DNA from: Eubacteriales bacterium
Lineage (GTDB): Bacteria; Bacillota; Clostridia; Peptostreptococcales; Anaerovoracaceae
Assembly: GCA_028692105.1 (NCBI GenBank)
Contig: JAQUYC010000001.1
Location: forward strand, 1 to 64,000
DNA: 64,000 bases
Reading direction: 5' to 3'
Both the position numbers and the translations under genes were made by a program. This document shows, piece after piece, positions 1 through 64,000 of this stretch. The notes beneath the pieces were generated by a model. It did not search any database and was not told the origin of the DNA. It saw only the letters and a list, made by a program, of their open reading frames with translations. Position 1 is the stretch's first letter, and the number at the start of each line of letters is the position of its first letter.

Positions 1-569
1 GTATTTGATACAACGACTACTGATACAATGATTAAAAACAGGATCACTACCAAGGCACCGATCTGTACGAATCCCGTGATTTTCATCAATTGATCGACTG
101 TATCCTTGTAATACTTGATGTCCTCGATTCCCTTATATGTTTTGACCTGAGTAACCACCGAATCGGCAGCTTCCAGTCTTGATACCTTAATTATAAGTGA
201 ATTCGGCAAAGGATTTTCATCTAAGCTATCAAGCAGATATGCATTGTCGCCCCATTTGATTTTCCATTGGTTCATTGCTTCCTCGTCAGAAAGATAAGTT
301 GCCTCACTGACGCCGTCCATCCTGTTCAAATTCGCAAGCATGACCGAGGCTTCTTCATATGTAGTCTCGTCCAGCAGAAACACTTGAATCGTATCAAACT
401 GCTTTTTTGCTGTTTCTGAAACCATATTGACATTAACTACAAGTATAAAGAACATTCCTAATATTAAAAGCATGGCGGTGATGGAGAACATCGACGCCGC
501 ACTCATAGCCCTGTTGCGAAAAACCTGTTTGAATGCCTGCTTAAAGGCATACTTCCAACTATTTAGCAT
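1..569 (-). CDS. ftsX: Cell division protein FtsX (partial, truncated by window left edge)
   Basis: Reverse-strand reading from ATG at 569: MLNSWKYAFKQAFKQVFRNRAMSAASMFSITAMLLILGMFFILVVNVN..., typical FtsX N-terminus; overlaps the end of ftsE. Confidence 0.9.
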   Translation of the reverse strand, partial: MLNSWKYAFKQAFKQVFRNRAMSAASMFSITAMLLILGMFFILVVNVNMVSETAKKQFDTIQVFLLDETTYEEASVMLANLNRMDGVSEATYLSDEEAMNQWKIKWGDNAYLLDSLDENPLPNSLIIKVSRLEAADSVVTQVKTYKGIEDIKYYKDTVDQLMKITGFVQIGALVVILFLIIVSVVVVSN

Positions 570-1299
570 TGTTGTTAAATACTCCCCCTGTATTCAGAAA
601 ACCCAGCAGTCTCTCATCCTCGTATGCCCCATAGCTTCCGCTGGCATCATCACGAACAATGCGCCCCTTATCGATGGCAATAACCCGTTTTCCCATTCTA
701 TCCACAATATCTTTTGCATGCGTAACCATTAGAATGGTTGTCCCTCGAAGATTGATCTGCTCCAATAGCCTCATAATTTCCCACGCAGTATCCGGGTCCA
801 GATTTCCGGTAGGCTCGTCCGCGATCAATAGGTTGGGATTGTTGATGATCGCTCTTGCGATTGCTACCCTTTGCTGTTCTCCGGCAGAAAGCTCATTCGG
901 GTATTTACTTGCTTTTGAACTTATGCCCACAAGGCTCAAGACCTGAGGCACCTGCCTGCGTATGGTTCGCTGGCTTGTATGTATGATTTCCATAGCAAAG
1001 GCAACATTTTCAAAGACGGTCTTTTTAGGCAGCAGCCTGAAGTCCTGAAATACTATGCCTGTGTTCCTTCTGATCTTTGGGATTTGTCTGTTTGCGACAT
1101 GGTTGATTTCCATACCATTCAGTTTGATACTCCCCTTATCCGGGGTTATTTCTTTTAATATAAGCTTCACAAATGTTGACTTTCCCGCACCGCTTGGGCC
1201 GACTAAAAACACAAAATCTCCTTTGTCGATTTTGACAGTAACATCTTGAATGCCTATATTTGTACCATATGACTTTGTTACATTGTTAAAAGCAATCAT
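559..1299 (-). CDS. ftsE: Cell division ATP-binding protein FtsE
   Basis: ABC ATPase with Walker A GPSGAGKST, signature LSAGEQQRVAIARA, Walker B LLIADEPTGNLDP; adjacent to ftsX. Confidence 0.95.
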   Translation of the reverse strand: MIAFNNVTKSYGTNIGIQDVTVKIDKGDFVFLVGPSGAGKSTFVKLILKEITPDKGSIKLNGMEINHVANRQIPKIRRNTGIVFQDFRLLPKKTVFENVAFAMEIIHTSQRTIRRQVPQVLSLVGISSKASKYPNELSAGEQQRVAIARAIINNPNLLIADEPTGNLDPDTAWEIMRLLEQINLRGTTILMVTHAKDIVDRMGKRVIAIDKGRIVRDDASGSYGAYEDERLLGFLNTGGVFNNNAK

Positions 1300-1578
1300 A
1301 TATATATCCGGAGTCCTTTCCGTTCTGTACCAATCATTTATAAAAACCTTTTATTTGTAAATTCTCATCATTCGATAGAGTCTTGCATCTTTATACAAAA
1401 TCACTCATAAATCTACAAATTATTATAATACAAAACAGGAAAATATAGAATACCTTCTTACATTACAAGTTCATTACATTTACTATCTCGCCCAATTTGC
1501 AAAGCAAATTGTAGGCAAACTTATGCAAGGAAATCACAAATCTGTGATTTGTAGATTTCTACTGCTGCCTCATTAATG

Positions 1579-2358
1579 TTAAAAGTTCAGCATGGAAGCT
1601 ATTTCCGACAGGGGTTTTTGAAGCATACTCTTTGCTTCACTCAAGGAATACGGGATTTTACAATTGTATTCGGCTGTATAGATGAGATCTGCCCTTACAA
1701 GGGGTAAGATGACAGGCTTCCTTATTCTTAAGTAAGAAAGCATCTGGCGACGGTTAACTCCCTCATTAAACTTATTAATTATATAAATTACAGTTCCTGC
1801 ACCTCTGATATTTTGCTCCATATCTTTTATACTGCATAGCAAATGATGTCCTGCAAGCATCTTTGACGGCATTGGATCTATTACAGCAATGATCTGGTCC
1901 ATACTTAGCAGCAGCTGACTAAGCTGACTGTCATAATCCTGATTTCCGGAAAAATCACATAATATGGCATCGCCTCTGGAATGATTTATTAGCCTGAGCT
2001 TTTGTTCAAAGGTAAGCTTAATATTCTGCTCGTCAGGGGATCTCAGCATCCAGTTGATTCCTTCATCCATGTTCTGCAGACCCCGTATGCTTTTATTCTG
2101 GGACACTGAATTATAGAATTGAACATAAGATCGTCCGGCAAAACGCTTGTCCATGCCATAGGAGTCAAATAGAGTACCTTTGCCAAATTCTATGACTGCA
2201 GGTTTGTGTTTTCCGGTATTTGCCAGATATCTTGCCAGACAACCGGCAAGAAAGCTCGTCCCTGCATAATCAGAGATTCCAACAATCCCTATTTTCAGCT
2301 TCTCCTGTACAGAATATTTTTCGGATTCTTCAGCCTCTCTTGATAGAATGCGATTCAT
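1579..2358 (-). CDS. ParA/MinD-like P-loop ATPase family protein, function unknown
   Basis: IGIVGISDYAGTSFLAGCLARYLA resembles a deviant ParA Walker A region; RBS GAGGTGAG before ATG. Confidence 0.55.
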   Translation of the reverse strand: MNRILSREAEESEKYSVQEKLKIGIVGISDYAGTSFLAGCLARYLANTGKHKPAVIEFGKGTLFDSYGMDKRFAGRSYVQFYNSVSQNKSIRGLQNMDEGINWMLRSPDEQNIKLTFEQKLRLINHSRGDAILCDFSGNQDYDSQLSQLLLSMDQIIAVIDPMPSKMLAGHHLLCSIKDMEQNIRGAGTVIYIINKFNEGVNRRQMLSYLRIRKPVILPLVRADLIYTAEYNCKIPYSLSEAKSMLQKPLSEIASMLNF

Positions 2359-2526
2359 TTGCTCACCTCCGACCCCATATTAGTCATTTATCACGTTACC
2401 ATATTCAAATCATATTGTCAAATACTGGATATGCCTGGAGCGAGTGAAATAATGAAAAAGGGCTATTTCCTGATCCAGTCAAATGGTGCAGGAGATAACC
2501 CGGGAGAAATGATATGTTCTCATATT

Positions 2527-3009
2527 CTATTCTTCGTACTGTACCTTTAATTCAATATTGTCCGGCAGATAGGTGAGTTCAGTTTCTGCCACCTGCAGCG
2601 GATATGTCAGCACCTGCGTAAGTGCTGTACCTGGCTGAGGATCTTTAAATATCGCATATACCATCAGAGTCTTTAATCCATCTTCTTCGGAGACAGTCAT
2701 CTTATCGATGGCAATTTCATAACCTGAAGTAGGTTTCTCACCTCGTGAAGCGATCACATAAATCTTATCATCGACTACACATGCTAACGCTCGTTCCAAA
2801 GCTCGATATTCCGGTATGACCTGATTTGCAATCTGCTGAGGAATTTCCGTCTCACCTAAAACCTTGTAGTTCACCTTATCATCACCTTCAAAAAAATACA
2901 ATCCTGCCACAACTGCGGCAATTGCAATTATGATAATAGCAATTATAATCATTGTTCTTTTACTTGGCTTGCGCATTTTTTTTATTACACCTGTTTTTTT
3001 CACAATCAA
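2527..3009 (-). CDS. Membrane-anchored PrcB C-terminal-domain-like protein
   Basis: N-terminal TM segment (TMIIIAIIIIAIAAVVAGLYFF) and the GEKPTSGYEIAIDKM motif of PrcB_C-type domains. Confidence 0.55.
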   Translation of the reverse strand: MIVKKTGVIKKMRKPSKRTMIIIAIIIIAIAAVVAGLYFFEGDDKVNYKVLGETEIPQQIANQVIPEYRALERALACVVDDKIYVIASRGEKPTSGYEIAIDKMTVSEEDGLKTLMVYAIFKDPQPGTALTQVLTYPLQVAETELTYLPDNIELKVQYEE

Positions 3010-3082
3010 AACTCCCTCCTGCCATAAATTTTTATTAAAATCTATTCAAAGAGGGAGTTTATTATTCGTAATTTTTAAATGT

Positions 3083-4024
3083 TTATAATCTTTTCAGGTT
3101 TATTACCGTATTTGCTATATCATTTGCTGTCAGTCCATATTTCGTAAGAAGCTCTGCAGGCTTGCCCGATTCCCCAAAAGTATCCTGCAAACCTACAAAT
3201 GCCATTTTAACAGGACAATTCTGCACGACAACCTCGGATACAGCTGAACCAAGTCCGCCAATAACAGAATGTTCTTCCGCGGTTACAATCCCCTTTGTCT
3301 CGGTTGCTGCCTTTATTATGATTTCTTTATCTATAGGCTTGATGGTGTGCATATCTATAACACGGAGACTGATGCCCTCTCCGACCAGGATTTCCGCTGC
3401 CATCATCGCTTCATTCACCATAACACCGGTTGCAATGACAGTATAATCACTGCCGTCTCTCACAACAGCGCCCTTGCCTATTCTAACATTGCTATCTTCC
3501 TCATAGATTCCCGGAACAGCCGATCTTCCCAACCTTACGTATACGGGTCCATCAAGTAATGCCGCTTCCCTTATCAGCTTTTTTGCCGACATTCCATCAG
3601 ATGGACTGATAACGATCATGCCGGGGATAGCCCTCATAAGCGCAATATCTTCTATTGCCTGATGACTTCCTCCATCTTCACCCACAGTGACACCGGCATG
3701 GGTTGCACAGATTTTAACGTTTGCTTTTGTATATCCTATCGAATTCCTGATGATCTCAAAGGCTCTTCCGGCTGCAAACATCGCAAAGGTACTTGCAAAT
3801 GCTATCTTTCCTGAATGTGCCAGCCCTGCCGCAACACCGAAGAGGTTTTGCTCCGAGATACCCATATTGAAGAACCGCCCAGGATACTTTTCTGCAAAAT
3901 GTGTAGTCATTGTTGATTTTGAAAGATCCGCATCCAATACTACTATATCCTTATTGTTTTCACCAAGCTCAAGGAGAACTTCCCCGTAGGCCTGTCTTGT
4001 TGCCATTTTTTCAGACATTACCAT
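3083..4024 (-). CDS. Transketolase, C-terminal subunit
   Basis: TPP-binding pyrimidine/C-terminal region: GISEQNLFGVAAGLA, THAGVTVGEDGGSHQAIEDIALMRAIPGM. Confidence 0.93.
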   Translation of the reverse strand: MVMSEKMATRQAYGEVLLELGENNKDIVVLDADLSKSTMTTHFAEKYPGRFFNMGISEQNLFGVAAGLAHSGKIAFASTFAMFAAGRAFEIIRNSIGYTKANVKICATHAGVTVGEDGGSHQAIEDIALMRAIPGMIVISPSDGMSAKKLIREAALLDGPVYVRLGRSAVPGIYEEDSNVRIGKGAVVRDGSDYTVIATGVMVNEAMMAAEILVGEGISLRVIDMHTIKPIDKEIIIKAATETKGIVTAEEHSVIGGLGSAVSEVVVQNCPVKMAFVGLQDTFGESGKPAELLTKYGLTANDIANTVINLKRL

Positions 4025-4848
4025 TCACCTCCTAATTCTGTCACCGCATTCTTCGCCTCGTCATCATTCGGGGCTTTTCCGTGCCAGCCGGCATTATTCT
4101 CCATAAAGCATACCCCTTTTCCCTTAGATGTCTTTGCAATTATTGCTGTAGGCATTCCTTTGATATCATGGGCTGCCTTCAGTGCATTTACGATTTCCTC
4201 CATATTGTGACCGTCTATATTGATCACATGAAAACCAAAGCTTTTGAATTTCTCATCAATTGGTCTGACGGTCATGACTTCGTCATTCTTTCCGTCTATC
4301 TGCAATCCGTTCCAGTCGATTATTGCGGTCAGATTATCAAGCTTATAATGCGCGGCAGCCATCGCTGCTTCCCAGATGATTCCTTCCTGCAGTTCTCCGT
4401 CTCCCAGCAGAGCGTATACCCTTGCCGGAGACTGATTTAGCTTATTTGCCATAGCCATACCGACTGATGCTGAAAACCCCTGCCCTAAAGATCCTGTCGA
4501 CATTTCAACACCCGGCACTTTCTTCATGTCCGGGTGACCTTGCAGCCTTGAACCCAATTGGCGGAATGTTATCAGCTCCTCTTCAGGGAAGAAGCCTCTG
4601 TGAGCTAATGTTGCATATAAGACGGGTGTAGCATGCCCTTTTGAAAGGATAAATTTGTCTCTGCCTTCCATTTTCGGATCATCCGGGTTAATATTCATTT
4701 CGTTAAAATACAATACAGTCAGAATATCCGCCGCGGACAATGATCCTCCCGGGTGTCCGGAACCTGCATGATAGGTTTCCTTTATGATATCAACCCGTAT
4801 ATCACATGCAATTTTTTTTAGTTTTTCATAATCGATAGCCATACTCAT
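4018..4848 (-). CDS. Transketolase, N-terminal subunit
   Basis: AGSGHPGGSLSAADIL, GSLGQGFSASVGMA, LLGDGELQEG; 7-nt overlap with the C-terminal subunit gene. Confidence 0.93.
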   Translation of the reverse strand: MSMAIDYEKLKKIACDIRVDIIKETYHAGSGHPGGSLSAADILTVLYFNEMNINPDDPKMEGRDKFILSKGHATPVLYATLAHRGFFPEEELITFRQLGSRLQGHPDMKKVPGVEMSTGSLGQGFSASVGMAMANKLNQSPARVYALLGDGELQEGIIWEAAMAAAHYKLDNLTAIIDWNGLQIDGKNDEVMTVRPIDEKFKSFGFHVINIDGHNMEEIVNALKAAHDIKGMPTAIIAKTSKGKGVCFMENNAGWHGKAPNDDEAKNAVTELGGEW

Positions 4849-5609
4849 TTCCCTCCTGCTCTGCTTAAAACAACCTTAATCATAAAGAGCGGCAGTGCCG
4901 CCATTCTTTTATATCTGCCGGGTTCCTGGATCAAACGGTAAAGCCATTCCAGACCGTGACTGCGATAGAATTCAGGTGCCCTTTTCAGTGTGCCGGCCCA
5001 GACATCAAGGCTTCCGCCTACTCCGACAGCGCATTTCACTTTCAGTTCATTGCGGTGGCAGGCTATGAATTTCTCCTGCTTTGGAGATCCCAAAGCGACA
5101 CACAGAAAATCGGCGCCCGAATCATTGATTATTTTCACAATGTTTCTATCATCTGCTTCTTTAAAATATCCGTGATGCGTTCCGGCTACTTTCAGATTTT
5201 TAAATGTTTCCTGTATCTTTTCAGCAGCCAGCTCAGCAATACCCTTTTTTTCGTCATTTCCCGGCTTGCTCCCAAGGAAAAAAACCGATTGCCCAGTCTC
5301 TTCAAGATACCCCAATATATGTTCAAGAAAATCTATTCCGGTTACTCGTTCAGAAAGCGGCACGCCCATAATCCTTGACGCATACACCAGCCCGATACCG
5401 TCGGGAATGATCAGGTCTGCTCCTTCTATTATTGCTTTTAATTCCAAATCTTTTGACGCATTGACTATTATTTCAGAATTGGGTGTCACAATCAGACTGC
5501 AATCCGGTGTTTTCATAAGTCCCCTAAAAATTTCCATAGCCTCCCCGGTATTTACCATATCCACGGGGACATTTAAGATTCGTGTTCTTTTACTGTTATT
5601 TCCTGTCAT
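4845..5609 (-). CDS. WecG/TagA/CpsF family glycosyltransferase
   Basis: PDGIGLVYASRIMGVPLSERVTGIDF and ALGSPKQEKFI motifs. Confidence 0.92.
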   Translation of the reverse strand: MTGNNSKRTRILNVPVDMVNTGEAMEIFRGLMKTPDCSLIVTPNSEIIVNASKDLELKAIIEGADLIIPDGIGLVYASRIMGVPLSERVTGIDFLEHILGYLEETGQSVFFLGSKPGNDEKKGIAELAAEKIQETFKNLKVAGTHHGYFKEADDRNIVKIINDSGADFLCVALGSPKQEKFIACHRNELKVKCAVGVGGSLDVWAGTLKRAPEFYRSHGLEWLYRLIQEPGRYKRMAALPLFMIKVVLSRAGGK

Positions 5610-6718
5610 TTTCCTTTCTCTTTCTGTTTCATCAGTGCTCTAATCAATGCTTCATTATTATCAAGCTTTTTGATCAATACATCAATGCGGCTGCGTACTT
5701 TTTTCTTTATGGCATATGCTTGTGTAACAGTCTTATCGAATTCCTCGACAAAAAATTCGTTTTTAAAATCATAGACACTGCACATGGCTTTCATATCGAT
5801 GGAATGCATAAAAGAATTTATCTTAGGGTCATAAGATATCGCAATCATCGGCACATCCATGATAGCTGCGTGGATCAGCGAATGAAGACGGACACCTACA
5901 AGAACATCCATATTCCCGATGATGCTGAGCATTTCATTTGTCAGATATTTATGCTTTATACAGCAGACATCTTTTTCGAGCCTTTTTTCAATTTCTTCGA
6001 TTACAGCCATATCCTCAGAATAATGAAACGGTATAAGCACTATCTGCGCATGATATTCCTTAATGAGCCGCCGCATGGAAATGCACAGTTCGTCAACAAA
6101 ATTGCTTTTTGTCTTTTTCTCCCTTATTGCAAAGCCGACGGTAATTCTGTCCGAATCCGGAATAAAACCTTCCCGCATCAGAATTTCTCTACCGATTGCA
6201 GGATCCACTTTTTTTATTCTTAGTACAGGATCAGCCGTTACAATAATATGATCCGCCTTAACACCCATTTCAATCAAAAGCTCTCTGGAAGCCTCATCCC
6301 TTACAACGATGCCATGTGCCTTTTTCAATGTTAAGGCTGTCAGCCTCCTATTGATCTTTGAAAGAATCGGACCTATACCCTGGCTGTAAATAAATACTTT
6401 CTTCCGGAAAAAGAGAGCCATCCACATAATTATCAAATAGTACAGAATGCTTCTTTTACTGGTTACATCCTGCAGGAGACTCCCTCCGCCGCTGATCAGC
6501 AGATCACATTTTCGAACTGCATTTATGATATCCTTGACCGACTTCCTGTTTACCGAATACACTCCGTATTTCTGTGCGGTATTATCCGGCCTTTGGGATA
6601 ACACGGTAATTTCAATATCTTCCAATTTCTCTCGAAGATTGTCCACAACAGCACTGAGTATGGATTCATCTCCGATATTGTTAAATCCGTAATAGCCCGA
6701 AATCAGTATACGCATCAT
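5606..6718 (-). CDS. csaB: Polysaccharide pyruvyl transferase CsaB
   Basis: ISGYYGFNNIGDESIL, YSQGIGPI, GVRLHSLIHAAIMDVPMIAISYDPKI. Confidence 0.9.
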   Translation of the reverse strand: MMRILISGYYGFNNIGDESILSAVVDNLREKLEDIEITVLSQRPDNTAQKYGVYSVNRKSVKDIINAVRKCDLLISGGGSLLQDVTSKRSILYYLIIMWMALFFRKKVFIYSQGIGPILSKINRRLTALTLKKAHGIVVRDEASRELLIEMGVKADHIIVTADPVLRIKKVDPAIGREILMREGFIPDSDRITVGFAIREKKTKSNFVDELCISMRRLIKEYHAQIVLIPFHYSEDMAVIEEIEKRLEKDVCCIKHKYLTNEMLSIIGNMDVLVGVRLHSLIHAAIMDVPMIAISYDPKINSFMHSIDMKAMCSVYDFKNEFFVEEFDKTVTQAYAIKKKVRSRIDVLIKKLDNNEALIRALMKQKEKGK

Positions 6719-8890
6719 CTAACTTATCTGCCTTTCCAGCTTTTTATAAAGCATATGTCCAAGCTCGAAAATGAGTATGCCAATAATTCCGATTGCTATT
6801 CCAAACAGCAGAGAATAACCGGTTCTGGCAAATCCAAGGTAAAGCGGTGTCCTTATATGCATGAATGTATTAACTACAGAGGTCATTCCAATGACAGAAG
6901 CAAGCCCGAATAGTATCGGCCAAAGCTTAAACCTGCGAATTGAAGTATAAACAAGCATCATGACCGCAGGAAACGCAAAGAGAAATTCTTTACTTCTTGG
7001 TCTGGCGATGAGGTTGTCTTCAAGGAGATTTCTGAAAATCATCTCCATGCCGGAAACCTGTATAGAAGAGTCATGTCCTGTCCGTTCGATATAGTAGTAA
7101 CCGATACCCAGCAGAACAATTCCAAGAAGAACCATCCAAATTTTGATGCTTGCATTCATCATATCTCTTAGGTCATTGTATTCCAGATTGCCGGGGTATC
7201 TTTTACTTTCTCCGAAACCGTAATATGCCAGATATACCATTATAAAGAACATTAACGGCAGCAGCTGGGCTAATTTAACCCCTCTGAATATGTCAATTTC
7301 AAGCATATAATTCACCGAAGAAATCGGTGCGGCAGTCATAAGACCCCCAATAAGAGATATCAAAACGCCTATTATAAGTATCAGTATTCCGCTGCCGACA
7401 ATCTTCGGCAGCCGTTCCTGTCGATTTATCGTATCTGTAAGCTCCTTGCTCTGTCTCACTATAAACAATGTTGCAATACTTGGGAAGATTACAGCTGCGG
7501 CAAAGGATGTGATCAGCTCCGCATATCCCGGCATCACTGCAAATGCGCCGGCAGCTCCAAGTGCTCCCAAGGCAAACAGAGCCACCTTTAATCTCCTGCT
7601 GATCGGCAATATACTTCGAATCAGCAACACAGCAGCAGCCACGCAGCCGAGTGCCATGGCAAGCTTCGCCCAGAAGTTCACCTTATACTGATCTATTACG
7701 GTAGCTTTGTTTCCCAATTCTATACCGTGCTTTGCAAGCCTGTTTTCAAGGTTTGCAAACATAGTTTTATACTCATCAAGATCAGTCACATAAACATGCT
7801 GATCCTTGAATTCTTTTATCGGTTTAAAATAAATAAGCCTGACATTGCGTTCAACCACCGCTCTGAACAAAGTGTTTTCAATCTCTTTTGCTCCTTCATA
7901 ACCATAATACTGATATCGGTTCTGTATATAATCCCAGACACTGAAAATTCTGATTGCATTATAACCGGTGCTCTTGACGATATCATTTACCCCAAATTGG
8001 AGAATATTCTGCAGCTGAGTGGTATTCTCGATCAGACCGATAGTCACATTATTATCTGTAATATATTCTTTTGCTGTTTCGATGCCGTCATCATAACCGA
8101 TTACTCCTTCTCCGCCGACGATCATGTATTCCGGCACCTTGTCCAATTTTTCGTAGCCTTTGATTACAGCAGCAGCATATTTTGTGTCATTCCAACCTGT
8201 ATAACTTGCGGTTCTTGGTATGATGTCCATTCCGGCATCTTGGATGGTTTTTATCCTGTAAGGAAGCATTCCGTAATTGACGTACATGAGCTTTGAGCTG
8301 ACAATCTCATCCTTTTCTACAAACCCCTTCTTGTCTGAGCTCATATATTTGTACTTCTCAGAATAAAGTGTCTGTTTCGCTGTTCCATCCAGCACAATAT
8401 ATCCCCCGTCGCCGGTTTCTTTTATAAAATAATTTTCCGGCTGATAGCGTTCTTTCACTCCATCAGAAATAAAATTAAATATATCCTTCGAAGCCGCGTC
8501 GATCAATAAGTCGTATTTATCATAGCCATGAATAGTTAACTCGGTAATAAAATCCTCAGGATAATCAGACTGCCAGTCCGCATCCTTCATGATTAAATCC
8601 ATGACGGCTGCATCAACCGGAAAATCCGTATTCTCTATCAGGCTTACCATACTTTCTTCAGAAAGCCCGACTTTATTAATTCCCATTTTCTTGAATTCCC
8701 TGAGCCACCATAAGATATCATGCTCTGATTGAGCTGCCATGGCTTCTATTTCGTTATAGTCCAATACGATGTCGTATGTATTATTCCTGTTCTCTACAGA
8801 AAATCTGCCCCCGATAATAATAAATGAAACTATTACAGCGACGGCAATAATGAAAAGTAAAATTTTGTTTTCCTTGAATAATAGCTGCAT
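6719..8890 (-). CDS. DUF5693-like multi-pass membrane protein
   Basis: Long N-terminal extracytoplasmic domain after one TM, then many C-terminal TM helices; position next to csaB and tagA-like genes matches DUF5693 proteins. Confidence 0.65.
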   Translation of the reverse strand: MQLLFKENKILLFIIAVAVIVSFIIIGGRFSVENRNNTYDIVLDYNEIEAMAAQSEHDILWWLREFKKMGINKVGLSEESMVSLIENTDFPVDAAVMDLIMKDADWQSDYPEDFITELTIHGYDKYDLLIDAASKDIFNFISDGVKERYQPENYFIKETGDGGYIVLDGTAKQTLYSEKYKYMSSDKKGFVEKDEIVSSKLMYVNYGMLPYRIKTIQDAGMDIIPRTASYTGWNDTKYAAAVIKGYEKLDKVPEYMIVGGEGVIGYDDGIETAKEYITDNNVTIGLIENTTQLQNILQFGVNDIVKSTGYNAIRIFSVWDYIQNRYQYYGYEGAKEIENTLFRAVVERNVRLIYFKPIKEFKDQHVYVTDLDEYKTMFANLENRLAKHGIELGNKATVIDQYKVNFWAKLAMALGCVAAAVLLIRSILPISRRLKVALFALGALGAAGAFAVMPGYAELITSFAAAVIFPSIATLFIVRQSKELTDTINRQERLPKIVGSGILILIIGVLISLIGGLMTAAPISSVNYMLEIDIFRGVKLAQLLPLMFFIMVYLAYYGFGESKRYPGNLEYNDLRDMMNASIKIWMVLLGIVLLGIGYYYIERTGHDSSIQVSGMEMIFRNLLEDNLIARPRSKEFLFAFPAVMMLVYTSIRRFKLWPILFGLASVIGMTSVVNTFMHIRTPLYLGFARTGYSLLFGIAIGIIGILIFELGHMLYKKLERQIS

Positions 8891-8971
8891 CCCCTATACC
8901 CTTCCTTTGATTGTAAATAGCTATTTACGATTATACCCTTTTTTGTTTCTTTAGTAAATACAGTATAAAAA

Positions 8972-9059
8972 AAGTGGCTGACGCCACTTCCGCTTATCGA
9001 ACAGGAAACGATTTTACCTATTCGATAATAAAGCGAAAAGATTTGAAATCTTTTCGCTT
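8972..9059. repeat. Three successive inverted repeats (aagtggc/gccactt; ttatcgaa/ttcgataa; aagcgaaaagattt/aaatcttttcgctt)
   Basis: Read directly. The 14-bp perfect palindrome at 9031-9059 lies just past the stop of the 9071-9499 gene and is a likely terminator stem. Confidence 0.7.
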
Positions 9060-9070
9060 TTATAATTAAA

Positions 9071-9499
9071 TTATTGTAAAGAATAGGGCCCGCGTATCAT
9101 AACAAAAATATCGGTTAAAGCGTAGATCCCTCTTCCGTCATCCCTCGGGACAAGCAGCAGATGATTCAAACTGACATTCTGTCCGGTGATCAAATCCTGG
9201 CCGGCTGTAAGATCAGATACGCCGTTTGCGCCGTTGTCGATTGCGGATGCCTCACCGCTGCGAAGAATGATTTCTGTTCCCTCCCCGCCAAGCACTGACT
9301 GGCCGGCTTTGACTTCTACCACGGTATATTCGTTTGGAGCGCTGCCATTTCCTCCATACTTTGCTATCTGACTGTCTACATAGCTTTTCGTTACAAGCGG
9401 GTCATTTTCCGAACCGGGTGAGTCAGCTGCAGCTGACACTGCCACAGTCACAGCAAATACTGAGAAAATGATTGCCAGAGCTGCTGCGATTCTTTTCAT
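9071..9499 (-). CDS. Secreted protein of unknown function
   Basis: Internal start at 9499 has RBS AAGGAGG; the N-terminus MKRIAAALAIIFSVFAVTVAVSAAA is a signal peptide. Confidence 0.7.
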   Translation of the reverse strand: MKRIAAALAIIFSVFAVTVAVSAAADSPGSENDPLVTKSYVDSQIAKYGGNGSAPNEYTVVEVKAGQSVLGGEGTEIILRSGEASAIDNGANGVSDLTAGQDLITGQNVSLNHLLLVPRDDGRGIYALTDIFVMIRGPYSLQ

Positions 9500-9578
9500 T
9501 TGTTCCTCCTTGCTTGTTAATTTCACGTTATGCTTTGTTGCTAATTCGTCTTCCGCAAAATTTACAGTGCAAACTTAA

Positions 9579-9938
9579 TCAGAAGTCAATTATCCCTAAG
9601 CTGATTGTCAGTGCCTCATTTACTTCTGTTATAATATCTTCTTCCACTTTTCCGATTTTTTCTTTTAACCTCTTTTTATCGATCGTTCTCAATTGTTCCA
9701 TCAGAACCACCGAATCTTTGTTCAATCCATGACCCGGCGCACCAATTTCAACATGAGTAGGCAACTTTGCCTTATTGATCTGTGAGGTTACCGCTGCTAC
9801 GATTATCGTAGGGCTGTATTTATTTCCAATATCATTCTGAACGACAAGGACCGGCCTAACTCCGCCTTGTTCGGAGCCAATGACGGGACTCAAGTCTGCA
9901 AAATAAATATCGCCTTTTTTAACTATCAAGTCATTCAC
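9579..9938 (-). CDS. mazF: Type II toxin MazF/EndoA (NdoA) endoribonuclease
   Basis: [48 protein letters not shown] start at 9938. Confidence 0.95.
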
Positions 9939-10101
9939 TCTCCACTAAATAGATTTCATAGCCTTCAAGATCTCTTCTATCCTTTTCAAGCCCTTCTTCC
10001 GACAGGCTTACATTGAGCAGTCCCATTTCCTGATAACCGGTTTCCATTTCTTTTATTATTTCTATTGTTAAACCATTTCGGTTTTTTGTAAAATCAAACA
10101 T
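9931..10101 (-). CDS. Short (56 aa) MazE/EndoAI-like antitoxin lacking an evident RHH domain
   Basis: Hand-translated: [66 protein letters not shown]; stop overlaps the mazF GTG start by 8 nt. Confidence 0.75.
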
Positions 10102-10192
10102 TTGTTCACCTCAATATTTTTCATGCAACAAATAGATATACAACGATTCTGTCTTCTATTATAATTGCTGATACGTATTAGTGTCAAATGCC

Positions 10193-11077
10193 TTATTTCT
10201 CCAATGATTCCAGGTCATCTAAGGTTCTCTTGATAGCCAGAGCCATCATGCTTGCTATGTCTGAAGCAATTAAACCATACTCTCCCATAAAGTCTTTCGC
10301 CATGTCGCCTGCCAGTCCATGCAGATATACTCCTGCTATTGCCGCAGCTTCTGATGATAAACCCTGCCCTAAAAGAGCTGCAATGACGCCGCTTAAAACG
10401 TCTCCGCTTCCGGCTGTCGCCATGCCGGGATTTCCTGTCGTATTAATATATGTTTCCCCGTCGGGTGTTGCCACAACACTGCCGGCACCTTTAAGTACAG
10501 TTACAGCTCCTGCAGCGGCTGCCAACTCCCTTGCTGATTGTAGCCTGTCCCGGTTAATTTCAGCGGTTTTTCGGCCCAAAAGTTTAGCAGCCTCACCGGG
10601 ATGCGGAGTTATAATTATATCAGCCTTAGCTTTCTTTATAACATCCAAATCACCCCGAAGAAGGTTTAACCCATCCGCATCCAATAAAACGGGCTTATCC
10701 GTCATCTCTAAAATATTCCTGATTAATATACCGCTCTGTTTCTCAACCCCCAACCCGGGCCCGACGGCAATGGCCGAATATTGCGTCAGATCCTCAAGTA
10801 AACGCTCTCTGGGTATACAGGTTGCTTCCGGCACCCCGATCTGCAGAATGGGGAAAAGCGCCTCCGGTATGGATACTCTGACAAGACCTGCCCCTGTTCT
10901 CAATGCGGCTCTTGCGCATAACACAGCGGCTCCTGCCATTCCCACCGATCCGGCAACGATTAAAATTTTTCCGCAATCACCCTTATGTATATCCTGTTTA
11001 CGCTTCTTAATAAAAGTATTGACAAAAGCTTCCGTAATTAAACCATCTTTTTTCATTTTCTTTTTTCCCCTTATCAA
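10193..11077 (-). CDS. nnrD: ADP-dependent NAD(P)H-hydrate dehydratase
   Basis: HKGDCGKILIVAGSVGMAGAAVL, PHPGEAAKLL, NTTGNPGMATAGSGDVLSGVIAALLGQG; an internal start may be the true one. Confidence 0.93.
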   Translation of the reverse strand: MIRGKKKMKKDGLITEAFVNTFIKKRKQDIHKGDCGKILIVAGSVGMAGAAVLCARAALRTGAGLVRVSIPEALFPILQIGVPEATCIPRERLLEDLTQYSAIAVGPGLGVEKQSGILIRNILEMTDKPVLLDADGLNLLRGDLDVIKKAKADIIITPHPGEAAKLLGRKTAEINRDRLQSARELAAAAGAVTVLKGAGSVVATPDGETYINTTGNPGMATAGSGDVLSGVIAALLGQGLSSEAAAIAGVYLHGLAGDMAKDFMGEYGLIASDIASMMALAIKRTLDDLESLEK

Positions 11078-11125
11078 ATGGATATTTTTGCTTTGGCGTC
11101 AGCTATAATATGGGGTTTTTCTATA

Positions 11126-11225
11126 CTCGAATGGGTATTCCAAGGTGAAGTCGTGAAACCTTTTACTGCCTTAAGTGCGAAGCATTTTAAAGGCGGCAGT
11201 CTTCACCTTGGAATACCCATTCGAG
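11126..11225. repeat. 25-bp perfect inverted repeat with a nested inner hairpin
   Basis: Arms 11126-11150 and 11201-11225 (ctcgaatgggtattccaaggtgaag / reverse complement); inner actgcc (11165-11170)/ggcagt (11195-11200). Confidence 0.9.
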
Positions 11226-11231
11226 GAACTG

Positions 11232-12605
11232 TTAAATTCCTAATATTAGCGTTGCCAACGCAAAATATGCTACAACGGATACCATATCCGTCAGAGATGC
11301 AATCATGGGACTGGCCATCAAGGCAGGGTCGATTCCGACCTTTTTCGCTCCCATTGGGAGCATGCTTCCGATGGTTTTCGCAGCCATGACTATGACCAGC
11401 ATTGCCCCGCAAACGGTCAGAGCCACCATTACGCCTTCTCCGTCCATCCAGTAAATCCGTGCAAAATTCAAAACGCTGAGAACAAGTCCGATTAGGAAGC
11501 TGACCCTGAGCTCCTTCCACAATACTTTCAAAGCATCTCCGGTGTCCACATCTCCCAGTGCCAATCCACGGATAATTAGAGTTGCTGACTGGGAACCCGA
11601 ATTACCGCCGGTGCCCATCAGCATCGGCAAATAGGTGACCAGAACGATAACGTTTGATAAAACATCTTCAAAGCTGGAGATAATTCCTCCGGTAACAACG
11701 TAGGATAACATGAGGATGAACAGCCACGGCAGCCTGTTCTTCACGTGTTTCCACACGCTCATGTCAAGATATTCCTCGGTTGAAACGGCAACGCCGGCCA
11801 TCTTATGAAAGTCTTCTGTAGTTTCTTCGTCGATAACGTCCAATATATCGTCAACAGTAATAATACCAACAAGCCGCTGTTCATTATCTACTACCGGCAT
11901 TGCAAGAAAGCCATATTTTTTAAATAAATCAGACACTTGCTCCTGATCATCAAGCACATTTACATAAACCATGTCCTCATGCATGAGTTCCTCAATTCGT
12001 ACATGATCATCCGATACAACTAATGTCCTGAGAGATACGATGCCCAGTAATTTTCTGCCCTCATCCTTCACATAGCAAGTATAGACCGTTTCTGTATCCA
12101 TGCCTTCTTTTTTAATATAGGCCAGTGCATCTGCAACGGTCATATTCTTCCTTAAACTTATATAATCCGGCGTCATAAGACTTCCGGCACTTGTCTCAGG
12201 ATAGTTCAGGAAGGTATTTATCGTCCTTCGCTCGTCCTTAGTGGTCTTTTCAAGTATTTTATCAACCACATTGGCGGGAAGCTCTTCCAGTACGTCGATC
12301 ATATCGTCGAAGGCCAGTTCATCCATAATATACTGGATTTCTCTGTCAGTAATACCTGCAATAATATCTATTTGATCATCGATCGGAAGGTACGCAAAAA
12401 CCTCTACAGAAACATCTTTGGGAAGGGTTCGAAACGAAATTATTGCTTTTTCTATGCCAAGTTCCTCGATAATCTCTTCCAGAATTTCCGCGATTTCAAC
12501 TGTATTATTCTTTAACATTTCATCTCTTGCTCTGCTGTATTTTTTTAATTTTAGTAGTTCAATAATGGTCTTGATGATTCCATCCATTGTGAATTCGTTT
12601 TCCAT
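11232..12605 (-). CDS. mgtE: Magnesium transporter MgtE
   Basis: N-domain, two CBS domains, and the TM domain LPMLMGTGGNSGSQSATLIIRGLALG. Confidence 0.96.
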   Translation of the reverse strand: MENEFTMDGIIKTIIELLKLKKYSRARDEMLKNNTVEIAEILEEIIEELGIEKAIISFRTLPKDVSVEVFAYLPIDDQIDIIAGITDREIQYIMDELAFDDMIDVLEELPANVVDKILEKTTKDERRTINTFLNYPETSAGSLMTPDYISLRKNMTVADALAYIKKEGMDTETVYTCYVKDEGRKLLGIVSLRTLVVSDDHVRIEELMHEDMVYVNVLDDQEQVSDLFKKYGFLAMPVVDNEQRLVGIITVDDILDVIDEETTEDFHKMAGVAVSTEEYLDMSVWKHVKNRLPWLFILMLSYVVTGGIISSFEDVLSNVIVLVTYLPMLMGTGGNSGSQSATLIIRGLALGDVDTGDALKVLWKELRVSFLIGLVLSVLNFARIYWMDGEGVMVALTVCGAMLVIVMAAKTIGSMLPMGAKKVGIDPALMASPMIASLTDMVSVVAYFALATLILGI

Positions 12606-12698
12606 GGGACTTACCTCCTTGCTGCATTAAATATAAACTGTGCCACTGCAGGAAAATGCCAAGTCCCGGCTCAAACTGAATAAAGAAGTATGACCGCC

Positions 12699-12788
12699 TT
12701 AACGGCGTCGTGAAGATACAGTGAAAGCAAAGACTTTACCATTTTCAAATAACATATTCATCCGCTCGTGACTCGGCCCTAAATCCAT
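12699..12788 (-). CDS. Candidate leader peptide (29 aa) upstream of mgtE
   Basis: Hand-translated: MDLGPSHERMNMLFENGKVFAFTVSSRRR*; preceded by GGAGTGAGAGTA; GC-rich inverted repeat (cgccgttaaggcg) at its stop. Confidence 0.45.
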   Translation of the reverse strand: MDLGPSHERMNMLFENGKVFAFTVSSRRR

Positions 12789-12852
12789 TACTCTCACTCC
12801 TTTTAGATTTTTTTATGGCAGACACACCTTAATTGGGGTCTGACCCTGTCTC

Positions 12853-12898
12853 GTATATTAAACAGGGCAGGGAATATCCCTTGCCCTGTTTAATATAC
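12853..12898. terminator. 17-bp perfect stem hairpin downstream of ilvD
   Basis: gtatattaaacagggca ... tgccctgtttaatatac; T-rich run (tatttttata) only on the plus side, so orientation is uncertain. Confidence 0.6.
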
Positions 12899-12934
12899 CC
12901 TATTTTTATACTATATTGCAAGTATTTTTGTACT

Positions 12935-14596
12935 TCAATCCTCAAGAACAGCTCCCGTATTTGCTGATGTGACCAGTTTAGCATAACGTGCAAGGTATCC
13001 AGACTTGACCTTTGGCTCCGGTTTAATATAATCTGATCTTCTTGCTGCGATCTCCTCGTCAGAAAGTGAAACAGAGAGCTTTCTACCCGGAATATCTATA
13101 TTAATTATATCGCCGTTTTTCAGCAGCCCAATCAGCCCGCCGCTCATTGCCTCCGGAGATACATGTCCGATTGAAGCTCCTCTTGAAGCACCCGAAAATC
13201 TGCCGTCAGTGATGAGAGCAACGTCTTTATCCAGACCCATCCCCGCAATAGACGAAGTTGGTGAGAGCATTTCCCTCATTCCCGGTCCGCCCTTCGGTCC
13301 TTCATATCGAATGACTATTACATCACCCTTCTTTATCTGTTTTGCCCAGATTGCTTCAGATGCCTCCTCTTCGGAATTAAATACGACAGCCGGTCCGGAA
13401 TGCACGAGCATTTCTTCTGCAACTGCAGATTCCTTGACAACAGCTCCGTCTTCTGCCAGATTGCCTCTCAGTATAGCAAGTCCTCCGCGATTTCTATACG
13501 GTTTGTCGATCGGCATAATAACGCTATAGTCTTTTACCGTCGTGTTTGAAATATTATCACCGACTCTCAGACCGGTTACGGTCATGCAATCCTTGTTAAC
13601 AAGACCTTTTTTAGATAGTTCGTTCATCAATGCCGGAACTCCCCCTGCTCTGTGGAGATCCTCTATATGGTGATGCCCGCTTGGGCTGAGTTTTGCGATG
13701 TACGGTGTCTTTTCACTGATCTTATCGAATATCCTCAGGTCCAGTTTGATACCCGCCTCATGCGCAATTGCCGGTAAATGAAGGACCGTATTTGTCGATC
13801 CGGCCATAGCCATATCCACCGTTATTGCATTCCCGAACGCATTCTCAGTAAGAATATCCCGCGGCCTGATATTCCTCTTTACCATTTCCATTACTTTTAC
13901 GCCGGCCATCTTTGCAAGACGGATTCTTTCGCCGCTATCGGCTAAAGCCGTGCCGTTGTATGGAAGTCCCAATCCCAGCACTTCTGTAAGACAGTTCATG
14001 CTGTTTGCGGTGAAAAGACCGGAACAGGAACCGCAGCCGGGGCAGGCATTCAAGGCGACCTCTTCCAGTTCATCCTCTGTACAGGTGCCGTTTTTGAATG
14101 CTCCGATTTTTTCCATCACGCTATTAAAATCAAGCACCGTTCCTTCTGAGTAACCGGCTCTCATAGCTCCTCCGCTGACAACTACAGCTGGTATATTTAA
14201 ACGGGCAGCAGCCATAAGCATGCCGGGAACTATTTTATCACAATTCGGGACCAGCACAAGACCGTCAAAAGCATGACCTTTTGCCATCGCTTCGATGGAA
14301 TCTGCTACAAGCTCTCTGCTGGCAAGAGGATATTTCATTCCGTCATGTCCCATTGCAATGCCGTCACATATACCGATAGAAGGAAATTCCACCGGTGTTC
14401 CCCCTGCTAAAGAGACACCCTTTTTTGCGGCTTCTGCAATACGGTCGAGCAGCATATGACCGGGAACTATCTCATTTTGAGAGTTTACTATTCCGATAAG
14501 CGGGCGATCTATCTCTTCTCGAATATAGCCCATACCGTATAAAAGTGTTCGTACTGACGCACCGGAAGGGCCATTCTTAATCTTATCACTGTTCAT
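12935..14596 (-). CDS. ilvD: Dihydroxy-acid dehydratase
   Basis: [51 protein letters not shown]. Confidence 0.97.
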
Positions 14597-14803
14597 CTAA
14601 AAACCTCCATTAATTACCTTTATTGTGATTATTTCAATTCATGATCGTAATTTGCTGAATGACTTATTTTGCGGATGCGGATATTATATCTTAATCTTTC
14701 ACTTAGGTCAAAATTTTCAGCAATTTTTTCGAATATGCCGCAAATTTTCGCATAAGGTTTGCATCTCACTACTCACGACATCCAAATGATTTTGCACCGT
14801 GTT

Positions 14804-15865
14804 CTATTTCTCATAAATATGATTGAATATATTTTCAGCAAAACCCTTTGCTCTCATCTCAATCTCATTAAGTTTCAAGATGCTTCCTGAACTATTTGCT
14901 GTTTCCATTATTGCAAAACGGCTTGGCAGGATGAAGGTCTTATTCATATTAAGCCCGCTGATCAGCTGCTGAGCCACAATATCTCCTCCGCTGTAACCGG
15001 AAACGATAATGCCGAATAAATATTTATCATAGAACTTCGTCATTTTAAGCAATGCGGTGAGGCGATTGATCATGGCGGCAAGGTTGGCGCTGATTGCATC
15101 ATTATAGTTCGGACAGATCATTATTAGTGCATCGCAGTTGATTAATGCAGGATATACCTGATCTACGATGACTCCTCCGTAAATGCAGCCTGCTGAGTCA
15201 CCAAAATGCAGACAGGTTGTATATGGACACCCGATGCAATCCATTACGGTTCCGTTTCTTAAGGAAATTTCAGTAAGCTCACAATTATTCAGATGTCCTT
15301 TGACAAGATTCCAGAGTTCCAATGTATTTGACTTCTTAAAATGGCTGGCATGCAAAGCTAAAATCTTGGGATTTTTCTTTTTTGGCGGGTTAAAATTCAT
15401 TATTTGTTCGACCAAAGCTCTCCCCGAGTGAATATATGCCCCGAAGGTGTCTACATCCAATATTTTTGCCACAGTATTATAATTGTCCAGAGATTTTGTC
15501 CCCTCCACCAAGGGCTTTCCGGGGAAAGTGCATCCTGAAAGGTTGGCACTGAAGGCCAGCTCTCTCCCGACGGATTTTGTAAAAAGCTCACTGTTTCCGT
15601 CAATGATGATCCCTCCGACACTTCCTTCAAAACAATTCGGGTTCAGTCTGATCCTTTTTAGGATCCCATAAAGTTCTATATTGATTCCGGATTCACCCAA
15701 AGAAATCGCAAAGAGTATTCTTTTATTCCGAAAGTGAAAAAACTCATCAGCTGTAGTAACCGTTTCATAGGAATATCCCTCGAGGCTACTTTCCAATATT
15801 TTGTTGAGCCGTTTCGTTTTGATCTGTTCTCTGCAGTGCGGTCTTATAACTATAATGTCAAACAT
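14804..15865 (-). CDS. Flavodoxin/NADPH-dependent FMN reductase-like protein with extra N-terminal domain
   Basis: C-terminal half: KILALHASHFKKSNTLELWNLVKGHL..., CIGCPYTTCLHFGDSAGCIYGG, PNYNDAISANLAAMINR; the N-terminal ~165 aa are not recognised. Confidence 0.65.
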   Translation of the reverse strand: MFDIIVIRPHCREQIKTKRLNKILESSLEGYSYETVTTADEFFHFRNKRILFAISLGESGINIELYGILKRIRLNPNCFEGSVGGIIIDGNSELFTKSVGRELAFSANLSGCTFPGKPLVEGTKSLDNYNTVAKILDVDTFGAYIHSGRALVEQIMNFNPPKKKNPKILALHASHFKKSNTLELWNLVKGHLNNCELTEISLRNGTVMDCIGCPYTTCLHFGDSAGCIYGGVIVDQVYPALINCDALIMICPNYNDAISANLAAMINRLTALLKMTKFYDKYLFGIIVSGYSGGDIVAQQLISGLNMNKTFILPSRFAIMETANSSGSILKLNEIEMRAKGFAENIFNHIYEK

Positions 15866-15910
15866 GTTTTACCCCCCGTTTTTGGTCCCCAATTCAACTC
15901 CCCCAATTTA

Positions 15911-16924
15911 TCAGACAATCCGTTCCAGTTCCTTATATGCGTATTCAATTCTACGGAATAAGGCCTCCGGCAGAGAAATAGATTCAAGCTCCACACCTGA
16001 TGCTGTCATTCTGTTTCTGGCACCTAAAAACACTCCTCCAAGATAGGTCGAACTGTAATGCCATTCCCCTCTCAATGTCAGCAGCAGTGATATTACACCG
16101 GAAGAAAGTGCAGGAGCTATATATGGTTTATAACCTATTTCCCTTGTTCTTATATTTGCCTTAACCGTCAGATCTGTAAGTTCTTTTGACAGTTTATCAT
16201 CGTAATGCTCAATGCTGTTGGCGATCACTAAATCATTGCCATGCGGTCCAAACGCCCGGCCTTCGGTAAGAAATGACCGAAACCTGTCATCTCTTTTTGC
16301 ATAATAAGCAGCTCGGCTGTTCATGACACCAAGACCGTAGCCTTGAATCTGGACTGGCTTTAATCCATTTCCGTCGATTATACCCGCCTCATTCCTGTTA
16401 CTCTCTAAATAAGCGGCTCTACATAAGGGATCTACAGGATCAGATACCACGGCAAAAAGACCGCCGAACCGCAGTGTCCTTGCTAATACAGCATATTCCT
16501 TTATGATCTCCCTATTCGCTTCGTATTGAATCATTCTCACATCTTTAACATCTGACCCTACGGAAGGTACTGATTTTGATGCACAAAAAATAAATAGATC
16601 ACAGTTAAAAATTTCATCTTTTTCCAGGATTACGACCTCCGGAAGCCGATCATAATCCCAAGGATACGCCGTCTGATTCATTTCATATTCATAGCGCTGT
16701 TCTGCATATCCGTTGCTGAATATACCTATGCGGGATATTACATCTCCTCCCATAAGCTTTAAACCGATTAAAAGAGTTCCTCCTACATCCCCCAGCCCTA
16801 TTATATTGACCTTTTTCTTTCCATTCAGTGAGAATGGGGAGTTCGTATTGCACGTCACGGTCTTCTCTTGTTTATCATCTATAAGATCATCCAGAAAATA
16901 TATCTTCTTATTCTCTTTTTCCAT
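15911..16924 (-). CDS. Rossmann-fold lactate/malate dehydrogenase-like protein
   Basis: VNIIGLGDVGGTLLIGLKLMGGDVISRIGIFS dinucleotide-binding motif; VVSDPVDPLCRAAYL, GPHGNDLVIANS. Confidence 0.6.
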   Translation of the reverse strand: MEKENKKIYFLDDLIDDKQEKTVTCNTNSPFSLNGKKKVNIIGLGDVGGTLLIGLKLMGGDVISRIGIFSNGYAEQRYEYEMNQTAYPWDYDRLPEVVILEKDEIFNCDLFIFCASKSVPSVGSDVKDVRMIQYEANREIIKEYAVLARTLRFGGLFAVVSDPVDPLCRAAYLESNRNEAGIIDGNGLKPVQIQGYGLGVMNSRAAYYAKRDDRFRSFLTEGRAFGPHGNDLVIANSIEHYDDKLSKELTDLTVKANIRTREIGYKPYIAPALSSGVISLLLTLRGEWHYSSTYLGGVFLGARNRMTASGVELESISLPEALFRRIEYAYKELERIV

Positions 16925-16964
16925 CTGAAAATGTTTCCCTTCATTCCTGATTGCTTAATATTAC

Positions 16965-19900
16965 TTATATTATTATGTTTTCAAGACGTTTTAGTATTTC
17001 AATGTCGCCTGCAATATATTCGGAAGGTGCCATATTGATATCATAACTCATATCGCCTCCTTTATCCGGATACCTGTTTGACAGAATTGCTTCAGCTTGC
17101 CTGTTTAAAGTCAGTTTTCTTTCATATACGATTTGATATTCTTCTTCAATGGTTCTAAGAATGTTCTTTGCATTTACCAGACAGGTCATAGAAAAATCAT
17201 ATAATGCTGCCTTAGGTGTATCCATTAAAAAGTTTGGCGCAACATAAGGAAGAATAAGATTTATGGATGGAAGAAATCCTGCGCCTTGGCGCACGTCCCT
17301 CAAAACGCTGTCTCCCCCGATAAAGGGATACATGTTGGATTCTACGAACCATGATCGCAAATTTGGAATAAAATAAACGCTTTCAACCTCTCGGCCTTGT
17401 AGTGTCATCAAATCCTTTCCCCTGCCGGAAAGTAATCCAACGATAATTTTGCTCACCTGTAAGTTCTCCTGCCTGAACAGGGGGTCAAGCTTCTTAAGCC
17501 GGTATCCTTTATGAAGCAGGTCATCTACAAGAAACACAGGCCTTTGGAAGGATTTTATTGTCCTGATCTGATAGACCAACGGAGAGTAATTGGGAAATTC
17601 AGTAATCTGAAACAGTGTAATTGAAGGTTCAAACCGTTTATCGGTATGAAGTGACTTGGTGACAGTATTCGGAACAACCATACCGCTCAGAATTTTTCCG
17701 AATGGAACACACATATATTCTCCTAATTGTCTGACTGCAAGGGGTTCTTTGGGGACATTGTTGCTTTTGGTTATCAAATCTACGATTCTATGATGCATAA
17801 CTTTTGAATCAAATGATAAAATCAGATTTCCCGGGTAAAGCTTTGTTAAAGAGTACTGCATTCTCCTGTGCGCTTCTTCTATTGCATTCAGAACTCTCAC
17901 TCTCCCGTTGAATGGTTCCTTCACGATCGTGCCTATATCCTTATGCAAAGTAACGGGGTATTTCATATCAACGGCATATATATGATCTTCGGCTCCATTC
18001 ACTTTAAGCATCTGAAAGCCCTGTCTCTTTAATAAAGAAGAAAGCCTTGCATCTATTTCTCCGATATGGCGGTGATAGATGGCAAAGGTAAAACCGTTCT
18101 CCAGGCAATATGCAAGAGCTTCTGTCAATACGAGCTGATCTGTATTATTTATTGATGCAGTATTTGAATAGGCTATGCCGCCCAAAACAACTATCTTGCC
18201 TGACGTTATCCCCCGTATATGCGAAGCAAGATTGATGCTGCCGAATTCTTCAAACAGTTCCGACATATTAACTTCATGGAAAGTAGCAATCGCAACCGGG
18301 ATGTCATTACTGCCGCCGTCTCTTATCAATATGGCATTTACGCTATTTCTTGCAAGATAAGATTTTATGTTCTCCCTAATATTTTGCTCCTGCAGCAGCA
18401 ATGTTTTGGTCAGTTCATCGATCAGCTGCCCGTTAAATTTCTTAATGATTTCAAACCTTATCTGACGTGTACTGAATACGTGTTTATATTGCGGCTCTCT
18501 TAAATAAAGGCCGTTATCATAGATATAGCGTTCAGCTAATGGTTCAATCAGGTTTGAGATGTCACGGTTATAATCTATGTTGTCTCTGATCTGTGTTGAG
18601 CTTATTTCTTTAAGATATGGCGGAAGCTTAAGTTCGATCAGCTTTCCGGTCAGAATCGAAGTATTATGACTTTCTATATTACTTTTTTGATTTTCTGCAT
18701 CCATGGTTCGTTTGAATATAATATGATGAAACCCATGGATGGAATGCTCCTGCGGAGGAGCTTTATAACTCGAAGCATTCTTAATAACATCGCTTCCCAC
18801 GACTATATAAATTTCCCTGCCCGGAAACAGTTCTTTCAGTTTTCTCAGATCTTCCGGGTTTGAAAGGTTGATCGGGATGTCATCAGGGAAAAGATAAACA
18901 TCCTTTTCATCCGCTTCCGACATACTGATTATTTTCCTGCGAATTAGCTTAGGCTGTGTTTTTTTCGACCAGGAAAACTCATCGATAGCTAAATACACCT
19001 CATAACCCAGGTCTCTGATTTCCTTAACGATACCCTTATGACCCAGTGAAAACGGATCAAATGTTCCGGGAAAAAAGGCAATTTTATCAATTATCGGGAT
19101 GCAGATCTTTTTATTCAGGAAAAGGTAATCGGATAAAAATCTATAAATATGATTGAGAGAAGCTGCAGCGTTGAAGAAAGACAGAGCAGTTTCCTTTTGG
19201 TCTGTAATCAGAATAAGCATCTTTTTATACATTTCTTTAAAAAAAGAATATTTATCTTCCAATGTTAATTTTGAGGAGCCAAAGAGAAATTGACCTATCA
19301 CTAAAAAGGCTTCCTGACTGATCATATAGTTATAATTTGATAAACCCTTAAGGATTAAGCCTATGATTTCATCTCTACGCTTGATATAAACGTCTTCACT
19401 TTCATGAAACCGGTCTTTGTATTGAGAATAATTCTGCAGCATAATACCAAGCGTATTAAGCGTAACTGACCCTATACGCTCATTCGTGCTGTTCAGAAGC
19501 CTTCTGAAATCGTTCATCAATTCGTCCAGTTCATTGGGGTGCAGATGCAATGCCAATACCCCCAAATAGTCAGGAAGATATTTTGAAAACTCGTATTGCC
19601 CTATTTCCAAGCCTTTACTAAGTTCCACAGCTATTTCATTCCTCTCCGGAGGAGTCAGCTTGGGAATAATGGAAAGCAGCGCTTGACCTGCTGTGTGCCG
19701 TACTATTACTCGATCACTTACCTTGATCAAATTTGAAAAGTGTGCCGCAACTTGAAGCAGCTGTTTATTTTCCCCCAAGAGTATCTGATTCAGTAAAAGC
19801 TCTATATTTACAACCTTTATTACCCATGGTGTTGCAGCTTTTAAGTTTTCCAGGAATATTTCTGATATGGCATTTGCATCCTGATAAATTGTATACGCTA

Positions 19901-21827
19901 AATTTCTTTCATCTTTCACAGGAAGCTTAAGATCCCTGAATATTTCATTTTTTAAATATCTTATGCTCAACACATCATCTTGACTGGAATATTTCAAACA
20001 TGAGTTGAATAAGGCTAAAGCTTCCTTTTTGTGATTATCACTTTCGGAAAGATACTTTATGAAACGATGCACGGCAATTTGAATTTCCAGCGAGTCTCTG
20101 GAAGCCGTTCTGGTCGTAAAATCCATGAGTACATGAATATCTTCATCGGTGCACAGTGGCAAAGGCAAGTCAAGTGTTGAGTCCAACAGGATAAATGCAG
20201 TTGAATCAATCACTTCGGTATTTTCATAAAACCGAAGAAATGATTTCAAATAATTTTCACGGTCCTCTTTTTTGCATCTTTTTAGTGTGGCTCTCAGAAC
20301 AAACTTCAGAGTATAACCCAGCCATCTCTTATGCTGGTCTGTTATCTTATGATCCGGGAAAATGATAGCTTCAAGATATTTCTCCCACAGTCTGATACTT
20401 GTTATTTCATCCTGCTCTCTTATAGCACCTTCCGGCAGCTCCTTTCGATATTCCTCATCATAATGTACTATGATGTTTCCTATCAATTGTGCACTCTGCC
20501 TTCGAATATCTCCTTCTCTATGCATCAGAAGTTCATATAGAAAGTTCAATGTCATCATCTTCTGCTTTTGTGTCATGTAAGTAAAATATTCTGCAAAGAT
20601 GTTCATATAAGCTCTGATATTTTTCCAGTTGCTTTCACTTCTTGCCGCCTCCAAAACATCACCAAAAGCAGTTTCACTGTTAAACTTGTTCATGACGTCA
20701 ATATTGTGCCGTATCGCAAGGTTTTTAAGACTTCTGACTGCTTCATCCGAAGTATATAATGCCGGATCTTTGCTTTCCCGATTCCTAAGATCCCGTGTGG
20801 TCAAATCCGTATTGACTCCGAGGTCTATCATAAAATCTTCAAAGTCCTTCAGTTTATTATAAACCTTAATGTACCTGTCTCGTTTTGCATTATCCACATT
20901 GTCAAGCTTGTTGAGTATAACATCAAAAGAATCCTTAAGATCATAATATTTAACGATTTCTCGGCCTTGTCGGTCATTTATGCTTTTAACCCTGAAATCT
21001 GAGTATATTAAAACAAGAGATTCTGCTGACAGGTTTTCAAGTTCCAAATCCCATGTTGAATGATTCGAGGCTATATGTCCAATAGTCGGCATACCATTTT
21101 TTTTAAAATATTTATCTGTGTAATAATAATGCAGATAAGGGATTCGCTCGGCTTCTTCCGGCTTACAGCCATACTTCCCTATATCGTGCCCTATCGCAGC
21201 GCCGGAAACAAGCGCAAGGTCAATAGGAACACCTGCTTGAAACAGCTGTCTTCCTATATGCAATGAAATATAATGGACACCGCTCACATGAGACAAGGTC
21301 TTGTATCTCGTGATTTCCTGGCCTATTCTCATAAATTCATAGATATAACTTTCTCGGAAAAGTCGGATAAGATGTCTGTATTCTTCAGCTGATTCAAAAT
21401 TATTTGTCTCTTGTTCCGAAAGCATCTCAATATGAATGCCGGGGTCAAACGTCTTGTGTTCTGATTCATAGTGCAAAAATGTTCTCAGAACCTCCAGATA
21501 AAATAGTCCGCCCCTCTCACTTGCGGATGTAGTTATGTCGGTGATATTTTCCGGGAATATACGGTTAAGAACGTAATCATAGGTATATGACAGCCAGCCA
21601 TTTTCAGGTTTTTCGGAGATAGAATTCATTATTGACTCGCAAACTTTCAATACGTCTATACAGCTAACCGTGTCTTGCTCAATGATGAGGCTGATTCTTT
21701 CTATCCAATCATCTTTTTTAATAAGAAGAAGCATCTTCCTTTTAGACAGCCTGATTGTTCTTAAAAAATCCTTTTCTGTCAGATTGCTTACAAGTTCTCT
21801 ATACGCCTGCTCAATTCTCTTCGGCAT
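16965..21827 (-). CDS. Giant multidomain protein: HD domain, repeat region, NadD-type nucleotidyltransferase, acyltransferase-like and phosphoribosyltransferase-like regions
   Basis: ORF given to 21851, but RBS GGAGGT precedes ATG at 21827. Motifs: AAIGHDIGKYG (~residue 218), FFPGTFDPFSLGHKGI (~930), VFLVDDLLHKGYRLKKLDP PRPP-loop-like (~1440). Confidence 0.75.
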   Translation of the reverse strand: MPKRIEQAYRELVSNLTEKDFLRTIRLSKRKMLLLIKKDDWIERISLIIEQDTVSCIDVLKVCESIMNSISEKPENGWLSYTYDYVLNRIFPENITDITTSASERGGLFYLEVLRTFLHYESEHKTFDPGIHIEMLSEQETNNFESAEEYRHLIRLFRESYIYEFMRIGQEITRYKTLSHVSGVHYISLHIGRQLFQAGVPIDLALVSGAAIGHDIGKYGCKPEEAERIPYLHYYYTDKYFKKNGMPTIGHIASNHSTWDLELENLSAESLVLIYSDFRVKSINDRQGREIVKYYDLKDSFDVILNKLDNVDNAKRDRYIKVYNKLKDFEDFMIDLGVNTDLTTRDLRNRESKDPALYTSDEAVRSLKNLAIRHNIDVMNKFNSETAFGDVLEAARSESNWKNIRAYMNIFAEYFTYMTQKQKMMTLNFLYELLMHREGDIRRQSAQLIGNIIVHYDEEYRKELPEGAIREQDEITSIRLWEKYLEAIIFPDHKITDQHKRWLGYTLKFVLRATLKRCKKEDRENYLKSFLRFYENTEVIDSTAFILLDSTLDLPLPLCTDEDIHVLMDFTTRTASRDSLEIQIAVHRFIKYLSESDNHKKEALALFNSCLKYSSQDDVLSIRYLKNEIFRDLKLPVKDERNLAYTIYQDANAISEIFLENLKAATPWVIKVVNIELLLNQILLGENKQLLQVAAHFSNLIKVSDRVIVRHTAGQALLSIIPKLTPPERNEIAVELSKGLEIGQYEFSKYLPDYLGVLALHLHPNELDELMNDFRRLLNSTNERIGSVTLNTLGIMLQNYSQYKDRFHESEDVYIKRRDEIIGLILKGLSNYNYMISQEAFLVIGQFLFGSSKLTLEDKYSFFKEMYKKMLILITDQKETALSFFNAAASLNHIYRFLSDYLFLNKKICIPIIDKIAFFPGTFDPFSLGHKGIVKEIRDLGYEVYLAIDEFSWSKKTQPKLIRRKIISMSEADEKDVYLFPDDIPINLSNPEDLRKLKELFPGREIYIVVGSDVIKNASSYKAPPQEHSIHGFHHIIFKRTMDAENQKSNIESHNTSILTGKLIELKLPPYLKEISSTQIRDNIDYNRDISNLIEPLAERYIYDNGLYLREPQYKHVFSTRQIRFEIIKKFNGQLIDELTKTLLLQEQNIRENIKSYLARNSVNAILIRDGGSNDIPVAIATFHEVNMSELFEEFGSINLASHIRGITSGKIVVLGGIAYSNTASINNTDQLVLTEALAYCLENGFTFAIYHRHIGEIDARLSSLLKRQGFQMLKVNGAEDHIYAVDMKYPVTLHKDIGTIVKEPFNGRVRVLNAIEEAHRRMQYSLTKLYPGNLILSFDSKVMHHRIVDLITKSNNVPKEPLAVRQLGEYMCVPFGKILSGMVVPNTVTKSLHTDKRFEPSITLFQITEFPNYSPLVYQIRTIKSFQRPVFLVDDLLHKGYRLKKLDPLFRQENLQVSKIIVGLLSGRGKDLMTLQGREVESVYFIPNLRSWFVESNMYPFIGGDSVLRDVRQGAGFLPSINLILPYVAPNFLMDTPKAALYDFSMTCLVNAKNILRTIEEEYQIVYERKLTLNRQAEAILSNRYPDKGGDMSYDINMAPSEYIAGDIEILKRLENIII

Positions 21828-21904
21828 GTTATTATACCTCCAAAGTGTCATACGAAAAGTGTTGCTATGGCTTTGTTTATATTAAGTGTATTACCCTTAT
21901 TATG

Positions 21905-21957
21905 CTATGTTGAAAAATGATTTACAATAAAATTTATAATTTCATTTTTTAACATAG
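21905..21957. repeat. 16-bp inverted repeat (1 mismatch) in divergent intergenic region
   Basis: ctatgttgaaaaatga (21905-21920) versus tcattttttaacatag (21942-21957). Confidence 0.6.
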
Positions 21958-22027
21958 ACTATGAAGTTTAGCATAATGAATTTTTTCATAAAAGTACAAA
22001 ATTAAACTGTAATAAAGTGCCATAACC

Positions 22028-22056
22028 TTGACTTAAAAACTCCAATGTGCTAATGT
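22028..22056 (+). promoter_or_regulatory. Candidate sigma-A-type promoter for gdhA
   Basis: TTGACT - 17 nt - TAATGT. Confidence 0.45.
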
Positions 22057-22122
22057 TTAAGTGACAAAATATAGACCAGTTCTTTATTTTCAAAAAATTT
22101 AATACGAAAAAGGAGAAAAAAG

Positions 22123-23466
22123 ATGTCAAGTATCGTACAGCAATACATCGATATTGCAAAAAAAAGAAACCCTGGCGAATCAGAATTTCACCAGACCGTA
22201 GAAGAGGTTCTACATTCTATCGAACCGGTTCTGGAAAAACATCCTGAATATATCAAAGCAGGCCTTATCGAAAGATTAATTGAGCCGGAAAGAGCAATTA
22301 TCTTCAGAGTTACTTGGGTTGATGATGCCGGTAAAGTACAGGTTAACAGAGGTTACAGGTATCAATTTAACAGTGCGATTGGGCCTTATAAAGGTGGTAC
22401 ACGATTTGCACCAAATGTAAATCCCAGTATTATTAAGTTCTTAGGATTTGAGCAGATTTTCAAAAATGCTTTAACCGGACTTCCTATTGGTGGAGGAAAA
22501 GGCGGAGCGGATTTTGATCCAAATGGTAAATCTGACGGCGAAATCATGAGATTCTGTCAAGCTTACATGACTGAATTATATAGACATATCGGCCCGCAAA
22601 CAGATAGCCCTGCTGGCGACCTTGGTGTTGGAGCAAGAGAAATTGGTTATCTATTTGGTCAATATAAGAGAATCGCTAATATGTATAACGAATCAGTTAC
22701 AGGAAAAGCGGTTGTTTATGGCGGACTGAACGGAAGAACAGAAGCTACAGGTTACGGTATCGTATACTTTGCAAATTGCATGTTAGAGGCAAATAACGAA
22801 AAAATGGCTGGCAAGAAAGTCGTTGTTTCAGGTTTTGGAAATGTAACATGGGGTACTGTAACAAAGCTGGATGAGCTTGGAGCTAAGGTTATTGCATTCT
22901 CAGGTCCTGACGGATATATCTTAGACGAAGCCGGTGTTACAGGTGAAAAGATTGCTGCTCTTCTTGAACTAAGAAATAGCGGTAAAAACATCTGCGCACC
23001 TTATGCAGAAAAATACCCTGAAGCTAAATTCTTCGCAGGAAAGAAGCCTTGGGAAGTTAAGGCTGATTTATATATCCCTTGCGCAATGCAGAACGACATT
23101 CACTTAGAAGATGCCAAAAAAATCGTAGCGAATGGTGCTAAATTCCTTTGCGAAGGTGCTAACATGCCTTGCACAAACGAAGCCATTGATTATTTAATGA
23201 GCAATGGAATAATTTTCGGGCCTTGTAAAGCTGCTAATGCTGGCGGTGTTGCTTGTTCATGTATTGAAATGGGTCAGAATGCAGGACACACTGTATTTTC
23301 ACTTGATCAGGTGTATGCACAGTTAAAAAACATTATGGTTAGTATACATGATAGTTCTGCTGCTGCTGCTGCAGAATATGGTCTTGGATACAATCTGCTT
23401 GCCGGTGCTAACATTGCCGGATTTAAGAAGATTGCAGAAGCTATGATGGCTCAAGGTATTGTATAA
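22123..23466 (+). CDS. gdhA: NADP-type glutamate dehydrogenase
   Basis: GPYKGGTRFAPNVN, GLPIGGGKGGADFDPNGKSDGE, GPQTDSPAGDLGVGAREIGYLFGQYK. Confidence 0.97.
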   Translation: MSSIVQQYIDIAKKRNPGESEFHQTVEEVLHSIEPVLEKHPEYIKAGLIERLIEPERAIIFRVTWVDDAGKVQVNRGYRYQFNSAIGPYKGGTRFAPNVNPSIIKFLGFEQIFKNALTGLPIGGGKGGADFDPNGKSDGEIMRFCQAYMTELYRHIGPQTDSPAGDLGVGAREIGYLFGQYKRIANMYNESVTGKAVVYGGLNGRTEATGYGIVYFANCMLEANNEKMAGKKVVVSGFGNVTWGTVTKLDELGAKVIAFSGPDGYILDEAGVTGEKIAALLELRNSGKNICAPYAEKYPEAKFFAGKKPWEVKADLYIPCAMQNDIHLEDAKKIVANGAKFLCEGANMPCTNEAIDYLMSNGIIFGPCKAANAGGVACSCIEMGQNAGHTVFSLDQVYAQLKNIMVSIHDSSAAAAAEYGLGYNLLAGANIAGFKKIAEAMMAQGIV

Positions 23467-23528
23467 TTTAGCAAATAAAATTTGGTAGATAATTAATCAT
23501 AAAGTTTAGAGGCTTCTCTCAGTAGAAT

Positions 23529-23715
23529 GAGACTGTTTCAAAGTTTGTGTAAACCTCCTGGTTGATGTAAGATAAAATACATCAGCCAGGAGGTTTTTAA
23601 AATGGCAAGAAGAAATGAAAGTCCAGAGGACATCTCGATGTATGCCAAGGGAATGACTACCGGCGATATCGAAAGTCATATCCAAGATCTCTATGGAAAC
23701 TACGACCTGTCTTAA
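23529..23715 (+). mobile_element. IS256-family remnant: left end plus N-terminal transposase fragment
   Basis: gagactgtttcaaagtttgtgtaaa end-like sequence, hairpin aaacctcctgg...ccaggaggttt (23551-23597), then ATG 23602-23715: MARRNESPEDISMYAKGMTTGDIESHIQDLYGNYDLS*, matching IS256-type transposase N-termini; no catalytic part follows. Confidence 0.8.
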
Positions 23716-23755
23716 TTATTATTTTATTTGCCTTGTTTTGTCGGGCCACAGTCAA

Positions 23756-24409
23756 TCATCTTTCGGTCTTTTGCTGTGGCCTTGTGTATAAGCAAATCTC
23801 ACTCAGCCTACAATCCGAACATTGCGGCCTTCTGGCATAACACACCCTTCTGCCATGCCAAATCAATGCATGATGCATCTTTGTCCATTTATTCTCGGGC
23901 AAAACATTCATAAGGGATAACTCTGTCTTGAGTACATCTGGCTCATCCACAAGTCCTATACGGTTTGCTACCCTAAACACATGCGTATCCACTGCAATCC
24001 TCTGCTCCCCGAAACCGTTGGCAAGTACGACGTTAGCCGTTTTTCTCCCTACTCCCGGCAGTTTAATCAGTTTATCATAATCACCTGGAACCTCACCGCC
24101 ATATTCTTCATTTATTATACGTGCAAGCTTTATGATATTCCTTGACTTAGTCTTATATAAGCCAATACTCTTTATGATATTCTGAAGCTCTTCCTCCTCC
24201 ATTCCCGAAATTGATTTTGCATCCGGATATTGTGCAAATAGTACCTCTGTTGCTTGATTGACGCTTTTGTCCGTTGCCTGAGCGGATAATACTACTGCTG
24301 CAAGCAATTGAAATACCGAGCCGTATCTAAGCTCGCTCCCCGCCTCAGGATACATTTCTTCAAGAAGCCCCACCACTTCAGATACTTTTTTCTTTTTTAA
24401 TATAGCCAT
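23756..24409 (-). CDS. nth: Endonuclease III
   Basis: LSAQATDKSVNQ, LPGVGRKTANVVLANGFG, VDTHVFRVANR, C-terminal FeS cysteines CYARRPQCSDCRLSEIC. Confidence 0.97.
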   Translation of the reverse strand: MAILKKKKVSEVVGLLEEMYPEAGSELRYGSVFQLLAAVVLSAQATDKSVNQATEVLFAQYPDAKSISGMEEEELQNIIKSIGLYKTKSRNIIKLARIINEEYGGEVPGDYDKLIKLPGVGRKTANVVLANGFGEQRIAVDTHVFRVANRIGLVDEPDVLKTELSLMNVLPENKWTKMHHALIWHGRRVCYARRPQCSDCRLSEICLYTRPQQKTER

Positions 24410-24545
24410 TTTCTCCCTCGTTTATATATTACGAAAGATCTGTTCTTTCTTAATCATTCATTAAAGTCTTCATTCAACACTTAATATTATAGACAGATTA
24501 ATATATAAAAGAAATGAATTTTTTGACCCTCTGATCGTTATTTTC

Positions 24546-24574
24546 TTGACATGTTTTCTCTCTTCCTGTAGTAT
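24546..24574 (+). promoter_or_regulatory. Promoter of the RND efflux operon
   Basis: TTGACA (24546-24551) - 17 nt - TAGTAT (24569-24574). Confidence 0.65.
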
Positions 24575-24581
24575 GTATTTG

Positions 24582-24605
24582 GGTTCTGACCCACGGGTCG
24601 GAACC
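24582..24605. promoter_or_regulatory. Candidate operator palindrome at the transcription start of the RND operon
   Basis: GGTTCTGACCC AC GGGTCGGAACC: 11-bp arms with one mismatched pair, just after the -10. Confidence 0.55.
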
Positions 24606-24642
24606 GGGGTATTTACATAGATTTTTAACAAAGGGGAATCAA

Positions 24643-25722
24643 ATGAGCAAAATATCTGACAGCGTAAAAACACTCAGTAAAAAGAAAAAAATTATACTTG
24701 TATTAGTGGTATTATTAATAATTTTCAGTGCTTCTCGTATTATTTCTACGAAGCTTGAGGATACTACGGTGTCCACAAGCGACGTTGTCAATATAAAAGT
24801 CACTGATGCTGCTATTACTGCTTTAGAGAACACGTCGCCACTGACAGGCCGGCTTGAACCTATTGAAGAGGTCTCGCTTGTCCCCAAAGCAATAGGTGAA
24901 GTCACCGTGGTCAATGTAGAGTTAGGGCAAAAGGTTACGCAAGGGACTGTACTTTTCGAGTTAGACAAAACGCAAATGGCAGCTTCTTTCAATCAGGCGA
25001 AAGTTAGCTACCAGGATGCTCAGACAAATTTAAAGCGAATGGAGACACTTTATCATGAAGGAGCTGTTTCCCTTCAGCAGTACGAGCAAGCTAAAACGGC
25101 ATATACAATAGCGAAAGAAAGCTACACGGCAGCAGGTGACGGATTAAGCAATTATATAGTATCCTCACCCATAAACGGCTATGTGACCTCGGTGAATATT
25201 GATGTAGGGACCGTCGCATCGCAGGCTTTTCCTGCTGTTACCGTGGCTAATATAGATAAGCTTGAAATTAATACGAGTATTTCTGAAAACATGATCAATA
25301 AGCTTGCGGTAGGAGATAAGGTAGAAGTGCTTGTTTCTGCTGTATCAGATTCACCTCTTTCCGGAACTATTACCGCATTATCACCTGCACCCCCTGCCGG
25401 AACACTTACATATCCGATGAAGGTCTCTCTTGATAATGACACTCTATCGGTAAAGCCGGGAATGTTTGCCGAAGTAATCGTAACTTCTGACAAAACGGAA
25501 GGAGTTGTTGCTCTTCCATCCTCATCCATTCTCATCAAATCAGGGAAAACTGTTGCCGCTGTCATTGAAGACAATGAAAAATTGGTATTCCGAGATGTAG
25601 TTATCGGAGTTGATAACGGAGAGTTAGTTGAAATAAAGAGCGGAGTCGAAGCCGGCGAAACCGTTGTAATAGAGGGTCAGCACTATTTGGACGAAGACTC
25701 AAAGTTTAACATAATAGAATAG
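24643..25722 (+). CDS. RND efflux periplasmic/membrane adaptor (HlyD family)
   Basis: TSPLTGRLEPIEEVSLVPKAIGEVTVVNVELGQKVTQGTVLFELD; SPINGYVTSVNIDVG. Confidence 0.92.
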   Translation: MSKISDSVKTLSKKKKIILVLVVLLIIFSASRIISTKLEDTTVSTSDVVNIKVTDAAITALENTSPLTGRLEPIEEVSLVPKAIGEVTVVNVELGQKVTQGTVLFELDKTQMAASFNQAKVSYQDAQTNLKRMETLYHEGAVSLQQYEQAKTAYTIAKESYTAAGDGLSNYIVSSPINGYVTSVNIDVGTVASQAFPAVTVANIDKLEINTSISENMINKLAVGDKVEVLVSAVSDSPLSGTITALSPAPPAGTLTYPMKVSLDNDTLSVKPGMFAEVIVTSDKTEGVVALPSSSILIKSGKTVAAVIEDNEKLVFRDVVIGVDNGELVEIKSGVEAGETVVIEGQHYLDEDSKFNIIE

Positions 25723-25732
25723 GAGTGATGGC

Positions 25733-28700
25733 ATGAGTTTTTCAAAAACCGCTATAATGCGTCCAGTCTCTACAATAATGCTTATGCTCATCATCGTTGT
25801 GCTTGGAATCGTTTCATTTACCCGGCTTCCTATCGATCTGCTTCCTAAAATGGAGCTTCCTTATGCAATGGTCATGGTACAATATCCAAATGCCGGTCCT
25901 GCAGAAATTGAAAATTTAGTCACAAGACCTTTGGAACAGCAAATTGCAACAGTCGAGAATATAAAAGGGCTGTATTCATATTCAATGGAAGGAACTGCAC
26001 TTGTTCTGGGAGAATTTGAGAATGGCACTGATATGGACTTTGCCACTCTTAATATGCGGGAGAAAATTGCTTTGATTTCTGATTATCTTCCGGAAAATGC
26101 GGCAGAACCTATGATCCTTACAATGGACCCTACTATGATGCCTATATCGCAGCTTTATGTTTCCAGTGATATGCCTTTGGCGGAATTAAATGAAATCGTA
26201 GAAGATGAAATCATACCATCTATCGAACGCAGTGCCGGTGTTGCCGCTGCTTCCAGTTTCGGGGGCACAGAAAAAGAAATTAGTATAAAGTTTGATCAGG
26301 AAAGACTTGCCGGATACGGTCTTACCTTAAATGATATCGGTCGAATGCTGGCCGCCGAAAACATAAGCCTTCCCAGCGGAGATTTAAAGCAGGGCTCTAA
26401 AGAGATTATTGTTCGTACCATCGGAGAATTTGAAAGTCTTGACGATATAAAACATGTTCCCTTTGTTCTGCCTACCAGAGAAGTAGTATATCTGCAAGAT
26501 CTGGGAACTATTGAAGAGGGATTAAAGGAGAAAACTTCAATCGGCCGTCTTAACACAGTGCCCGCCATCGGTATAAGTATAACCAAACAATCAACTGCAA
26601 ATTCAGTTCTTGTTTCAAGGGCTATAGATGAATCTCTTGAAAAATTAAGAACGGATTATCCTGAACTGGACTTTACATATTCTTATAAGTCATCTGACTA
26701 TATTCAGCGCTCTGTAACCAATGTGGCAGAGACTGCTTTGTTAGGCTCTATCTTTGCCGTGCTTGTTTGCTTCCTGTTCTTGAGTAATATTGCATCAACG
26801 ATGATAATTGCTATATCAATACCCACTTCTATTATTGCAACCTTCATTGTATTGTATTTTACCGGACTGACACTAAACGTCCTGACCTTGGGCGGCCTTG
26901 CCGTTGCTATAGGTATGCTCGTTGATGACTCGATAGTTGTTATGGAGAATATCTACAGGCGGCGTGATGAGGGAATTGATGCTATACAAGCCTCTATTGT
27001 TGGAACCAAGGAAGTCACTATGCCTGTAATAGCCGCTACTCTTACAAAGGTGGCTGTATTCCTGCCGATTATATTTGTAGAAGGCATCGCAGCAACTATT
27101 ACCAGAGAATTTTCATTAACAATATCATTTGCATTGCTCTGTTCCCTGATGGTTGCCCTTTCGGTAGTACCTATGCTTTGCTCCAGACTTTTGAATATAA
27201 AAGATATGCGAACCCATATCCGTGTAAGAAACTTTGACTATAAGCTCAAATTTCTTCCGGTTTTTAATCGAGGATTAAAATATCTGACACATGTATATTT
27301 AAACTTCTTGAAGTATTCGCTTCACCATAGAAAAAAAATCATCATATGGTCTCTCGTAATTTTATTGTCCTCATCTGTATTGGTCGCCTTTGTAGGCGGT
27401 GAACTTTTCCCGCATACCGATGAAGGAAGCCTTACCATAACTGCAGAAATGCCTTATGGCACCTCTCTTGAAGAAGCCGACAAAATAATCAGCGGTATAG
27501 AGAATTATGTAGTCACGAGTATACCTGAAATGGCAGTATGCTCAGTAGAGATCGGGAGCAGTAACTTATTCAGTATAAATGCTGCGAATGAAGCTTCTGT
27601 AACAGTAAATCTTGTAGATAAAAGCGAACGAGACAGAAGCACTACCGAAGTCACCAATCAAATTATTACGGAGTTACAGAATGTAGTCGGAGCAAAAATA
27701 ACTGTTACAGAATTCTCATCAATGAGTATGTCTATGGGAGCAAGCCCCATTTCGCTTATTGTAAAGGGAGATGATCTTGATACTCTTAAAGAAGTATCTT
27801 CCGATCTGGCAGAAATTATTAGGGGAGTAAGCGGCACCTTCAATGTTACCACAGATATGAAAGAAGGAAACCCCGAGCTGCGTGTCATACTGCAGCGAAA
27901 TAATGCTGCACAATACGGCATAACTTCCTATCAGCTTGCACAGTCGCTCGAATCTGCTTTAGCCGGGACTACTGCTACCACATTGAAAACTGATGGAGAA
28001 GAAACAAATATCGTGCTTTCTCTCAGTTCAGATTATAAGACATCAATTGAAAATTTGAAGCAGATATTAATTGCCGCACCTACCGGACAAATGGTCACAG
28101 TCGGCGAAATCGCAGGTTTTACTTTTGATAATTCTCCTTCCCAGATTACCAGACAAGATCAGGTGAGAACAGTAACAATTTCCTCTGATGTTTCAGGTAG
28201 AGATCTTCAATCAGTATCAAGTGATATAGAAAAGGCAGTATCAAGCTATATGTTACCTGCAGGTTATTCTATCGATATCGGCGGTGAACAGGAAGAAATG
28301 GTAGATTCATTTACAAGTCTGTTCTATGCCCTGATGCTATCGTTCCTGCTAATCTATATGATATTGGCTTCACAATTTGAATCTCTCATACAGCCGCTTA
28401 TTATCATGCTTGCTATCCCGTTCGCACTGACCGGTGCGTTCTTGGCCTTGTTCATTACAAATACGCCTCTATCACTTGTTGCCTTCCTTGGGATCATAAT
28501 GTTAGGCGGTATTGTAGTAAACAATTCCATACTGCTGATTGACTTTATCAATCAGAACAAGAAGGTATATCCTACGCGAGAAGAGGCTATCATCAGTGCA
28601 GGAAGATACAGGATACGTCCGATACTTATGACCATGATGACCACAAGCCTTGGCCTTTTCCCCTTATCTTTAGGGATAGGCTCCGGAGCAGAATTGCAGG

Positions 28701-28870
28701 CACCAATGGGAATAACTGTAATAGGCGGATTGATATTCTCCACCGTCATTACGCTGATTATAGTACCCGTTTTCTATACTCTTTTTGATGATCAGAGTAT
28801 TAAATGGCGTGAACGCAGGGCAAAAAAAAGGTTTGAGAAGCAGCAGCTTATTGAGGAGGGACAGATATGA
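25733..28870 (+). CDS. RND family efflux permease (AcrB/Swr-like)
   Basis: 1045 aa; PVSTIMLMLIIVVLG, GMLVDDSIVVMENIYR, PFALTGAFLAL, TSLGLFPLSLGIGSGAELQAPMGI. Confidence 0.96.
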   Translation: MSFSKTAIMRPVSTIMLMLIIVVLGIVSFTRLPIDLLPKMELPYAMVMVQYPNAGPAEIENLVTRPLEQQIATVENIKGLYSYSMEGTALVLGEFENGTDMDFATLNMREKIALISDYLPENAAEPMILTMDPTMMPISQLYVSSDMPLAELNEIVEDEIIPSIERSAGVAAASSFGGTEKEISIKFDQERLAGYGLTLNDIGRMLAAENISLPSGDLKQGSKEIIVRTIGEFESLDDIKHVPFVLPTREVVYLQDLGTIEEGLKEKTSIGRLNTVPAIGISITKQSTANSVLVSRAIDESLEKLRTDYPELDFTYSYKSSDYIQRSVTNVAETALLGSIFAVLVCFLFLSNIASTMIIAISIPTSIIATFIVLYFTGLTLNVLTLGGLAVAIGMLVDDSIVVMENIYRRRDEGIDAIQASIVGTKEVTMPVIAATLTKVAVFLPIIFVEGIAATITREFSLTISFALLCSLMVALSVVPMLCSRLLNIKDMRTHIRVRNFDYKLKFLPVFNRGLKYLTHVYLNFLKYSLHHRKKIIIWSLVILLSSSVLVAFVGGELFPHTDEGSLTITAEMPYGTSLEEADKIISGIENYVVTSIPEMAVCSVEIGSSNLFSINAANEASVTVNLVDKSERDRSTTEVTNQIITELQNVVGAKITVTEFSSMSMSMGASPISLIVKGDDLDTLKEVSSDLAEIIRGVSGTFNVTTDMKEGNPELRVILQRNNAAQYGITSYQLAQSLESALAGTTATTLKTDGEETNIVLSLSSDYKTSIENLKQILIAAPTGQMVTVGEIAGFTFDNSPSQITRQDQVRTVTISSDVSGRDLQSVSSDIEKAVSSYMLPAGYSIDIGGEQEEMVDSFTSLFYALMLSFLLIYMILASQFESLIQPLIIMLAIPFALTGAFLALFITNTPLSLVAFLGIIMLGGIVVNNSILLIDFINQNKKVYPTREEAIISAGRYRIRPILMTMMTTSLGLFPLSLGIGSGAELQAPMGITVIGGLIFSTVITLIIVPVFYTLFDDQSIKWRERRAKKRFEKQQLIEEGQI

Positions 28871-29478
28871 CAGAAATTAAATCCAAACATGATCTTATAC
28901 TTGATGCCGCTTATAATCTTTTCATCAATAAAGGTTATTGGGACACCAAAATCATTGATATATCAGAGGCGGCAGGAATCGGAAAAGGAACCGTTTATGA
29001 ATACTTTGAAAGCAAGGATGCTATCTTTCTGGAATTATTTAGAACAAAGGTGGAATCCGGGTATGACAATATTACGGATCTGTTAAGCAAAAACATTTCT
29101 TCTGAAATGAAACTGAAGGAATTTATTGACATAGAGCTAAAAAATACATCAAAATATACATTTAACAAGCAGTTTTTACTTGATTTGATGGTAAAGTCCG
29201 ATGCATTCAAAAATCTGGAACTAATAGAATCAATACATAAACTTGTGGCAAAGAAATTTTCTGTTCTGTTTCATGTTATTGAAGAAGGAATGAATAAAGG
29301 AGAATTCGCTAAAAGAAATACCTCACTGACCGCTGCTTCAATTCTGGGTGCTATCAATTTGTATATAAGTTTTGATTTGCTTCCAATCGATCTTGAAGAT
29401 ATCATACCTTCTGGTAAAACGAAATCCTGGCGCGAAGACGAATTTTTAGACTTACTATTAAACGGATTAAAAGCATAA
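28867..29478 (+). CDS. TetR/AcrR family transcriptional regulator
   Basis: N-terminal HTH ILDAAYNLFINKGYWDTKIIDISEAAGIGKGTVYEYFESKDAIF; ATGA overlap with permease gene. Confidence 0.95.
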   Translation: MTEIKSKHDLILDAAYNLFINKGYWDTKIIDISEAAGIGKGTVYEYFESKDAIFLELFRTKVESGYDNITDLLSKNISSEMKLKEFIDIELKNTSKYTFNKQFLLDLMVKSDAFKNLELIESIHKLVAKKFSVLFHVIEEGMNKGEFAKRNTSLTAASILGAINLYISFDLLPIDLEDIIPSGKTKSWREDEFLDLLLNGLKA

Positions 29479-29545
29479 TTTATAAAAATATCGTTACATC
29501 TATAAAAATCTAATGTATAATTGCAGATGAGTATCTTGATTAAAC

Positions 29546-29570
29546 CCCCGCCATCTCATGGTGGGGCTTT
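29546..29570 (+). terminator. Hairpin with short T-run between tetR and DEAD-box gene
   Basis: ccccgccat ctc atggtgggg then ctttt. Confidence 0.6.
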
Positions 29571-29604
29571 TAGTAAATAACATGAGTAAAAAGATAGGAG
29601 AATA

Positions 29605-31242
29605 ATGGAAGCAATAGTTTTTAATGAGTTAAATCTGTCAAATGAGGTCCGTAAAGCATTGAACGAAATGGGTTTTGAAGAAACAACTCCGATTCAGTCA
29701 AAAGCGATACCTCCAATTTTTGAGGGGAAAGATATTATCGGTCAGGCGCAGACGGGAACCGGAAAAACCTGCGCTTTTGGTATTCCTGCGATCGAAATGC
29801 TTGACCCCGATATAAACGCAATACAGGTACTTGTCCTCTGCCCTACCAGGGAATTAGCCATACAGGTCTCGGAAGAGCTGAAAAACGTCAGTAAGTTCAA
29901 AAGAGGAATCAAAGTTCTTCCCATTTACGGCGGTCAGTCTATAGATCGGCAGATTATGGCACTGAAAGGGAAGCCTCAGATCATCGTGGGAACTCCGGGG
30001 AGAGTAATGGACCATATGAGAAGACATACCCTGAAACTTGCGAATCTCAAAATGATCATTCTGGATGAGGCTGACGAGATGTTAAATATGGGTTTTCGTG
30101 AGGATATAGATACCATTTTGAAAGAAATCCCGCAGAACAGGCAAACATTGCTTTTCTCTGCTACTATGCCAAAGGAAATAATGGATCTAACAAAACTCTA
30201 TCAGAAGGACCCTGTTCTGATTAAAACAGTTCACAAGGAACTGACTATCCCAAGCATTGAACAGTATTATCTTGAGGTCAGGGAAAGTTCGAAAACAGAG
30301 CTTCTCTGTCGTCTGATCGATGCTAAAAACATAAAACTTGGTTTGGTATTTTGTAATACCAAAAGACGTGTGGATGAACTGACAAGTGCCCTCCAAACGC
30401 GGAACTACTCCGCCGAAGCACTGCATGGAGATATGAAACAATCGGAACGAGATCGCGTCATGACCAAATTCCGAAAGGGTCAGATTGAAATCCTGGTTGC
30501 AACCGATGTTGCTGCCAGAGGCATCGATGTCAATAATATAGAGGCTGTTTTCAACTACGATATTCCTAATGATGAGGAATATTATGTCCATCGTATCGGA
30601 AGAACCGGGCGTGCAGGGAAAACCGGCGTATCATATTCTTTCATTTTTGGGCGTGACATCTATAAACTCAAGGATATCCAGCGATATACGAAATCCGAGA
30701 TTCTTCCCATGAATCCTCCTACCATTTCTGATGTAGAAGAGGTGAAACTGGATGCTGCGATACAGGAAGTTCTTAAACTGCTTGAAACATCAAAAGGCTA
30801 TACAAAATACCTATCTGTTATCGAAAAGATTCTGACTGAATCTGATGATACAACAACCCTTGATGTCGCTGCAGCCTTATTTCAGCTCGCATTTGATGAT
30901 CTGGACAATAAGAATTATGAATATTCCGATCTGGATGAGGATTATACTCGTTATAAAAAAGAAGGCATGGTACGATTGTTTATGAGCATCGGTTCTATGG
31001 ACAATATCCAGCCAAAGAATATCGTTCAAAGCATCGCATCTAAATCATCTTTATCCGGAAAGCTCATTGGGGAAATTGATATTCATAAAAACTTTACCTT
31101 TGTGGAAGTTCCGGCAGAGTTTGCCGATGATGTCATGGATTCCATGAGAAGCTTTACCCATCATGGCAGAAAAGTTCAGATTGAAAGAGCTGCCAAACGG
31201 CAGGGTAAAAAGAAAAGCAGTCAAGCAAGCCGCAGACGTTAA
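29605..31242 (+). CDS. DEAD-box RNA helicase (CshA/DeaD type) with C-terminal RNA-binding region
   Basis: AQTGTGKTCAF, PTRELAIQ, DEADEML, SATMP, HRIGRTGRAG; C-terminal DbpA-like domain and basic tail. Confidence 0.96.
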   Translation: MEAIVFNELNLSNEVRKALNEMGFEETTPIQSKAIPPIFEGKDIIGQAQTGTGKTCAFGIPAIEMLDPDINAIQVLVLCPTRELAIQVSEELKNVSKFKRGIKVLPIYGGQSIDRQIMALKGKPQIIVGTPGRVMDHMRRHTLKLANLKMIILDEADEMLNMGFREDIDTILKEIPQNRQTLLFSATMPKEIMDLTKLYQKDPVLIKTVHKELTIPSIEQYYLEVRESSKTELLCRLIDAKNIKLGLVFCNTKRRVDELTSALQTRNYSAEALHGDMKQSERDRVMTKFRKGQIEILVATDVAARGIDVNNIEAVFNYDIPNDEEYYVHRIGRTGRAGKTGVSYSFIFGRDIYKLKDIQRYTKSEILPMNPPTISDVEEVKLDAAIQEVLKLLETSKGYTKYLSVIEKILTESDDTTTLDVAAALFQLAFDDLDNKNYEYSDLDEDYTRYKKEGMVRLFMSIGSMDNIQPKNIVQSIASKSSLSGKLIGEIDIHKNFTFVEVPAEFADDVMDSMRSFTHHGRKVQIERAAKRQGKKKSSQASRRR

Positions 31243-31258
31243 CATACCATATATTGAC

Positions 31259-31341
31259 AATGCAGATGCTTTTGCACCGGAAAATCATTGATGCCTTTAC
31301 AGCTGGTGAATGAAGTGAACCGGTACAATCGCATCTGCAAT
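31259..31341. other. Long imperfect inverted repeat between convergent genes
   Basis: tgcagatgc (31261-31269)/gcatctgca (31331-31339); ttgcaccgg (31272-31280)/ccggtacaa (31320-31328); tcatt (31285-31289)/aatga (31309-31313). Confidence 0.6.
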
Positions 31342-31350
31342 GATAACGTA

Positions 31351-31605
31351 CTAATTCAGATCGATAAGCTTTGCTGTGACTCCTTCAAGGTTGTTCAGAT
31401 CCTTAACCAATTGTTCGACCTCTTCTTGTTCTCCAAAAGGCTGCAGGATTAAAATACCGTCATTTGCACATGCATTTTCGCTGGTATCATGCATCCCCAA
31501 ACGAGTTTTTATCTTACAGCCATTCTTTGTCAGCGTATCCTGTAGTTGCACTGCATTTCCTGTCCTGTTATCCATCCGGATACCAATCAAGTAATAATAT
31601 GACAT
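31351..31605 (-). CDS. Small ACT-like protein resembling TM1266/iron-only hydrogenase system regulator family
   Basis: 84 aa, YYYLIGIRMDNRTGNAVQLQDTLTKNGCKIKTRLGMHD...LNNLEGVTAKLIDLN; RBS AGGAGGTT. Confidence 0.55.
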   Translation of the reverse strand: MSYYYLIGIRMDNRTGNAVQLQDTLTKNGCKIKTRLGMHDTSENACANDGILILQPFGEQEEVEQLVKDLNNLEGVTAKLIDLN

Positions 31606-31766
31606 GGTTTAACCTCCTTTGATTTTCACTCAATAATAATACAAGGTGTAAATTGTTAATACTATCCTTGGTTGTAGTATACAATATCTGTCATATTCTC
31701 GGCAATAAGCATTTAATATTTTTTACACATATACTAAAGGGCTGCTCGACAGCAGCCCCTGAATTA

Positions 31767-34118
31767 TTACCTGATCGGACAAACTCCGCTTTCACAGCCT
31801 TCATCGCCAATATCGTACTCCACTTCTTCCTTTTCATACTTTGATATCAGTGATGGTACAAAGGGATTCATAACTTCAACCCTTCTTTTGTATTCCTCTT
31901 CCGATATTTCCTCGAAAGGAAGCAATTCATAAAAATTATCCTCAAAGGACAGGAAGGAAAGTGCAACTGTATCTTCCCAATTGTCCCAAACCCATTGCTC
32001 GACTTCTCCCCATTCATTATCCCTTACATGTATTGTTATGGAACAGTTGTGCTCTACGTAGTGTGTCATGAACATCTTATAAATTTCGAGCTGTTCAATT
32101 GCACTGACATCAGCCTTGAATCTTTTACCCGGAGCCCTTTCCGGGAATTCCACCACTTTAGTTACACAGGTATCCGGATCCTGTCCAACCTCCGGGAAAA
32201 CAGGATATCCAAGCTCTTCACATACTTTTGTAAGCGGATCGTCGCTGCTGATCCTGACTCTTCTAATGTAATAAGGCGCATGGGAGAAATGAACCCCGCT
32301 CGATACTACCGGAAGAAGGCTTAGAGTACCCTCCGGCTTTATCGTAGTTATAAGGAGCGGCTCCTTCTGTCCCAGCTCTTTGGCATAATCTACAGCAGCT
32401 CTCCTTGCAGTTTCCTTCAATTCTCCAAGCAGCTTTTGCTGCTCTTCTTTGTCCATATCCAGTGCATTTACCAGGTCCTGCCAGCCGGTCAAAGAGCAGC
32501 CTAAAAGCTTATCTCTTTGCTGTACAGCGTTCCACTCAGGAATTTCCAGCTCGGTGCATGTCATCCGGTATCCGGCTCTCGCACTGAGCTTCTGTGCTTC
32601 CATCAATCCTTCATGGTCAAGAGCACCGTCCTTAACAAACCCCATAACATTGACAGTAGTAAGATTGCACAGGCCTTTTGAATCCAATAGGATTTCAGCG
32701 CATGGGTTTACCCCCTGGAAGTTTGGACGCCGTTTCGCTCCGGCAGCTTCGTTAACCCAACCCGGTTCGCCTGAGTATCTCATCTGCTGCAGGTGCCAAT
32801 GAAGCTCCTCCCTCGTAGGTTTTCTTGTATAATAGATCGAATTATTGCTCATCTGTCGGTGTGCGATCTCCGTATCCAGCACCCATTTCTCATCGGTTTT
32901 CTTATAAAGCTCACTCTTTGCCTGTATACACTCTTTGTCATCCTGATCTATCAGTACGATTTCTGCTGTTCTGCGAACGCCTCCTACCACAACGTTTTCA
33001 CCGATAATATTCGCTATATCAAGACAATCAATCGATTTCAGCTTCACTTTCGATGATGTAGATCTATGCTTTGACTTTTCGATGATACGGTATATTTTAA
33101 CAAACATGTTCTTCATGCTGGAATGGCCGCTGGCTGTTCCGCCGAAGGTTTTCAGCTTCTCTCCTTTGGATCGTACATTGTCATAGTTCAATATGACGGT
33201 CTTTATCTTTCTGTACTCTGTACTGTACAATACCTTGAGAAAATAATCCATCGACTGAACCCAGCCCTCTTTGCTGTCACCTATCGTTATCTTTATAGTG
33301 TCATTATGTGTGAATTCCAAGGAAGTGCTGTCCTGGCGCAGAGTGCGAAGCATCGGTGTATATGACTCATGGATGACTTCGACATCCGTTCTGACGGGCG
33401 GGAGCTTTTCAATATCAGATTTAAGCACCCTGACTCCGACACCCGAACCAACCATAAGAAGATAGAATATATCACGGAAAGCAGCGAAGCTGTCAACAAC
33501 TTGAAACGAGCAGTTATAATTGGACATCGGATAAAACTTAGAAACATCCGTACTCCCTACCCAGAAAGTTCTTCCTGATAAAAATTGCTTCAGATCAAAG
33601 ATATTTCGATAGAGTTTTTCCGCCTCTTCCTTTGAAGTTGGTACTAAACTGCAGTTATATTCTACAGAGCGGCGTACAGTTTCCCACCAGTATTCCCGGC
33701 GCATTTCTTCAGGGATCCATCTTGAATATGTACGGTAGTATACAAAACTCCCGAGTTGGTTCATAGGAGACGGTGCGTGCTTATATTTGCTTACATAATC
33801 ATCAGAAATTATTCTCCCGTCTCTGCGTTTTCTTGCATCCCTGGTCTTATCTCTTTCATAACGGTATATTATAAACTTTTTAGCTGCATCCTTCCTGTTG
33901 CTTGCCATCAGATAGTCTTCCACCAGGTCCTGCAGGTCTTCAACATTAATAGTTCTTTCTGATCTTTCCACCTGTTTTTCAATTGCGGAAGCAATATCAC
34001 CGGACAATTTATAATCTATACCCGGCGTTGTTTCAAGCATTGCTTTCTCTATCGCAGTTTTTATTTTTTCACTATTGAAGGTGACTTGGGTGCCATCTCT
34101 TTTAATAACAGTTTTCAT
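31767..34118 (-). CDS. nrdJ: Class II (adenosylcobalamin-dependent) ribonucleotide reductase
   Basis: ATP-cone N-terminus, GVNPCAEILL, IKPEGTLSLL, C-terminal CESGVCPIR cysteine pair. Confidence 0.88.
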   Translation of the reverse strand: MKTVIKRDGTQVTFNSEKIKTAIEKAMLETTPGIDYKLSGDIASAIEKQVERSERTINVEDLQDLVEDYLMASNRKDAAKKFIIYRYERDKTRDARKRRDGRIISDDYVSKYKHAPSPMNQLGSFVYYRTYSRWIPEEMRREYWWETVRRSVEYNCSLVPTSKEEAEKLYRNIFDLKQFLSGRTFWVGSTDVSKFYPMSNYNCSFQVVDSFAAFRDIFYLLMVGSGVGVRVLKSDIEKLPPVRTDVEVIHESYTPMLRTLRQDSTSLEFTHNDTIKITIGDSKEGWVQSMDYFLKVLYSTEYRKIKTVILNYDNVRSKGEKLKTFGGTASGHSSMKNMFVKIYRIIEKSKHRSTSSKVKLKSIDCLDIANIIGENVVVGGVRRTAEIVLIDQDDKECIQAKSELYKKTDEKWVLDTEIAHRQMSNNSIYYTRKPTREELHWHLQQMRYSGEPGWVNEAAGAKRRPNFQGVNPCAEILLDSKGLCNLTTVNVMGFVKDGALDHEGLMEAQKLSARAGYRMTCTELEIPEWNAVQQRDKLLGCSLTGWQDLVNALDMDKEEQQKLLGELKETARRAAVDYAKELGQKEPLLITTIKPEGTLSLLPVVSSGVHFSHAPYYIRRVRISSDDPLTKVCEELGYPVFPEVGQDPDTCVTKVVEFPERAPGKRFKADVSAIEQLEIYKMFMTHYVEHNCSITIHVRDNEWGEVEQWVWDNWEDTVALSFLSFEDNFYELLPFEEISEEEYKRRVEVMNPFVPSLISKYEKEEVEYDIGDEGCESGVCPIR

Positions 34119-34238
34119 TTGTGTGCCTCCTACATATTGTTGTTTTCGTATTGATGGGCAACATTATATAGTATATTTTCCTTTATTTCAACTATAATTC
34201 TATATTCAATTTGATAACTTTTCCAATTCACCATTTAC

Positions 34239-34267
34239 TTGACTCATCTTGCTTCTGATTATATAAT
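34239..34267 (+). promoter_or_regulatory. Promoter upstream of aconitase
   Basis: TTGACT - 17 nt - TATAAT. Confidence 0.7.
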
Positions 34268-34285
34268 TTGTATACAGTTATACAA
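34268..34285. promoter_or_regulatory. Candidate GntR-family operator
   Basis: TTGTATA CAGT TATACAA perfect 7-bp inverted repeat immediately after the -10. Confidence 0.5.
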
Positions 34286-34348
34286 TTTCAAAAGAGAGAA
34301 AACTAAGACAATGGAAATTTACAAACTAAGAAAAAGGAGAGTTTAGAT

Positions 34349-36268
34349 ATGGGAAAAACATTGACCTGTAAAATTTTGGAATCTCATCTCTTGGATGGCG
34401 TCATTGCTCCGGGAAATGAAATTACCATAAAAATCGATCAGACGCTGACACAGGACTCTACGGGAACTATGGTGTATCTGCAGCTGGAAGCGATGGATGT
34501 GGACAAGATCAAAACAGAGCTTTCGGTCGCTTACATTGACCACAATACCCTTCAGACAGGTTTTGAGAATGCAGACGACCACGAATTTATCAAGAGCGTT
34601 GCCAGGCGCCATGGAGTTTTATTCTCCAAACCCGGAAACGGGATCTGCCATCAGCTTCATCTTGAAAATTACGGAATTCCGGGCAAAACCCTTTTAGGTT
34701 CTGATAGTCATACCCCTACAGGAGGCGGGCTTGGAATGATTGCTATCGGTGCCGGTGGTCTTGATGTTGCAGTAGCAATGGCAAAAGGCACCTACAGTCT
34801 GACCGTTCCGAAAGTTTTGAAGGTCGAGTTAAAAGGGCGGCTCAAACCCTGGGTTTCAGCAAAAGATGTGATTCTATACGTTCTGAAACAGCTCACAGTT
34901 AAGGGCGGAGTTGGCAGAATCATTGAATATACCGGCGAAGGAGTTAATACCTTATCGGTAACCGACCGTGCCACAATAACTAATATGGGTGCGGAATTAG
35001 GTGCTACTACATCTGTTTTTCCCAGTGATGAAAATACAAGGATATATCTTGCTTCACAAGGGAGAGAAAAGGATTTTCTTCCCTTATCAGCTGACAGTGA
35101 TGCTGTCTATGATGAGGTGCTTGACGTTGATTTGTCGAGCCTTACTCCTCTTGCAGCAATGCCCCACAGCCCTGACAATGTTGATACGGTGCAAAATATT
35201 GGACCGATAAAGGTCGATCAGGTTGCCATCAGAAGCTGCACCAATTCCTCCTATACCGATCTGATGAAAGTCGCGGAAATCTTACGCGGGAAAAAGGTTC
35301 GTCCGGATGTAAGCCTGGTAATTTCGCCCGGCTCCAGCAGGATACTGAGTAAATTGGCTCAAAACGGAGCTCTTGCTTCAATGATAAATTCAGGTGCCAG
35401 AATTATTGAAAACGCCTGCGGTCCTTGCATTGGCATGGGTCAATCACCAAAATCAGGAGCTGTATCACTGCGTACATTCAACAGAAACTTTAAAGGCCGA
35501 AGCGGTACTCTTGATGCAAACGTCTATCTTGTCAGCCCTGAGACCGCCGCTGTATCTGCGATCCGCGGTATTCTGACAGATGGTACGTCTTCAGGGTTCT
35601 CCTTACCTGAAATACAATCTGAAAACTTTAATGTGAACGATAATTTCATTATTTATCCGGAGGATGCCAATAAAAAAAATACTGCTATTGAAATGGGACC
35701 GAATATCAAACCGTTTCCACGTAACACAAGGCTTTCTGATACTTTGACAGGGACAGTCGTATTGCAAGCAGGAAACAATATCACAACTGATGATATCATG
35801 CCTTCCGATTCAAGGCTTCTGCCCTATCGCTCAAACATTCCATACCTGGCCGATTATTGCTTTGAAAAAATTGACCCTAACTTTGCTGCCCGCTGCAAAG
35901 AAGCGAAGGAAGGCGTGATAGTCGGCGGCGAAAACTATGGACAGGGTTCCAGCCGAGAGCATGCGGCTTTGGCTCCTCTCTATCTTGGTATTAAGTTTGT
36001 CCTTGCAAAATCCTTCGCCAGAATTCATAGAGCCAATTTGATTAACAGTGGAATACTGCCAATAGCATTCGAAGATCCTGCAGATTATGATGAGTTTAAA
36101 CTTGGCCAAAAACTTGTAATTGACAACGTCAGAGAACAGCTTGCAAACCCTGTGATCGTTATAAAAAATGCTGATACCGGCAAGGAATACAGGGCGATAA
36201 CCAACTTCTCAGAACTGGAAACAGAAATGATATTGGCAGGCGGAAAGATTAATCAAATAAAACAATAG
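34349..36268 (+). CDS. Aconitate hydratase
   Basis: GSDSHTPTGGGLGMIAIGAGGLDVA, SCTNSSYTDL, ACGPCIGMGQSP, GENYGQGSSREHAALAP. Confidence 0.96.
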   Translation: MGKTLTCKILESHLLDGVIAPGNEITIKIDQTLTQDSTGTMVYLQLEAMDVDKIKTELSVAYIDHNTLQTGFENADDHEFIKSVARRHGVLFSKPGNGICHQLHLENYGIPGKTLLGSDSHTPTGGGLGMIAIGAGGLDVAVAMAKGTYSLTVPKVLKVELKGRLKPWVSAKDVILYVLKQLTVKGGVGRIIEYTGEGVNTLSVTDRATITNMGAELGATTSVFPSDENTRIYLASQGREKDFLPLSADSDAVYDEVLDVDLSSLTPLAAMPHSPDNVDTVQNIGPIKVDQVAIRSCTNSSYTDLMKVAEILRGKKVRPDVSLVISPGSSRILSKLAQNGALASMINSGARIIENACGPCIGMGQSPKSGAVSLRTFNRNFKGRSGTLDANVYLVSPETAAVSAIRGILTDGTSSGFSLPEIQSENFNVNDNFIIYPEDANKKNTAIEMGPNIKPFPRNTRLSDTLTGTVVLQAGNNITTDDIMPSDSRLLPYRSNIPYLADYCFEKIDPNFAARCKEAKEGVIVGGENYGQGSSREHAALAPLYLGIKFVLAKSFARIHRANLINSGILPIAFEDPADYDEFKLGQKLVIDNVREQLANPVIVIKNADTGKEYRAITNFSELETEMILAGGKINQIKQ

Positions 36269-36329
36269 ATTGAAATAACGCAAATCGGTTCATACTCTAT
36301 TGTTCCCGTATAAGGAAGGAAGGTAAATT

Positions 36330-37472
36330 ATGGATTATTTAAAGGCATTTGAAGCCATCGTTTTGCAGCAGTTAGCAAGGGTGGAGAAAATGAAGTCAGA
36401 TACAGACTTTATAAACTATCAGGCACTTGACAAAATCATCATCGGCGTGATTGGCGGCGACGGAATCGGCCCTGCAATCACCGCACATGCGCACAGGGTC
36501 TTGGCACAATTACTGGCAGACGAAGTGAAGTCCGGCAAGGTTCAATTTAAGACAATTGACGGTTGTACAATCGAAAACAGAGCTGCTGCAGGGAAAGCTA
36601 TTCCGGATGATGTTCTGGCCGAAATAAAAAAATGTAATGTTTTATTGAAAGGTCCCACCACTACTCCCCGTAAAGGAGACAAATGGGCTAATGTAGAAAG
36701 TGCCAACGTAGCGATGAGGAAAGAGCTTGATCTGTTCGCTAACGTCAGACCTGTAAAGGTTCCTGAACTTAACATTGACTGGGCCTTCTTTAGAGAAAAT
36801 ACCGAATGCCTTTATGCGCTTGGCAGCCAAGGTGTAAATATAAACGATGAGCTGGCATTTGATTTCCGCGTGATAACAAGTCCCGGAACTGAGCGAATCG
36901 CAAAGCTTGCATTTGAATATGCAAAAGCCAATAACAAAAAGCGAGTCACTATAGTTACAAAAGCCAATGTAGTGAAGGCGACCGATGGAAAATTCCTTGA
37001 CATATGCAAGCAGGTCGGTGAAGAATACCCCGGAATCGAAGTTGATGACTGGTATATTGATATTATGACTGCGAAGCTTATCGACGAAAAGAGAAGAAGC
37101 CAATTCGAAGTCTTCATACTTCCAAACCTCTATGGTGATATCTTGACAGATGAAGCTGCAGAATTACAGGGTGGAGTGGGTACTGCAGGCAGTGCGAATA
37201 TCGGGAAACGATATGCTATGTTTGAGGCAATACACGGTTCTGCTCCCCGTATGGTTGAAGAAGGACGTGACATCTATGCAGATCCGTCCAGCGTAATCCG
37301 TGCCGGTGCAATGCTGCTGTCCCATATCGGATATCAGGAGAAGGCAGATCAGTTGTATTCCGCCTTGGAAAAATGCACGGTAACAGAGAAAAAGTTGAGT
37401 ATAACCGGGAGACCTGATGGGTCAACGGGAGCACAAATCGCCGATTATATCTTGGCAGAAACCGGTAAGTGA
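36330..37472 (+). CDS. Isocitrate/isopropylmalate family dehydrogenase, probably isocitrate dehydrogenase
   Basis: GVIGGDGIGPAI, RKELDLFANVRPVK, NTECLYALGSQG, LPNLYGDILTDEAAELQGGVGTAGSANIG; next to aconitase. Confidence 0.9.
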   Translation: MDYLKAFEAIVLQQLARVEKMKSDTDFINYQALDKIIIGVIGGDGIGPAITAHAHRVLAQLLADEVKSGKVQFKTIDGCTIENRAAAGKAIPDDVLAEIKKCNVLLKGPTTTPRKGDKWANVESANVAMRKELDLFANVRPVKVPELNIDWAFFRENTECLYALGSQGVNINDELAFDFRVITSPGTERIAKLAFEYAKANNKKRVTIVTKANVVKATDGKFLDICKQVGEEYPGIEVDDWYIDIMTAKLIDEKRRSQFEVFILPNLYGDILTDEAAELQGGVGTAGSANIGKRYAMFEAIHGSAPRMVEEGRDIYADPSSVIRAGAMLLSHIGYQEKADQLYSALEKCTVTEKKLSITGRPDGSTGAQIADYILAETGK

Positions 37473-37481
37473 GGACACACT

Positions 37482-38102
37482 ATGGCACTCTGCACTGACC
37501 TTTACACCAATTTAAGGAAAGACATCCTACAGGGCAAGCTGCAACAGGGGGAGAAACTGACTGAGCAGCATATATGTAATGAATACAGTGTAAGCCGCAC
37601 TCCTGTGAGGGAGGCGTTCCGGCAGCTTGAACTGGAAGGATTTATCGAAACCATCCCGAATAGAGGCGCTTTTGTAGTAGGCTTTTCTGATCAGGATATT
37701 CGGGATATGTATGAGCTTCGAAAAGCTTATGAGGTCATTGCTGTAAATTGGGCGATTGAGAGAATTATGGCCGAGGAGTTCAATAAACTGGAAGAAGCCT
37801 TTGAGTTCATGGAATTCTATACACAGAAAAATGATGCGGAAAAAATGCAGAATATAAATATCCGTTTCCATGAACTGATTTACAAGGCATCACATAACCG
37901 CATGCTATACAACGTCCTCACTTCCTATCAGTTCTATATAAAGCAAAGTAAAGGTAAACGCCATTATACTGACGACTATCTTGAGAAGGTTTTAGAAGAA
38001 CACAGGGCTATTTTCGAATCTTTTAAGAACAAGGATATAGAAGCCGGAATCCTTGCGATATCCAAACATCTGGATAATGCAAAGCAAAGAGCAAATCGTT
38101 AA
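37482..38102 (+). CDS. GntR family (FCD domain) transcriptional regulator
   Basis: Winged HTH LRKDILQGKLQQGEKLTEQHICNEYSVSRTPVREAFRQLELEGFIETIPNRGAFV with FCD-like C-terminus. Confidence 0.95.
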   Translation: MALCTDLYTNLRKDILQGKLQQGEKLTEQHICNEYSVSRTPVREAFRQLELEGFIETIPNRGAFVVGFSDQDIRDMYELRKAYEVIAVNWAIERIMAEEFNKLEEAFEFMEFYTQKNDAEKMQNINIRFHELIYKASHNRMLYNVLTSYQFYIKQSKGKRHYTDDYLEKVLEEHRAIFESFKNKDIEAGILAISKHLDNAKQRANR

Positions 38103-38181
38103 CTTTACTCCGGATAACAGGTGGACTGATGCCTTATCAATTTGTTTTATAAACAGGTGAGCAAACATTTGATTTTCATAG

Positions 38182-41100
38182 TCAAAATATTCTTACTGCC
38201 TTACCGATATAAAACAGATATAGATAGGCTTCTTCCACCTTTATATTTCGAATCATTTCCAAGGCTTCCTTATAAAGACCGAGCTGCGGTCTGTAACCGT
38301 CAATGATTTTTTTCACTTCCTCTTCATTCTCTTTGTCAGGTATGTAATCAGATTTGTAATCCAGAAGAACATACTTTCCATCCTCTTCAAAATAGCAGTC
38401 TATCGTTCCCTGAATGATTATCTTTTCACCGGAAATCTCCTTCATCATGTTGAATGAAACTTCCTTATATATATTTCGGGCTTTGCCGGCTCGTTTTCCG
38501 ATTTCTGAATTCAGGAAGCCGATAATTTTCTCATATGATACGGCCTTAGCCTCTTCTGATGCTAATATCTCACGATTTATAAGATCTTTGACGAATGCTC
38601 CGACAACTTCTTTTTTTGCCTCCATGTTCTGAAAATCCATCTGCTCCATCACCTTATGCAAAATAATTCCTTTTTCTGCTCCGGTAAAATTATCTCTATC
38701 TTTTGTGAATTTCGGAGCTTCCAATACGGTGATTTCTTTTTGGGGTGCCTCTGTCATCTTAAGAGAACGGTTCTGATCATTAATCAGCTTACTTAATTCT
38801 GATACCGTAAATTTAGATTTCAGCTGCAGGGCTTCCTTGTGCGCATATTCGTGTCCCAGCCGTCTATTTATCTCCTGCTTCATATTAGAATGATCGACAA
38901 AATCCAGTTCTTCGTTAATCAGCCTGTAAATCAGCGCTTTACGCTGATCTGTTTTCTCTTGCCGAAAGCCGATATCTCTCCTGCTGAATTGCTTCACAAT
39001 GACCTTTGTATGTTCCAATGCAGGTATCAAGAAATCCATGTAAGACTTTGCTCCGGTAAAGTCTTCTCCTTTCACCGAATAAGCGTTTATTGTTTTCTCT
39101 ATATCCTTCATTGTTCCAAGCAGCATCAGCTTGTCCTTTGCCCTTGTAAAGGCTACGTAGAGAATACGAAGCTCTTCTGCCATTCCTTCTCTTCTTTTTT
39201 TCTGATCGATGGCAGTCTGAATCAAAGTCTTTCTGTAGCAGGAGTTTTCCTTATCAACAAACCTCATGCCCAAGCCGATCTCCTTATGCAGGCTTATCCG
39301 GTATGTATTGCTTTCTCTATTGAATCGTTTACCGAGTCCGCCGATTATAACCATCGGAAACTCGAGTCCTTTACTCTTGTGAATAGTCATTATCCTTACT
39401 ACATCGTCATTTTCTCCGATAAGTTTGACCTGACCCATGGGAATCTGACGCTTTTTAATTGCTTCAATATAATTGATGAAACTAAAAATGCCTTTCATCT
39501 GGCTGTTCTGAAACTGTACAGCCTTATCTGCCAGTGCTCTCAGATTCGCCTGTCTTTGACTTCCTCCGGGGATTGACCCAACGAACTCATAGTATCCTGT
39601 TTCACGAATCAGCATCCACAGAAAATCTTCAAGCGGCATCACTGAAGCTTCCTTTTTCCATTTGTTGATGCGACTCAATGCTGCTTCACACTTTTCCTTC
39701 AAAACAGCATCGGGTCCTTTTTCCGCATACCGTTGAAATGATTGATTATATGCTCCTTCTTTATCGTGAATACGGATTACAATCAGTTCCTCAATTGTAA
39801 AGCTGAAAACCGGCGACCGTAATATACTGAGTAAAGGAATATCCTGTTTCCGATTATCGATAACCCGAAGCAGATTCAGGAAGATTTCGATCTCAAGCGT
39901 ATCAAAATAACCGTCACCGGCGTCTACAAAGGAAGGAATTCCTTCTTTCATAAGAACTTCGTAGTAAATATCCGCATAGTTTTTTGCACTTCTGAGAAGA
40001 ACTACAATATCCTTATTGGTGATCGCTTTCTCCTGACTGCTTTTACTGTCGTAAATCATGCACCCTCTGAATTCGCTGATAATCTGCACAGCTGCATGAG
40101 CTTCCAGTTCTGCCCGTTTCATCTCCTTTATTTCATCATCAATAGATAAATCGTCAATCTGTTTTTCATCTACGATATGAAATTCGACCGGATAATCAAG
40201 TTCGCCTTCGTACGGTGCTCCCTGATAGAGCGCTGCATCAGCGCCATATTCCAGCCCTGCCATATCCTTATGCATTATTTGACTGAAAATATCATTAACA
40301 GCGGCTATAATTCGTCCTTTGCTTCTGAAATTCTTATTCAAATCAAGCTTGATATCATAATCATTATTGCTTTTCTTATATTCTTCATATTTACTTATGA
40401 AGATTTCCGGCTCAGCCAGCCGGAATTTGTATATGCTTTGTTTTACATCACCCACCATAAAAAGATTATTTTCTCTTTTAATCTTACTTATCAGCGTTTC
40501 CTGCACAATATTGCTGTCCTGGTATTCATCGATAAAAATGTAGTCGAATTTGTTACGATACTCGCAGGCAGCTGCTTCATTGGAAAGTACGGCGAGGGCG
40601 TAGTGTTCGATATCGTTGAAATCGATCAATCCCCTGTTCTGCTTCTTTTCTTTATAGAGCCTGTCAAATTCCTCCACTATATAACACAGGTAAAGGGCAT
40701 CTTTATGAGTCCTGTTCAAGTCAGAGACATAAGATTCCAAAGGTCTTGCAAAGTACTGAGACACAAGCTTTTTTATAATAGATTTTCCCTGTTCACGAAG
40801 AGAAGCTATGGTTTCTTTTATCTCTTCATAGCTCTCTTTATCGTCCCTAGAAGCTGTATACCTCTGAAATTCCACCCCGGATATCATTGTTCCAAATTCG
40901 TCAAAAGGCAGAGTTTCAAATCCACTGCACAGTTTTTTTACTGTTTCTGCTTCAATCCTGCATTTTGGAATCAGACTTGATATGCCGTGGTTTTCCAGAA
41001 ACTCCTCTGCTTTATTAAAGCAATTTTCGGCAAGAGACAGGCTGCGTGCAATCTCGCCCTTTATTTCCCGAAAGGCAGCGCTTTTCTCAAAATCCTCCTT

Positions 41101-41715
41101 CGTACATGACAGCTCTTCAGCATTCTTTCTCAGCCATTTAAAGGAATCGGGTATGCTCTGTACAAAACGGTGTGCTTCAAAGATCATTTCCTTCACGGCT
41201 TCATCATTTTTTGTAAGTGCATATTTATTCAAAAATTCAAGAAAATCCTGACTTCGGGATTCGAACATGTTGCTGAACAGCTGTTCCATCGCCTCGGCTT
41301 GCAGGATCGTCTTCTGTGCTTCATCACATATTTTAAAATCGGGTTCAATATCAATCAGATAAAAATACCTTCTGATCACCTCCATTGAGAAAGCATGAAA
41401 TGTACTGATATTAGTCCTGTGAATCATGTTGAGCTGTTCTCTCAGAAAGGATACGTTCCGGGATGATTGGCTTTCCTCCCTTTGTCCTTCTAATGAATTT
41501 GATATTGCAGCAACGATCTTTTCCCGCATTTCTGATGCGGCAGCGTTGCTGAATGTTACGATCAGCATGCGGTCAAGGGGGATATGATCCCGGATGATCA
41601 GCTGTTTTATCCTTTCAACAAGGACAGCTGTTTTTCCTGATCCGGCGGCGGCAGAAACAAGTATATTCTTTTCTCTGATTTCTATAGCTTCTTTTTGTTC
41701 TTTCGTCCATTTCAT
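38182..41715 (-). CDS. addA: ATP-dependent helicase/nuclease subunit A (AddA)
   Basis: MKWTKEQKEAIEIREKNILVSAAAGSGKTAVLVERI; GLIDFNDIEHYAL; IFIDEYQDSN; C-terminal nuclease YVLLDYKSDYIP. Likely start at 41715. Confidence 0.93.
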   Translation of the reverse strand: MKWTKEQKEAIEIREKNILVSAAAGSGKTAVLVERIKQLIIRDHIPLDRMLIVTFSNAAASEMREKIVAAISNSLEGQREESQSSRNVSFLREQLNMIHRTNISTFHAFSMEVIRRYFYLIDIEPDFKICDEAQKTILQAEAMEQLFSNMFESRSQDFLEFLNKYALTKNDEAVKEMIFEAHRFVQSIPDSFKWLRKNAEELSCTKEDFEKSAAFREIKGEIARSLSLAENCFNKAEEFLENHGISSLIPKCRIEAETVKKLCSGFETLPFDEFGTMISGVEFQRYTASRDDKESYEEIKETIASLREQGKSIIKKLVSQYFARPLESYVSDLNRTHKDALYLCYIVEEFDRLYKEKKQNRGLIDFNDIEHYALAVLSNEAAACEYRNKFDYIFIDEYQDSNIVQETLISKIKRENNLFMVGDVKQSIYKFRLAEPEIFISKYEEYKKSNNDYDIKLDLNKNFRSKGRIIAAVNDIFSQIMHKDMAGLEYGADAALYQGAPYEGELDYPVEFHIVDEKQIDDLSIDDEIKEMKRAELEAHAAVQIISEFRGCMIYDSKSSQEKAITNKDIVVLLRSAKNYADIYYEVLMKEGIPSFVDAGDGYFDTLEIEIFLNLLRVIDNRKQDIPLLSILRSPVFSFTIEELIVIRIHDKEGAYNQSFQRYAEKGPDAVLKEKCEAALSRINKWKKEASVMPLEDFLWMLIRETGYYEFVGSIPGGSQRQANLRALADKAVQFQNSQMKGIFSFINYIEAIKKRQIPMGQVKLIGENDDVVRIMTIHKSKGLEFPMVIIGGLGKRFNRESNTYRISLHKEIGLGMRFVDKENSCYRKTLIQTAIDQKKRREGMAEELRILYVAFTRAKDKLMLLGTMKDIEKTINAYSVKGEDFTGAKSYMDFLIPALEHTKVIVKQFSRRDIGFRQEKTDQRKALIYRLINEELDFVDHSNMKQEINRRLGHEYAHKEALQLKSKFTVSELSKLINDQNRSLKMTEAPQKEITVLEAPKFTKDRDNFTGAEKGIILHKVMEQMDFQNMEAKKEVVGAFVKDLINREILASEEAKAVSYEKIIGFLNSEIGKRAGKARNIYKEVSFNMMKEISGEKIIIQGTIDCYFEEDGKYVLLDYKSDYIPDKENEEEVKKIIDGYRPQLGLYKEALEMIRNIKVEEAYLYLFYIGKAVRIF

Positions 41716-41746
41716 TTCGTCACCGTTTAACACAGATTTTTGTAGT

Positions 41747-43369
41747 TTAAATCAGTTTGAGTTTCTTCAACAGCACTGAAAGCTTTTCGCCCTTCGGCAG
41801 AAGTTTGATCTCGTGCGCCCCAATAGCACTTGTTTTTAAAAGCATTATACCGTAAACTGCAGCCCCGGCACTGATTGCCAATACGCTTGATAAACTGTTT
41901 CCTAATACATTTCTGCAGGGATAATATACCACAAGTACGGCAGCAGTCATTATTACCCCGGAAATAAGCGGTTTTAAGAAGGATAACGTTATATCGAATT
42001 TTGTGCCTGTATACTTCTTAACAGCCAGGAAATTGTAGAGCCCGATTACACCATATGCAACAGAGCTCCCAATAGCTGCGCCTTGTACGTTCAGTTCGGG
42101 AATCGCGGTAAGCACATATGTCAGAACTACTTTCACCAGAATTCCCGCACCTAGGGCGGCTACCGTCACATACGGTCTTCCCAAGCCCTGCAGAATACCT
42201 GCCATGGTTTGAGCAATAGTAAGGAATACAACACCGGCTGCCAGAATGAACAGGCTTGATGCGGCACTTGACGCACTCGCTGCCTGCATCGGATACAGCA
42301 GCAGCATTATCGGTTCTGAAAGTGCCATAAGCCCAAATGTACAGGGAACTCCAATGAGCATTGACGTGCGCAGCCCGAGTCTGATATTCATATCTAAAAA
42401 ATCATTGTCCTTTGTGCTGTTAGCGGCTGCAATAGCCGGAACCATGCTCAAGGCAACGCTTAATGCAAGGGCCATAGGGATATTGATAACCGGTCCTGCC
42501 ATTCCGGTAAGCTGTCCATAAAGTGAATTTGCATTTTCCTGGCTGAAACCCACATCCTGAAGCCTTCGCATTACAATAGTGACATCCACGATATTCATTA
42601 TGGGCAAAATCGAAACGCCGATTGTAATCGGGATTGAAATCGCAGCAAGAGTTCCGATGATTTTTCCGGCACTTTCTTTTTCAGGTGAGCTGTTATTGTT
42701 GATTTCCCGATGCAGCCTGACTCGTTTTTTGTAGTAAATCACTGCCAATATAGCAACACCTGCTATGGGACCGATACTTGTCCCGATAGTAGCACCGGCT
42801 GCCGCGTATTCGACTCCCATTGGAAGCAGTACGATTGCAAGGGTCAGCCCGACTGCGACTCTTACAGCTTGCTCGACCAATTGTGATACTGCTGTAGGCT
42901 CCATTTGCTGCAATCCCTGAAAATACCCTCTGAAAACAGCCATGATCGGCACAAAAAGAAGTGCAGGTGCAATGGTAATCATGGCATAATAAGCGCCGGG
43001 ATTTTTTAAGGTAGTTACTATGTATTCCGCTCCAAAGAAAAATATGCAGAATGCAACGATACCCAATGCAAACATCAGGATAAAAGATAATCTGAAAACA
43101 CGGAATGCTTCCGAATGTCTGCCTAAAGCAACCCGTTCAGACGTCATCTTTGAAATGGCGGCGGGAGCTCCGTTAGTAGAAAACACCAGAAGAAATACAT
43201 AGATAGGATATGCTGTCTGATAATACCCCATACCCTCATCGCCTATAATATTACCAAGGGGGATCCGGAAAATCGCTCCCATAACTTGGACCAATAATCC
43301 TGCCACCCCTAAAACCGCAGCTCCCCTTACAAATGTTTTTTTGCTCATAATCCCTCCCGAACCTGCCAT
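41747..43369 (-). CDS. Polysaccharide/lipid flippase, SpoVB/MurJ-like (MOP superfamily)
   Basis: 14-TM-like; RGAAVLGVAGLLVQVMGAIFRIPLGNIIGDEGMGYYQTAYPIY typical of the SpoVB family. Confidence 0.9.
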   Translation of the reverse strand: MAGSGGIMSKKTFVRGAAVLGVAGLLVQVMGAIFRIPLGNIIGDEGMGYYQTAYPIYVFLLVFSTNGAPAAISKMTSERVALGRHSEAFRVFRLSFILMFALGIVAFCIFFFGAEYIVTTLKNPGAYYAMITIAPALLFVPIMAVFRGYFQGLQQMEPTAVSQLVEQAVRVAVGLTLAIVLLPMGVEYAAAGATIGTSIGPIAGVAILAVIYYKKRVRLHREINNNSSPEKESAGKIIGTLAAISIPITIGVSILPIMNIVDVTIVMRRLQDVGFSQENANSLYGQLTGMAGPVINIPMALALSVALSMVPAIAAANSTKDNDFLDMNIRLGLRTSMLIGVPCTFGLMALSEPIMLLLYPMQAASASSAASSLFILAAGVVFLTIAQTMAGILQGLGRPYVTVAALGAGILVKVVLTYVLTAIPELNVQGAAIGSSVAYGVIGLYNFLAVKKYTGTKFDITLSFLKPLISGVIMTAAVLVVYYPCRNVLGNSLSSVLAISAGAAVYGIMLLKTSAIGAHEIKLLPKGEKLSVLLKKLKLI

Positions 43370-43502
43370 TTTTACATTCCTTTCTATTATACCAAATTTT
43401 TAATCAGTTCTATATATTTAATTTCTTGAATTTGATATAATTAAGCGTATTGCATATGGATCTGTTTATAAACGGACAGAATGTTAAGGAGTGTTTTGAA
43501 TA

Positions 43503-45047
43503 ATGAAATTAAGTACAAGGCCAAATCTATTAATGATCCTTGATGGCTATGGTTCAAGTTCCTGCTATCATGGAAATGCTATATATCAAGCAAATAAAAA
43601 AAATATCGACCGGCTGTTCGAAAAATATCCAAACACCATTATTGAAGCGAGCGGACTATCTGTTGGACTTCCGGAAGGACAGATGGGAAATTCTGAAGTC
43701 GGTCATCTTAATATAGGTGCAGGCCGTATCGTCTTTCAGGAGCTGACGAGAATCACAAAGGATATAGAAGATGGTCTTTTCTTTCATAATACTGCTTTGG
43801 AAAAGGCTGTCGATCATGCCTTGGCAAACAACTCAGCATTGCATTTGCTGGGGCTTCTTTCGGATGGAGGGGTACACAGCCATATTAATCACCTCTTTGC
43901 ATTGATTGATCTTGCGAAGCAGAAAGGCCTAAAAAAGCTCTATATCCACGCGCTGCTTGACGGAAGAGATGTGCAGCCCAGATGCGCAGCAACGTATATT
44001 GAAGTACTTGAAGCTTACTTAAAAAAGGCAGGAATAGGTAAGATCGCATTGATTTCAGGCAGATATTACGGTATGGACCGGGATAAACGCTGGGACAGGG
44101 TCCTTCAATTCTATAATGCAATAACACTTGGCGAAGGAGAAAAGGCAGAAAGTGCAGCTGCAGCTCTTGCAAATTCCTATAAGAGAGGCGACAATGACGA
44201 ATTTGTGATACCGACTCTGATATGCAAAGATAATAGCGGACCATTCACCGTTCAAGATAATGATGCAATAATAATGTTCAATTTCAGACCTGATAGGGCG
44301 AGAGAAATTACCCGATGCTTTGTAGATGAGAATTTTAACGGTTTCAACAGAACCAAGGTGATAAATAATTTATGTTACGTATGTATGACGCAGTACGATG
44401 CGGAAATGCCGAATGTTCATGTGGCTTATCCGCCTCAATCTTTGAAGAATACACTTGGCGAATATCTGTCAGAGCTGGGGCTTCGGCAGCTCAGAATAGC
44501 TGAAACAGAAAAATATGCACATGTCACTTTCTTCTTCAACGGAGGCATCGAAACACCGAACAACGGTGAAGACCGTGTTCTTATCCCCTCCCCTAAAGTG
44601 GCAACCTACGATCTTATGCCTGAAATGAGTGCATATCAAATCACAGATAAGGTTGTAGAGCTGATCAGTGAAAACAAATATGATGTAATCATATTGAATT
44701 ATGCTAATCCAGATATGGTTGGCCATACAGGCAATATCGATGCCTCAATAAACGCAATTGAAACACTGGACAAGTGCGTTCCCCGCGTCGTAGATGCAGT
44801 ATTGGATCAAGGGGGACAGGTGATTATAACCTCTGATCACGGAAATGCCGACTGTATGCTCGACAAATCCGGTCGTATGATTACAGCACATTCCTTAAAT
44901 CCCGTTCCTTTCCTTGTAATGGCTAATGAGCCGGTGGAACTTAGGAACGATGGGATATTGGCCGATATTACACCGACCCTTCTGGATCTTATGGGAGTCG
45001 AAAAGCCTGCAGAAATGACCGGCCGCAGCCTGCTTATCCGCAAATAA
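43503..45047 (+). CDS. gpmI: 2,3-bisphosphoglycerate-independent phosphoglycerate mutase
   Basis: GQMGNSEVGHLNIGAGRIVFQ, HALLDGRDVQPRCA, GRYYGMDRDKRWDRV, ITSDHGNADCM. Confidence 0.97.
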   Translation: MKLSTRPNLLMILDGYGSSSCYHGNAIYQANKKNIDRLFEKYPNTIIEASGLSVGLPEGQMGNSEVGHLNIGAGRIVFQELTRITKDIEDGLFFHNTALEKAVDHALANNSALHLLGLLSDGGVHSHINHLFALIDLAKQKGLKKLYIHALLDGRDVQPRCAATYIEVLEAYLKKAGIGKIALISGRYYGMDRDKRWDRVLQFYNAITLGEGEKAESAAAALANSYKRGDNDEFVIPTLICKDNSGPFTVQDNDAIIMFNFRPDRAREITRCFVDENFNGFNRTKVINNLCYVCMTQYDAEMPNVHVAYPPQSLKNTLGEYLSELGLRQLRIAETEKYAHVTFFFNGGIETPNNGEDRVLIPSPKVATYDLMPEMSAYQITDKVVELISENKYDVIILNYANPDMVGHTGNIDASINAIETLDKCVPRVVDAVLDQGGQVIITSDHGNADCMLDKSGRMITAHSLNPVPFLVMANEPVELRNDGILADITPTLLDLMGVEKPAEMTGRSLLIRK

Positions 45048-45164
45048 ACACCTCTTAAACATACATCTGTTACAAACATGGCACCTGCCGGATGTATTTT
45101 CTACGGAACACGGTCGCTTTACATAGCCAATCATCTCTCGGTCTTTGGCCTTCGGTCTGTGGCC

Positions 45165-46811
45165 TTATGCGTACACATCCCAGAATCGCGGCTTTTTATT
45201 AAGCATCTCCTTGAATGTCTGTATGATCTCTAAAGTTTCATCAATAAAATATGGTCTTGCAACATTTCCGTCAGCATCCCAGTCACAGCCGTCCCACCAG
45301 ACAGCCGCCTTGATTTCGGGATAGCTGTCGATATGCTCAAACATATTTTTGATCCACTGATTCTTGTCTCCTCCAACACTGCTGGAAGCAAATTCGGTGA
45401 TCATCATCGGATGTCTGTACCGGTTCGTGTATTCTGCATACAGAGTGTCATAAAGATCAGCAAATTCGATCCATTTTTCATCGGGATAATAAGTCCCTGT
45501 ATTGTAGGCTGTCAAGCCAACGATGTCTACATATTCGTCACCGGGGTAATACATCAGCTCATGATTCCATTGGAAATCAGGGAAAGACTTTCCGTTCGGG
45601 TTCCAGATCCATATTACATTGTCTGCTCCGGCATCTTCAAATATTTTGTAAATATATCGATAGAACGCCTTAAAAATTTCTGTATCCTTTGAGGTGTTGT
45701 ATCCTGAGTACGGACACCAGTCTCCGTTCATCTCATTTCCTAAGCGAAACAGTACAGGATGCTTAAAATCGCTGATCGTTTTTGCATAGTTTTTCAAAAA
45801 TTCATCGTAATCCCCATCCAGAACAGAGTAAACCATGTTGCTTTCTCCGTTACCTGCCGGAATCGTTTGAAGAGTCAGTTCCAGTGTCTTGTTATGTTTA
45901 TAGGTATTTTGCAGCCGGTATTCCAGGTCCGGATGTTTGTATGTATTATTAATATTCGTATAGTTGAGCAGGATCGGGAAAGTATAATCCATCTCCTTTT
46001 CCAGATAATTCATCTGATTAAAATCATCCGGAGCCTTAGGTTGGAACAGCCCCCATTTCAGAGTACTGTCAGGCCCAAAAAAGTCATTGTAAAAGTCTAA
46101 AGTTTCTTTGTTCCATCCTCGTTCTTCAGCAGGGATCGGATTCGCCTGCCTCATATATGCATCTTTTGTCGGCGTAAAGATATTAAAATTATTGATCAGA
46201 TAATCATATCCTCCGTTCATATTTAAGGGGTCCGTTGATTTTACGAATATAGTATAAACCTCCCTTGTTCCGGACAATATTTCTATTGATGCATAATAGT
46301 TTTTATCGTTTTCAATTCCGCTAAGCTTTTGTCTTGACCATTGCAGGATGTGAACTGATTTTCCGCTGACCGCAGTACGCGTTTCGAATTCTTTAGTATG
46401 ATCCACCGTATTCGATATGAATTTGTTTGAGTAGTTTATATAAGCCTCCTGGCTTATGTTATCAGGCAAAACATCCTTATATATTTCAATGCGTTTCTGA
46501 TCGTTTTCAAGAACTGCCAAAATTCCCGAATAAGACATGTCAATCTGCATGCCTTGATCTACAAAGAGAGAATAACCATGTACATAGTTTGAAAAAACGC
46601 TGTAATCCCCTTCGTTGTCCATTCGATATAAGTCTTTGACAGCAGCAGCTTCCATCTCCAACGCCTCTGCTCCGGTCTTCTGATCCATTTCCGACTCTTG
46701 AATTGCGGCTTTCTGCTCCGATTCCAATGCATATGAGATGTTCGTTATTCCGGGCAGCAATCCCAGACATAATCCAAGGCATATAATTTCTGCTATGATT
46801 TTTTTCCTCAC
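45165..46811 (-). CDS. Secreted glycoside hydrolase, GH26 mannanase-like
   Basis: Signal peptide; FRLGNEMNGDWCPYSGYNTSKDTEIFKAFYRYIYKIFEDAGADNVIWIWNPN and MMITEFASSSVGG. Confidence 0.75.
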   Translation of the reverse strand: MRKKIIAEIICLGLCLGLLPGITNISYALESEQKAAIQESEMDQKTGAEALEMEAAAVKDLYRMDNEGDYSVFSNYVHGYSLFVDQGMQIDMSYSGILAVLENDQKRIEIYKDVLPDNISQEAYINYSNKFISNTVDHTKEFETRTAVSGKSVHILQWSRQKLSGIENDKNYYASIEILSGTREVYTIFVKSTDPLNMNGGYDYLINNFNIFTPTKDAYMRQANPIPAEERGWNKETLDFYNDFFGPDSTLKWGLFQPKAPDDFNQMNYLEKEMDYTFPILLNYTNINNTYKHPDLEYRLQNTYKHNKTLELTLQTIPAGNGESNMVYSVLDGDYDEFLKNYAKTISDFKHPVLFRLGNEMNGDWCPYSGYNTSKDTEIFKAFYRYIYKIFEDAGADNVIWIWNPNGKSFPDFQWNHELMYYPGDEYVDIVGLTAYNTGTYYPDEKWIEFADLYDTLYAEYTNRYRHPMMITEFASSSVGGDKNQWIKNMFEHIDSYPEIKAAVWWDGCDWDADGNVARPYFIDETLEIIQTFKEMLNKKPRFWDVYA

Positions 46812-46826
46812 GGTATCAGTCCCTTT

Positions 46827-47345
46827 CTAGTTTTCAATTCCTGTTCGTGCATTAACTCCTGAATTATAATAGTGCTTGACTTCCTTCATCTCAGTAACAA
46901 GTTCAGCCCTGTCGAGTATTTCCTGAGGTGCATAACGGCCTGTCAAAATCACTTCTGTTTTCTCCGGTTTTAAATCAAGTACAGTCAGCACTTCTGACAC
47001 CGAAATCAGATTAAAAAATAAAGCTGTATTGATCTCATCCATGACCACCAGATCATATTCTCCGGAAGCAAGTATCATACGTATTCTCTCCAAGCCATGT
47101 ACTGCATCTGATACGTTCTTCTCAGTCGGAGCTCCCTTGATAAAACTGGAGTCTCCAAATTGCTCTAATGTAAATCCTGGGAGAAGCTGTGGGGCTTTTT
47201 TTTCGCTGTATTCCTGCCCCTTCATAAACTGTCCGAAAAACACCTTATTGCCTGCACACACAGCTCTTAGTGATATTCCAAGTGCGGCTGTGGTTTTTCC
47301 CTTCCCGTTGCCGGTGTAGACTTGAATGCATCCTTTCTCAAGCAT
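46827..47345 (-). CDS. cobO: Cob(I)yrinic acid a,c-diamide adenosyltransferase
   Basis: GCIQVYTGNGKGKTTAALGISLRAVCAGNKVFFGQFMKG; VMDEINTAL; LTGRYAPQEILDRAELVTEM. Confidence 0.95.
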   Translation of the reverse strand: MLEKGCIQVYTGNGKGKTTAALGISLRAVCAGNKVFFGQFMKGQEYSEKKAPQLLPGFTLEQFGDSSFIKGAPTEKNVSDAVHGLERIRMILASGEYDLVVMDEINTALFFNLISVSEVLTVLDLKPEKTEVILTGRYAPQEILDRAELVTEMKEVKHYYNSGVNARTGIEN

Positions 47346-47373
47346 CTGTTCTCTCCTCCTTGATGTAATGCTC

Positions 47374-49041
47374 CTATACAGCCGATGAGCGGAGTCCTTT
47401 CTTCTTTTTCACGATCTCTTCAGCAACTCTGATGCCATCCACTGCAGCTGATACAATACCACCGGCATAACCCGCCCCTTCGCCAGAAGGGTATATTCCT
47501 TTTATTTGGCTCATCAAGTCACCGTCTCTAAGAATCCTGACCGGCGAGGAGCTTCTTGTCTCCACTCCAGTCATAACCGAATCCCCCCAATCGAAACCTT
47601 GCAGTTTTCTTCCGAAAACCGGTATGGCTTCCCTCATCGCTTCAACAGCAAAATCCGGGAGGCATGCGGTAAGGTCTGTCCAGGTTATTCCCGGTTTATA
47701 AGTAGGTTCCGGCAAAGCATGTTCCCATTTATGATCACCGGGATCATCAAAAGCTGATGAACCTTGCAGAAAATCTTTCAACCTTTGTGCAGGTGCATTA
47801 TAATTTCTTCCCCCGGCCTGAAATGCAAGCCTCTCATATCGTTCCTGAAATGCAATTCCTGCCAGCGTCGAAGTGTCGGGGAAATCTTCTGTTCTCACAT
47901 CGACCAACAAGGCACTGTTTGAAAACAAGGAACCTCTGTTATGCAAACTCATACCGTTTGTTACTACAGTTCCTGCCTGTGAAGCTGCTCCGATAACGTA
48001 GCCTCCCGGGCACATGCAGAAAGTATATACCCCTCTTCCGTTTTTACAATGGTATGACAGTTTGTAATCTGCTGCGCCGAAATTATAATTCCTCCAATTT
48101 TTACCATACTGGGCTTCATTAACAAGACTCTGAGGATGTTCAATTCTTACCCCGACAGAAAACGGCTTTTGCACCATCGGAATACCTGTTTTGTCCAAAA
48201 GGCGAAACGTATCTCTTGCACTGTGTCCGATAGCCAATATCAGATCATCTGTTTCAATAATCCTGTCGTTATTAACTAAAATACCCCTGATTTGATTTCT
48301 ATCGTTTCCTTCCGATATATCAAGGCTGGTCAGCCTGCTTGAGAACAGGATTTCCCCACCGTTGTTTATAATCTTCTTTCTTATGTTCAAAACGATTCTT
48401 CTCAATACATCAGTTCCGATATGCGGTTTTTGTTTATATAGTATCTCCGGTGCGGCACCAGCTTCAACAAATTCCTCCAGTACCTTTCTCACGCGCGGAT
48501 CTCTGATCTGTGATGTAAGCTTACCGTCGGAAAACAGGCCTGCACCGCCTTCACCGAACTGCACATTCGATTCCGGATCAAGCAGCCCATCCTGCCAGAA
48601 GCGGTTAACATCCCGTATCCTCTCTTCAATGGGCTTTCCCCTTTCGATAATTATCGGCTCGTAGCCCAGTTCTGACAGTATCAGAGCAGCAAACATACCG
48701 CAAGGGCCAAACCCCGCAATCACCGGACGGTGTATCATAATCTCTTGTCCCTTTGTGATGGGAGCATAGCTCATCTCGGGTGTTCTCTCAAGCCTGATGT
48801 TTCTGTTTGTTTTCAAAAGTTGATTTTCGAGCTCCTCTGTTTTCTTATTTTGTAAATAAGGGATAAAATCCACAGAATAAACCATCTTTATATCCGACTT
48901 GTTTCTGGCATCGACAGACTCTTTAATCAACTGGTAGGATTCAATTTTCAATCCTCCTACTCCAAGTTTTTTTATTATGCGATCAGGAATAACATCCAAT
49001 TCCTCCCCGATATCGAGTTTTATCTCATGTATTCTCAACAT
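47374..49041 (-). CDS. NAD(FAD)-utilizing dehydrogenase-like flavoprotein
   Basis: PVIAGFGPCGMFAALILSELGYEPIIIERG; NVQFGEGGAGLFSDGKLTSQIRD; CMCPGGYVIGAAS. Confidence 0.88.
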   Translation of the reverse strand: MLRIHEIKLDIGEELDVIPDRIIKKLGVGGLKIESYQLIKESVDARNKSDIKMVYSVDFIPYLQNKKTEELENQLLKTNRNIRLERTPEMSYAPITKGQEIMIHRPVIAGFGPCGMFAALILSELGYEPIIIERGKPIEERIRDVNRFWQDGLLDPESNVQFGEGGAGLFSDGKLTSQIRDPRVRKVLEEFVEAGAAPEILYKQKPHIGTDVLRRIVLNIRKKIINNGGEILFSSRLTSLDISEGNDRNQIRGILVNNDRIIETDDLILAIGHSARDTFRLLDKTGIPMVQKPFSVGVRIEHPQSLVNEAQYGKNWRNYNFGAADYKLSYHCKNGRGVYTFCMCPGGYVIGAASQAGTVVTNGMSLHNRGSLFSNSALLVDVRTEDFPDTSTLAGIAFQERYERLAFQAGGRNYNAPAQRLKDFLQGSSAFDDPGDHKWEHALPEPTYKPGITWTDLTACLPDFAVEAMREAIPVFGRKLQGFDWGDSVMTGVETRSSSPVRILRDGDLMSQIKGIYPSGEGAGYAGGIVSAAVDGIRVAEEIVKKKKGLRSSAV

Positions 49042-50240
49042 TACAGTTCTCCAATCGCAGCGGCAGCATACTTTCCTGCCTTAATACCGGATGACCATGC
49101 CCATTGCAGATTGTACCCGCCGCATTTTTCGTCCACATCAATAAGTTCTCCTGCAAAGTAGAGCCCCCGTACAAGCTTGGATTCCATTGTGACGGAGTCG
49201 ATTTCCGCAAGGTCGATTCCGCCGGAAGTTACCTGTGCTTCTTTCCAGCCCCTTGTTCCAGTGATAGAAATATTCCACTCCTTCAAGAAGTTCACTGTTT
49301 TCAATATTTCCTCCTGGTTTAGTGTTTCTGCCCTTATTTCTCCATCCAAGCCATTTCCATCCAATATTACGGGTATCATTTTTCTGTTCAGTAACCCGTT
49401 TAGCAATTCTCTAATATTCCTGTCCCCCAACGTTTTCATCCTTTTGATCAGAAGTTCTTTTAAGGCTTCCTTGTCATAATCAGGGAAAAGGTCTATTCGA
49501 ATTATGTCTCCTTTTTCATAATGTCTGCTCAAATTAAAGATGCAGATTCCTGACAAGCCATCCTCTGTAAATTGTATTTCACCGGTCTCCCGGTCTACGA
49601 CCTTATTCATGCGTATTAGCTCAGTACTGCCTTTTGCTCTTATCCCTTTTAACAGATGAAAATAGGAGCTTTCTGAAACAAGCCTTACAAGTGACGGCAT
49701 AGGTCTGATTATGGTATGCCCAAGTGCTTTAGCCCATCGGTAGCCATCTCCTGTCGACCCGTACTGAGGACCTGCTTTTCCTCCTGATGCAATGATCAGC
49801 GAATCAGTCTTTACTGCATCATAGCCTTTTATCAGGATCTTAAAGCCGGTATCTTTTCTCTCAATAGATTCCACTTCTCTGCCGCAAAGTATCTCTGCAT
49901 CAAAATGCCTGAGAGCATCTGACAGAATTCCCTGAACTGATGCTGCCTGCTCTGAATATGGGTAAACTCTGCCTTCGTCTTCTACTCTCGTAAGCAGACC
50001 AAGATCAGCAAAAAAACATATCGTCTCAATGGCATCTTCACAGTTTAAATTCGTGAGATTGCAGCGTCCGTTTCCTGTTGCCAGTAATTTACGGCCTAAA
50101 ATATCATTCTTCTCGATGATTCTTACAGTTTTTGCTCCCTGCTTTGCTGCAGAAATAGCGGCTATCATTCCTGATGGTCCTCCGCCTATAACCGTTATAC
50201 TTTTTTTTGAGCTTTGGCTGCTGATCATAATTCTCCTCAC
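49041..50240 (-). CDS. HI0933/BaiN-like NAD(P)/FAD-dependent oxidoreductase
   Basis: SITVIGGGPSGMIAAISAAKQGAKTVRIIEKNDILGRKLLATGNGRCNLTN; LYFAGELIDVDEKCGGYNLQWAWSSG. Confidence 0.92.
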   Translation of the reverse strand: MRRIMISSQSSKKSITVIGGGPSGMIAAISAAKQGAKTVRIIEKNDILGRKLLATGNGRCNLTNLNCEDAIETICFFADLGLLTRVEDEGRVYPYSEQAASVQGILSDALRHFDAEILCGREVESIERKDTGFKILIKGYDAVKTDSLIIASGGKAGPQYGSTGDGYRWAKALGHTIIRPMPSLVRLVSESSYFHLLKGIRAKGSTELIRMNKVVDRETGEIQFTEDGLSGICIFNLSRHYEKGDIIRIDLFPDYDKEALKELLIKRMKTLGDRNIRELLNGLLNRKMIPVILDGNGLDGEIRAETLNQEEILKTVNFLKEWNISITGTRGWKEAQVTSGGIDLAEIDSVTMESKLVRGLYFAGELIDVDEKCGGYNLQWAWSSGIKAGKYAAAAIGEL

Positions 50241-50369
50241 ATAGCAATGTTTCTCTACTATAATACCATTTAATATATTGGATTGTCCATCAATTGCATT
50301 TTCAGCTGTAATATGATAAACTTTTAACCGTTCGTATAACGGTAAAACAATCTGCCGGGGAGTATAGTA

Positions 50370-51215
50370 TTGGTTCGACTTTTAAAAAATCTATTCCGCA
50401 TTATATTGCTGATTTTCATCATTGGATTAGCACTGATTTGCTATGCCAGATATATTGAACCCCATATGCTCCAGGAAAAGTATTTAAACGTAGAATCCCC
50501 CGTGGTTTCTGATCATGCGGAAAACCTTAAGATCGCGATTTTTGGCGATACGCATTTTGATACATATTATGAGCCCGATGATTTTACAAAAGTACTTGAC
50601 GCCCTTGAAAAAATGAAACCGGATATCGTTTTTTTTGCAGGCGATCTGATAGATAATTACGATAATTATATGGGAGATGTGGATGAGATCTCCGGAAAAC
50701 TTGCAGAAATTGAAGCACCATATGGAAAATATGCGATTTTCGGAAACCATGATTATGGCGGCGGGGCGGAAAACGAATATCAAGCCATCATGGAAGCCGG
50801 AGGCTTTACCGTCCTGAAAAATGAGTACTTTGCCATTAGCGAGCTTGGAATTGCAGTGATTGGTATTGACGACATACTGATAGGATACGGGGATTCCTCC
50901 ATAGCAAGCTGGGGGAGACCGGATTATTATAATATTATTCTTTCCCATGCCCCTGATGTTATTGACGAAGTGCTGGATTACAATGTTGATCTGATGATAT
51001 CAGGTCACACTCACGGCAGACAGATCAATCTGAAGTTTTTTGATGAATATATCCTGCCTCCTTATGGGAAAAAGTATATCCACGGCATGTATGAATTCTC
51101 CAATAACCGGAATTCAAAGCTGTATGTCAACCCTGGGATAGGAACGACGAAGCTGCCTGTTCGCTTTCTTTCGCCTCCAGAACTTACCTGCATTACACTA
51201 ATAAACCTGCCATAA
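50370..51215 (+). CDS. Metallophosphoesterase (YkuE-like)
   Basis: IAIFGDTHFD, VFFAGDLIDNY, AIFGNHDYGGG, LMISGHTHGRQI; TTG start. Confidence 0.9.
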   Translation: MVRLLKNLFRIILLIFIIGLALICYARYIEPHMLQEKYLNVESPVVSDHAENLKIAIFGDTHFDTYYEPDDFTKVLDALEKMKPDIVFFAGDLIDNYDNYMGDVDEISGKLAEIEAPYGKYAIFGNHDYGGGAENEYQAIMEAGGFTVLKNEYFAISELGIAVIGIDDILIGYGDSSIASWGRPDYYNIILSHAPDVIDEVLDYNVDLMISGHTHGRQINLKFFDEYILPPYGKKYIHGMYEFSNNRNSKLYVNPGIGTTKLPVRFLSPPELTCITLINLP

Positions 51216-51288
51216 ATTTTATTGACAAACACATCTTTTGGATGATAAGCTGATTTGTATTATTCGTTATACCTCGGAGGTTTTTTCA

Positions 51289-53334
51289 ATGAGTTGGCTG
51301 ACACCGGACTATCTTATGAATTGGTCTATTATTGCATATTTAGCGGCTGCCATTGCAGCTGTAATTTTTTATGGGCGCCCACACCTTTGTACATTGCTCG
51401 CACAGTCTGGCTGTATCATCGCTTCTGTGCTCGGTGCGGCGTCTGCTTTCAGCATGCTTCTCACCGGCCGCGAAAAACTGATCATCTCACAACTTGAAAC
51501 ATCCATACCCTTCATTTCTATTGATTTAACACTGGATGCACTTTCCGCTTTTTTTATCCTCATTTTATCGATTTTAGTGTGCTGTGTTTCGATCTATTCA
51601 TTCGGCTATATTAAGCATTATCACGGAAAAAGAAATGTAAGCGCTTTTCATATATTGTACATAGGTTTTATCTTGTCTATGTTTTTTGTATTTAGTGCAG
51701 GAAATGCTGTGTTTTTCTTTATTTCATGGGAAATCATGACAGTTATTTCGTATTTTCTTGTCGTGTTTGAATCAGAGCAGGATGGTAACGAGAAGGCAGG
51801 ATTAATATATATTGTAATGACTCATATAGGTGCCGCATTTTTGATGATCGCATTTATGATCATGTTTGTCTTTACAAGATCATTTGATATATTCGGCAGC
51901 TCTGATGCAATACCTGACTTCGCAAAAAATCTTATGTTTATATTCTTCCTGATTGGATTCGGAGTGAAAGCAGGAGTTGTCCCTGTTCATATATGGCTGC
52001 CCTATGCGCATCCTGCAGCACCGAGCAATGTATCTGCGCTAATGTCCGGTATTATGATAAAAACAGCAATATACGGTCTGATTCGTTTTGTTCTATGTTA
52101 TTTAAATATACAGGATACCTGGTGGGGTATACTGATATTATGCATTGGAATTCTTTCAGCTGTTTTAGGGGTTGCATACGCTTTAATGGAGCATGATATC
52201 AAGAGGCTGCTTGCATTTCACAGTGTGGAGAACATAGGTATTATACTTATAGGACTTGGGATATCTTTTGTGGCATTCGCTCAAAACAATGGATTTCTTG
52301 GCAGCCTTGCTCTTGCAGCTTCCCTTTTGCATACTTTTAACCATACTTTGTTTAAGGGCGGACTATTCTTAGGCGCAGGTTCGATACAATATGCGGCACA
52401 TACCAGAGATATAGAAAAACTTGGCGGTCTGATTAAAAAAATGCCGGTAACAGCCGTATTGGTTCTCTGTTTTTCTCTTGCGATATCAGCAATCGTCCCA
52501 TTTAACGGCTTTGTCAGTGAATGGCTGACATATCAGTCTCTTTTCACGGTCATAGTACCCGGACAGACAGGTATAAATATTATTTCGATTCTCTCTATAG
52601 CGGCTCTTGCAATGTCTGGTGCATTGGCTGCCGCATGCTTTGTTAAGCTTTTCGGCATATCGTTTTTAGGTAAAGCGCGAAGTGAATACGCATTGAGTGC
52701 AAATGAGGTGCCTGCTTCAATGAATGTGGGAATGGGAATCCTTGCAGCGTTTTGCCTTACTATTGGTATTTTCCCCATGTTTTTCCTTAAATTGATTGAT
52801 AAGGTAGTTTTCAATATTTCCGGAATAATCGTAACCGGCGAACTTCAAGGTGGTTTTCTTATGGCCTGGTATCCGGTCAGTGTTTCCGGCAATTCGATAA
52901 CCCCTTCAGCTATATTTATTGCTTCAGCAATTATATTAATATGCGCTGCTGCTGTTATAAGACTAATTGGCGGAAAAGCATCCAATAGAAAATATGGGAC
53001 CTGGGACTGTGGATTTGGTGAGCTCACACCTAGAATGCAATATACAGCAACGGGATTTACAAAACCGTTAAGAATTGTTTTAAGGATACTTTACAGACCG
53101 GGCAGAGCTCTAAAAACAGAAGAGGGAGACTCTTCATACTTTCCTGTTTCACAAAAATACAGTGTGTGGACTGAACCGGTTTTCGAAAAGTATGTGTATG
53201 GTCCTGTCCTCACCAATGTAAAGAAGTTTTCACTCAGGGTCAAATTATCAGTTCAGACAGGCAGTACCCATGCTTACCTTGTTTACATTTTTATAACTGT
53301 CTTAGCACTGATGCTGTATAACAGACTTACATAG
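51289..53334 (+). CDS. HyfB/NuoL-like proton antiporter-type membrane subunit
   Basis: ISWEIMTVISYFLVVFE, GVKAGVVPVHIWLPYAHPAAPSNVSALMSGIMIKTAIYG; RBS CGGAGG before ATG 51289. Confidence 0.92.
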   Translation: MSWLTPDYLMNWSIIAYLAAAIAAVIFYGRPHLCTLLAQSGCIIASVLGAASAFSMLLTGREKLIISQLETSIPFISIDLTLDALSAFFILILSILVCCVSIYSFGYIKHYHGKRNVSAFHILYIGFILSMFFVFSAGNAVFFFISWEIMTVISYFLVVFESEQDGNEKAGLIYIVMTHIGAAFLMIAFMIMFVFTRSFDIFGSSDAIPDFAKNLMFIFFLIGFGVKAGVVPVHIWLPYAHPAAPSNVSALMSGIMIKTAIYGLIRFVLCYLNIQDTWWGILILCIGILSAVLGVAYALMEHDIKRLLAFHSVENIGIILIGLGISFVAFAQNNGFLGSLALAASLLHTFNHTLFKGGLFLGAGSIQYAAHTRDIEKLGGLIKKMPVTAVLVLCFSLAISAIVPFNGFVSEWLTYQSLFTVIVPGQTGINIISILSIAALAMSGALAAACFVKLFGISFLGKARSEYALSANEVPASMNVGMGILAAFCLTIGIFPMFFLKLIDKVVFNISGIIVTGELQGGFLMAWYPVSVSGNSITPSAIFIASAIILICAAAVIRLIGGKASNRKYGTWDCGFGELTPRMQYTATGFTKPLRIVLRILYRPGRALKTEEGDSSYFPVSQKYSVWTEPVFEKYVYGPVLTNVKKFSLRVKLSVQTGSTHAYLVYIFITVLALMLYNRLT

Positions 53335-53346
53335 GAGGCAGCGCAA

Positions 53347-54294
53347 ATGATTAACATCACATATTTAATCGTTCAGATCATAGTTGTAATTGCGATTGCC
53401 CCTCTTGTGAACGGCATCATTAAAAAGATCAAGGCGCTGTCTCAAAAGAGAAAGGGAGCACCGATATTACAATTGTATTATGATCTTTATAAACTGTTAA
53501 AAAAAGATACAGTTGTTTCCGATACGACATCATGGATCTTTAAAGCTGCACCTTACATAGTTTTTACCTCATCACTTGTCGCTGCTATGCTTGTTCCGGT
53601 CACAACAATGCTTGATCCGATATGGCTTGCGGGTGATTTGATCTTGATGGTATATCTGCTTGCTTTAGGAAGGTTTTTTATGATGCTGGCAGGACTTGAT
53701 GCTGCCAGTACATTCGGCGGCATGGGCGCAAGCCGGGAAGCCATGATATCTTCACTTATAGAGCCATCAATACTCGTTTCTCTTATCACAGTGGGACTGA
53801 CAGCAGGATCAACTTCCTCATATCAGATAATGGAGTATATGAAATATGTTGACACACCTTTGATCCGCCCGGTCTATTTTATGGCCTTTATAGCCCTGTT
53901 TATCGTCACAATCGCAGAAACAGCAAGAATTCCTGTGGATGATCCGTCAACACATCTCGAATTGACCATGGTACATGAGGCTATGCTCCTTGAGTATTCG
54001 GGAAGGGGCCTTGCATTGATGGAACTTGGAGCTTCTATCAAACAGCTGACATTTATAACTTTACTGGCAAATATTTTTATTCCGCACGACCAGCTTATTT
54101 TGATATCAGGTGTTGGCGCGGTGGTATTATCCGTTTTGATTTATGTGATAAAAATTGTATTTATATCCATATTGATTGCCGTTGCAGAGGTAAGCACTGT
54201 CAAGCTCAGGCTTTTCAGCATACCTAACATTGCCGCTCTTGCATTCATTTTATCTTTTATTGGATTTATGCAATACTTTGTACTGGGGAGGTAA
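53347..54294 (+). CDS. HyfC/NuoH-like membrane subunit
   Basis: IKALSQKRKGAPILQLYYDLYKLLKKD; AETARIPVDDPSTHLELTMVHEAMLLEYSG. Confidence 0.94.
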   Translation: MINITYLIVQIIVVIAIAPLVNGIIKKIKALSQKRKGAPILQLYYDLYKLLKKDTVVSDTTSWIFKAAPYIVFTSSLVAAMLVPVTTMLDPIWLAGDLILMVYLLALGRFFMMLAGLDAASTFGGMGASREAMISSLIEPSILVSLITVGLTAGSTSSYQIMEYMKYVDTPLIRPVYFMAFIALFIVTIAETARIPVDDPSTHLELTMVHEAMLLEYSGRGLALMELGASIKQLTFITLLANIFIPHDQLILISGVGAVVLSVLIYVIKIVFISILIAVAEVSTVKLRLFSIPNIAALAFILSFIGFMQYFVLGR

Positions 54295-54297
54295 ATT

Positions 54298-54954
54298 GTG
54301 GAAAATTATTATGATCTTCTATCAGTGTTGATTTTATTATCTTCATTTGTACTTGTTGCAAATAAAAAAACTAACGCATATATTAAAACCTTCCGGATTC
54401 AGTCGGCTTTTATCGCTTTAACTGCAGGAATTATGGGCTGGAGCAGCGCTGTTAATGAAGGAAAGTACGATATCTTGATTGTCTGCGCAATAATTGTTGC
54501 TCTCAAAGTCATTTATATACCGCACCTTCTTAATAAGACATACGGGAACATAGAATATCGGATTGAAAAAGATTTTTTCCTGAACATACCGATCCTTATC
54601 ATTATCTGCTGTGGGCTTGTCGTGTTCTCTTACTTTTCTGTTTCCAATATAGGCACACTGACCGGTTTTCATATAAACCATCAAGTGGTTAATTCCTTTT
54701 CGGTTGTTTTGATCGGTTTTTTCTTCATGATTAGCAGGAAAAAGGCTATTGGTCAGATAATCGGTTATCTTGTAATCGAAAACGGTATATTTGTCACGGC
54801 TATGTTTTCGACTCACGGAATGCCCTTCATCGTTGATATCGGAATTTTTATAGATATGATCACCGCGGTTATGATCATGGGTATCATGGTGACCAGAATA
54901 AATGTAAAATTTGAATCCATTAATATAGATAAGCTCAGCAAATTGAAAGGATAG
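54298..54954 (+). CDS. HyfE/NuoK-like membrane subunit
   Basis: Small multi-TM protein with IENGIFVTAMFSTHGMPFIVDIGIFIDMITAVMIMGIMVTRI; GTG start. Confidence 0.85.
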   Translation: MENYYDLLSVLILLSSFVLVANKKTNAYIKTFRIQSAFIALTAGIMGWSSAVNEGKYDILIVCAIIVALKVIYIPHLLNKTYGNIEYRIEKDFFLNIPILIIICCGLVVFSYFSVSNIGTLTGFHINHQVVNSFSVVLIGFFFMISRKKAIGQIIGYLVIENGIFVTAMFSTHGMPFIVDIGIFIDMITAVMIMGIMVTRINVKFESINIDKLSKLKG

Positions 54955-54958
54955 AACA

Positions 54959-56434
54959 ATGGGACTGGTTTTGTGGATAGCGCCTGTCATTGCGGTAATA
55001 CTGTCAAGAATCGTCAATAATACTAAGCAGCTGCACATAATAAGCGTATGTGCCTCATTTATAATGCTCTTAGCAGCTGGTTTTGTCACTAATAGTGTGG
55101 TCTCATACGGTACACTTACATATAAGTTTTTTGTATCAGCATTTTATATTGATGCTGTCAGTATTATCGTTTTGGATATAACTATTACCATAGGATTTTT
55201 AGTCAGTATCTATTCTATAGGATACCTTGATGAAGAATTAAAGCACAAGAAGACAACGAGTAAAAAAATAAAATTCTATTATAGCATGATGTATGTATTT
55301 ATATTTTCTATGGTGCTCGCACTCACGGTAAACAACATCGGGATCATGTGGGTGGCTATTGAGGCTACAACACTGGCCACGGCCTTTCTTGTCGGATTCA
55401 ATAATGATGAGCACGCGCTGGAGGCTGCATGGAAATATGTTATAATATGCTCTGTCGGTATCGCCATGGCACTTGTGGGTATTATTTTTCTGCATCTTGC
55501 TTCCATTGATGTTGTGAGCAATGAAAATGCGCTTCAATGGGATCTGTTGTATAACAATGCGAAAGATCTGAACAGCTCAGTACTGCGGCTATCATTCATT
55601 TTCATATTGATTGGATTCGGCACAAAAGCCGGGCTCGCCCCGATGCATACGTGGCTGCCGGATGCCCACAGTCAGGCGCCATCTCCTATAAGCGCTCTAT
55701 TATCAGGGGTTTTATTAAACGGTGCAATGTATGCCGCATTACGCATCTTGGCAATAGTAAACAGGAATCTTGATGATAGCGGTTTTACCGGAAAACTTAT
55801 GATTGCTTTTGGTCTTCTGTCAATTTCCGCTGCTGCCGTATTTATAATTACACAAAAGGATTACAAACGGCTCCTGGCTTATTCCAGCATAGAACATATG
55901 GGGATTATTGCAGTAGCTTTTGGCTTGTTTACACCACTATCAGTATTTGCAGGCTTTTTTCACATGATTAATCATTCCTTTACAAAGTCAATGCTTTTCC
56001 TGGCTTCAGGAAATATCCTTCAAAAGTACAATACAAGAAAAATCTCAAAGATAAGAGGTTTATTAAAAATACTTCCCGTTTCAGGAACTGCTTTTTTGAT
56101 CGGATTATTAGCTGTTTCAGGTACTCCGCCGTTCAGCATATTTGCCAGTGAGGTCAATGTTTTTTTATCGATTTTTTCAGCTGAGCACTACATTCTGGGG
56201 GCTGTCTTTGTCCTTCTGCTTGCATTTATATTTGCGGGTATAGCATTTACACTTTTTAGGGTATTTTACGGTGAACCTCAGGAAAGTCAATATATTAGGC
56301 GGGGAGAAACAAATAAACCGGGGACTGCCGTGCTGATCGTGCTTATGTTAATCATAGCGGGAACCGGCTTATATATGCCGGGATTGTTGAAAGATCTCAT
56401 AACATCCGCACAGATGATTATTATCGGGGGTTAA
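54959..56434 (+). CDS. HyfF/NuoN-like antiporter-type membrane subunit
   Basis: GFGTKAGLAPMHTWLPDAHSQAPSPISALLSGVLLNGAMYAALRI. Confidence 0.93.
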   Translation: MGLVLWIAPVIAVILSRIVNNTKQLHIISVCASFIMLLAAGFVTNSVVSYGTLTYKFFVSAFYIDAVSIIVLDITITIGFLVSIYSIGYLDEELKHKKTTSKKIKFYYSMMYVFIFSMVLALTVNNIGIMWVAIEATTLATAFLVGFNNDEHALEAAWKYVIICSVGIAMALVGIIFLHLASIDVVSNENALQWDLLYNNAKDLNSSVLRLSFIFILIGFGTKAGLAPMHTWLPDAHSQAPSPISALLSGVLLNGAMYAALRILAIVNRNLDDSGFTGKLMIAFGLLSISAAAVFIITQKDYKRLLAYSSIEHMGIIAVAFGLFTPLSVFAGFFHMINHSFTKSMLFLASGNILQKYNTRKISKIRGLLKILPVSGTAFLIGLLAVSGTPPFSIFASEVNVFLSIFSAEHYILGAVFVLLLAFIFAGIAFTLFRVFYGEPQESQYIRRGETNKPGTAVLIVLMLIIAGTGLYMPGLLKDLITSAQMIIIGG

Positions 56435-56438
56435 GATT

Positions 56439-58019
56439 ATGTCATTACGTGATTTGAATGCAAAGATTGAGGCCGGATTTTTAAAATTTATAAAGAACAG
56501 CAAGATCCTGAACGGCAACGAATTATATATAGAGATCAATCAAGATAATATTCCGGAGCTCGGCGTATATCTAAACATTGATTTGGGTTGTTCACTTGTT
56601 TCTTTGTTCGCAACAGATGAAAGAGAATTTAATCATTATAGACTGTATTATTCATTTGCCGAAAGACAATCCGGCAGTCTTATAATACTGACTTCTGTTG
56701 TTGATCAAAACAGCAGCACTTTTATGTCTATAAGCACAACTGTACATGCCGCAGCGCGTTATGAGCAGGAGATTCATGATTTATTCGGATTGATCCCCAT
56801 AGGTCATCCTAATCTGAAAAGGCTTGTTTTACACGGCAACTGGCCTGAAGACAATTTTCCGCTGAGAAAGGATTTTCCCCTTTCTCATAAACCGCAGACT
56901 GTAGATTGCATATCTGAATTTACAAAAATAAAAGGGGAAGGTGTTTTTGAGATTCCTGTCGGACCTGTTCATGCCGGAATAATAGAGCCGGGTCATTTCC
57001 GGTTCAGTGTAGCCGGAGAACCTATTTTTAATCTTGAAGCACAGCTTTATTTTGTACATAAAGGCATAGAAAAATTATGTGAAGGAAACAATCCTGAAAA
57101 GTGCTACTATATCTCCGAACGTATTTCCGGAGATGAAACCATAGCAAATTCGCTTGCTTATTGTCAGGCTATAGAGAAAATAGCCGGAATTAATATACCT
57201 GAGAAAGCCGAATATATTAGGGTTCTGTTTGCCGAACTTGAACGTATGACAAGTCACTTTGGAGACCTTGCCGGCATCTGTATTGATGTTGCTTATGGTT
57301 TTGCGGGCTCTCAATTCAACATGCTTCGCGCTTGGTCTTACGGAATGGCAACTCAGCTCTGCGGAATGCGCTTCCTGCGCAGTGTCAACAGATTAGGCGG
57401 TGTAAGAAAAGATTTTATTTCAGGGAAGGAGAAAAGCCTTCTTGAGCAGCTGAACAAAATCCAGAAGGAATTGGAAGATACGGTCGATATCATTATTAAT
57501 AGCAGTATGTTCAACGATCGGATAGAAAATACAGGAATATTGGATACAAAAATTGCTTTTGATTTAAACGCCGTAGGACCGGCAGCACGTGCTTCGGGCA
57601 TAGCAAATGATATGAGGAAACAATTTCCTTATGCTGCATATCCTAAACTAAAGTTCAAGGTTCCCGTTTATACGGACGGGGACGTCAACAGCCGTATGAA
57701 GGTCAAAATCAAGGAAGTATTTGAGTCGATAAACCTTATGCGTCAAGTGATTGAAAATATGCCAGCCGGTAAAGATTTTGAACGGCTGGGACCGTTGCAT
57801 CCGCATAAGGAGGCATTCGGCATCACAGAATCTCCAAGAGGTGAAAATGTACATTGGGTCATGACAGATAATAATGGCAATATTTTTCGCTATAAGATAC
57901 GCACTCCTTCCTTTTGTAACTGGCCTGCCCTCTGCTATGCAGTTGCCGGTAATATCGTGCCGGATTTTCCGTTGATAAACAAAAGCTTTAACCTGTCCTA
58001 TGCAGGGAATGATTTGTAA
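56439..58019 (+). CDS. HyfG/HycE-like subunit (NuoC+NuoD fusion) without NiFe-ligand cysteine motifs; Ehr-type
   Basis: NuoC-like HAAARYEQEIHDLFGLIPIGHPNLKRLVLHGNWPEDNFPLRKDFP; NuoD-like MTSHFGDLAGICIDVAYGF; position of RxCGxC reads ERISGDE and the C-terminus reads INKSFNLSYAGNDL. Confidence 0.88.
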   Translation: MSLRDLNAKIEAGFLKFIKNSKILNGNELYIEINQDNIPELGVYLNIDLGCSLVSLFATDEREFNHYRLYYSFAERQSGSLIILTSVVDQNSSTFMSISTTVHAAARYEQEIHDLFGLIPIGHPNLKRLVLHGNWPEDNFPLRKDFPLSHKPQTVDCISEFTKIKGEGVFEIPVGPVHAGIIEPGHFRFSVAGEPIFNLEAQLYFVHKGIEKLCEGNNPEKCYYISERISGDETIANSLAYCQAIEKIAGINIPEKAEYIRVLFAELERMTSHFGDLAGICIDVAYGFAGSQFNMLRAWSYGMATQLCGMRFLRSVNRLGGVRKDFISGKEKSLLEQLNKIQKELEDTVDIIINSSMFNDRIENTGILDTKIAFDLNAVGPAARASGIANDMRKQFPYAAYPKLKFKVPVYTDGDVNSRMKVKIKEVFESINLMRQVIENMPAGKDFERLGPLHPHKEAFGITESPRGENVHWVMTDNNGNIFRYKIRTPSFCNWPALCYAVAGNIVPDFPLINKSFNLSYAGNDL

Positions 58020-58098
58020 TGAAATAAAAATATTACCGTTAAAATGCATCGATATAAGGTTTTTACGTATGCGTAATAGCGAAAAGATAGAGGTAACA

Positions 58099-58851
58099 AT
58101 GTTTAAAATGCTAAAAAAGATAATAAAATATCCAAGGTTGACGCAAGATTATCCGAACAAGCCGCTTAAGTCGGGAATGTTTATAGGCAAGCCTGAGATT
58201 GATCAGACTAAGTGCACGCTTTGCGAAGAATGTATCAGTCGCTGCCCTTCAGAAGCGATCATAATGGATTCATCAGATCATACCATTGATATCAATTATG
58301 GCAGCTGCATCTTCTGTACCTTATGTGAAGAAGTCTGTCCTGAGGGGGCTATTGCAATGACTGATAAGATTGAACTTGCAGAAAAAGAAATAAGGAGTTC
58401 GGATCAGTCAAATGAATTGATAGAAAGTCAGCTGCAAGCAAAAATTAAAAAGGTTCTCGGCAGAAGTCTTGCTATCAGAGAAGTTGATTCGGGATCATGT
58501 AATGGTTGTGATTATGAAATCAATGCCCTTAATAATTCTATTAACGATATTGAAAGATTAGGTATCCACTTTGTAGCTTCACCGAGACATGCAGACATGT
58601 TGCTGGTGACGGGATGTGCTGTCAGAAATATGGAGTCAGCGCTTATAAAAACCTATGAGGCTGTACCGGATCCAAAATTGGTAGTAGCGGTAGGAGCCTG
58701 TGCCTGCAGCGGAGGGATTTTTAAGGACAGTTACGCAACATCAAATGGAATCGGCACTGTTATTCCCGTAGATGTTTGCATACCCGGATGCCCGCCGCAG
58801 CCTCAAGCGATACTGTATGGAATATTAAAGGCAATCGACAGGATTAGATAA
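58099..58851 (+). CDS. Fusion of 2[4Fe-4S] ferredoxin (HyfH-like) and hydrogenase small-subunit/NuoB-like (HyfI-like) domains
   Basis: CTLCEECISRCP and CIFCTLCEEVCP; SGSCNGCDYEINAL, GACACSGGIF, CIPGCPPQP; RBS AGAGGTAAC before ATG 58099. Confidence 0.9.
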   Translation: MFKMLKKIIKYPRLTQDYPNKPLKSGMFIGKPEIDQTKCTLCEECISRCPSEAIIMDSSDHTIDINYGSCIFCTLCEEVCPEGAIAMTDKIELAEKEIRSSDQSNELIESQLQAKIKKVLGRSLAIREVDSGSCNGCDYEINALNNSINDIERLGIHFVASPRHADMLLVTGCAVRNMESALIKTYEAVPDPKLVVAVGACACSGGIFKDSYATSNGIGTVIPVDVCIPGCPPQPQAILYGILKAIDRIR

Positions 58852-59569
58852 ACCCTCTTCCTTTCAATATTACATTGCAGTAGTAACAGTTTTTATATTC
58901 CGCTTTGCAGTTCCTGCAGTCAGAATACGGTAATACCGTTCTGTCGTCTACGACAACAAAGAATCCTGCGCCGGATTTTATAGGACGCATAATGCTATCA
59001 TCGGTCACTTTTACTCCGATTCTGGCCCCGTCCAGCAATTCAAAGAACCTGCCGGTCTGATTGATATCCATGCCATAAAACCCCGGTCCGAAGTAATCAA
59101 GAACAGTAAAGCCATCATTTGCATTGCATGCCGGACTTTCTAAAAAATCCTTTTCTACATGTTGTTTTAAAACAGTAAGCCCTGCATCCACGTATGAAGT
59201 TCCCCAAATATCTGCATAAAATTGGTCTAAGACCGGCGCATCTTCGTGTTGTTGAAGGTTGCCTGCTGTTATAATAAAGGCATAAACCGCTCTTACATGG
59301 CTCGGATTCAGACGTCGGAACACATTGCATTCAAAGCTTATGCCCTCTAATAGCACAGTGTTGTTTTTTATTACCGCATCGTGGAATGAGGATATAATAG
59401 CCTGAAGTGTTGTGCTATCCCGCATTTTTCCCTTTGTATCCAGACCCTGCTTGAGCAAACGTCTGTCTTTATCCCCTGCTCCATTTAAGCATGAAATTTT
59501 TATAAAGTACTCCGTTGCTAAAGCATCGACTTCTGACCCGGTTATTTTCACGATTTCATTATTCATCAA
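58844..59569 (-). CDS. Vitamin B12-dependent methionine synthase activation domain-like protein
   Basis: RLNPSHVRAVYAFIITAGNL...FYADIWGTSYVDAGLTVLKQHVEK; LDYFGPGFYGMDINQTGRFFELLDGARIGVKVTDDSIMRPIKSGAGFFVV; Cys-rich tail. Confidence 0.65.
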   Translation of the reverse strand: MMNNEIVKITGSEVDALATEYFIKISCLNGAGDKDRRLLKQGLDTKGKMRDSTTLQAIISSFHDAVIKNNTVLLEGISFECNVFRRLNPSHVRAVYAFIITAGNLQQHEDAPVLDQFYADIWGTSYVDAGLTVLKQHVEKDFLESPACNANDGFTVLDYFGPGFYGMDINQTGRFFELLDGARIGVKVTDDSIMRPIKSGAGFFVVVDDRTVLPYSDCRNCKAEYKNCYYCNVILKGRGFI

Positions 59570-59600
59570 TTTATTTCTTCCTGTATCCTCTGATTTTGAA

Positions 59601-60914
59601 TCAATCTTGAGGAAAATACATGCCGGTCAGAAATTGCTTTTCAAAATCAGGTTGTAAAGCAAGTTCAATGTGTTCCACTTCACCTGCCAGCAGAATGGCA
59701 TCTCTTTTCGCTTCTTCGGACAGAAGCATCATGCCGGCTCCTGTCCCCGCAGCATTGCCTATGTGTTGGATTCTCTCTTCATTTACATCGGGTAGCAGAC
59801 CAATTCGCAAAGCGCTTTTTACATCAATATAGCTGCCGAAGGCACCGGCAAGCAGGATCTCATCTATCTTTGAAACCTCTTGGCCGAGACATTCCAGCAA
59901 TACTAAGATACCGGCATATATTGCGCCCTTAGCCAGCTGAACTTCCCTGATATCCTTTTGATTTATAACGATATCCTCTCCTTCATCTCTCCATGACAGA
60001 ATGAATTCATTACCGCGTACCCCGGTTCTCAAGCGATTTATTAAATCATTATGAATTCCTTTTTGCAAAGCTTCTTCTTTTGAAATCAAATTCCCCTTGG
60101 AATTGAGAATCCCGGCATTCAGCATCATTGCGACTGCATCGATAAGACCGGAACCGCAGATCCCCTTAGGCGCTTTGCCTCCGATTACTTCGATACCTAA
60201 TTTCCCTCCATCGATTTTAACTCTTTCTATAGCACCATCCGATGCCCGCATTCCCCGGTAAATACGGGCTCCTTCGAACGCAGGGCCTGCGGCAGTTGAA
60301 CAGGCAAGAATCCTCCCTTTGCCGTTCAGTACGATCTCACCATTAGTGCCGATATCTATTACTAAGTTTATACCCTGTTTCTTTTTTATCCCTGAAGCAA
60401 TCATTACTCCCACTATGTCTGAGCCTACATGCCCGGCAATATTCGGAAGCACAAATATTTCGGCACTGTCATTCATATGCAGCTCCATTTCCTCGGCGGT
60501 TTTTATAATTGGTCCTTTGAATGCCGGTTGAAAAGGAAAACTTGCCAGCATGGAAGGATCCATCCCTAAAAAGAGATGGCTCATCGTTGTATTACCCACT
60601 ACGGCGGCTTTGCGAATCCAATCTCTCTCAACCTTCATGTTTTGCGAGAATGTATCCAGCATCTTATTGCAGCATCTGATTATAAGCCGCTGCATTTCCC
60701 GGAGATTCTCCGGGTTTCTGTCCGCACAATTAATTCTGGATATGACGTCTGCACCAAACCTGCTCTGCGGATTTGTGTCAGCAAGCATATCCACCATTTG
60801 ATTTTCAGAAAGGTTCCAGAGATATCCGACAACAGTTGTAGTTCCGATATCAAAAGCAACCCCATACCGTTTTTCTTCCGAATTTTTCACTTCTTCCAAA
60901 ACATAATTCATCAT
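59601..60914 (-). CDS. ASKHA-fold reductive activator of corrinoid proteins-like (DUF4445), no ferredoxin domain
   Basis: YGVAFDIGTTTVVGYLWNL, NPQSRFGADVISRI, LVIDIGTNGEIVL, STAAGPAFEGA, GICGSGLIDA, LAGAFGSYID. Confidence 0.88.
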   Translation of the reverse strand: MMNYVLEEVKNSEEKRYGVAFDIGTTTVVGYLWNLSENQMVDMLADTNPQSRFGADVISRINCADRNPENLREMQRLIIRCCNKMLDTFSQNMKVERDWIRKAAVVGNTTMSHLFLGMDPSMLASFPFQPAFKGPIIKTAEEMELHMNDSAEIFVLPNIAGHVGSDIVGVMIASGIKKKQGINLVIDIGTNGEIVLNGKGRILACSTAAGPAFEGARIYRGMRASDGAIERVKIDGGKLGIEVIGGKAPKGICGSGLIDAVAMMLNAGILNSKGNLISKEEALQKGIHNDLINRLRTGVRGNEFILSWRDEGEDIVINQKDIREVQLAKGAIYAGILVLLECLGQEVSKIDEILLAGAFGSYIDVKSALRIGLLPDVNEERIQHIGNAAGTGAGMMLLSEEAKRDAILLAGEVEHIELALQPDFEKQFLTGMYFPQD

Positions 60915-60944
60915 TTTTATCTTCCATAACTTAAACTCAAAGTA

Positions 60945-61487
60945 TTATTCTACAACCTTTGAGGCATATCGTTTATTGTGAAATGAAAGATTCAGGCCCA
61001 CAAGCAAGACATTGAGGCCCTGCATCACGAACAGTATTCCCACCAGTACGACTGAGGAAAACGTAAACAGGATAGTATTGAAAAATGAATAAATACCAAC
61101 CGCAATGCTCAGAATGCCAAAAGTTAAAATCATCTGCCAGTTTGCCATGTCTGATTTTCTGAGAGAGTGCGTTTCCACTACGCGAAGAATCCCTGAAAAA
61201 ATGACCCATAATCCAAAAAATACAGGAATTGAAGCATCTGCCAGCAGTTGATTGGACACTACAAGAAAACCCAGAATAAAACTCATTATACCCTCAACAA
61301 AAAGTAGATCTGATATTTCTTTCTTTCTGCTTATCAATAGATATGACAGAATTCCGCTCAATCCGGAAAAAACCATTGCCGTTCCCAATATGAACGCCAT
61401 GGCAAGAAAGGTAACTCCCGGATTTGCAAAACAAAAAACTCCTGTGAGGATCAGTATGACTCCTGTCGCTAATTTAAGTATTCTCAC
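60945..61487 (-). CDS. HdeD/DUF308-like membrane protein
   Basis: Six hydrophobic segments; VILILTGVFCFANPGVTFLAMAFILG...GLWVIFSGILRV. Confidence 0.75.
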   Translation of the reverse strand: MRILKLATGVILILTGVFCFANPGVTFLAMAFILGTAMVFSGLSGILSYLLISRKKEISDLLFVEGIMSFILGFLVVSNQLLADASIPVFFGLWVIFSGILRVVETHSLRKSDMANWQMILTFGILSIAVGIYSFFNTILFTFSSVVLVGILFVMQGLNVLLVGLNLSFHNKRYASKVVE

Positions 61488-61734
61488 TGTATGCCTCCTG
61501 ATATTTAAATATTTTTTATATTCTACTTAGCAATTTGATTTAGATTAATTAATTATATTATTATCCTTATACATCGTCAACTGCACTTCAGATTCTCATA
61601 TCATCAGCTGCACTTTAAACTCTGATATTTTAATCGGGGATAAAACTCTGTGCATCCTTAATACCTCTGATTCTATTTTATACTGGAAAAGGAATGTGCG
61701 CCAGTGTATAATAAAACAAAGGGGGCTGATAATT

Positions 61735-62112
61735 ATGAAAAACGTTATGGTTTGCGTAACTCAGCAAAAAACCTGTGAACGTTTGATAAAGTGCGGGAAT
61801 AATCTCCTCGGGGATAACAGCGGTGAACTCTTCATTATTCATATCGCACATTATAATTTTAACTTTTTAGGGAACACCAAGGAAGGCGACGCCTTGGAGT
61901 ACTTATATGAAAAGGCCTTGGAATATGGGGCCAATCTTACGGTAGTTCGTTCCAACGATGTGTTGGAAACACTGACAGGTCTGGCCATGAAAAACAAGAT
62001 TACCCACATAGTGGTAGGTGAATCAGGAGAAACAGATATTACCCGCAATCTGGTCAACCGGCTTGAGAAGAAGCTTGCAAACCAGGTGGAATTAGTTGTA
62101 ATTCCTGCTTGA
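61735..62112 (+). CDS. Universal stress protein-like (UspA fold)
   Basis: MKNVMVCVTQQKTCERLIKCG...THIVVGESGETDITRNLVNRLEKKL...VELVVIPA; RBS AAAGGGGG before 61735. Confidence 0.7.
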   Translation: MKNVMVCVTQQKTCERLIKCGNNLLGDNSGELFIIHIAHYNFNFLGNTKEGDALEYLYEKALEYGANLTVVRSNDVLETLTGLAMKNKITHIVVGESGETDITRNLVNRLEKKLANQVELVVIPA

Positions 62113-62150
62113 GTGATATCCCGAATGAAAATATTGCTGCAAAAATGCTT

Positions 62151-62184
62151 AAAGGCTGACCAATAACGCTTGGTCAGCCTTTTA
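62151..62184. terminator. Bidirectional rho-independent terminator between convergent genes
   Basis: aaaggctgacca (62151-62162) / tggtcagccttt (62171-62182). Confidence 0.85.
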
Positions 62185-62205
62185 ATAAATCTAAAATCAA
62201 TATAG

Positions 62206-63411
62206 CTACAACAATGGAATTACCGATACATAAACACCTGTAAGTATTGCTGTTGTGATAACACCGCAGATATTAGCTCCCATCGCAAATTGCAGGATTA
62301 TTGCACGTTTATTGACCAGAGCGGCTTCATGCTGAGCTATTTTTGCAGTGGTCGGTACACATGAAACCCCGGCAATACCAATGACAGGATTAAACTTTTT
62401 GCCGTTGATTAGATAAACAACATAACCCCCAATTATTCCGCCGATTCCGGAGAGTCCAAGAGCGATTACTCCAAGTATAAGAAGAATCAAAACCTTTGGA
62501 TTCAAAAGTGTGCTGGCTTCACATAATACACCGAGCATCAGGCCGAGGAAGAATGTTGCCGTATATAGGAAAACATCATCAAGTAGTCTGACATACTTTG
62601 TCATACCGGATTCTTTTATCGCATTGCCAAGGAAGAAGCTTAACAATAACGGAGCAGCCACCGGTAAAAGCAGGCTTAAAAAGGTACAGGCAATGATATC
62701 AAAAGCAATTTTCTCCCCGGAGGTAATATCACTCTTTTTTGAAACCTTAACTGTCAGCTCTCTAAGATGCCTTGGAACCATTGCTCTGATAAGGAAGGGA
62801 TAAGCACCGTAAGTCAGGCTCAAATACAAGTATGCGATAACTGTAATTGGAACAAAAATCTCCGGTGCCAGCATCAGGGCTGTAAAAAGAACCATCGGTC
62901 CGTCGGCCCCGCCGACGATAGATATGGCAGCTGCCTCACTGTAATTCAACCCCATTGCGACTGCTATGGGAAATGTAGCCACCGAGCCTAATTCGGCAAA
63001 TAACGCAATGAGCATGCTGGTAAAAGGAAATCGCAGGACATTTCCGACATCTGCCAGAACTCCTATACCCATAAAAACCAAACATGCAATCAGGTTATTA
63101 CCAAATGCAAACGTGTAAATCGGCTGAAAAACATCTATTTGCAAAGCATACATAATTGATTCTGTATCAGAAGCAAGAGTATCTGTAAAAAGTGTGCCGG
63201 TTTCAGTCGGCGAGAAAAATAAAACACCTGCATTTACAGCAGCCATACCAAAACCCATAGGGATCATGATCAACGGCTCCAAAGTACCTCTTTTACCCAA
63301 CCAAACAAAGATAATGCCAATGATAATCAACACAACTCTGGCAATGGCAATTTTGGGTTCCTGATAAGCAAGCGTACCAATGCCTTGAAATAATGTAAAT
63401 AAGAATTCCAT
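62206..63411 (-). CDS. Na+-transporting carboxylic acid decarboxylase beta subunit (OadB/MmdB/GcdB type)
   Basis: Multi-TM; ISIVGGADGPMVLFTALMLAPEIF; GVSCVPTTAKIAQHEA. Confidence 0.93.
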   Translation of the reverse strand: MEFLFTLFQGIGTLAYQEPKIAIARVVLIIIGIIFVWLGKRGTLEPLIMIPMGFGMAAVNAGVLFFSPTETGTLFTDTLASDTESIMYALQIDVFQPIYTFAFGNNLIACLVFMGIGVLADVGNVLRFPFTSMLIALFAELGSVATFPIAVAMGLNYSEAAAISIVGGADGPMVLFTALMLAPEIFVPITVIAYLYLSLTYGAYPFLIRAMVPRHLRELTVKVSKKSDITSGEKIAFDIIACTFLSLLLPVAAPLLLSFFLGNAIKESGMTKYVRLLDDVFLYTATFFLGLMLGVLCEASTLLNPKVLILLILGVIALGLSGIGGIIGGYVVYLINGKKFNPVIGIAGVSCVPTTAKIAQHEAALVNKRAIILQFAMGANICGVITTAILTGVYVSVIPLL

Positions 63412-63422
63412 CTATTTGTGCC

Positions 63423-63605
63423 TCACTTTCCTTCACTCGCCTTATTTTTTGAATCCATAGCCACCTTTTTAGGCGAAGCGAGGCGTATTATACCCATCAT
63501 TATTTTAATAAGAAACGCAACAAGTACTGAAATGATAATTGCCAACAAATAGATTTCCCCTGCAATAATAATTTCATTCATAAATATTTCCTTTCCAACA
63601 AACAT
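63423..63605 (-). CDS. Small OadG/delta-like single-TM subunit
   Basis: 60 aa, one TM (IIIAGEIYLLAIIISVLVAFLIKIMMGIIRL) upstream of oadB in the operon. Confidence 0.6.
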   Translation of the reverse strand: MFVGKEIFMNEIIIAGEIYLLAIIISVLVAFLIKIMMGIIRLASPKKVAMDSKNKASEGK

Positions 63606-63614
63606 ATAAATCGG

Positions 63615-63713
63615 TTACTTCAGTTCCTTTCTTATATTAACTACAAAGACAATTGCAATTACAATGAATATTACTGCCATTGCCGCTACGGATACCGGTG
63701 TCAATTCAATCAT
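63615..63713 (-). CDS. 32-aa single-TM microprotein in the decarboxylase operon
   Basis: Not in ORF track; hand-translated: MIELTPVSVAAMAVIFIVIAIVFVVNIRKELK*. Confidence 0.6.
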   Translation of the reverse strand: MIELTPVSVAAMAVIFIVIAIVFVVNIRKELK

Positions 63714-63749
63714 TATTCTTACTCCTCACAATATAATTAACGCAAGAAA

Positions 63750-63778
63750 GAAAATCACAAATTTAATTTGTGATTTTC
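63750..63778. repeat. 14-bp perfect inverted repeat between biotin-carrier gene and downstream small genes
   Basis: gaaaatcacaaatt t aatttgtgattttc; on the minus strand followed by TTTCTT. Confidence 0.75.
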
Positions 63779-63807
63779 ATCTTCGATTGCAAATCATAGC
63801 CGGTTTT

Positions 63808-64000
63808 CTATTCGAGTACCGCCAGTACCTGATCTTCTTCAACCTGATCTCCAACCTTGACCTTAATCTCTTTTACTGTTCCGTTCTCTCCGTATACGGC
63901 AGTCTCCATCTTCATCGCCTCGATGATTATGACTTCATCATCTTCTGTAACAGCGTCTCCAACATTGATGTTGATTCCAAAAATCTTTCCGGATATCGGG
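63808..64000 (-). CDS. Biotin carboxyl carrier domain/protein of decarboxylase (partial at right edge)
   Basis: Hand-translated: PISGKIFGININVGDAVTEDDEVIIIEAMKMETAVYGENGTVKEIKVKVGDQVEEDQVLAVLE*; EAMKMET biotinylation motif. Confidence 0.93.
   Translation of the reverse strand, partial: PISGKIFGININVGDAVTEDDEVIIIEAMKMETAVYGENGTVKEIKVKVGDQVEEDQVLAVLE

Follow-up and report, generated by a model that had tools for sequence, protein, structure and literature searches.

A co-inherited three-gene module of Clostridia whose largest protein combines NadD-like nucleotidyltransferase and HD hydrolase-like domains

Introduction

The locus described here raises the question of what a giant multidomain protein does beside two apparent redox proteins, and whether the three belong together at all. 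The window, i.e. the whole stretch of DNA analysed, comprises 64,000 nucleotides (positions 1 to 64,000 of contig JAQUYC010000001.1, assembly GCA_028692105.1) of a Eubacteriales bacterium assigned to the Anaerovoracaceae. A sequence-only reading of this window had described three co-directional minus-strand genes with gaps of ~40 bp, and had suggested that a nucleotide-handling giant and two putative cofactor-binding redox proteins could form an undescribed cofactor or modification pathway. In this study, gene layout, co-inheritance, domain content and the surrounding NAD enzymes were examined in order to evaluate this suggestion.

Results

Gene layout and coding status

The three genes lie on the minus strand as had been described, and encode, in order of transcription, a giant fusion protein (16965..21827, 1620 aa), a protein of the lactate/malate dehydrogenase (LDH/MDH) superfamily (15911..16924, 337 aa) and an FMN_red flavoprotein (14804..15865, 353 aa). 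The LDH-like gene is separated from the giant by 40 bp and from the flavoprotein gene by 45 bp. The start of the giant was placed at the ATG at position 21827, which is preceded by GGAGG, the mechanical open reading frame beginning eight codons earlier. All three genes are coding and are under purifying selection, with dN/dS values of 0.06–0.11 against the two nearest homologues (78–81% identity), ratios that are rough because dS exceeds 1 in most comparisons. The cluster is flanked by a divergent gene at 22123–23466, presumably encoding glutamate dehydrogenase, and by a downstream gene on the same strand at 12935–14596, which we take to be ilvD, both names being given by sequence recognition. 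In a simple terminator scan, terminator-like sites in the region were no commoner than in shuffled sequence. No riboswitch or other RNA control element was found within the window, and seven homologous loci yielded only a tRNA and a purine riboswitch, located some kilobases away; control of the cluster by such elements was therefore rejected.

Conservation and co-inheritance of the three genes

A scan of genome contigs with the LDH-like protein as query identified 36 loci, which belong to Clostridia and relatives. The flavoprotein gene lies directly downstream of the LDH-like gene in 35 of these (the remaining contig ends there), while in 28 the giant is encoded upstream in the same orientation, either whole or truncated where the contig stops. 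Co-occurrence was then assessed in genome sets composed of species representatives, partly metagenome-assembled, the class sample of which may share species with the 36-locus scan. The LDH-like family, defined by scores above 370 bits (ordinary LDH reaching at most about 50 bits), is present in 31 of 391 Clostridia genomes, and the C-terminal domain of the giant was detected in exactly the same 31; its HD end recovers this genome set too, except for two contig-cut genes and one weak match of 31 bits. At the class loci the flavoprotein gene adjoins the LDH-like gene and the giant is usually adjacent, in the same gene order. In some Oscillospiraceae the giant is not linked to the redox pair; in all eight genomes (8/8) with the redox pair but no giant on the stored locus, the giant was found elsewhere in the genome. 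Additionally, pairwise distances are correlated among the three proteins (r 0.90–0.91 over 18 loci, without a species-tree control). Clustering of the flanking open reading frames revealed no other recurrent neighbour, as only the three genes and their shadow frames recur; since the neighbouring genes are not conserved, the unit consists of these three genes. The conserved co-occurrence whose absence the sequence-only reading had named as grounds for abandoning its proposal was thus found, and it is well supported that the three genes constitute one self-contained, co-inherited and functionally linked module.

The distribution of the module is patchy, with carriers in 22 of 223 genera, including Oscillibacter, Dysosmobacter, Anaerotignum, Hornefia and Sinanaerobacter (gut, rumen, digester and sediment Clostridia), and in three of eight sampled genomes of the window's own family. 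Beyond the Clostridia, the giant was detected in six further genomes of a phylum sample, in five of which, G706 being the exception, the LDH-like gene follows it within the fetched stretch.

Several individual loci depart from the common arrangement. A second copy of the giant stands alone in three genomes (L163:6827-11722, L165:6197-11113 and L166:5378-10093), in each case with a divergently oriented APH-family kinase gene (PF01636) as neighbour and with no LDH-like gene adjacent, so the giant can occur without an adjacent redox pair. In G022 (L162:7918-13236), an insertion of ~6 kb separates the LDH-like gene from the giant and includes, as judged by eye, ammonium-transporter-like and glutamate-synthase-like genes. 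At locus L008 the giant's last domain is read from an overlapping frame of its own, possibly because of a frameshift. Furthermore, a full three-gene module is present on NZ_CP154629.1 (L083), a 2.63 Mb record of Acetoanaerobium noterae that is labelled plasmid pTPELB2 and appears to be a chromosome entered under the wrong label.

Domain architecture of the giant protein

From its N- to its C-terminus, the giant is predicted to consist of an HD hydrolase-like domain, helical repeats, a NadD-like nucleotidyltransferase domain, a degenerate GNAT-like domain and a type I phosphoribosyltransferase (PRTase)-like domain. Residues were compared in a 23-member alignment, and profile-profile comparisons (hhalign) employed reference sets drawn from the same genomes, unrelated pairs scoring below 8%.

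The HD domain (approximately aa 160–345; 20793..21350, minus strand) is matched by the Pfam HD model in 12 of 23 homologues, and H180, H214, D215, H233, H256 and D277 are invariant in all 23. These residues correspond to the H...HD...H...H...D ligand set of YqeK (PMC8177086). HD phosphatases additionally share an Arg at position −3 relative to the first His (PMC8177086), a position at which 21 of 23 giants carry Thr or Ser. The giant was not among the matches to the YqeK model TIGR00488 in 12 genomes and profile-profile comparison with YqeK remained below 5%, and the identification of this domain as YqeK itself was set aside for want of profile support. The best profile match is instead the C-terminal HD region of NF045665 (DVU_1551 family NTP transferase), found for 23/23 giants; however, the giant reaches only 27 of the 315 bits of the curated cut-off, and the match covers the C-terminal part of that model only. 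The HD domain is followed by a helical (HEAT-like) repeat region (approximately aa 346–905; 19113..20792, minus strand), for which Pfam HEAT was matched in eight of 23 homologues (best E 9e-5).

The nucleotidyltransferase domain (aa 917–1118; 18474..19079, minus strand) is recognised by PF01467 (CTP_transf_like) in all 23 homologues and aligns with NadD over the whole domain (hhalign 99.2% over 183 columns). It carries the motifs PGTFDPF(S/T)L(G/S)HK and ISSTxIR, with S1076, S1077, I1080 and R1081 invariant. The HxGH motif is not preserved, since its first position is Ser in 14, Thr in eight and Ala in one of the 23 giants, while the second His is invariant; CoaD likewise has Thr at the first position. 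Against the NadD model TIGR00482 the window giant scores 51.7 bits and those of the carriers 35–60 bits, i.e. below the curated cut-off of 112.45.

The putative GNAT-like domain (aa 1115–1290; 17958..18485, minus strand) aligns with a GNAT set (hhalign 88%, 102 columns), and the acetyl-CoA motif R/QxxGxG/A of GNAT proteins (PF00583) is absent from the aligned columns. The C-terminal PRTase-like domain (aa 1285–1545; 17193..17975, minus strand) contains the motif V(I/F)LVDDLLHxGxR, in which the acidic pair D1435 and D1436 of the PRPP-like motif and R1443 are invariant and the Gly is kept. The profile-profile match is weak (hhalign 27%, over the PRPP motif only), and PF00156 (Pribosyltran) matches 4 of 23 homologues; a scan restricted to the last domain gives matches in 15 of 24, which are below threshold (best E 0.002). 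As HxGxR replaces the usual Thr-rich phosphate loop, this domain may not be catalytic.

The LDH-like dehydrogenase

The Rossmann protein with a GLGDVGG motif that had been noted from the sequence was confirmed to be LDH-like, with full-length homology to LDH (hhalign 98.6% over 274 columns; matches to LDH in PDB sequences at E 2e-7). The nucleotide-binding loop GDVG within this GxGxxG-type motif is invariant in 26 homologues, and the equivalents of Arg109, Arg171 and His195 are kept. In contrast to the LDH/MDH superfamily, Asp168 is Met throughout, Asn140 is Asp in most homologues and the Q/R102 specificity loop is replaced; the substitutions at 168 and 140 make ordinary LDH chemistry doubtful. 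The protein also differs from that superfamily in falling below the curated cut-offs and in its strict co-occurrence with the giant. At the end of the second strand most homologues have the Asp usual for NAD-type folds, with Ser or Asn in the window's group.

Most homologues (those of L012, L018, L022 and L027 among them) have an N-terminal extension of roughly 60–120 residues, which often begins MYYY or MYFY and contains a THPxxL..LD segment. The LDH-like protein of the window's clade lacks this extension, which accounts for the shorter gap to the giant in this clade.

The flavoprotein

The flavodoxin/FMN-reductase features ascribed to the third protein, together with an unrecognised N-terminal domain, were likewise substantiated: the protein contains an FMN_red domain (E 4e-19), and its N-terminal domain (aa 1–162), which is conserved, gave no match in Pfam or PDB sequences. 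The possibility that the latter is a duplicated flavodoxin was set aside as unproven, the two halves showing no profile similarity. Four invariant cysteines (C210, C213, C218 and C227) probably hold an Fe-S cluster, and the pattern C.GC-x4-C-x7..9-C recurs in 66 of 67 flavoprotein rows (these rows including several loci from the same genome). The compact motif of the iron-sulfur flavoprotein Isf is CX2CX2CX5-7C (PMC3164229). The protein described here resembles Isf and FMN_red proteins in its FMN_red domain and in a compact four-cysteine cluster at a similar position, but it is spaced CX2CX4CX8C in the window and adds the ~160-aa N-terminal domain without known relatives.

NAD enzymes of the carriers and known systems

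Separate NadD and separate YqeK proteins exceed the curated cut-offs in 12 of 12 carriers examined, and the nucleotidyltransferase of the giant is thus a paralogue beside the canonical NadD. NadC or PncB exceeds the cut-off in 23 of 27 carriers, the other four having a weaker NadC-like match; the window's genome has PncB only, with no NadC above the cut-off. These counts lend no support to the module being a substitute for missing NAD synthesis. The N-terminal model of PncB finds no match in 11 of 27 carriers, whereas all 27 non-carriers have one, a difference that is probably confounded by lineage, and several of the carriers concerned have a shorter NadC/PncB-like open reading frame instead.

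None of the three proteins passes a curated NCBIfam cut-off in the scans, and among Pfam models only FMN_red and CTP_transf_like pass the threshold for the window proteins. No description of the domain combination or of the module was found in curated families, in the defence library or in open-licence papers. The nearest known system is NadD-YqeK (fused or side by side; JCVISYN3A_0380), which resembles the giant in joining a NadD-fold nucleotidyltransferase and an HD domain in one chain, in the six-ligand HD motif and in the SSTxIR motif. In NadD-YqeK fusions, the HD domain of YqeK acts as a hydrolase on the erroneous NaAD analogues that the NadD domain produces (PMC9426524). The giant differs in that its HD domain is N-terminal, some 570 residues away across the helical repeats, in its additional GNAT-like and PRTase-like domains and in the Ser or Thr at the first HxGH position; furthermore, it scores below the NadD cut-off and coexists with canonical NadD and YqeK.

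Discussion

As the giant unites the domain kinds of NadD-YqeK with a PRTase-like domain, the reading we favour, tentatively and with rather less than even confidence, is that the module serves as an accessory route to an NAD-like dinucleotide, which its two redox enzymes form or use. Linkage and domain homology were observed directly; the catalytic activities, substrates and products named in what follows are all ones that we infer. The giant would be a one-polypeptide line in which a phosphoribosyl compound, either PRPP or a mononucleotide, is bound by the PRTase-like domain and the NadD-like domain joins a mononucleotide to AMP from ATP. Dinucleotide that is wrong or surplus may be hydrolysed by the HD domain, a task analogous to that of YqeK in NadD-YqeK fusions. 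Scaffolding or modification might fall to the helical repeats and the GNAT-like domain. The LDH-like dehydrogenase, with its NAD-type site, and the presumed Fe-S flavoprotein would either catalyse the redox step, acting on the base or a precursor, or make use of the product. Since the carriers also possess canonical NadD, YqeK and NaMN-forming enzymes, a special or repaired dinucleotide is a likelier product than bulk NAD.

This accessory-line reading is consistent with the identical presence sets, the adjacency of the flavoprotein gene, the recovery of every unlinked giant, the correlated distances and the lack of any other recurrent neighbour. It also draws on the NadD-like match, the six HD ligands, the PRPP-like acidic pair, the retained LDH residues and the four cysteines, and on the NadD-YqeK precedent (PMC9426524) along with the canonical NadD and YqeK of the carriers. 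Conversely, the weak PRTase assignment, the HD domain devoid of the phosphatase Arg, the GNAT-like domain devoid of the CoA motif and the stand-alone giants count against it. As for the cofactor or modification pathway first proposed, its linkage and outline domain assignments have therefore gained support, while the pathway itself is still one that we infer, with a nucleotidyltransferase that is a paralogue beside NadD.

Alternatively, the giant may start from an unusual precursor and make or remake ordinary NAD or NaAD, with the redox proteins repairing damaged pyridine nucleotides. Such a role in NAD supply, salvage or repair would fit the NadD-like and HD domains, the damage-control precedent of NadD-YqeK (PMC9426524) and the window's genome, which has only PncB and no NadC above the cut-off. 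It is nevertheless unlikely, if the first of the alternatives to be considered, given the canonical NadD and YqeK in every carrier examined and the NadC or PncB in most, and given the loss of the first His of HxGH in favour of Ser or Thr in 22 of 23 giants, so that the acceptor may differ.

It is also conceivable, though again improbable, that the redox pair combines a catabolic 2-hydroxyacid dehydrogenase with an electron-transfer flavoprotein, and that the giant regulates or matures this pair by attaching a nucleotide to it, a group that the HD domain takes off again. The LDH fold with its catalytic His and both substrate Arg residues would suit the former role, and helical repeats suited to protein binding and the presence of HD and nucleotidyltransferase domains in one chain, a pairing as in GlnD, would suit the latter. 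However, the nucleotidyltransferase has the NadD/CoaD fold, whose members, to our knowledge, act on small molecules; the PRTase-like domain is left without explanation; and the Met at Asp168 and the predominance of Asp at Asn140 render ordinary LDH chemistry questionable.

A further proposal, which we regard as doubtful, is that the module makes a new NAD-like cofactor, in which case the giant would attach a non-nicotinate base to phosphoribose, adenylate it and correct errors, and the redox proteins would form or use the new redox head group.

A defence or mobile-element conflict system might be envisaged from the patchy class distribution, the changing gene contexts and the multidomain nucleotide-handling protein, yet it is very improbable: none of the three proteins has a PADLOC match up to E 0.1 or a match in phages or viral contigs, the plasmid set yields a single record (a 2.6 Mb Acetoanaerobium replicon) and two redox partners would be atypical. 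A phage, plasmid or defence origin is thus without support from these searches. That the genes are chance neighbours with unrelated functions, as the unlinked redox pairs and giants of some Oscillospiraceae could be taken to imply, is refuted by the identical presence sets and by the three genes staying together across many families, and merits practically no credence.

The three genes are inherited as a unit in Clostridia, and one of the encoded proteins fuses domains of NAD-type synthesis and hydrolysis. The strict co-inheritance makes the cofactor idea directly testable, and should the module make or edit a nucleotide cofactor, the field of NAD biology would gain a further pathway.

Follow-up and report, generated by a model that had tools for sequence, protein, structure and literature searches.

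Gene Organization of the Locus

The window, i.e., the whole stretch of 64,000 nucleotides that was analysed, carries on its minus strand a gene for a giant multi-module protein (16965..21827), which was defined by ORF analysis and is called G here. The frame is a single uninterrupted ORF on the minus strand (16965-21851), open up to an upstream ATG at 21851. The ATG at 21827 is most likely the better start, giving a protein of 1,620 aa, because it is preceded by a GGAGG (21837..21841, minus strand), which was found by inspection of the sequence nine bases upstream and within the longer ORF, and which is probably the ribosome-binding site. The residue numbers of G used below (1–1628) are counted from the upstream ATG at 21851.

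G is at the head of a three-gene operon with the order G-R-F on one strand. R, assigned to the LDH/MDH superfamily by profile and PDB matches, is a protein of 337 aa located 40 bp after G (15911..16924, minus strand), and F, assigned to the FMN-reductase fold by FMN_red matches, is a protein of 353 aa located 45 bp after R (14804..15865, minus strand). A purine-rich stretch lies ahead of the ATG in both R and F. Neither of these co-conserved downstream genes was part of the original prediction. On the other side, a glutamate dehydrogenase gene (22123-23466, plus strand) is divergent from G; the gene for this enzyme recurs on the upstream side of G in several related loci (L031, L032, L033, L037, L038, L050 and L085, for example), and this neighbourhood is local to some lineages.

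Module Architecture of G

From the N-terminus to the C-terminus, all on the minus strand, G consists of a poorly conserved helical region known from the predicted structure (module 1, residues 9–150, 21402..21827), an HD metal-dependent hydrolase domain recognized by profiles and conserved ligands (module 2, residues 151–345, 20817..21401), a HEAT/ARM-type helical solenoid found with AlphaFold and Foldseek (module 3, residues 346–915, 19107..20816), a NadD-like adenylyltransferase recognized by profiles and motifs (module 4, residues 916–1122, 18486..19106), a weakly conserved GNAT-fold module based on the AlphaFold model and Foldseek (module 5, residues 1123–1309, 17925..18485), a type I phosphoribosyltransferase (PRTase)-like module based on the model, Foldseek and PF00156 (module 6, residues 1310–1560, 17172..17924) and a predicted helical tail (residues 1561–1628, 16968..17171). 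The five-module fusion (HD, solenoid, NadD-like, GNAT and PRTase) described by the original prediction, which gave no strand, has support for every part from profile matches, AlphaFold models and Foldseek. For the GNAT and PRTase stretches, formerly called "-like", the folds themselves are backed, and the motifs quoted in that prediction are all present in G.

The conserved parts of G are its three catalytic-type modules: the pairwise identity is 0.58 in HD, 0.58 in the NadD-like module and 0.51 in PRTase, compared with 0.34–0.44 in the solenoid, 0.28 in GNAT and a mean of 0.235 in module 1, which has zero invariant columns. The residue counts at the active sites given below refer to 103 full-length sequences, 98 of which are distinct in the tree columns. 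Searches of PDB with the whole profiles of the N- and C-terminal halves of G gave matches at chance level only, no whole-length family model was present in the libraries searched, and no description of G was found in the full-text open-access literature. The original prediction did not recognise G as a characterised enzyme, and no characterised family covering it was found here.

The HD Module

The ligands H188, H222, D223, H241, H264 and D285 of the HD module each occur in 103 of the 103 sequences, H241 being assigned by sequence order only, and the motif GHDIGKYG occupies residues 221–228. According to the review PMC8177086, H..HD..H..H..D marks a dinuclear HD site, and the HD module of G, having the six-ligand set, reads as dinuclear-type. 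In the profile search, a single G sequence gave a weak HD match, and the Foldseek search with residues 1–915 left the HD part unresolved. When the HD regions were isolated, PF01966 matched 34 of 44 members and NF045665 matched all 44 (best 1.4e-7). NF045665 represents the DVU_1551-family NTP transferase, and no NCBIfam model matches this region better than its C-terminal part; however, G reaches 25.5 bits where the cut-off is 315, and the match is limited to the HD part.

The parallel with YqeK drawn by the original prediction did not hold for the HD module. TIGR00488, the model of YqeK, is absent from the NCBIfam matches of the 44 HD members, so YqeK identity was rejected, and hhalign of the G HD against YqeK gave an E-value of 0.0034 with a probability of 9%. 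The canonical pair is encoded elsewhere in the same genome: NadD at G000:C15:10888-11472, above the TIGR00482 cut-off, with yqeK (C15:11603-12106) adjoining it downstream. The TIGR00488 matches of this genome are on contig C15 (the yqeK beside nadD) and weakly on C22, with none on C9.

The Solenoid and the NadD-like Module

The AlphaFold model of residues 1–915 has a pLDDT of 90.7 and is almost entirely helix, and in Foldseek it matched HEAT/ARM solenoids, including importins and PP2A-A. For the module that follows, the single-sequence search of G gave PF01467 at 2.1e-8 and TIGR00482 at 1.1e-13; the latter matches 44 of 44 members (best 3.9e-16) along the whole length of the model, and the score of G (51.7 bits at full length, 57.6 bits for the module) is under the curated cut-off of 112.45. 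The best PDB sequence match of the module is PRK08887/VPA0413 (PDB 3h05, 4.7e-8).

The motifs of this module are FPGTFDPF(S/T)LxHK, DEFSWSK, VVGSDV and ISSTxIR, with GTFDPFSLGH at residues 929–938, and the residues invariant in the 103 sequences are P928, G929, D932, H938, D957, F959–K963, G1019, D1021, S1085 and R1089. The GTFDPFxLxH, GSDV and ISSTxIR motifs are shared with NadD (TIGR00482), and its (H/T)xGH and SSTxIR motifs are present with S/T at 935 and with H938, S1085 and R1089 in 103 of 103. Unlike NadD, G has the family-specific DEFSWSK, a Ser/Thr at residue 935, where the HxGH motif of NadD has its first His, and a Tyr (102 of 103) at the Trp of NadD eight residues past the GxD aspartate, which we take to be the nicotinate-stacking residue. 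In CoaD, the first His position of HxGH is occupied by Thr. Gly937 is replaced by Ser in 69 of the 103 sequences. The conservation of the HD and HIGH-type residues, which had been put forward as a check on the fusion, is the opposite of degenerate active sites, as the HD ligands and H938 are invariant.

As a canonical nadD sits elsewhere in the genome, G was rejected as the housekeeping NadD; the nadD-yqeK pair is kept separately, and therefore G is an extra enzyme. No link was seen between the presence of G and de novo NAD synthesis: 9 of 29 relatives with G have NadA, as do 12 of 32 without it.

The GNAT and PRTase Modules

The AlphaFold model of residues 1120–1628, built on an alignment of 61 diverse orthologues, has a pLDDT of 91.7. 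For the GNAT fold, Foldseek against PDB gave matches from 2.2e-6, including 4ua3 and GCN5. Among its 187 columns, 5 are nearly invariant, no conserved glycine pattern of the (Q/R)xxGx(G/A) acetyl-CoA loop is seen at 1230–1245 in the 103 sequences, and Pfam Acetyltransf_1 matches 3 of 61 members, weakly. Given the poor conservation of the module and the absence of the usual acetyl-CoA loop pattern, acyl transfer is doubtful; we read the module as structural or repurposed.

The PRTase fold was matched in Foldseek to uracil/xanthine PRTases (about 7e-5, probability 1.00), and PF00156 matches 23 of 61 members. The motif VFLVDDLLHKGYRL is at residues 1439–1452, within which the PRPP loop reads LVDDLLHKGYR, with D1443 in 103 of 103 sequences and D1444 in 102; no recognisable pyrophosphate loop was found in the module. 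That is to say, it is like uracil PRTase 6wn8 and xanthine PRTase 1y0b in fold and in the VDD of the PRPP loop, and unlike them in having about 14% identity, HKG in place of the usual TTG and fusion to other modules. The view that one polypeptide could make and break a nucleotide fits the conserved HD, NadD-like and PRTase residues.

Operon Partners R and F

In 64 of the 67 loci with room for it, R comes next after G in the same orientation, with F after R in 64; in a 65th locus (L107), the R frame overlaps G owing to a long ORF start. Of 61 relatives, 29 have G, 28 have R and 26 have F, these counts coming from related genomes, so that their independence is overstated. In the G genomes without R or F (G005, G034 and G058), the gap falls at contig ends, and neither R nor F was found in the 32 relatives without G.

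R matches LDH/MDH proteins in PDB (8.6e-7) and by hhalign (E 8e-8 over 282 columns), and its Pfam Ldh_1_N score is 12.1 bits for the window's R against a cut-off of 27, with the best member at E 9.9e-9. Like L-lactate and malate dehydrogenases, R keeps the equivalents of Arg109, Arg171 and His195 (LDH numbering); unlike them, it has Asp for Asn140, does not keep Asp168 and, in the window, is under the Pfam cut-off. R is, judging by these residues and matches, a divergent relative of lactate/malate dehydrogenases. A search of the window's genome at 1e-10 gave no canonical LDH/MDH N-domain. In many homologues of R, ~80–100 additional residues form an N-terminal domain (MYYY...; e.g., L077:14805-16034) that is missing from the window's R.

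F is matched by FMN_red in 22 of 22 members (best 2e-23), and its cysteines C210, C213, C218 and C227 are invariant with the spacing CX2CX4CX8C; F probably carries an Fe-S cluster. It resembles the NADPH-dependent FMN reductases and Fe-S flavoproteins in the FMN_red match and differs from them in its extra N-terminal domain and cysteine spacing. The PDB search with the whole profile of F gave zero matches.

Among flanking genes, no cluster other than G, R and F occurs in more than 16 loci. These neighbourhoods bear on a rather unlikely reading of G as a sensor or regulator, whose catalytic-type domains would bind nucleotides and report the energy or NAD state, the solenoid relaying this to R, F and others. 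Type I PRTase folds do serve as sensors in PyrR and PurR, and the large HEAT/ARM-type solenoid and the GNAT module without a conserved acetyl-CoA motif would suit such a role. However, the HD and NadD residues invariant in 103 sequences are catalytic ones, beyond those for binding, and no conserved transcription-factor or kinase partner was seen near G in the neighbourhood comparison. The solenoid has also a bearing on the modification of nucleic acid or protein, in which nucleotidyl or phosphoribosyl groups would be transferred to RNA ends, tRNA or protein held by it, as proteins or nucleic acid are frequent ligands of HEAT/ARM solenoids. This is improbable: profile searches of G gave no RNA-binding or modification domain, and the co-occurring R and F have small-molecule redox folds.

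Distribution and Evolution

Of 297 genomes in the order, 148 carry the PRTase module of G, with nearly all frames about 1,600–1,660 aa. G is not a chance ORF, since full-length orthologues of this size span the order. Among 399 genomes drawn across the phylum, 8 have this module, and at least 550 loci for a relative were counted in species-representative genomes, including Anaerovorax, Anaerotignum, Sedimentibacter, Oscillibacter and Pseudoflavonifractor; many of the genomes compared are metagenome bins. The tree of G, made with FastTree only, broadly parallels taxonomy. It shows at least one likely transfer, that of G034 within Oscillospiraceae, and losses must be common. A bin named Spirochaetes (Cu122P1bin9) carries a relative with F on the opposite strand (L041), either by transfer or by misbinning.

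Phages and viral contigs gave zero matches, and the lone "plasmid" match is a 2.6 Mb replicon of Acetoanaerobium noterae, where the gene is unannotated; an origin as a phage or plasmid gene was rejected on these grounds. No link with sporulation was seen, Spo0A being present in 17 of 29 relatives with G and 18 of 32 without. A second full-length G without R/F occurs in G046 (L010/L136, G046:C1:126506-131359), and several further genomes of the order, e.g., G465, G513 and G523, have two copies.

Split Paralogues

In one family of the order, G has been duplicated and split complementarily. Two shorter G proteins each are present in G059 and G565 of one genus and in G488 and G519 of another (L119:6437-10087, L120:8166-11393, L178:5638-9240 and L181:4443-8603; also L177 and L182–L184). 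The A-type paralogue keeps the HD ligands, has damaged NadD motifs, and no R/F was found alongside; that of G519 runs off the contig, and its visible part is HD only. In the B-type paralogue, HD is absent, the motifs of NadD and PRTase are retained, and R lies alongside, with F beside it in G059 and G565, the other B-types being at contig ends or truncated. In all 4 genomes found with the HD-less form, the HD form is also present. In a third genus, G466 has an intact G with R/F and an A-type copy. Because the genomes are related, the split paralogues count as one or two events in evolution rather than five.

These paralogues suggest an HD activity that can work on a diffusible product, with NadD+PRTase as the unit tied to R/F. 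The PRPP-loop acids are also kept in the A-type (HD-form) paralogue of G059, for which reason the PRTase module may not be purely a synthetic step. In G703, a break separates the HD–solenoid part (858 aa) from the NadD–GNAT–PRTase part (913 aa) as two frames overlapping at the solenoid/NadD boundary (L179:5894-8467 and 8448-11186); it is either a fission or a frameshift.

Possible Function of G, R and F

The evidence on G, R and F is computational throughout, comprising the module folds, the conserved catalytic residues, the operon, the obligate co-occurrence and the separability of HD from NadD+PRTase; the direction and order of the reactions, the substrate, the role of the scaffold and the Fe-S cluster are what we infer. 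The reading we tentatively favour, at somewhat less than an even chance, is that G would be an enzyme with several active sites on a HEAT-type scaffold, forming one pathway with its redox partners R and F. The type I PRTase module would convert an aromatic base and PRPP into a mononucleotide, which the NadD-like module would adenylate, giving a dinucleotide; product that is wrong or in excess would be hydrolysed by the dinuclear-type HD module, in the way that YqeK serves NadD. R, as an NAD-dependent LDH/MDH-like enzyme, and F, as a flavin and probably Fe-S protein, would act either in preparing the precursor or in using the product. In NAD salvage, a PRTase followed by an NMN/NaMN-type adenylyltransferase leads from base to mononucleotide to dinucleotide. 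Proofreading of NAD synthesis has been reported for a YqeK HD domain in fusion with NadD (PMC9426524). Because of the salvage logic and this precedent, a dinucleotide-building enzyme with its own disposal is favoured, and its main rivals are sensing, discussed above, and salvage or repair. Counting against the favoured reading are Ser/Thr at residue 935 and the frequent Ser at 937, the HKG of the PRPP loop and the unrecognisable pyrophosphate loop, the PRPP-loop acids in the A-type of G059, the changes at Asp168 and Asn140 in R, and the missing link between G and NadA.

In salvage or repair, HD would cleave a damaged or foreign dinucleotide, PRTase and the NadD-like module would rebuild it, and R/F would repair the redox state of the base. 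HD domains are known to act as metabolite-damage hydrolases (PMC9426524), R and F have redox-type folds, and housekeeping nadD and yqeK are retained, which means that the main route to NAD does not run through G. However, the synthetic-type NadD and PRTase stay with R/F while HD can move away, and we consider repair unlikely.

The dinucleotide-building reading has a close counterpart in the Gram-positive NadD–YqeK fusion or cluster (PMC9426524), where an NMN/NaMN-type adenylyltransferase is likewise joined with a dinuclear-type HD hydrolase, likely for synthesis plus disposal. G differs from that fusion in that HD comes first, with a 570-residue solenoid before the NadD-like module, in the added GNAT, PRTase and R/F partners, in an HD without a TIGR00488 match, and in its coexistence with canonical nadD-yqeK in one genome. 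All modules of G fall into known superfamilies, and a counterpart of the HD+NadD pairing is already known; as far as these searches reach, none of the PRTase, the solenoid or the two obligate partners has been described in such a system. The three conserved nucleotide-reaction sites and two obligate redox partners point to a pathway missing from metabolic maps, and G-R-F looks like an undescribed nucleotide-cofactor pathway, in which G is large, strictly conserved and present in half of an order and many gut Clostridia. A bolder version, to which we give a low chance, is that G-R-F makes and turns over a new NAD-like dinucleotide cofactor with a different base, used by R/F; if true, this would make the system categorically new and place the cofactor in a sizeable fraction of the Clostridia of gut and sediment. 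As nature provides both an HD form and a NadD+PRTase form, the division of labour is testable with existing proteins.
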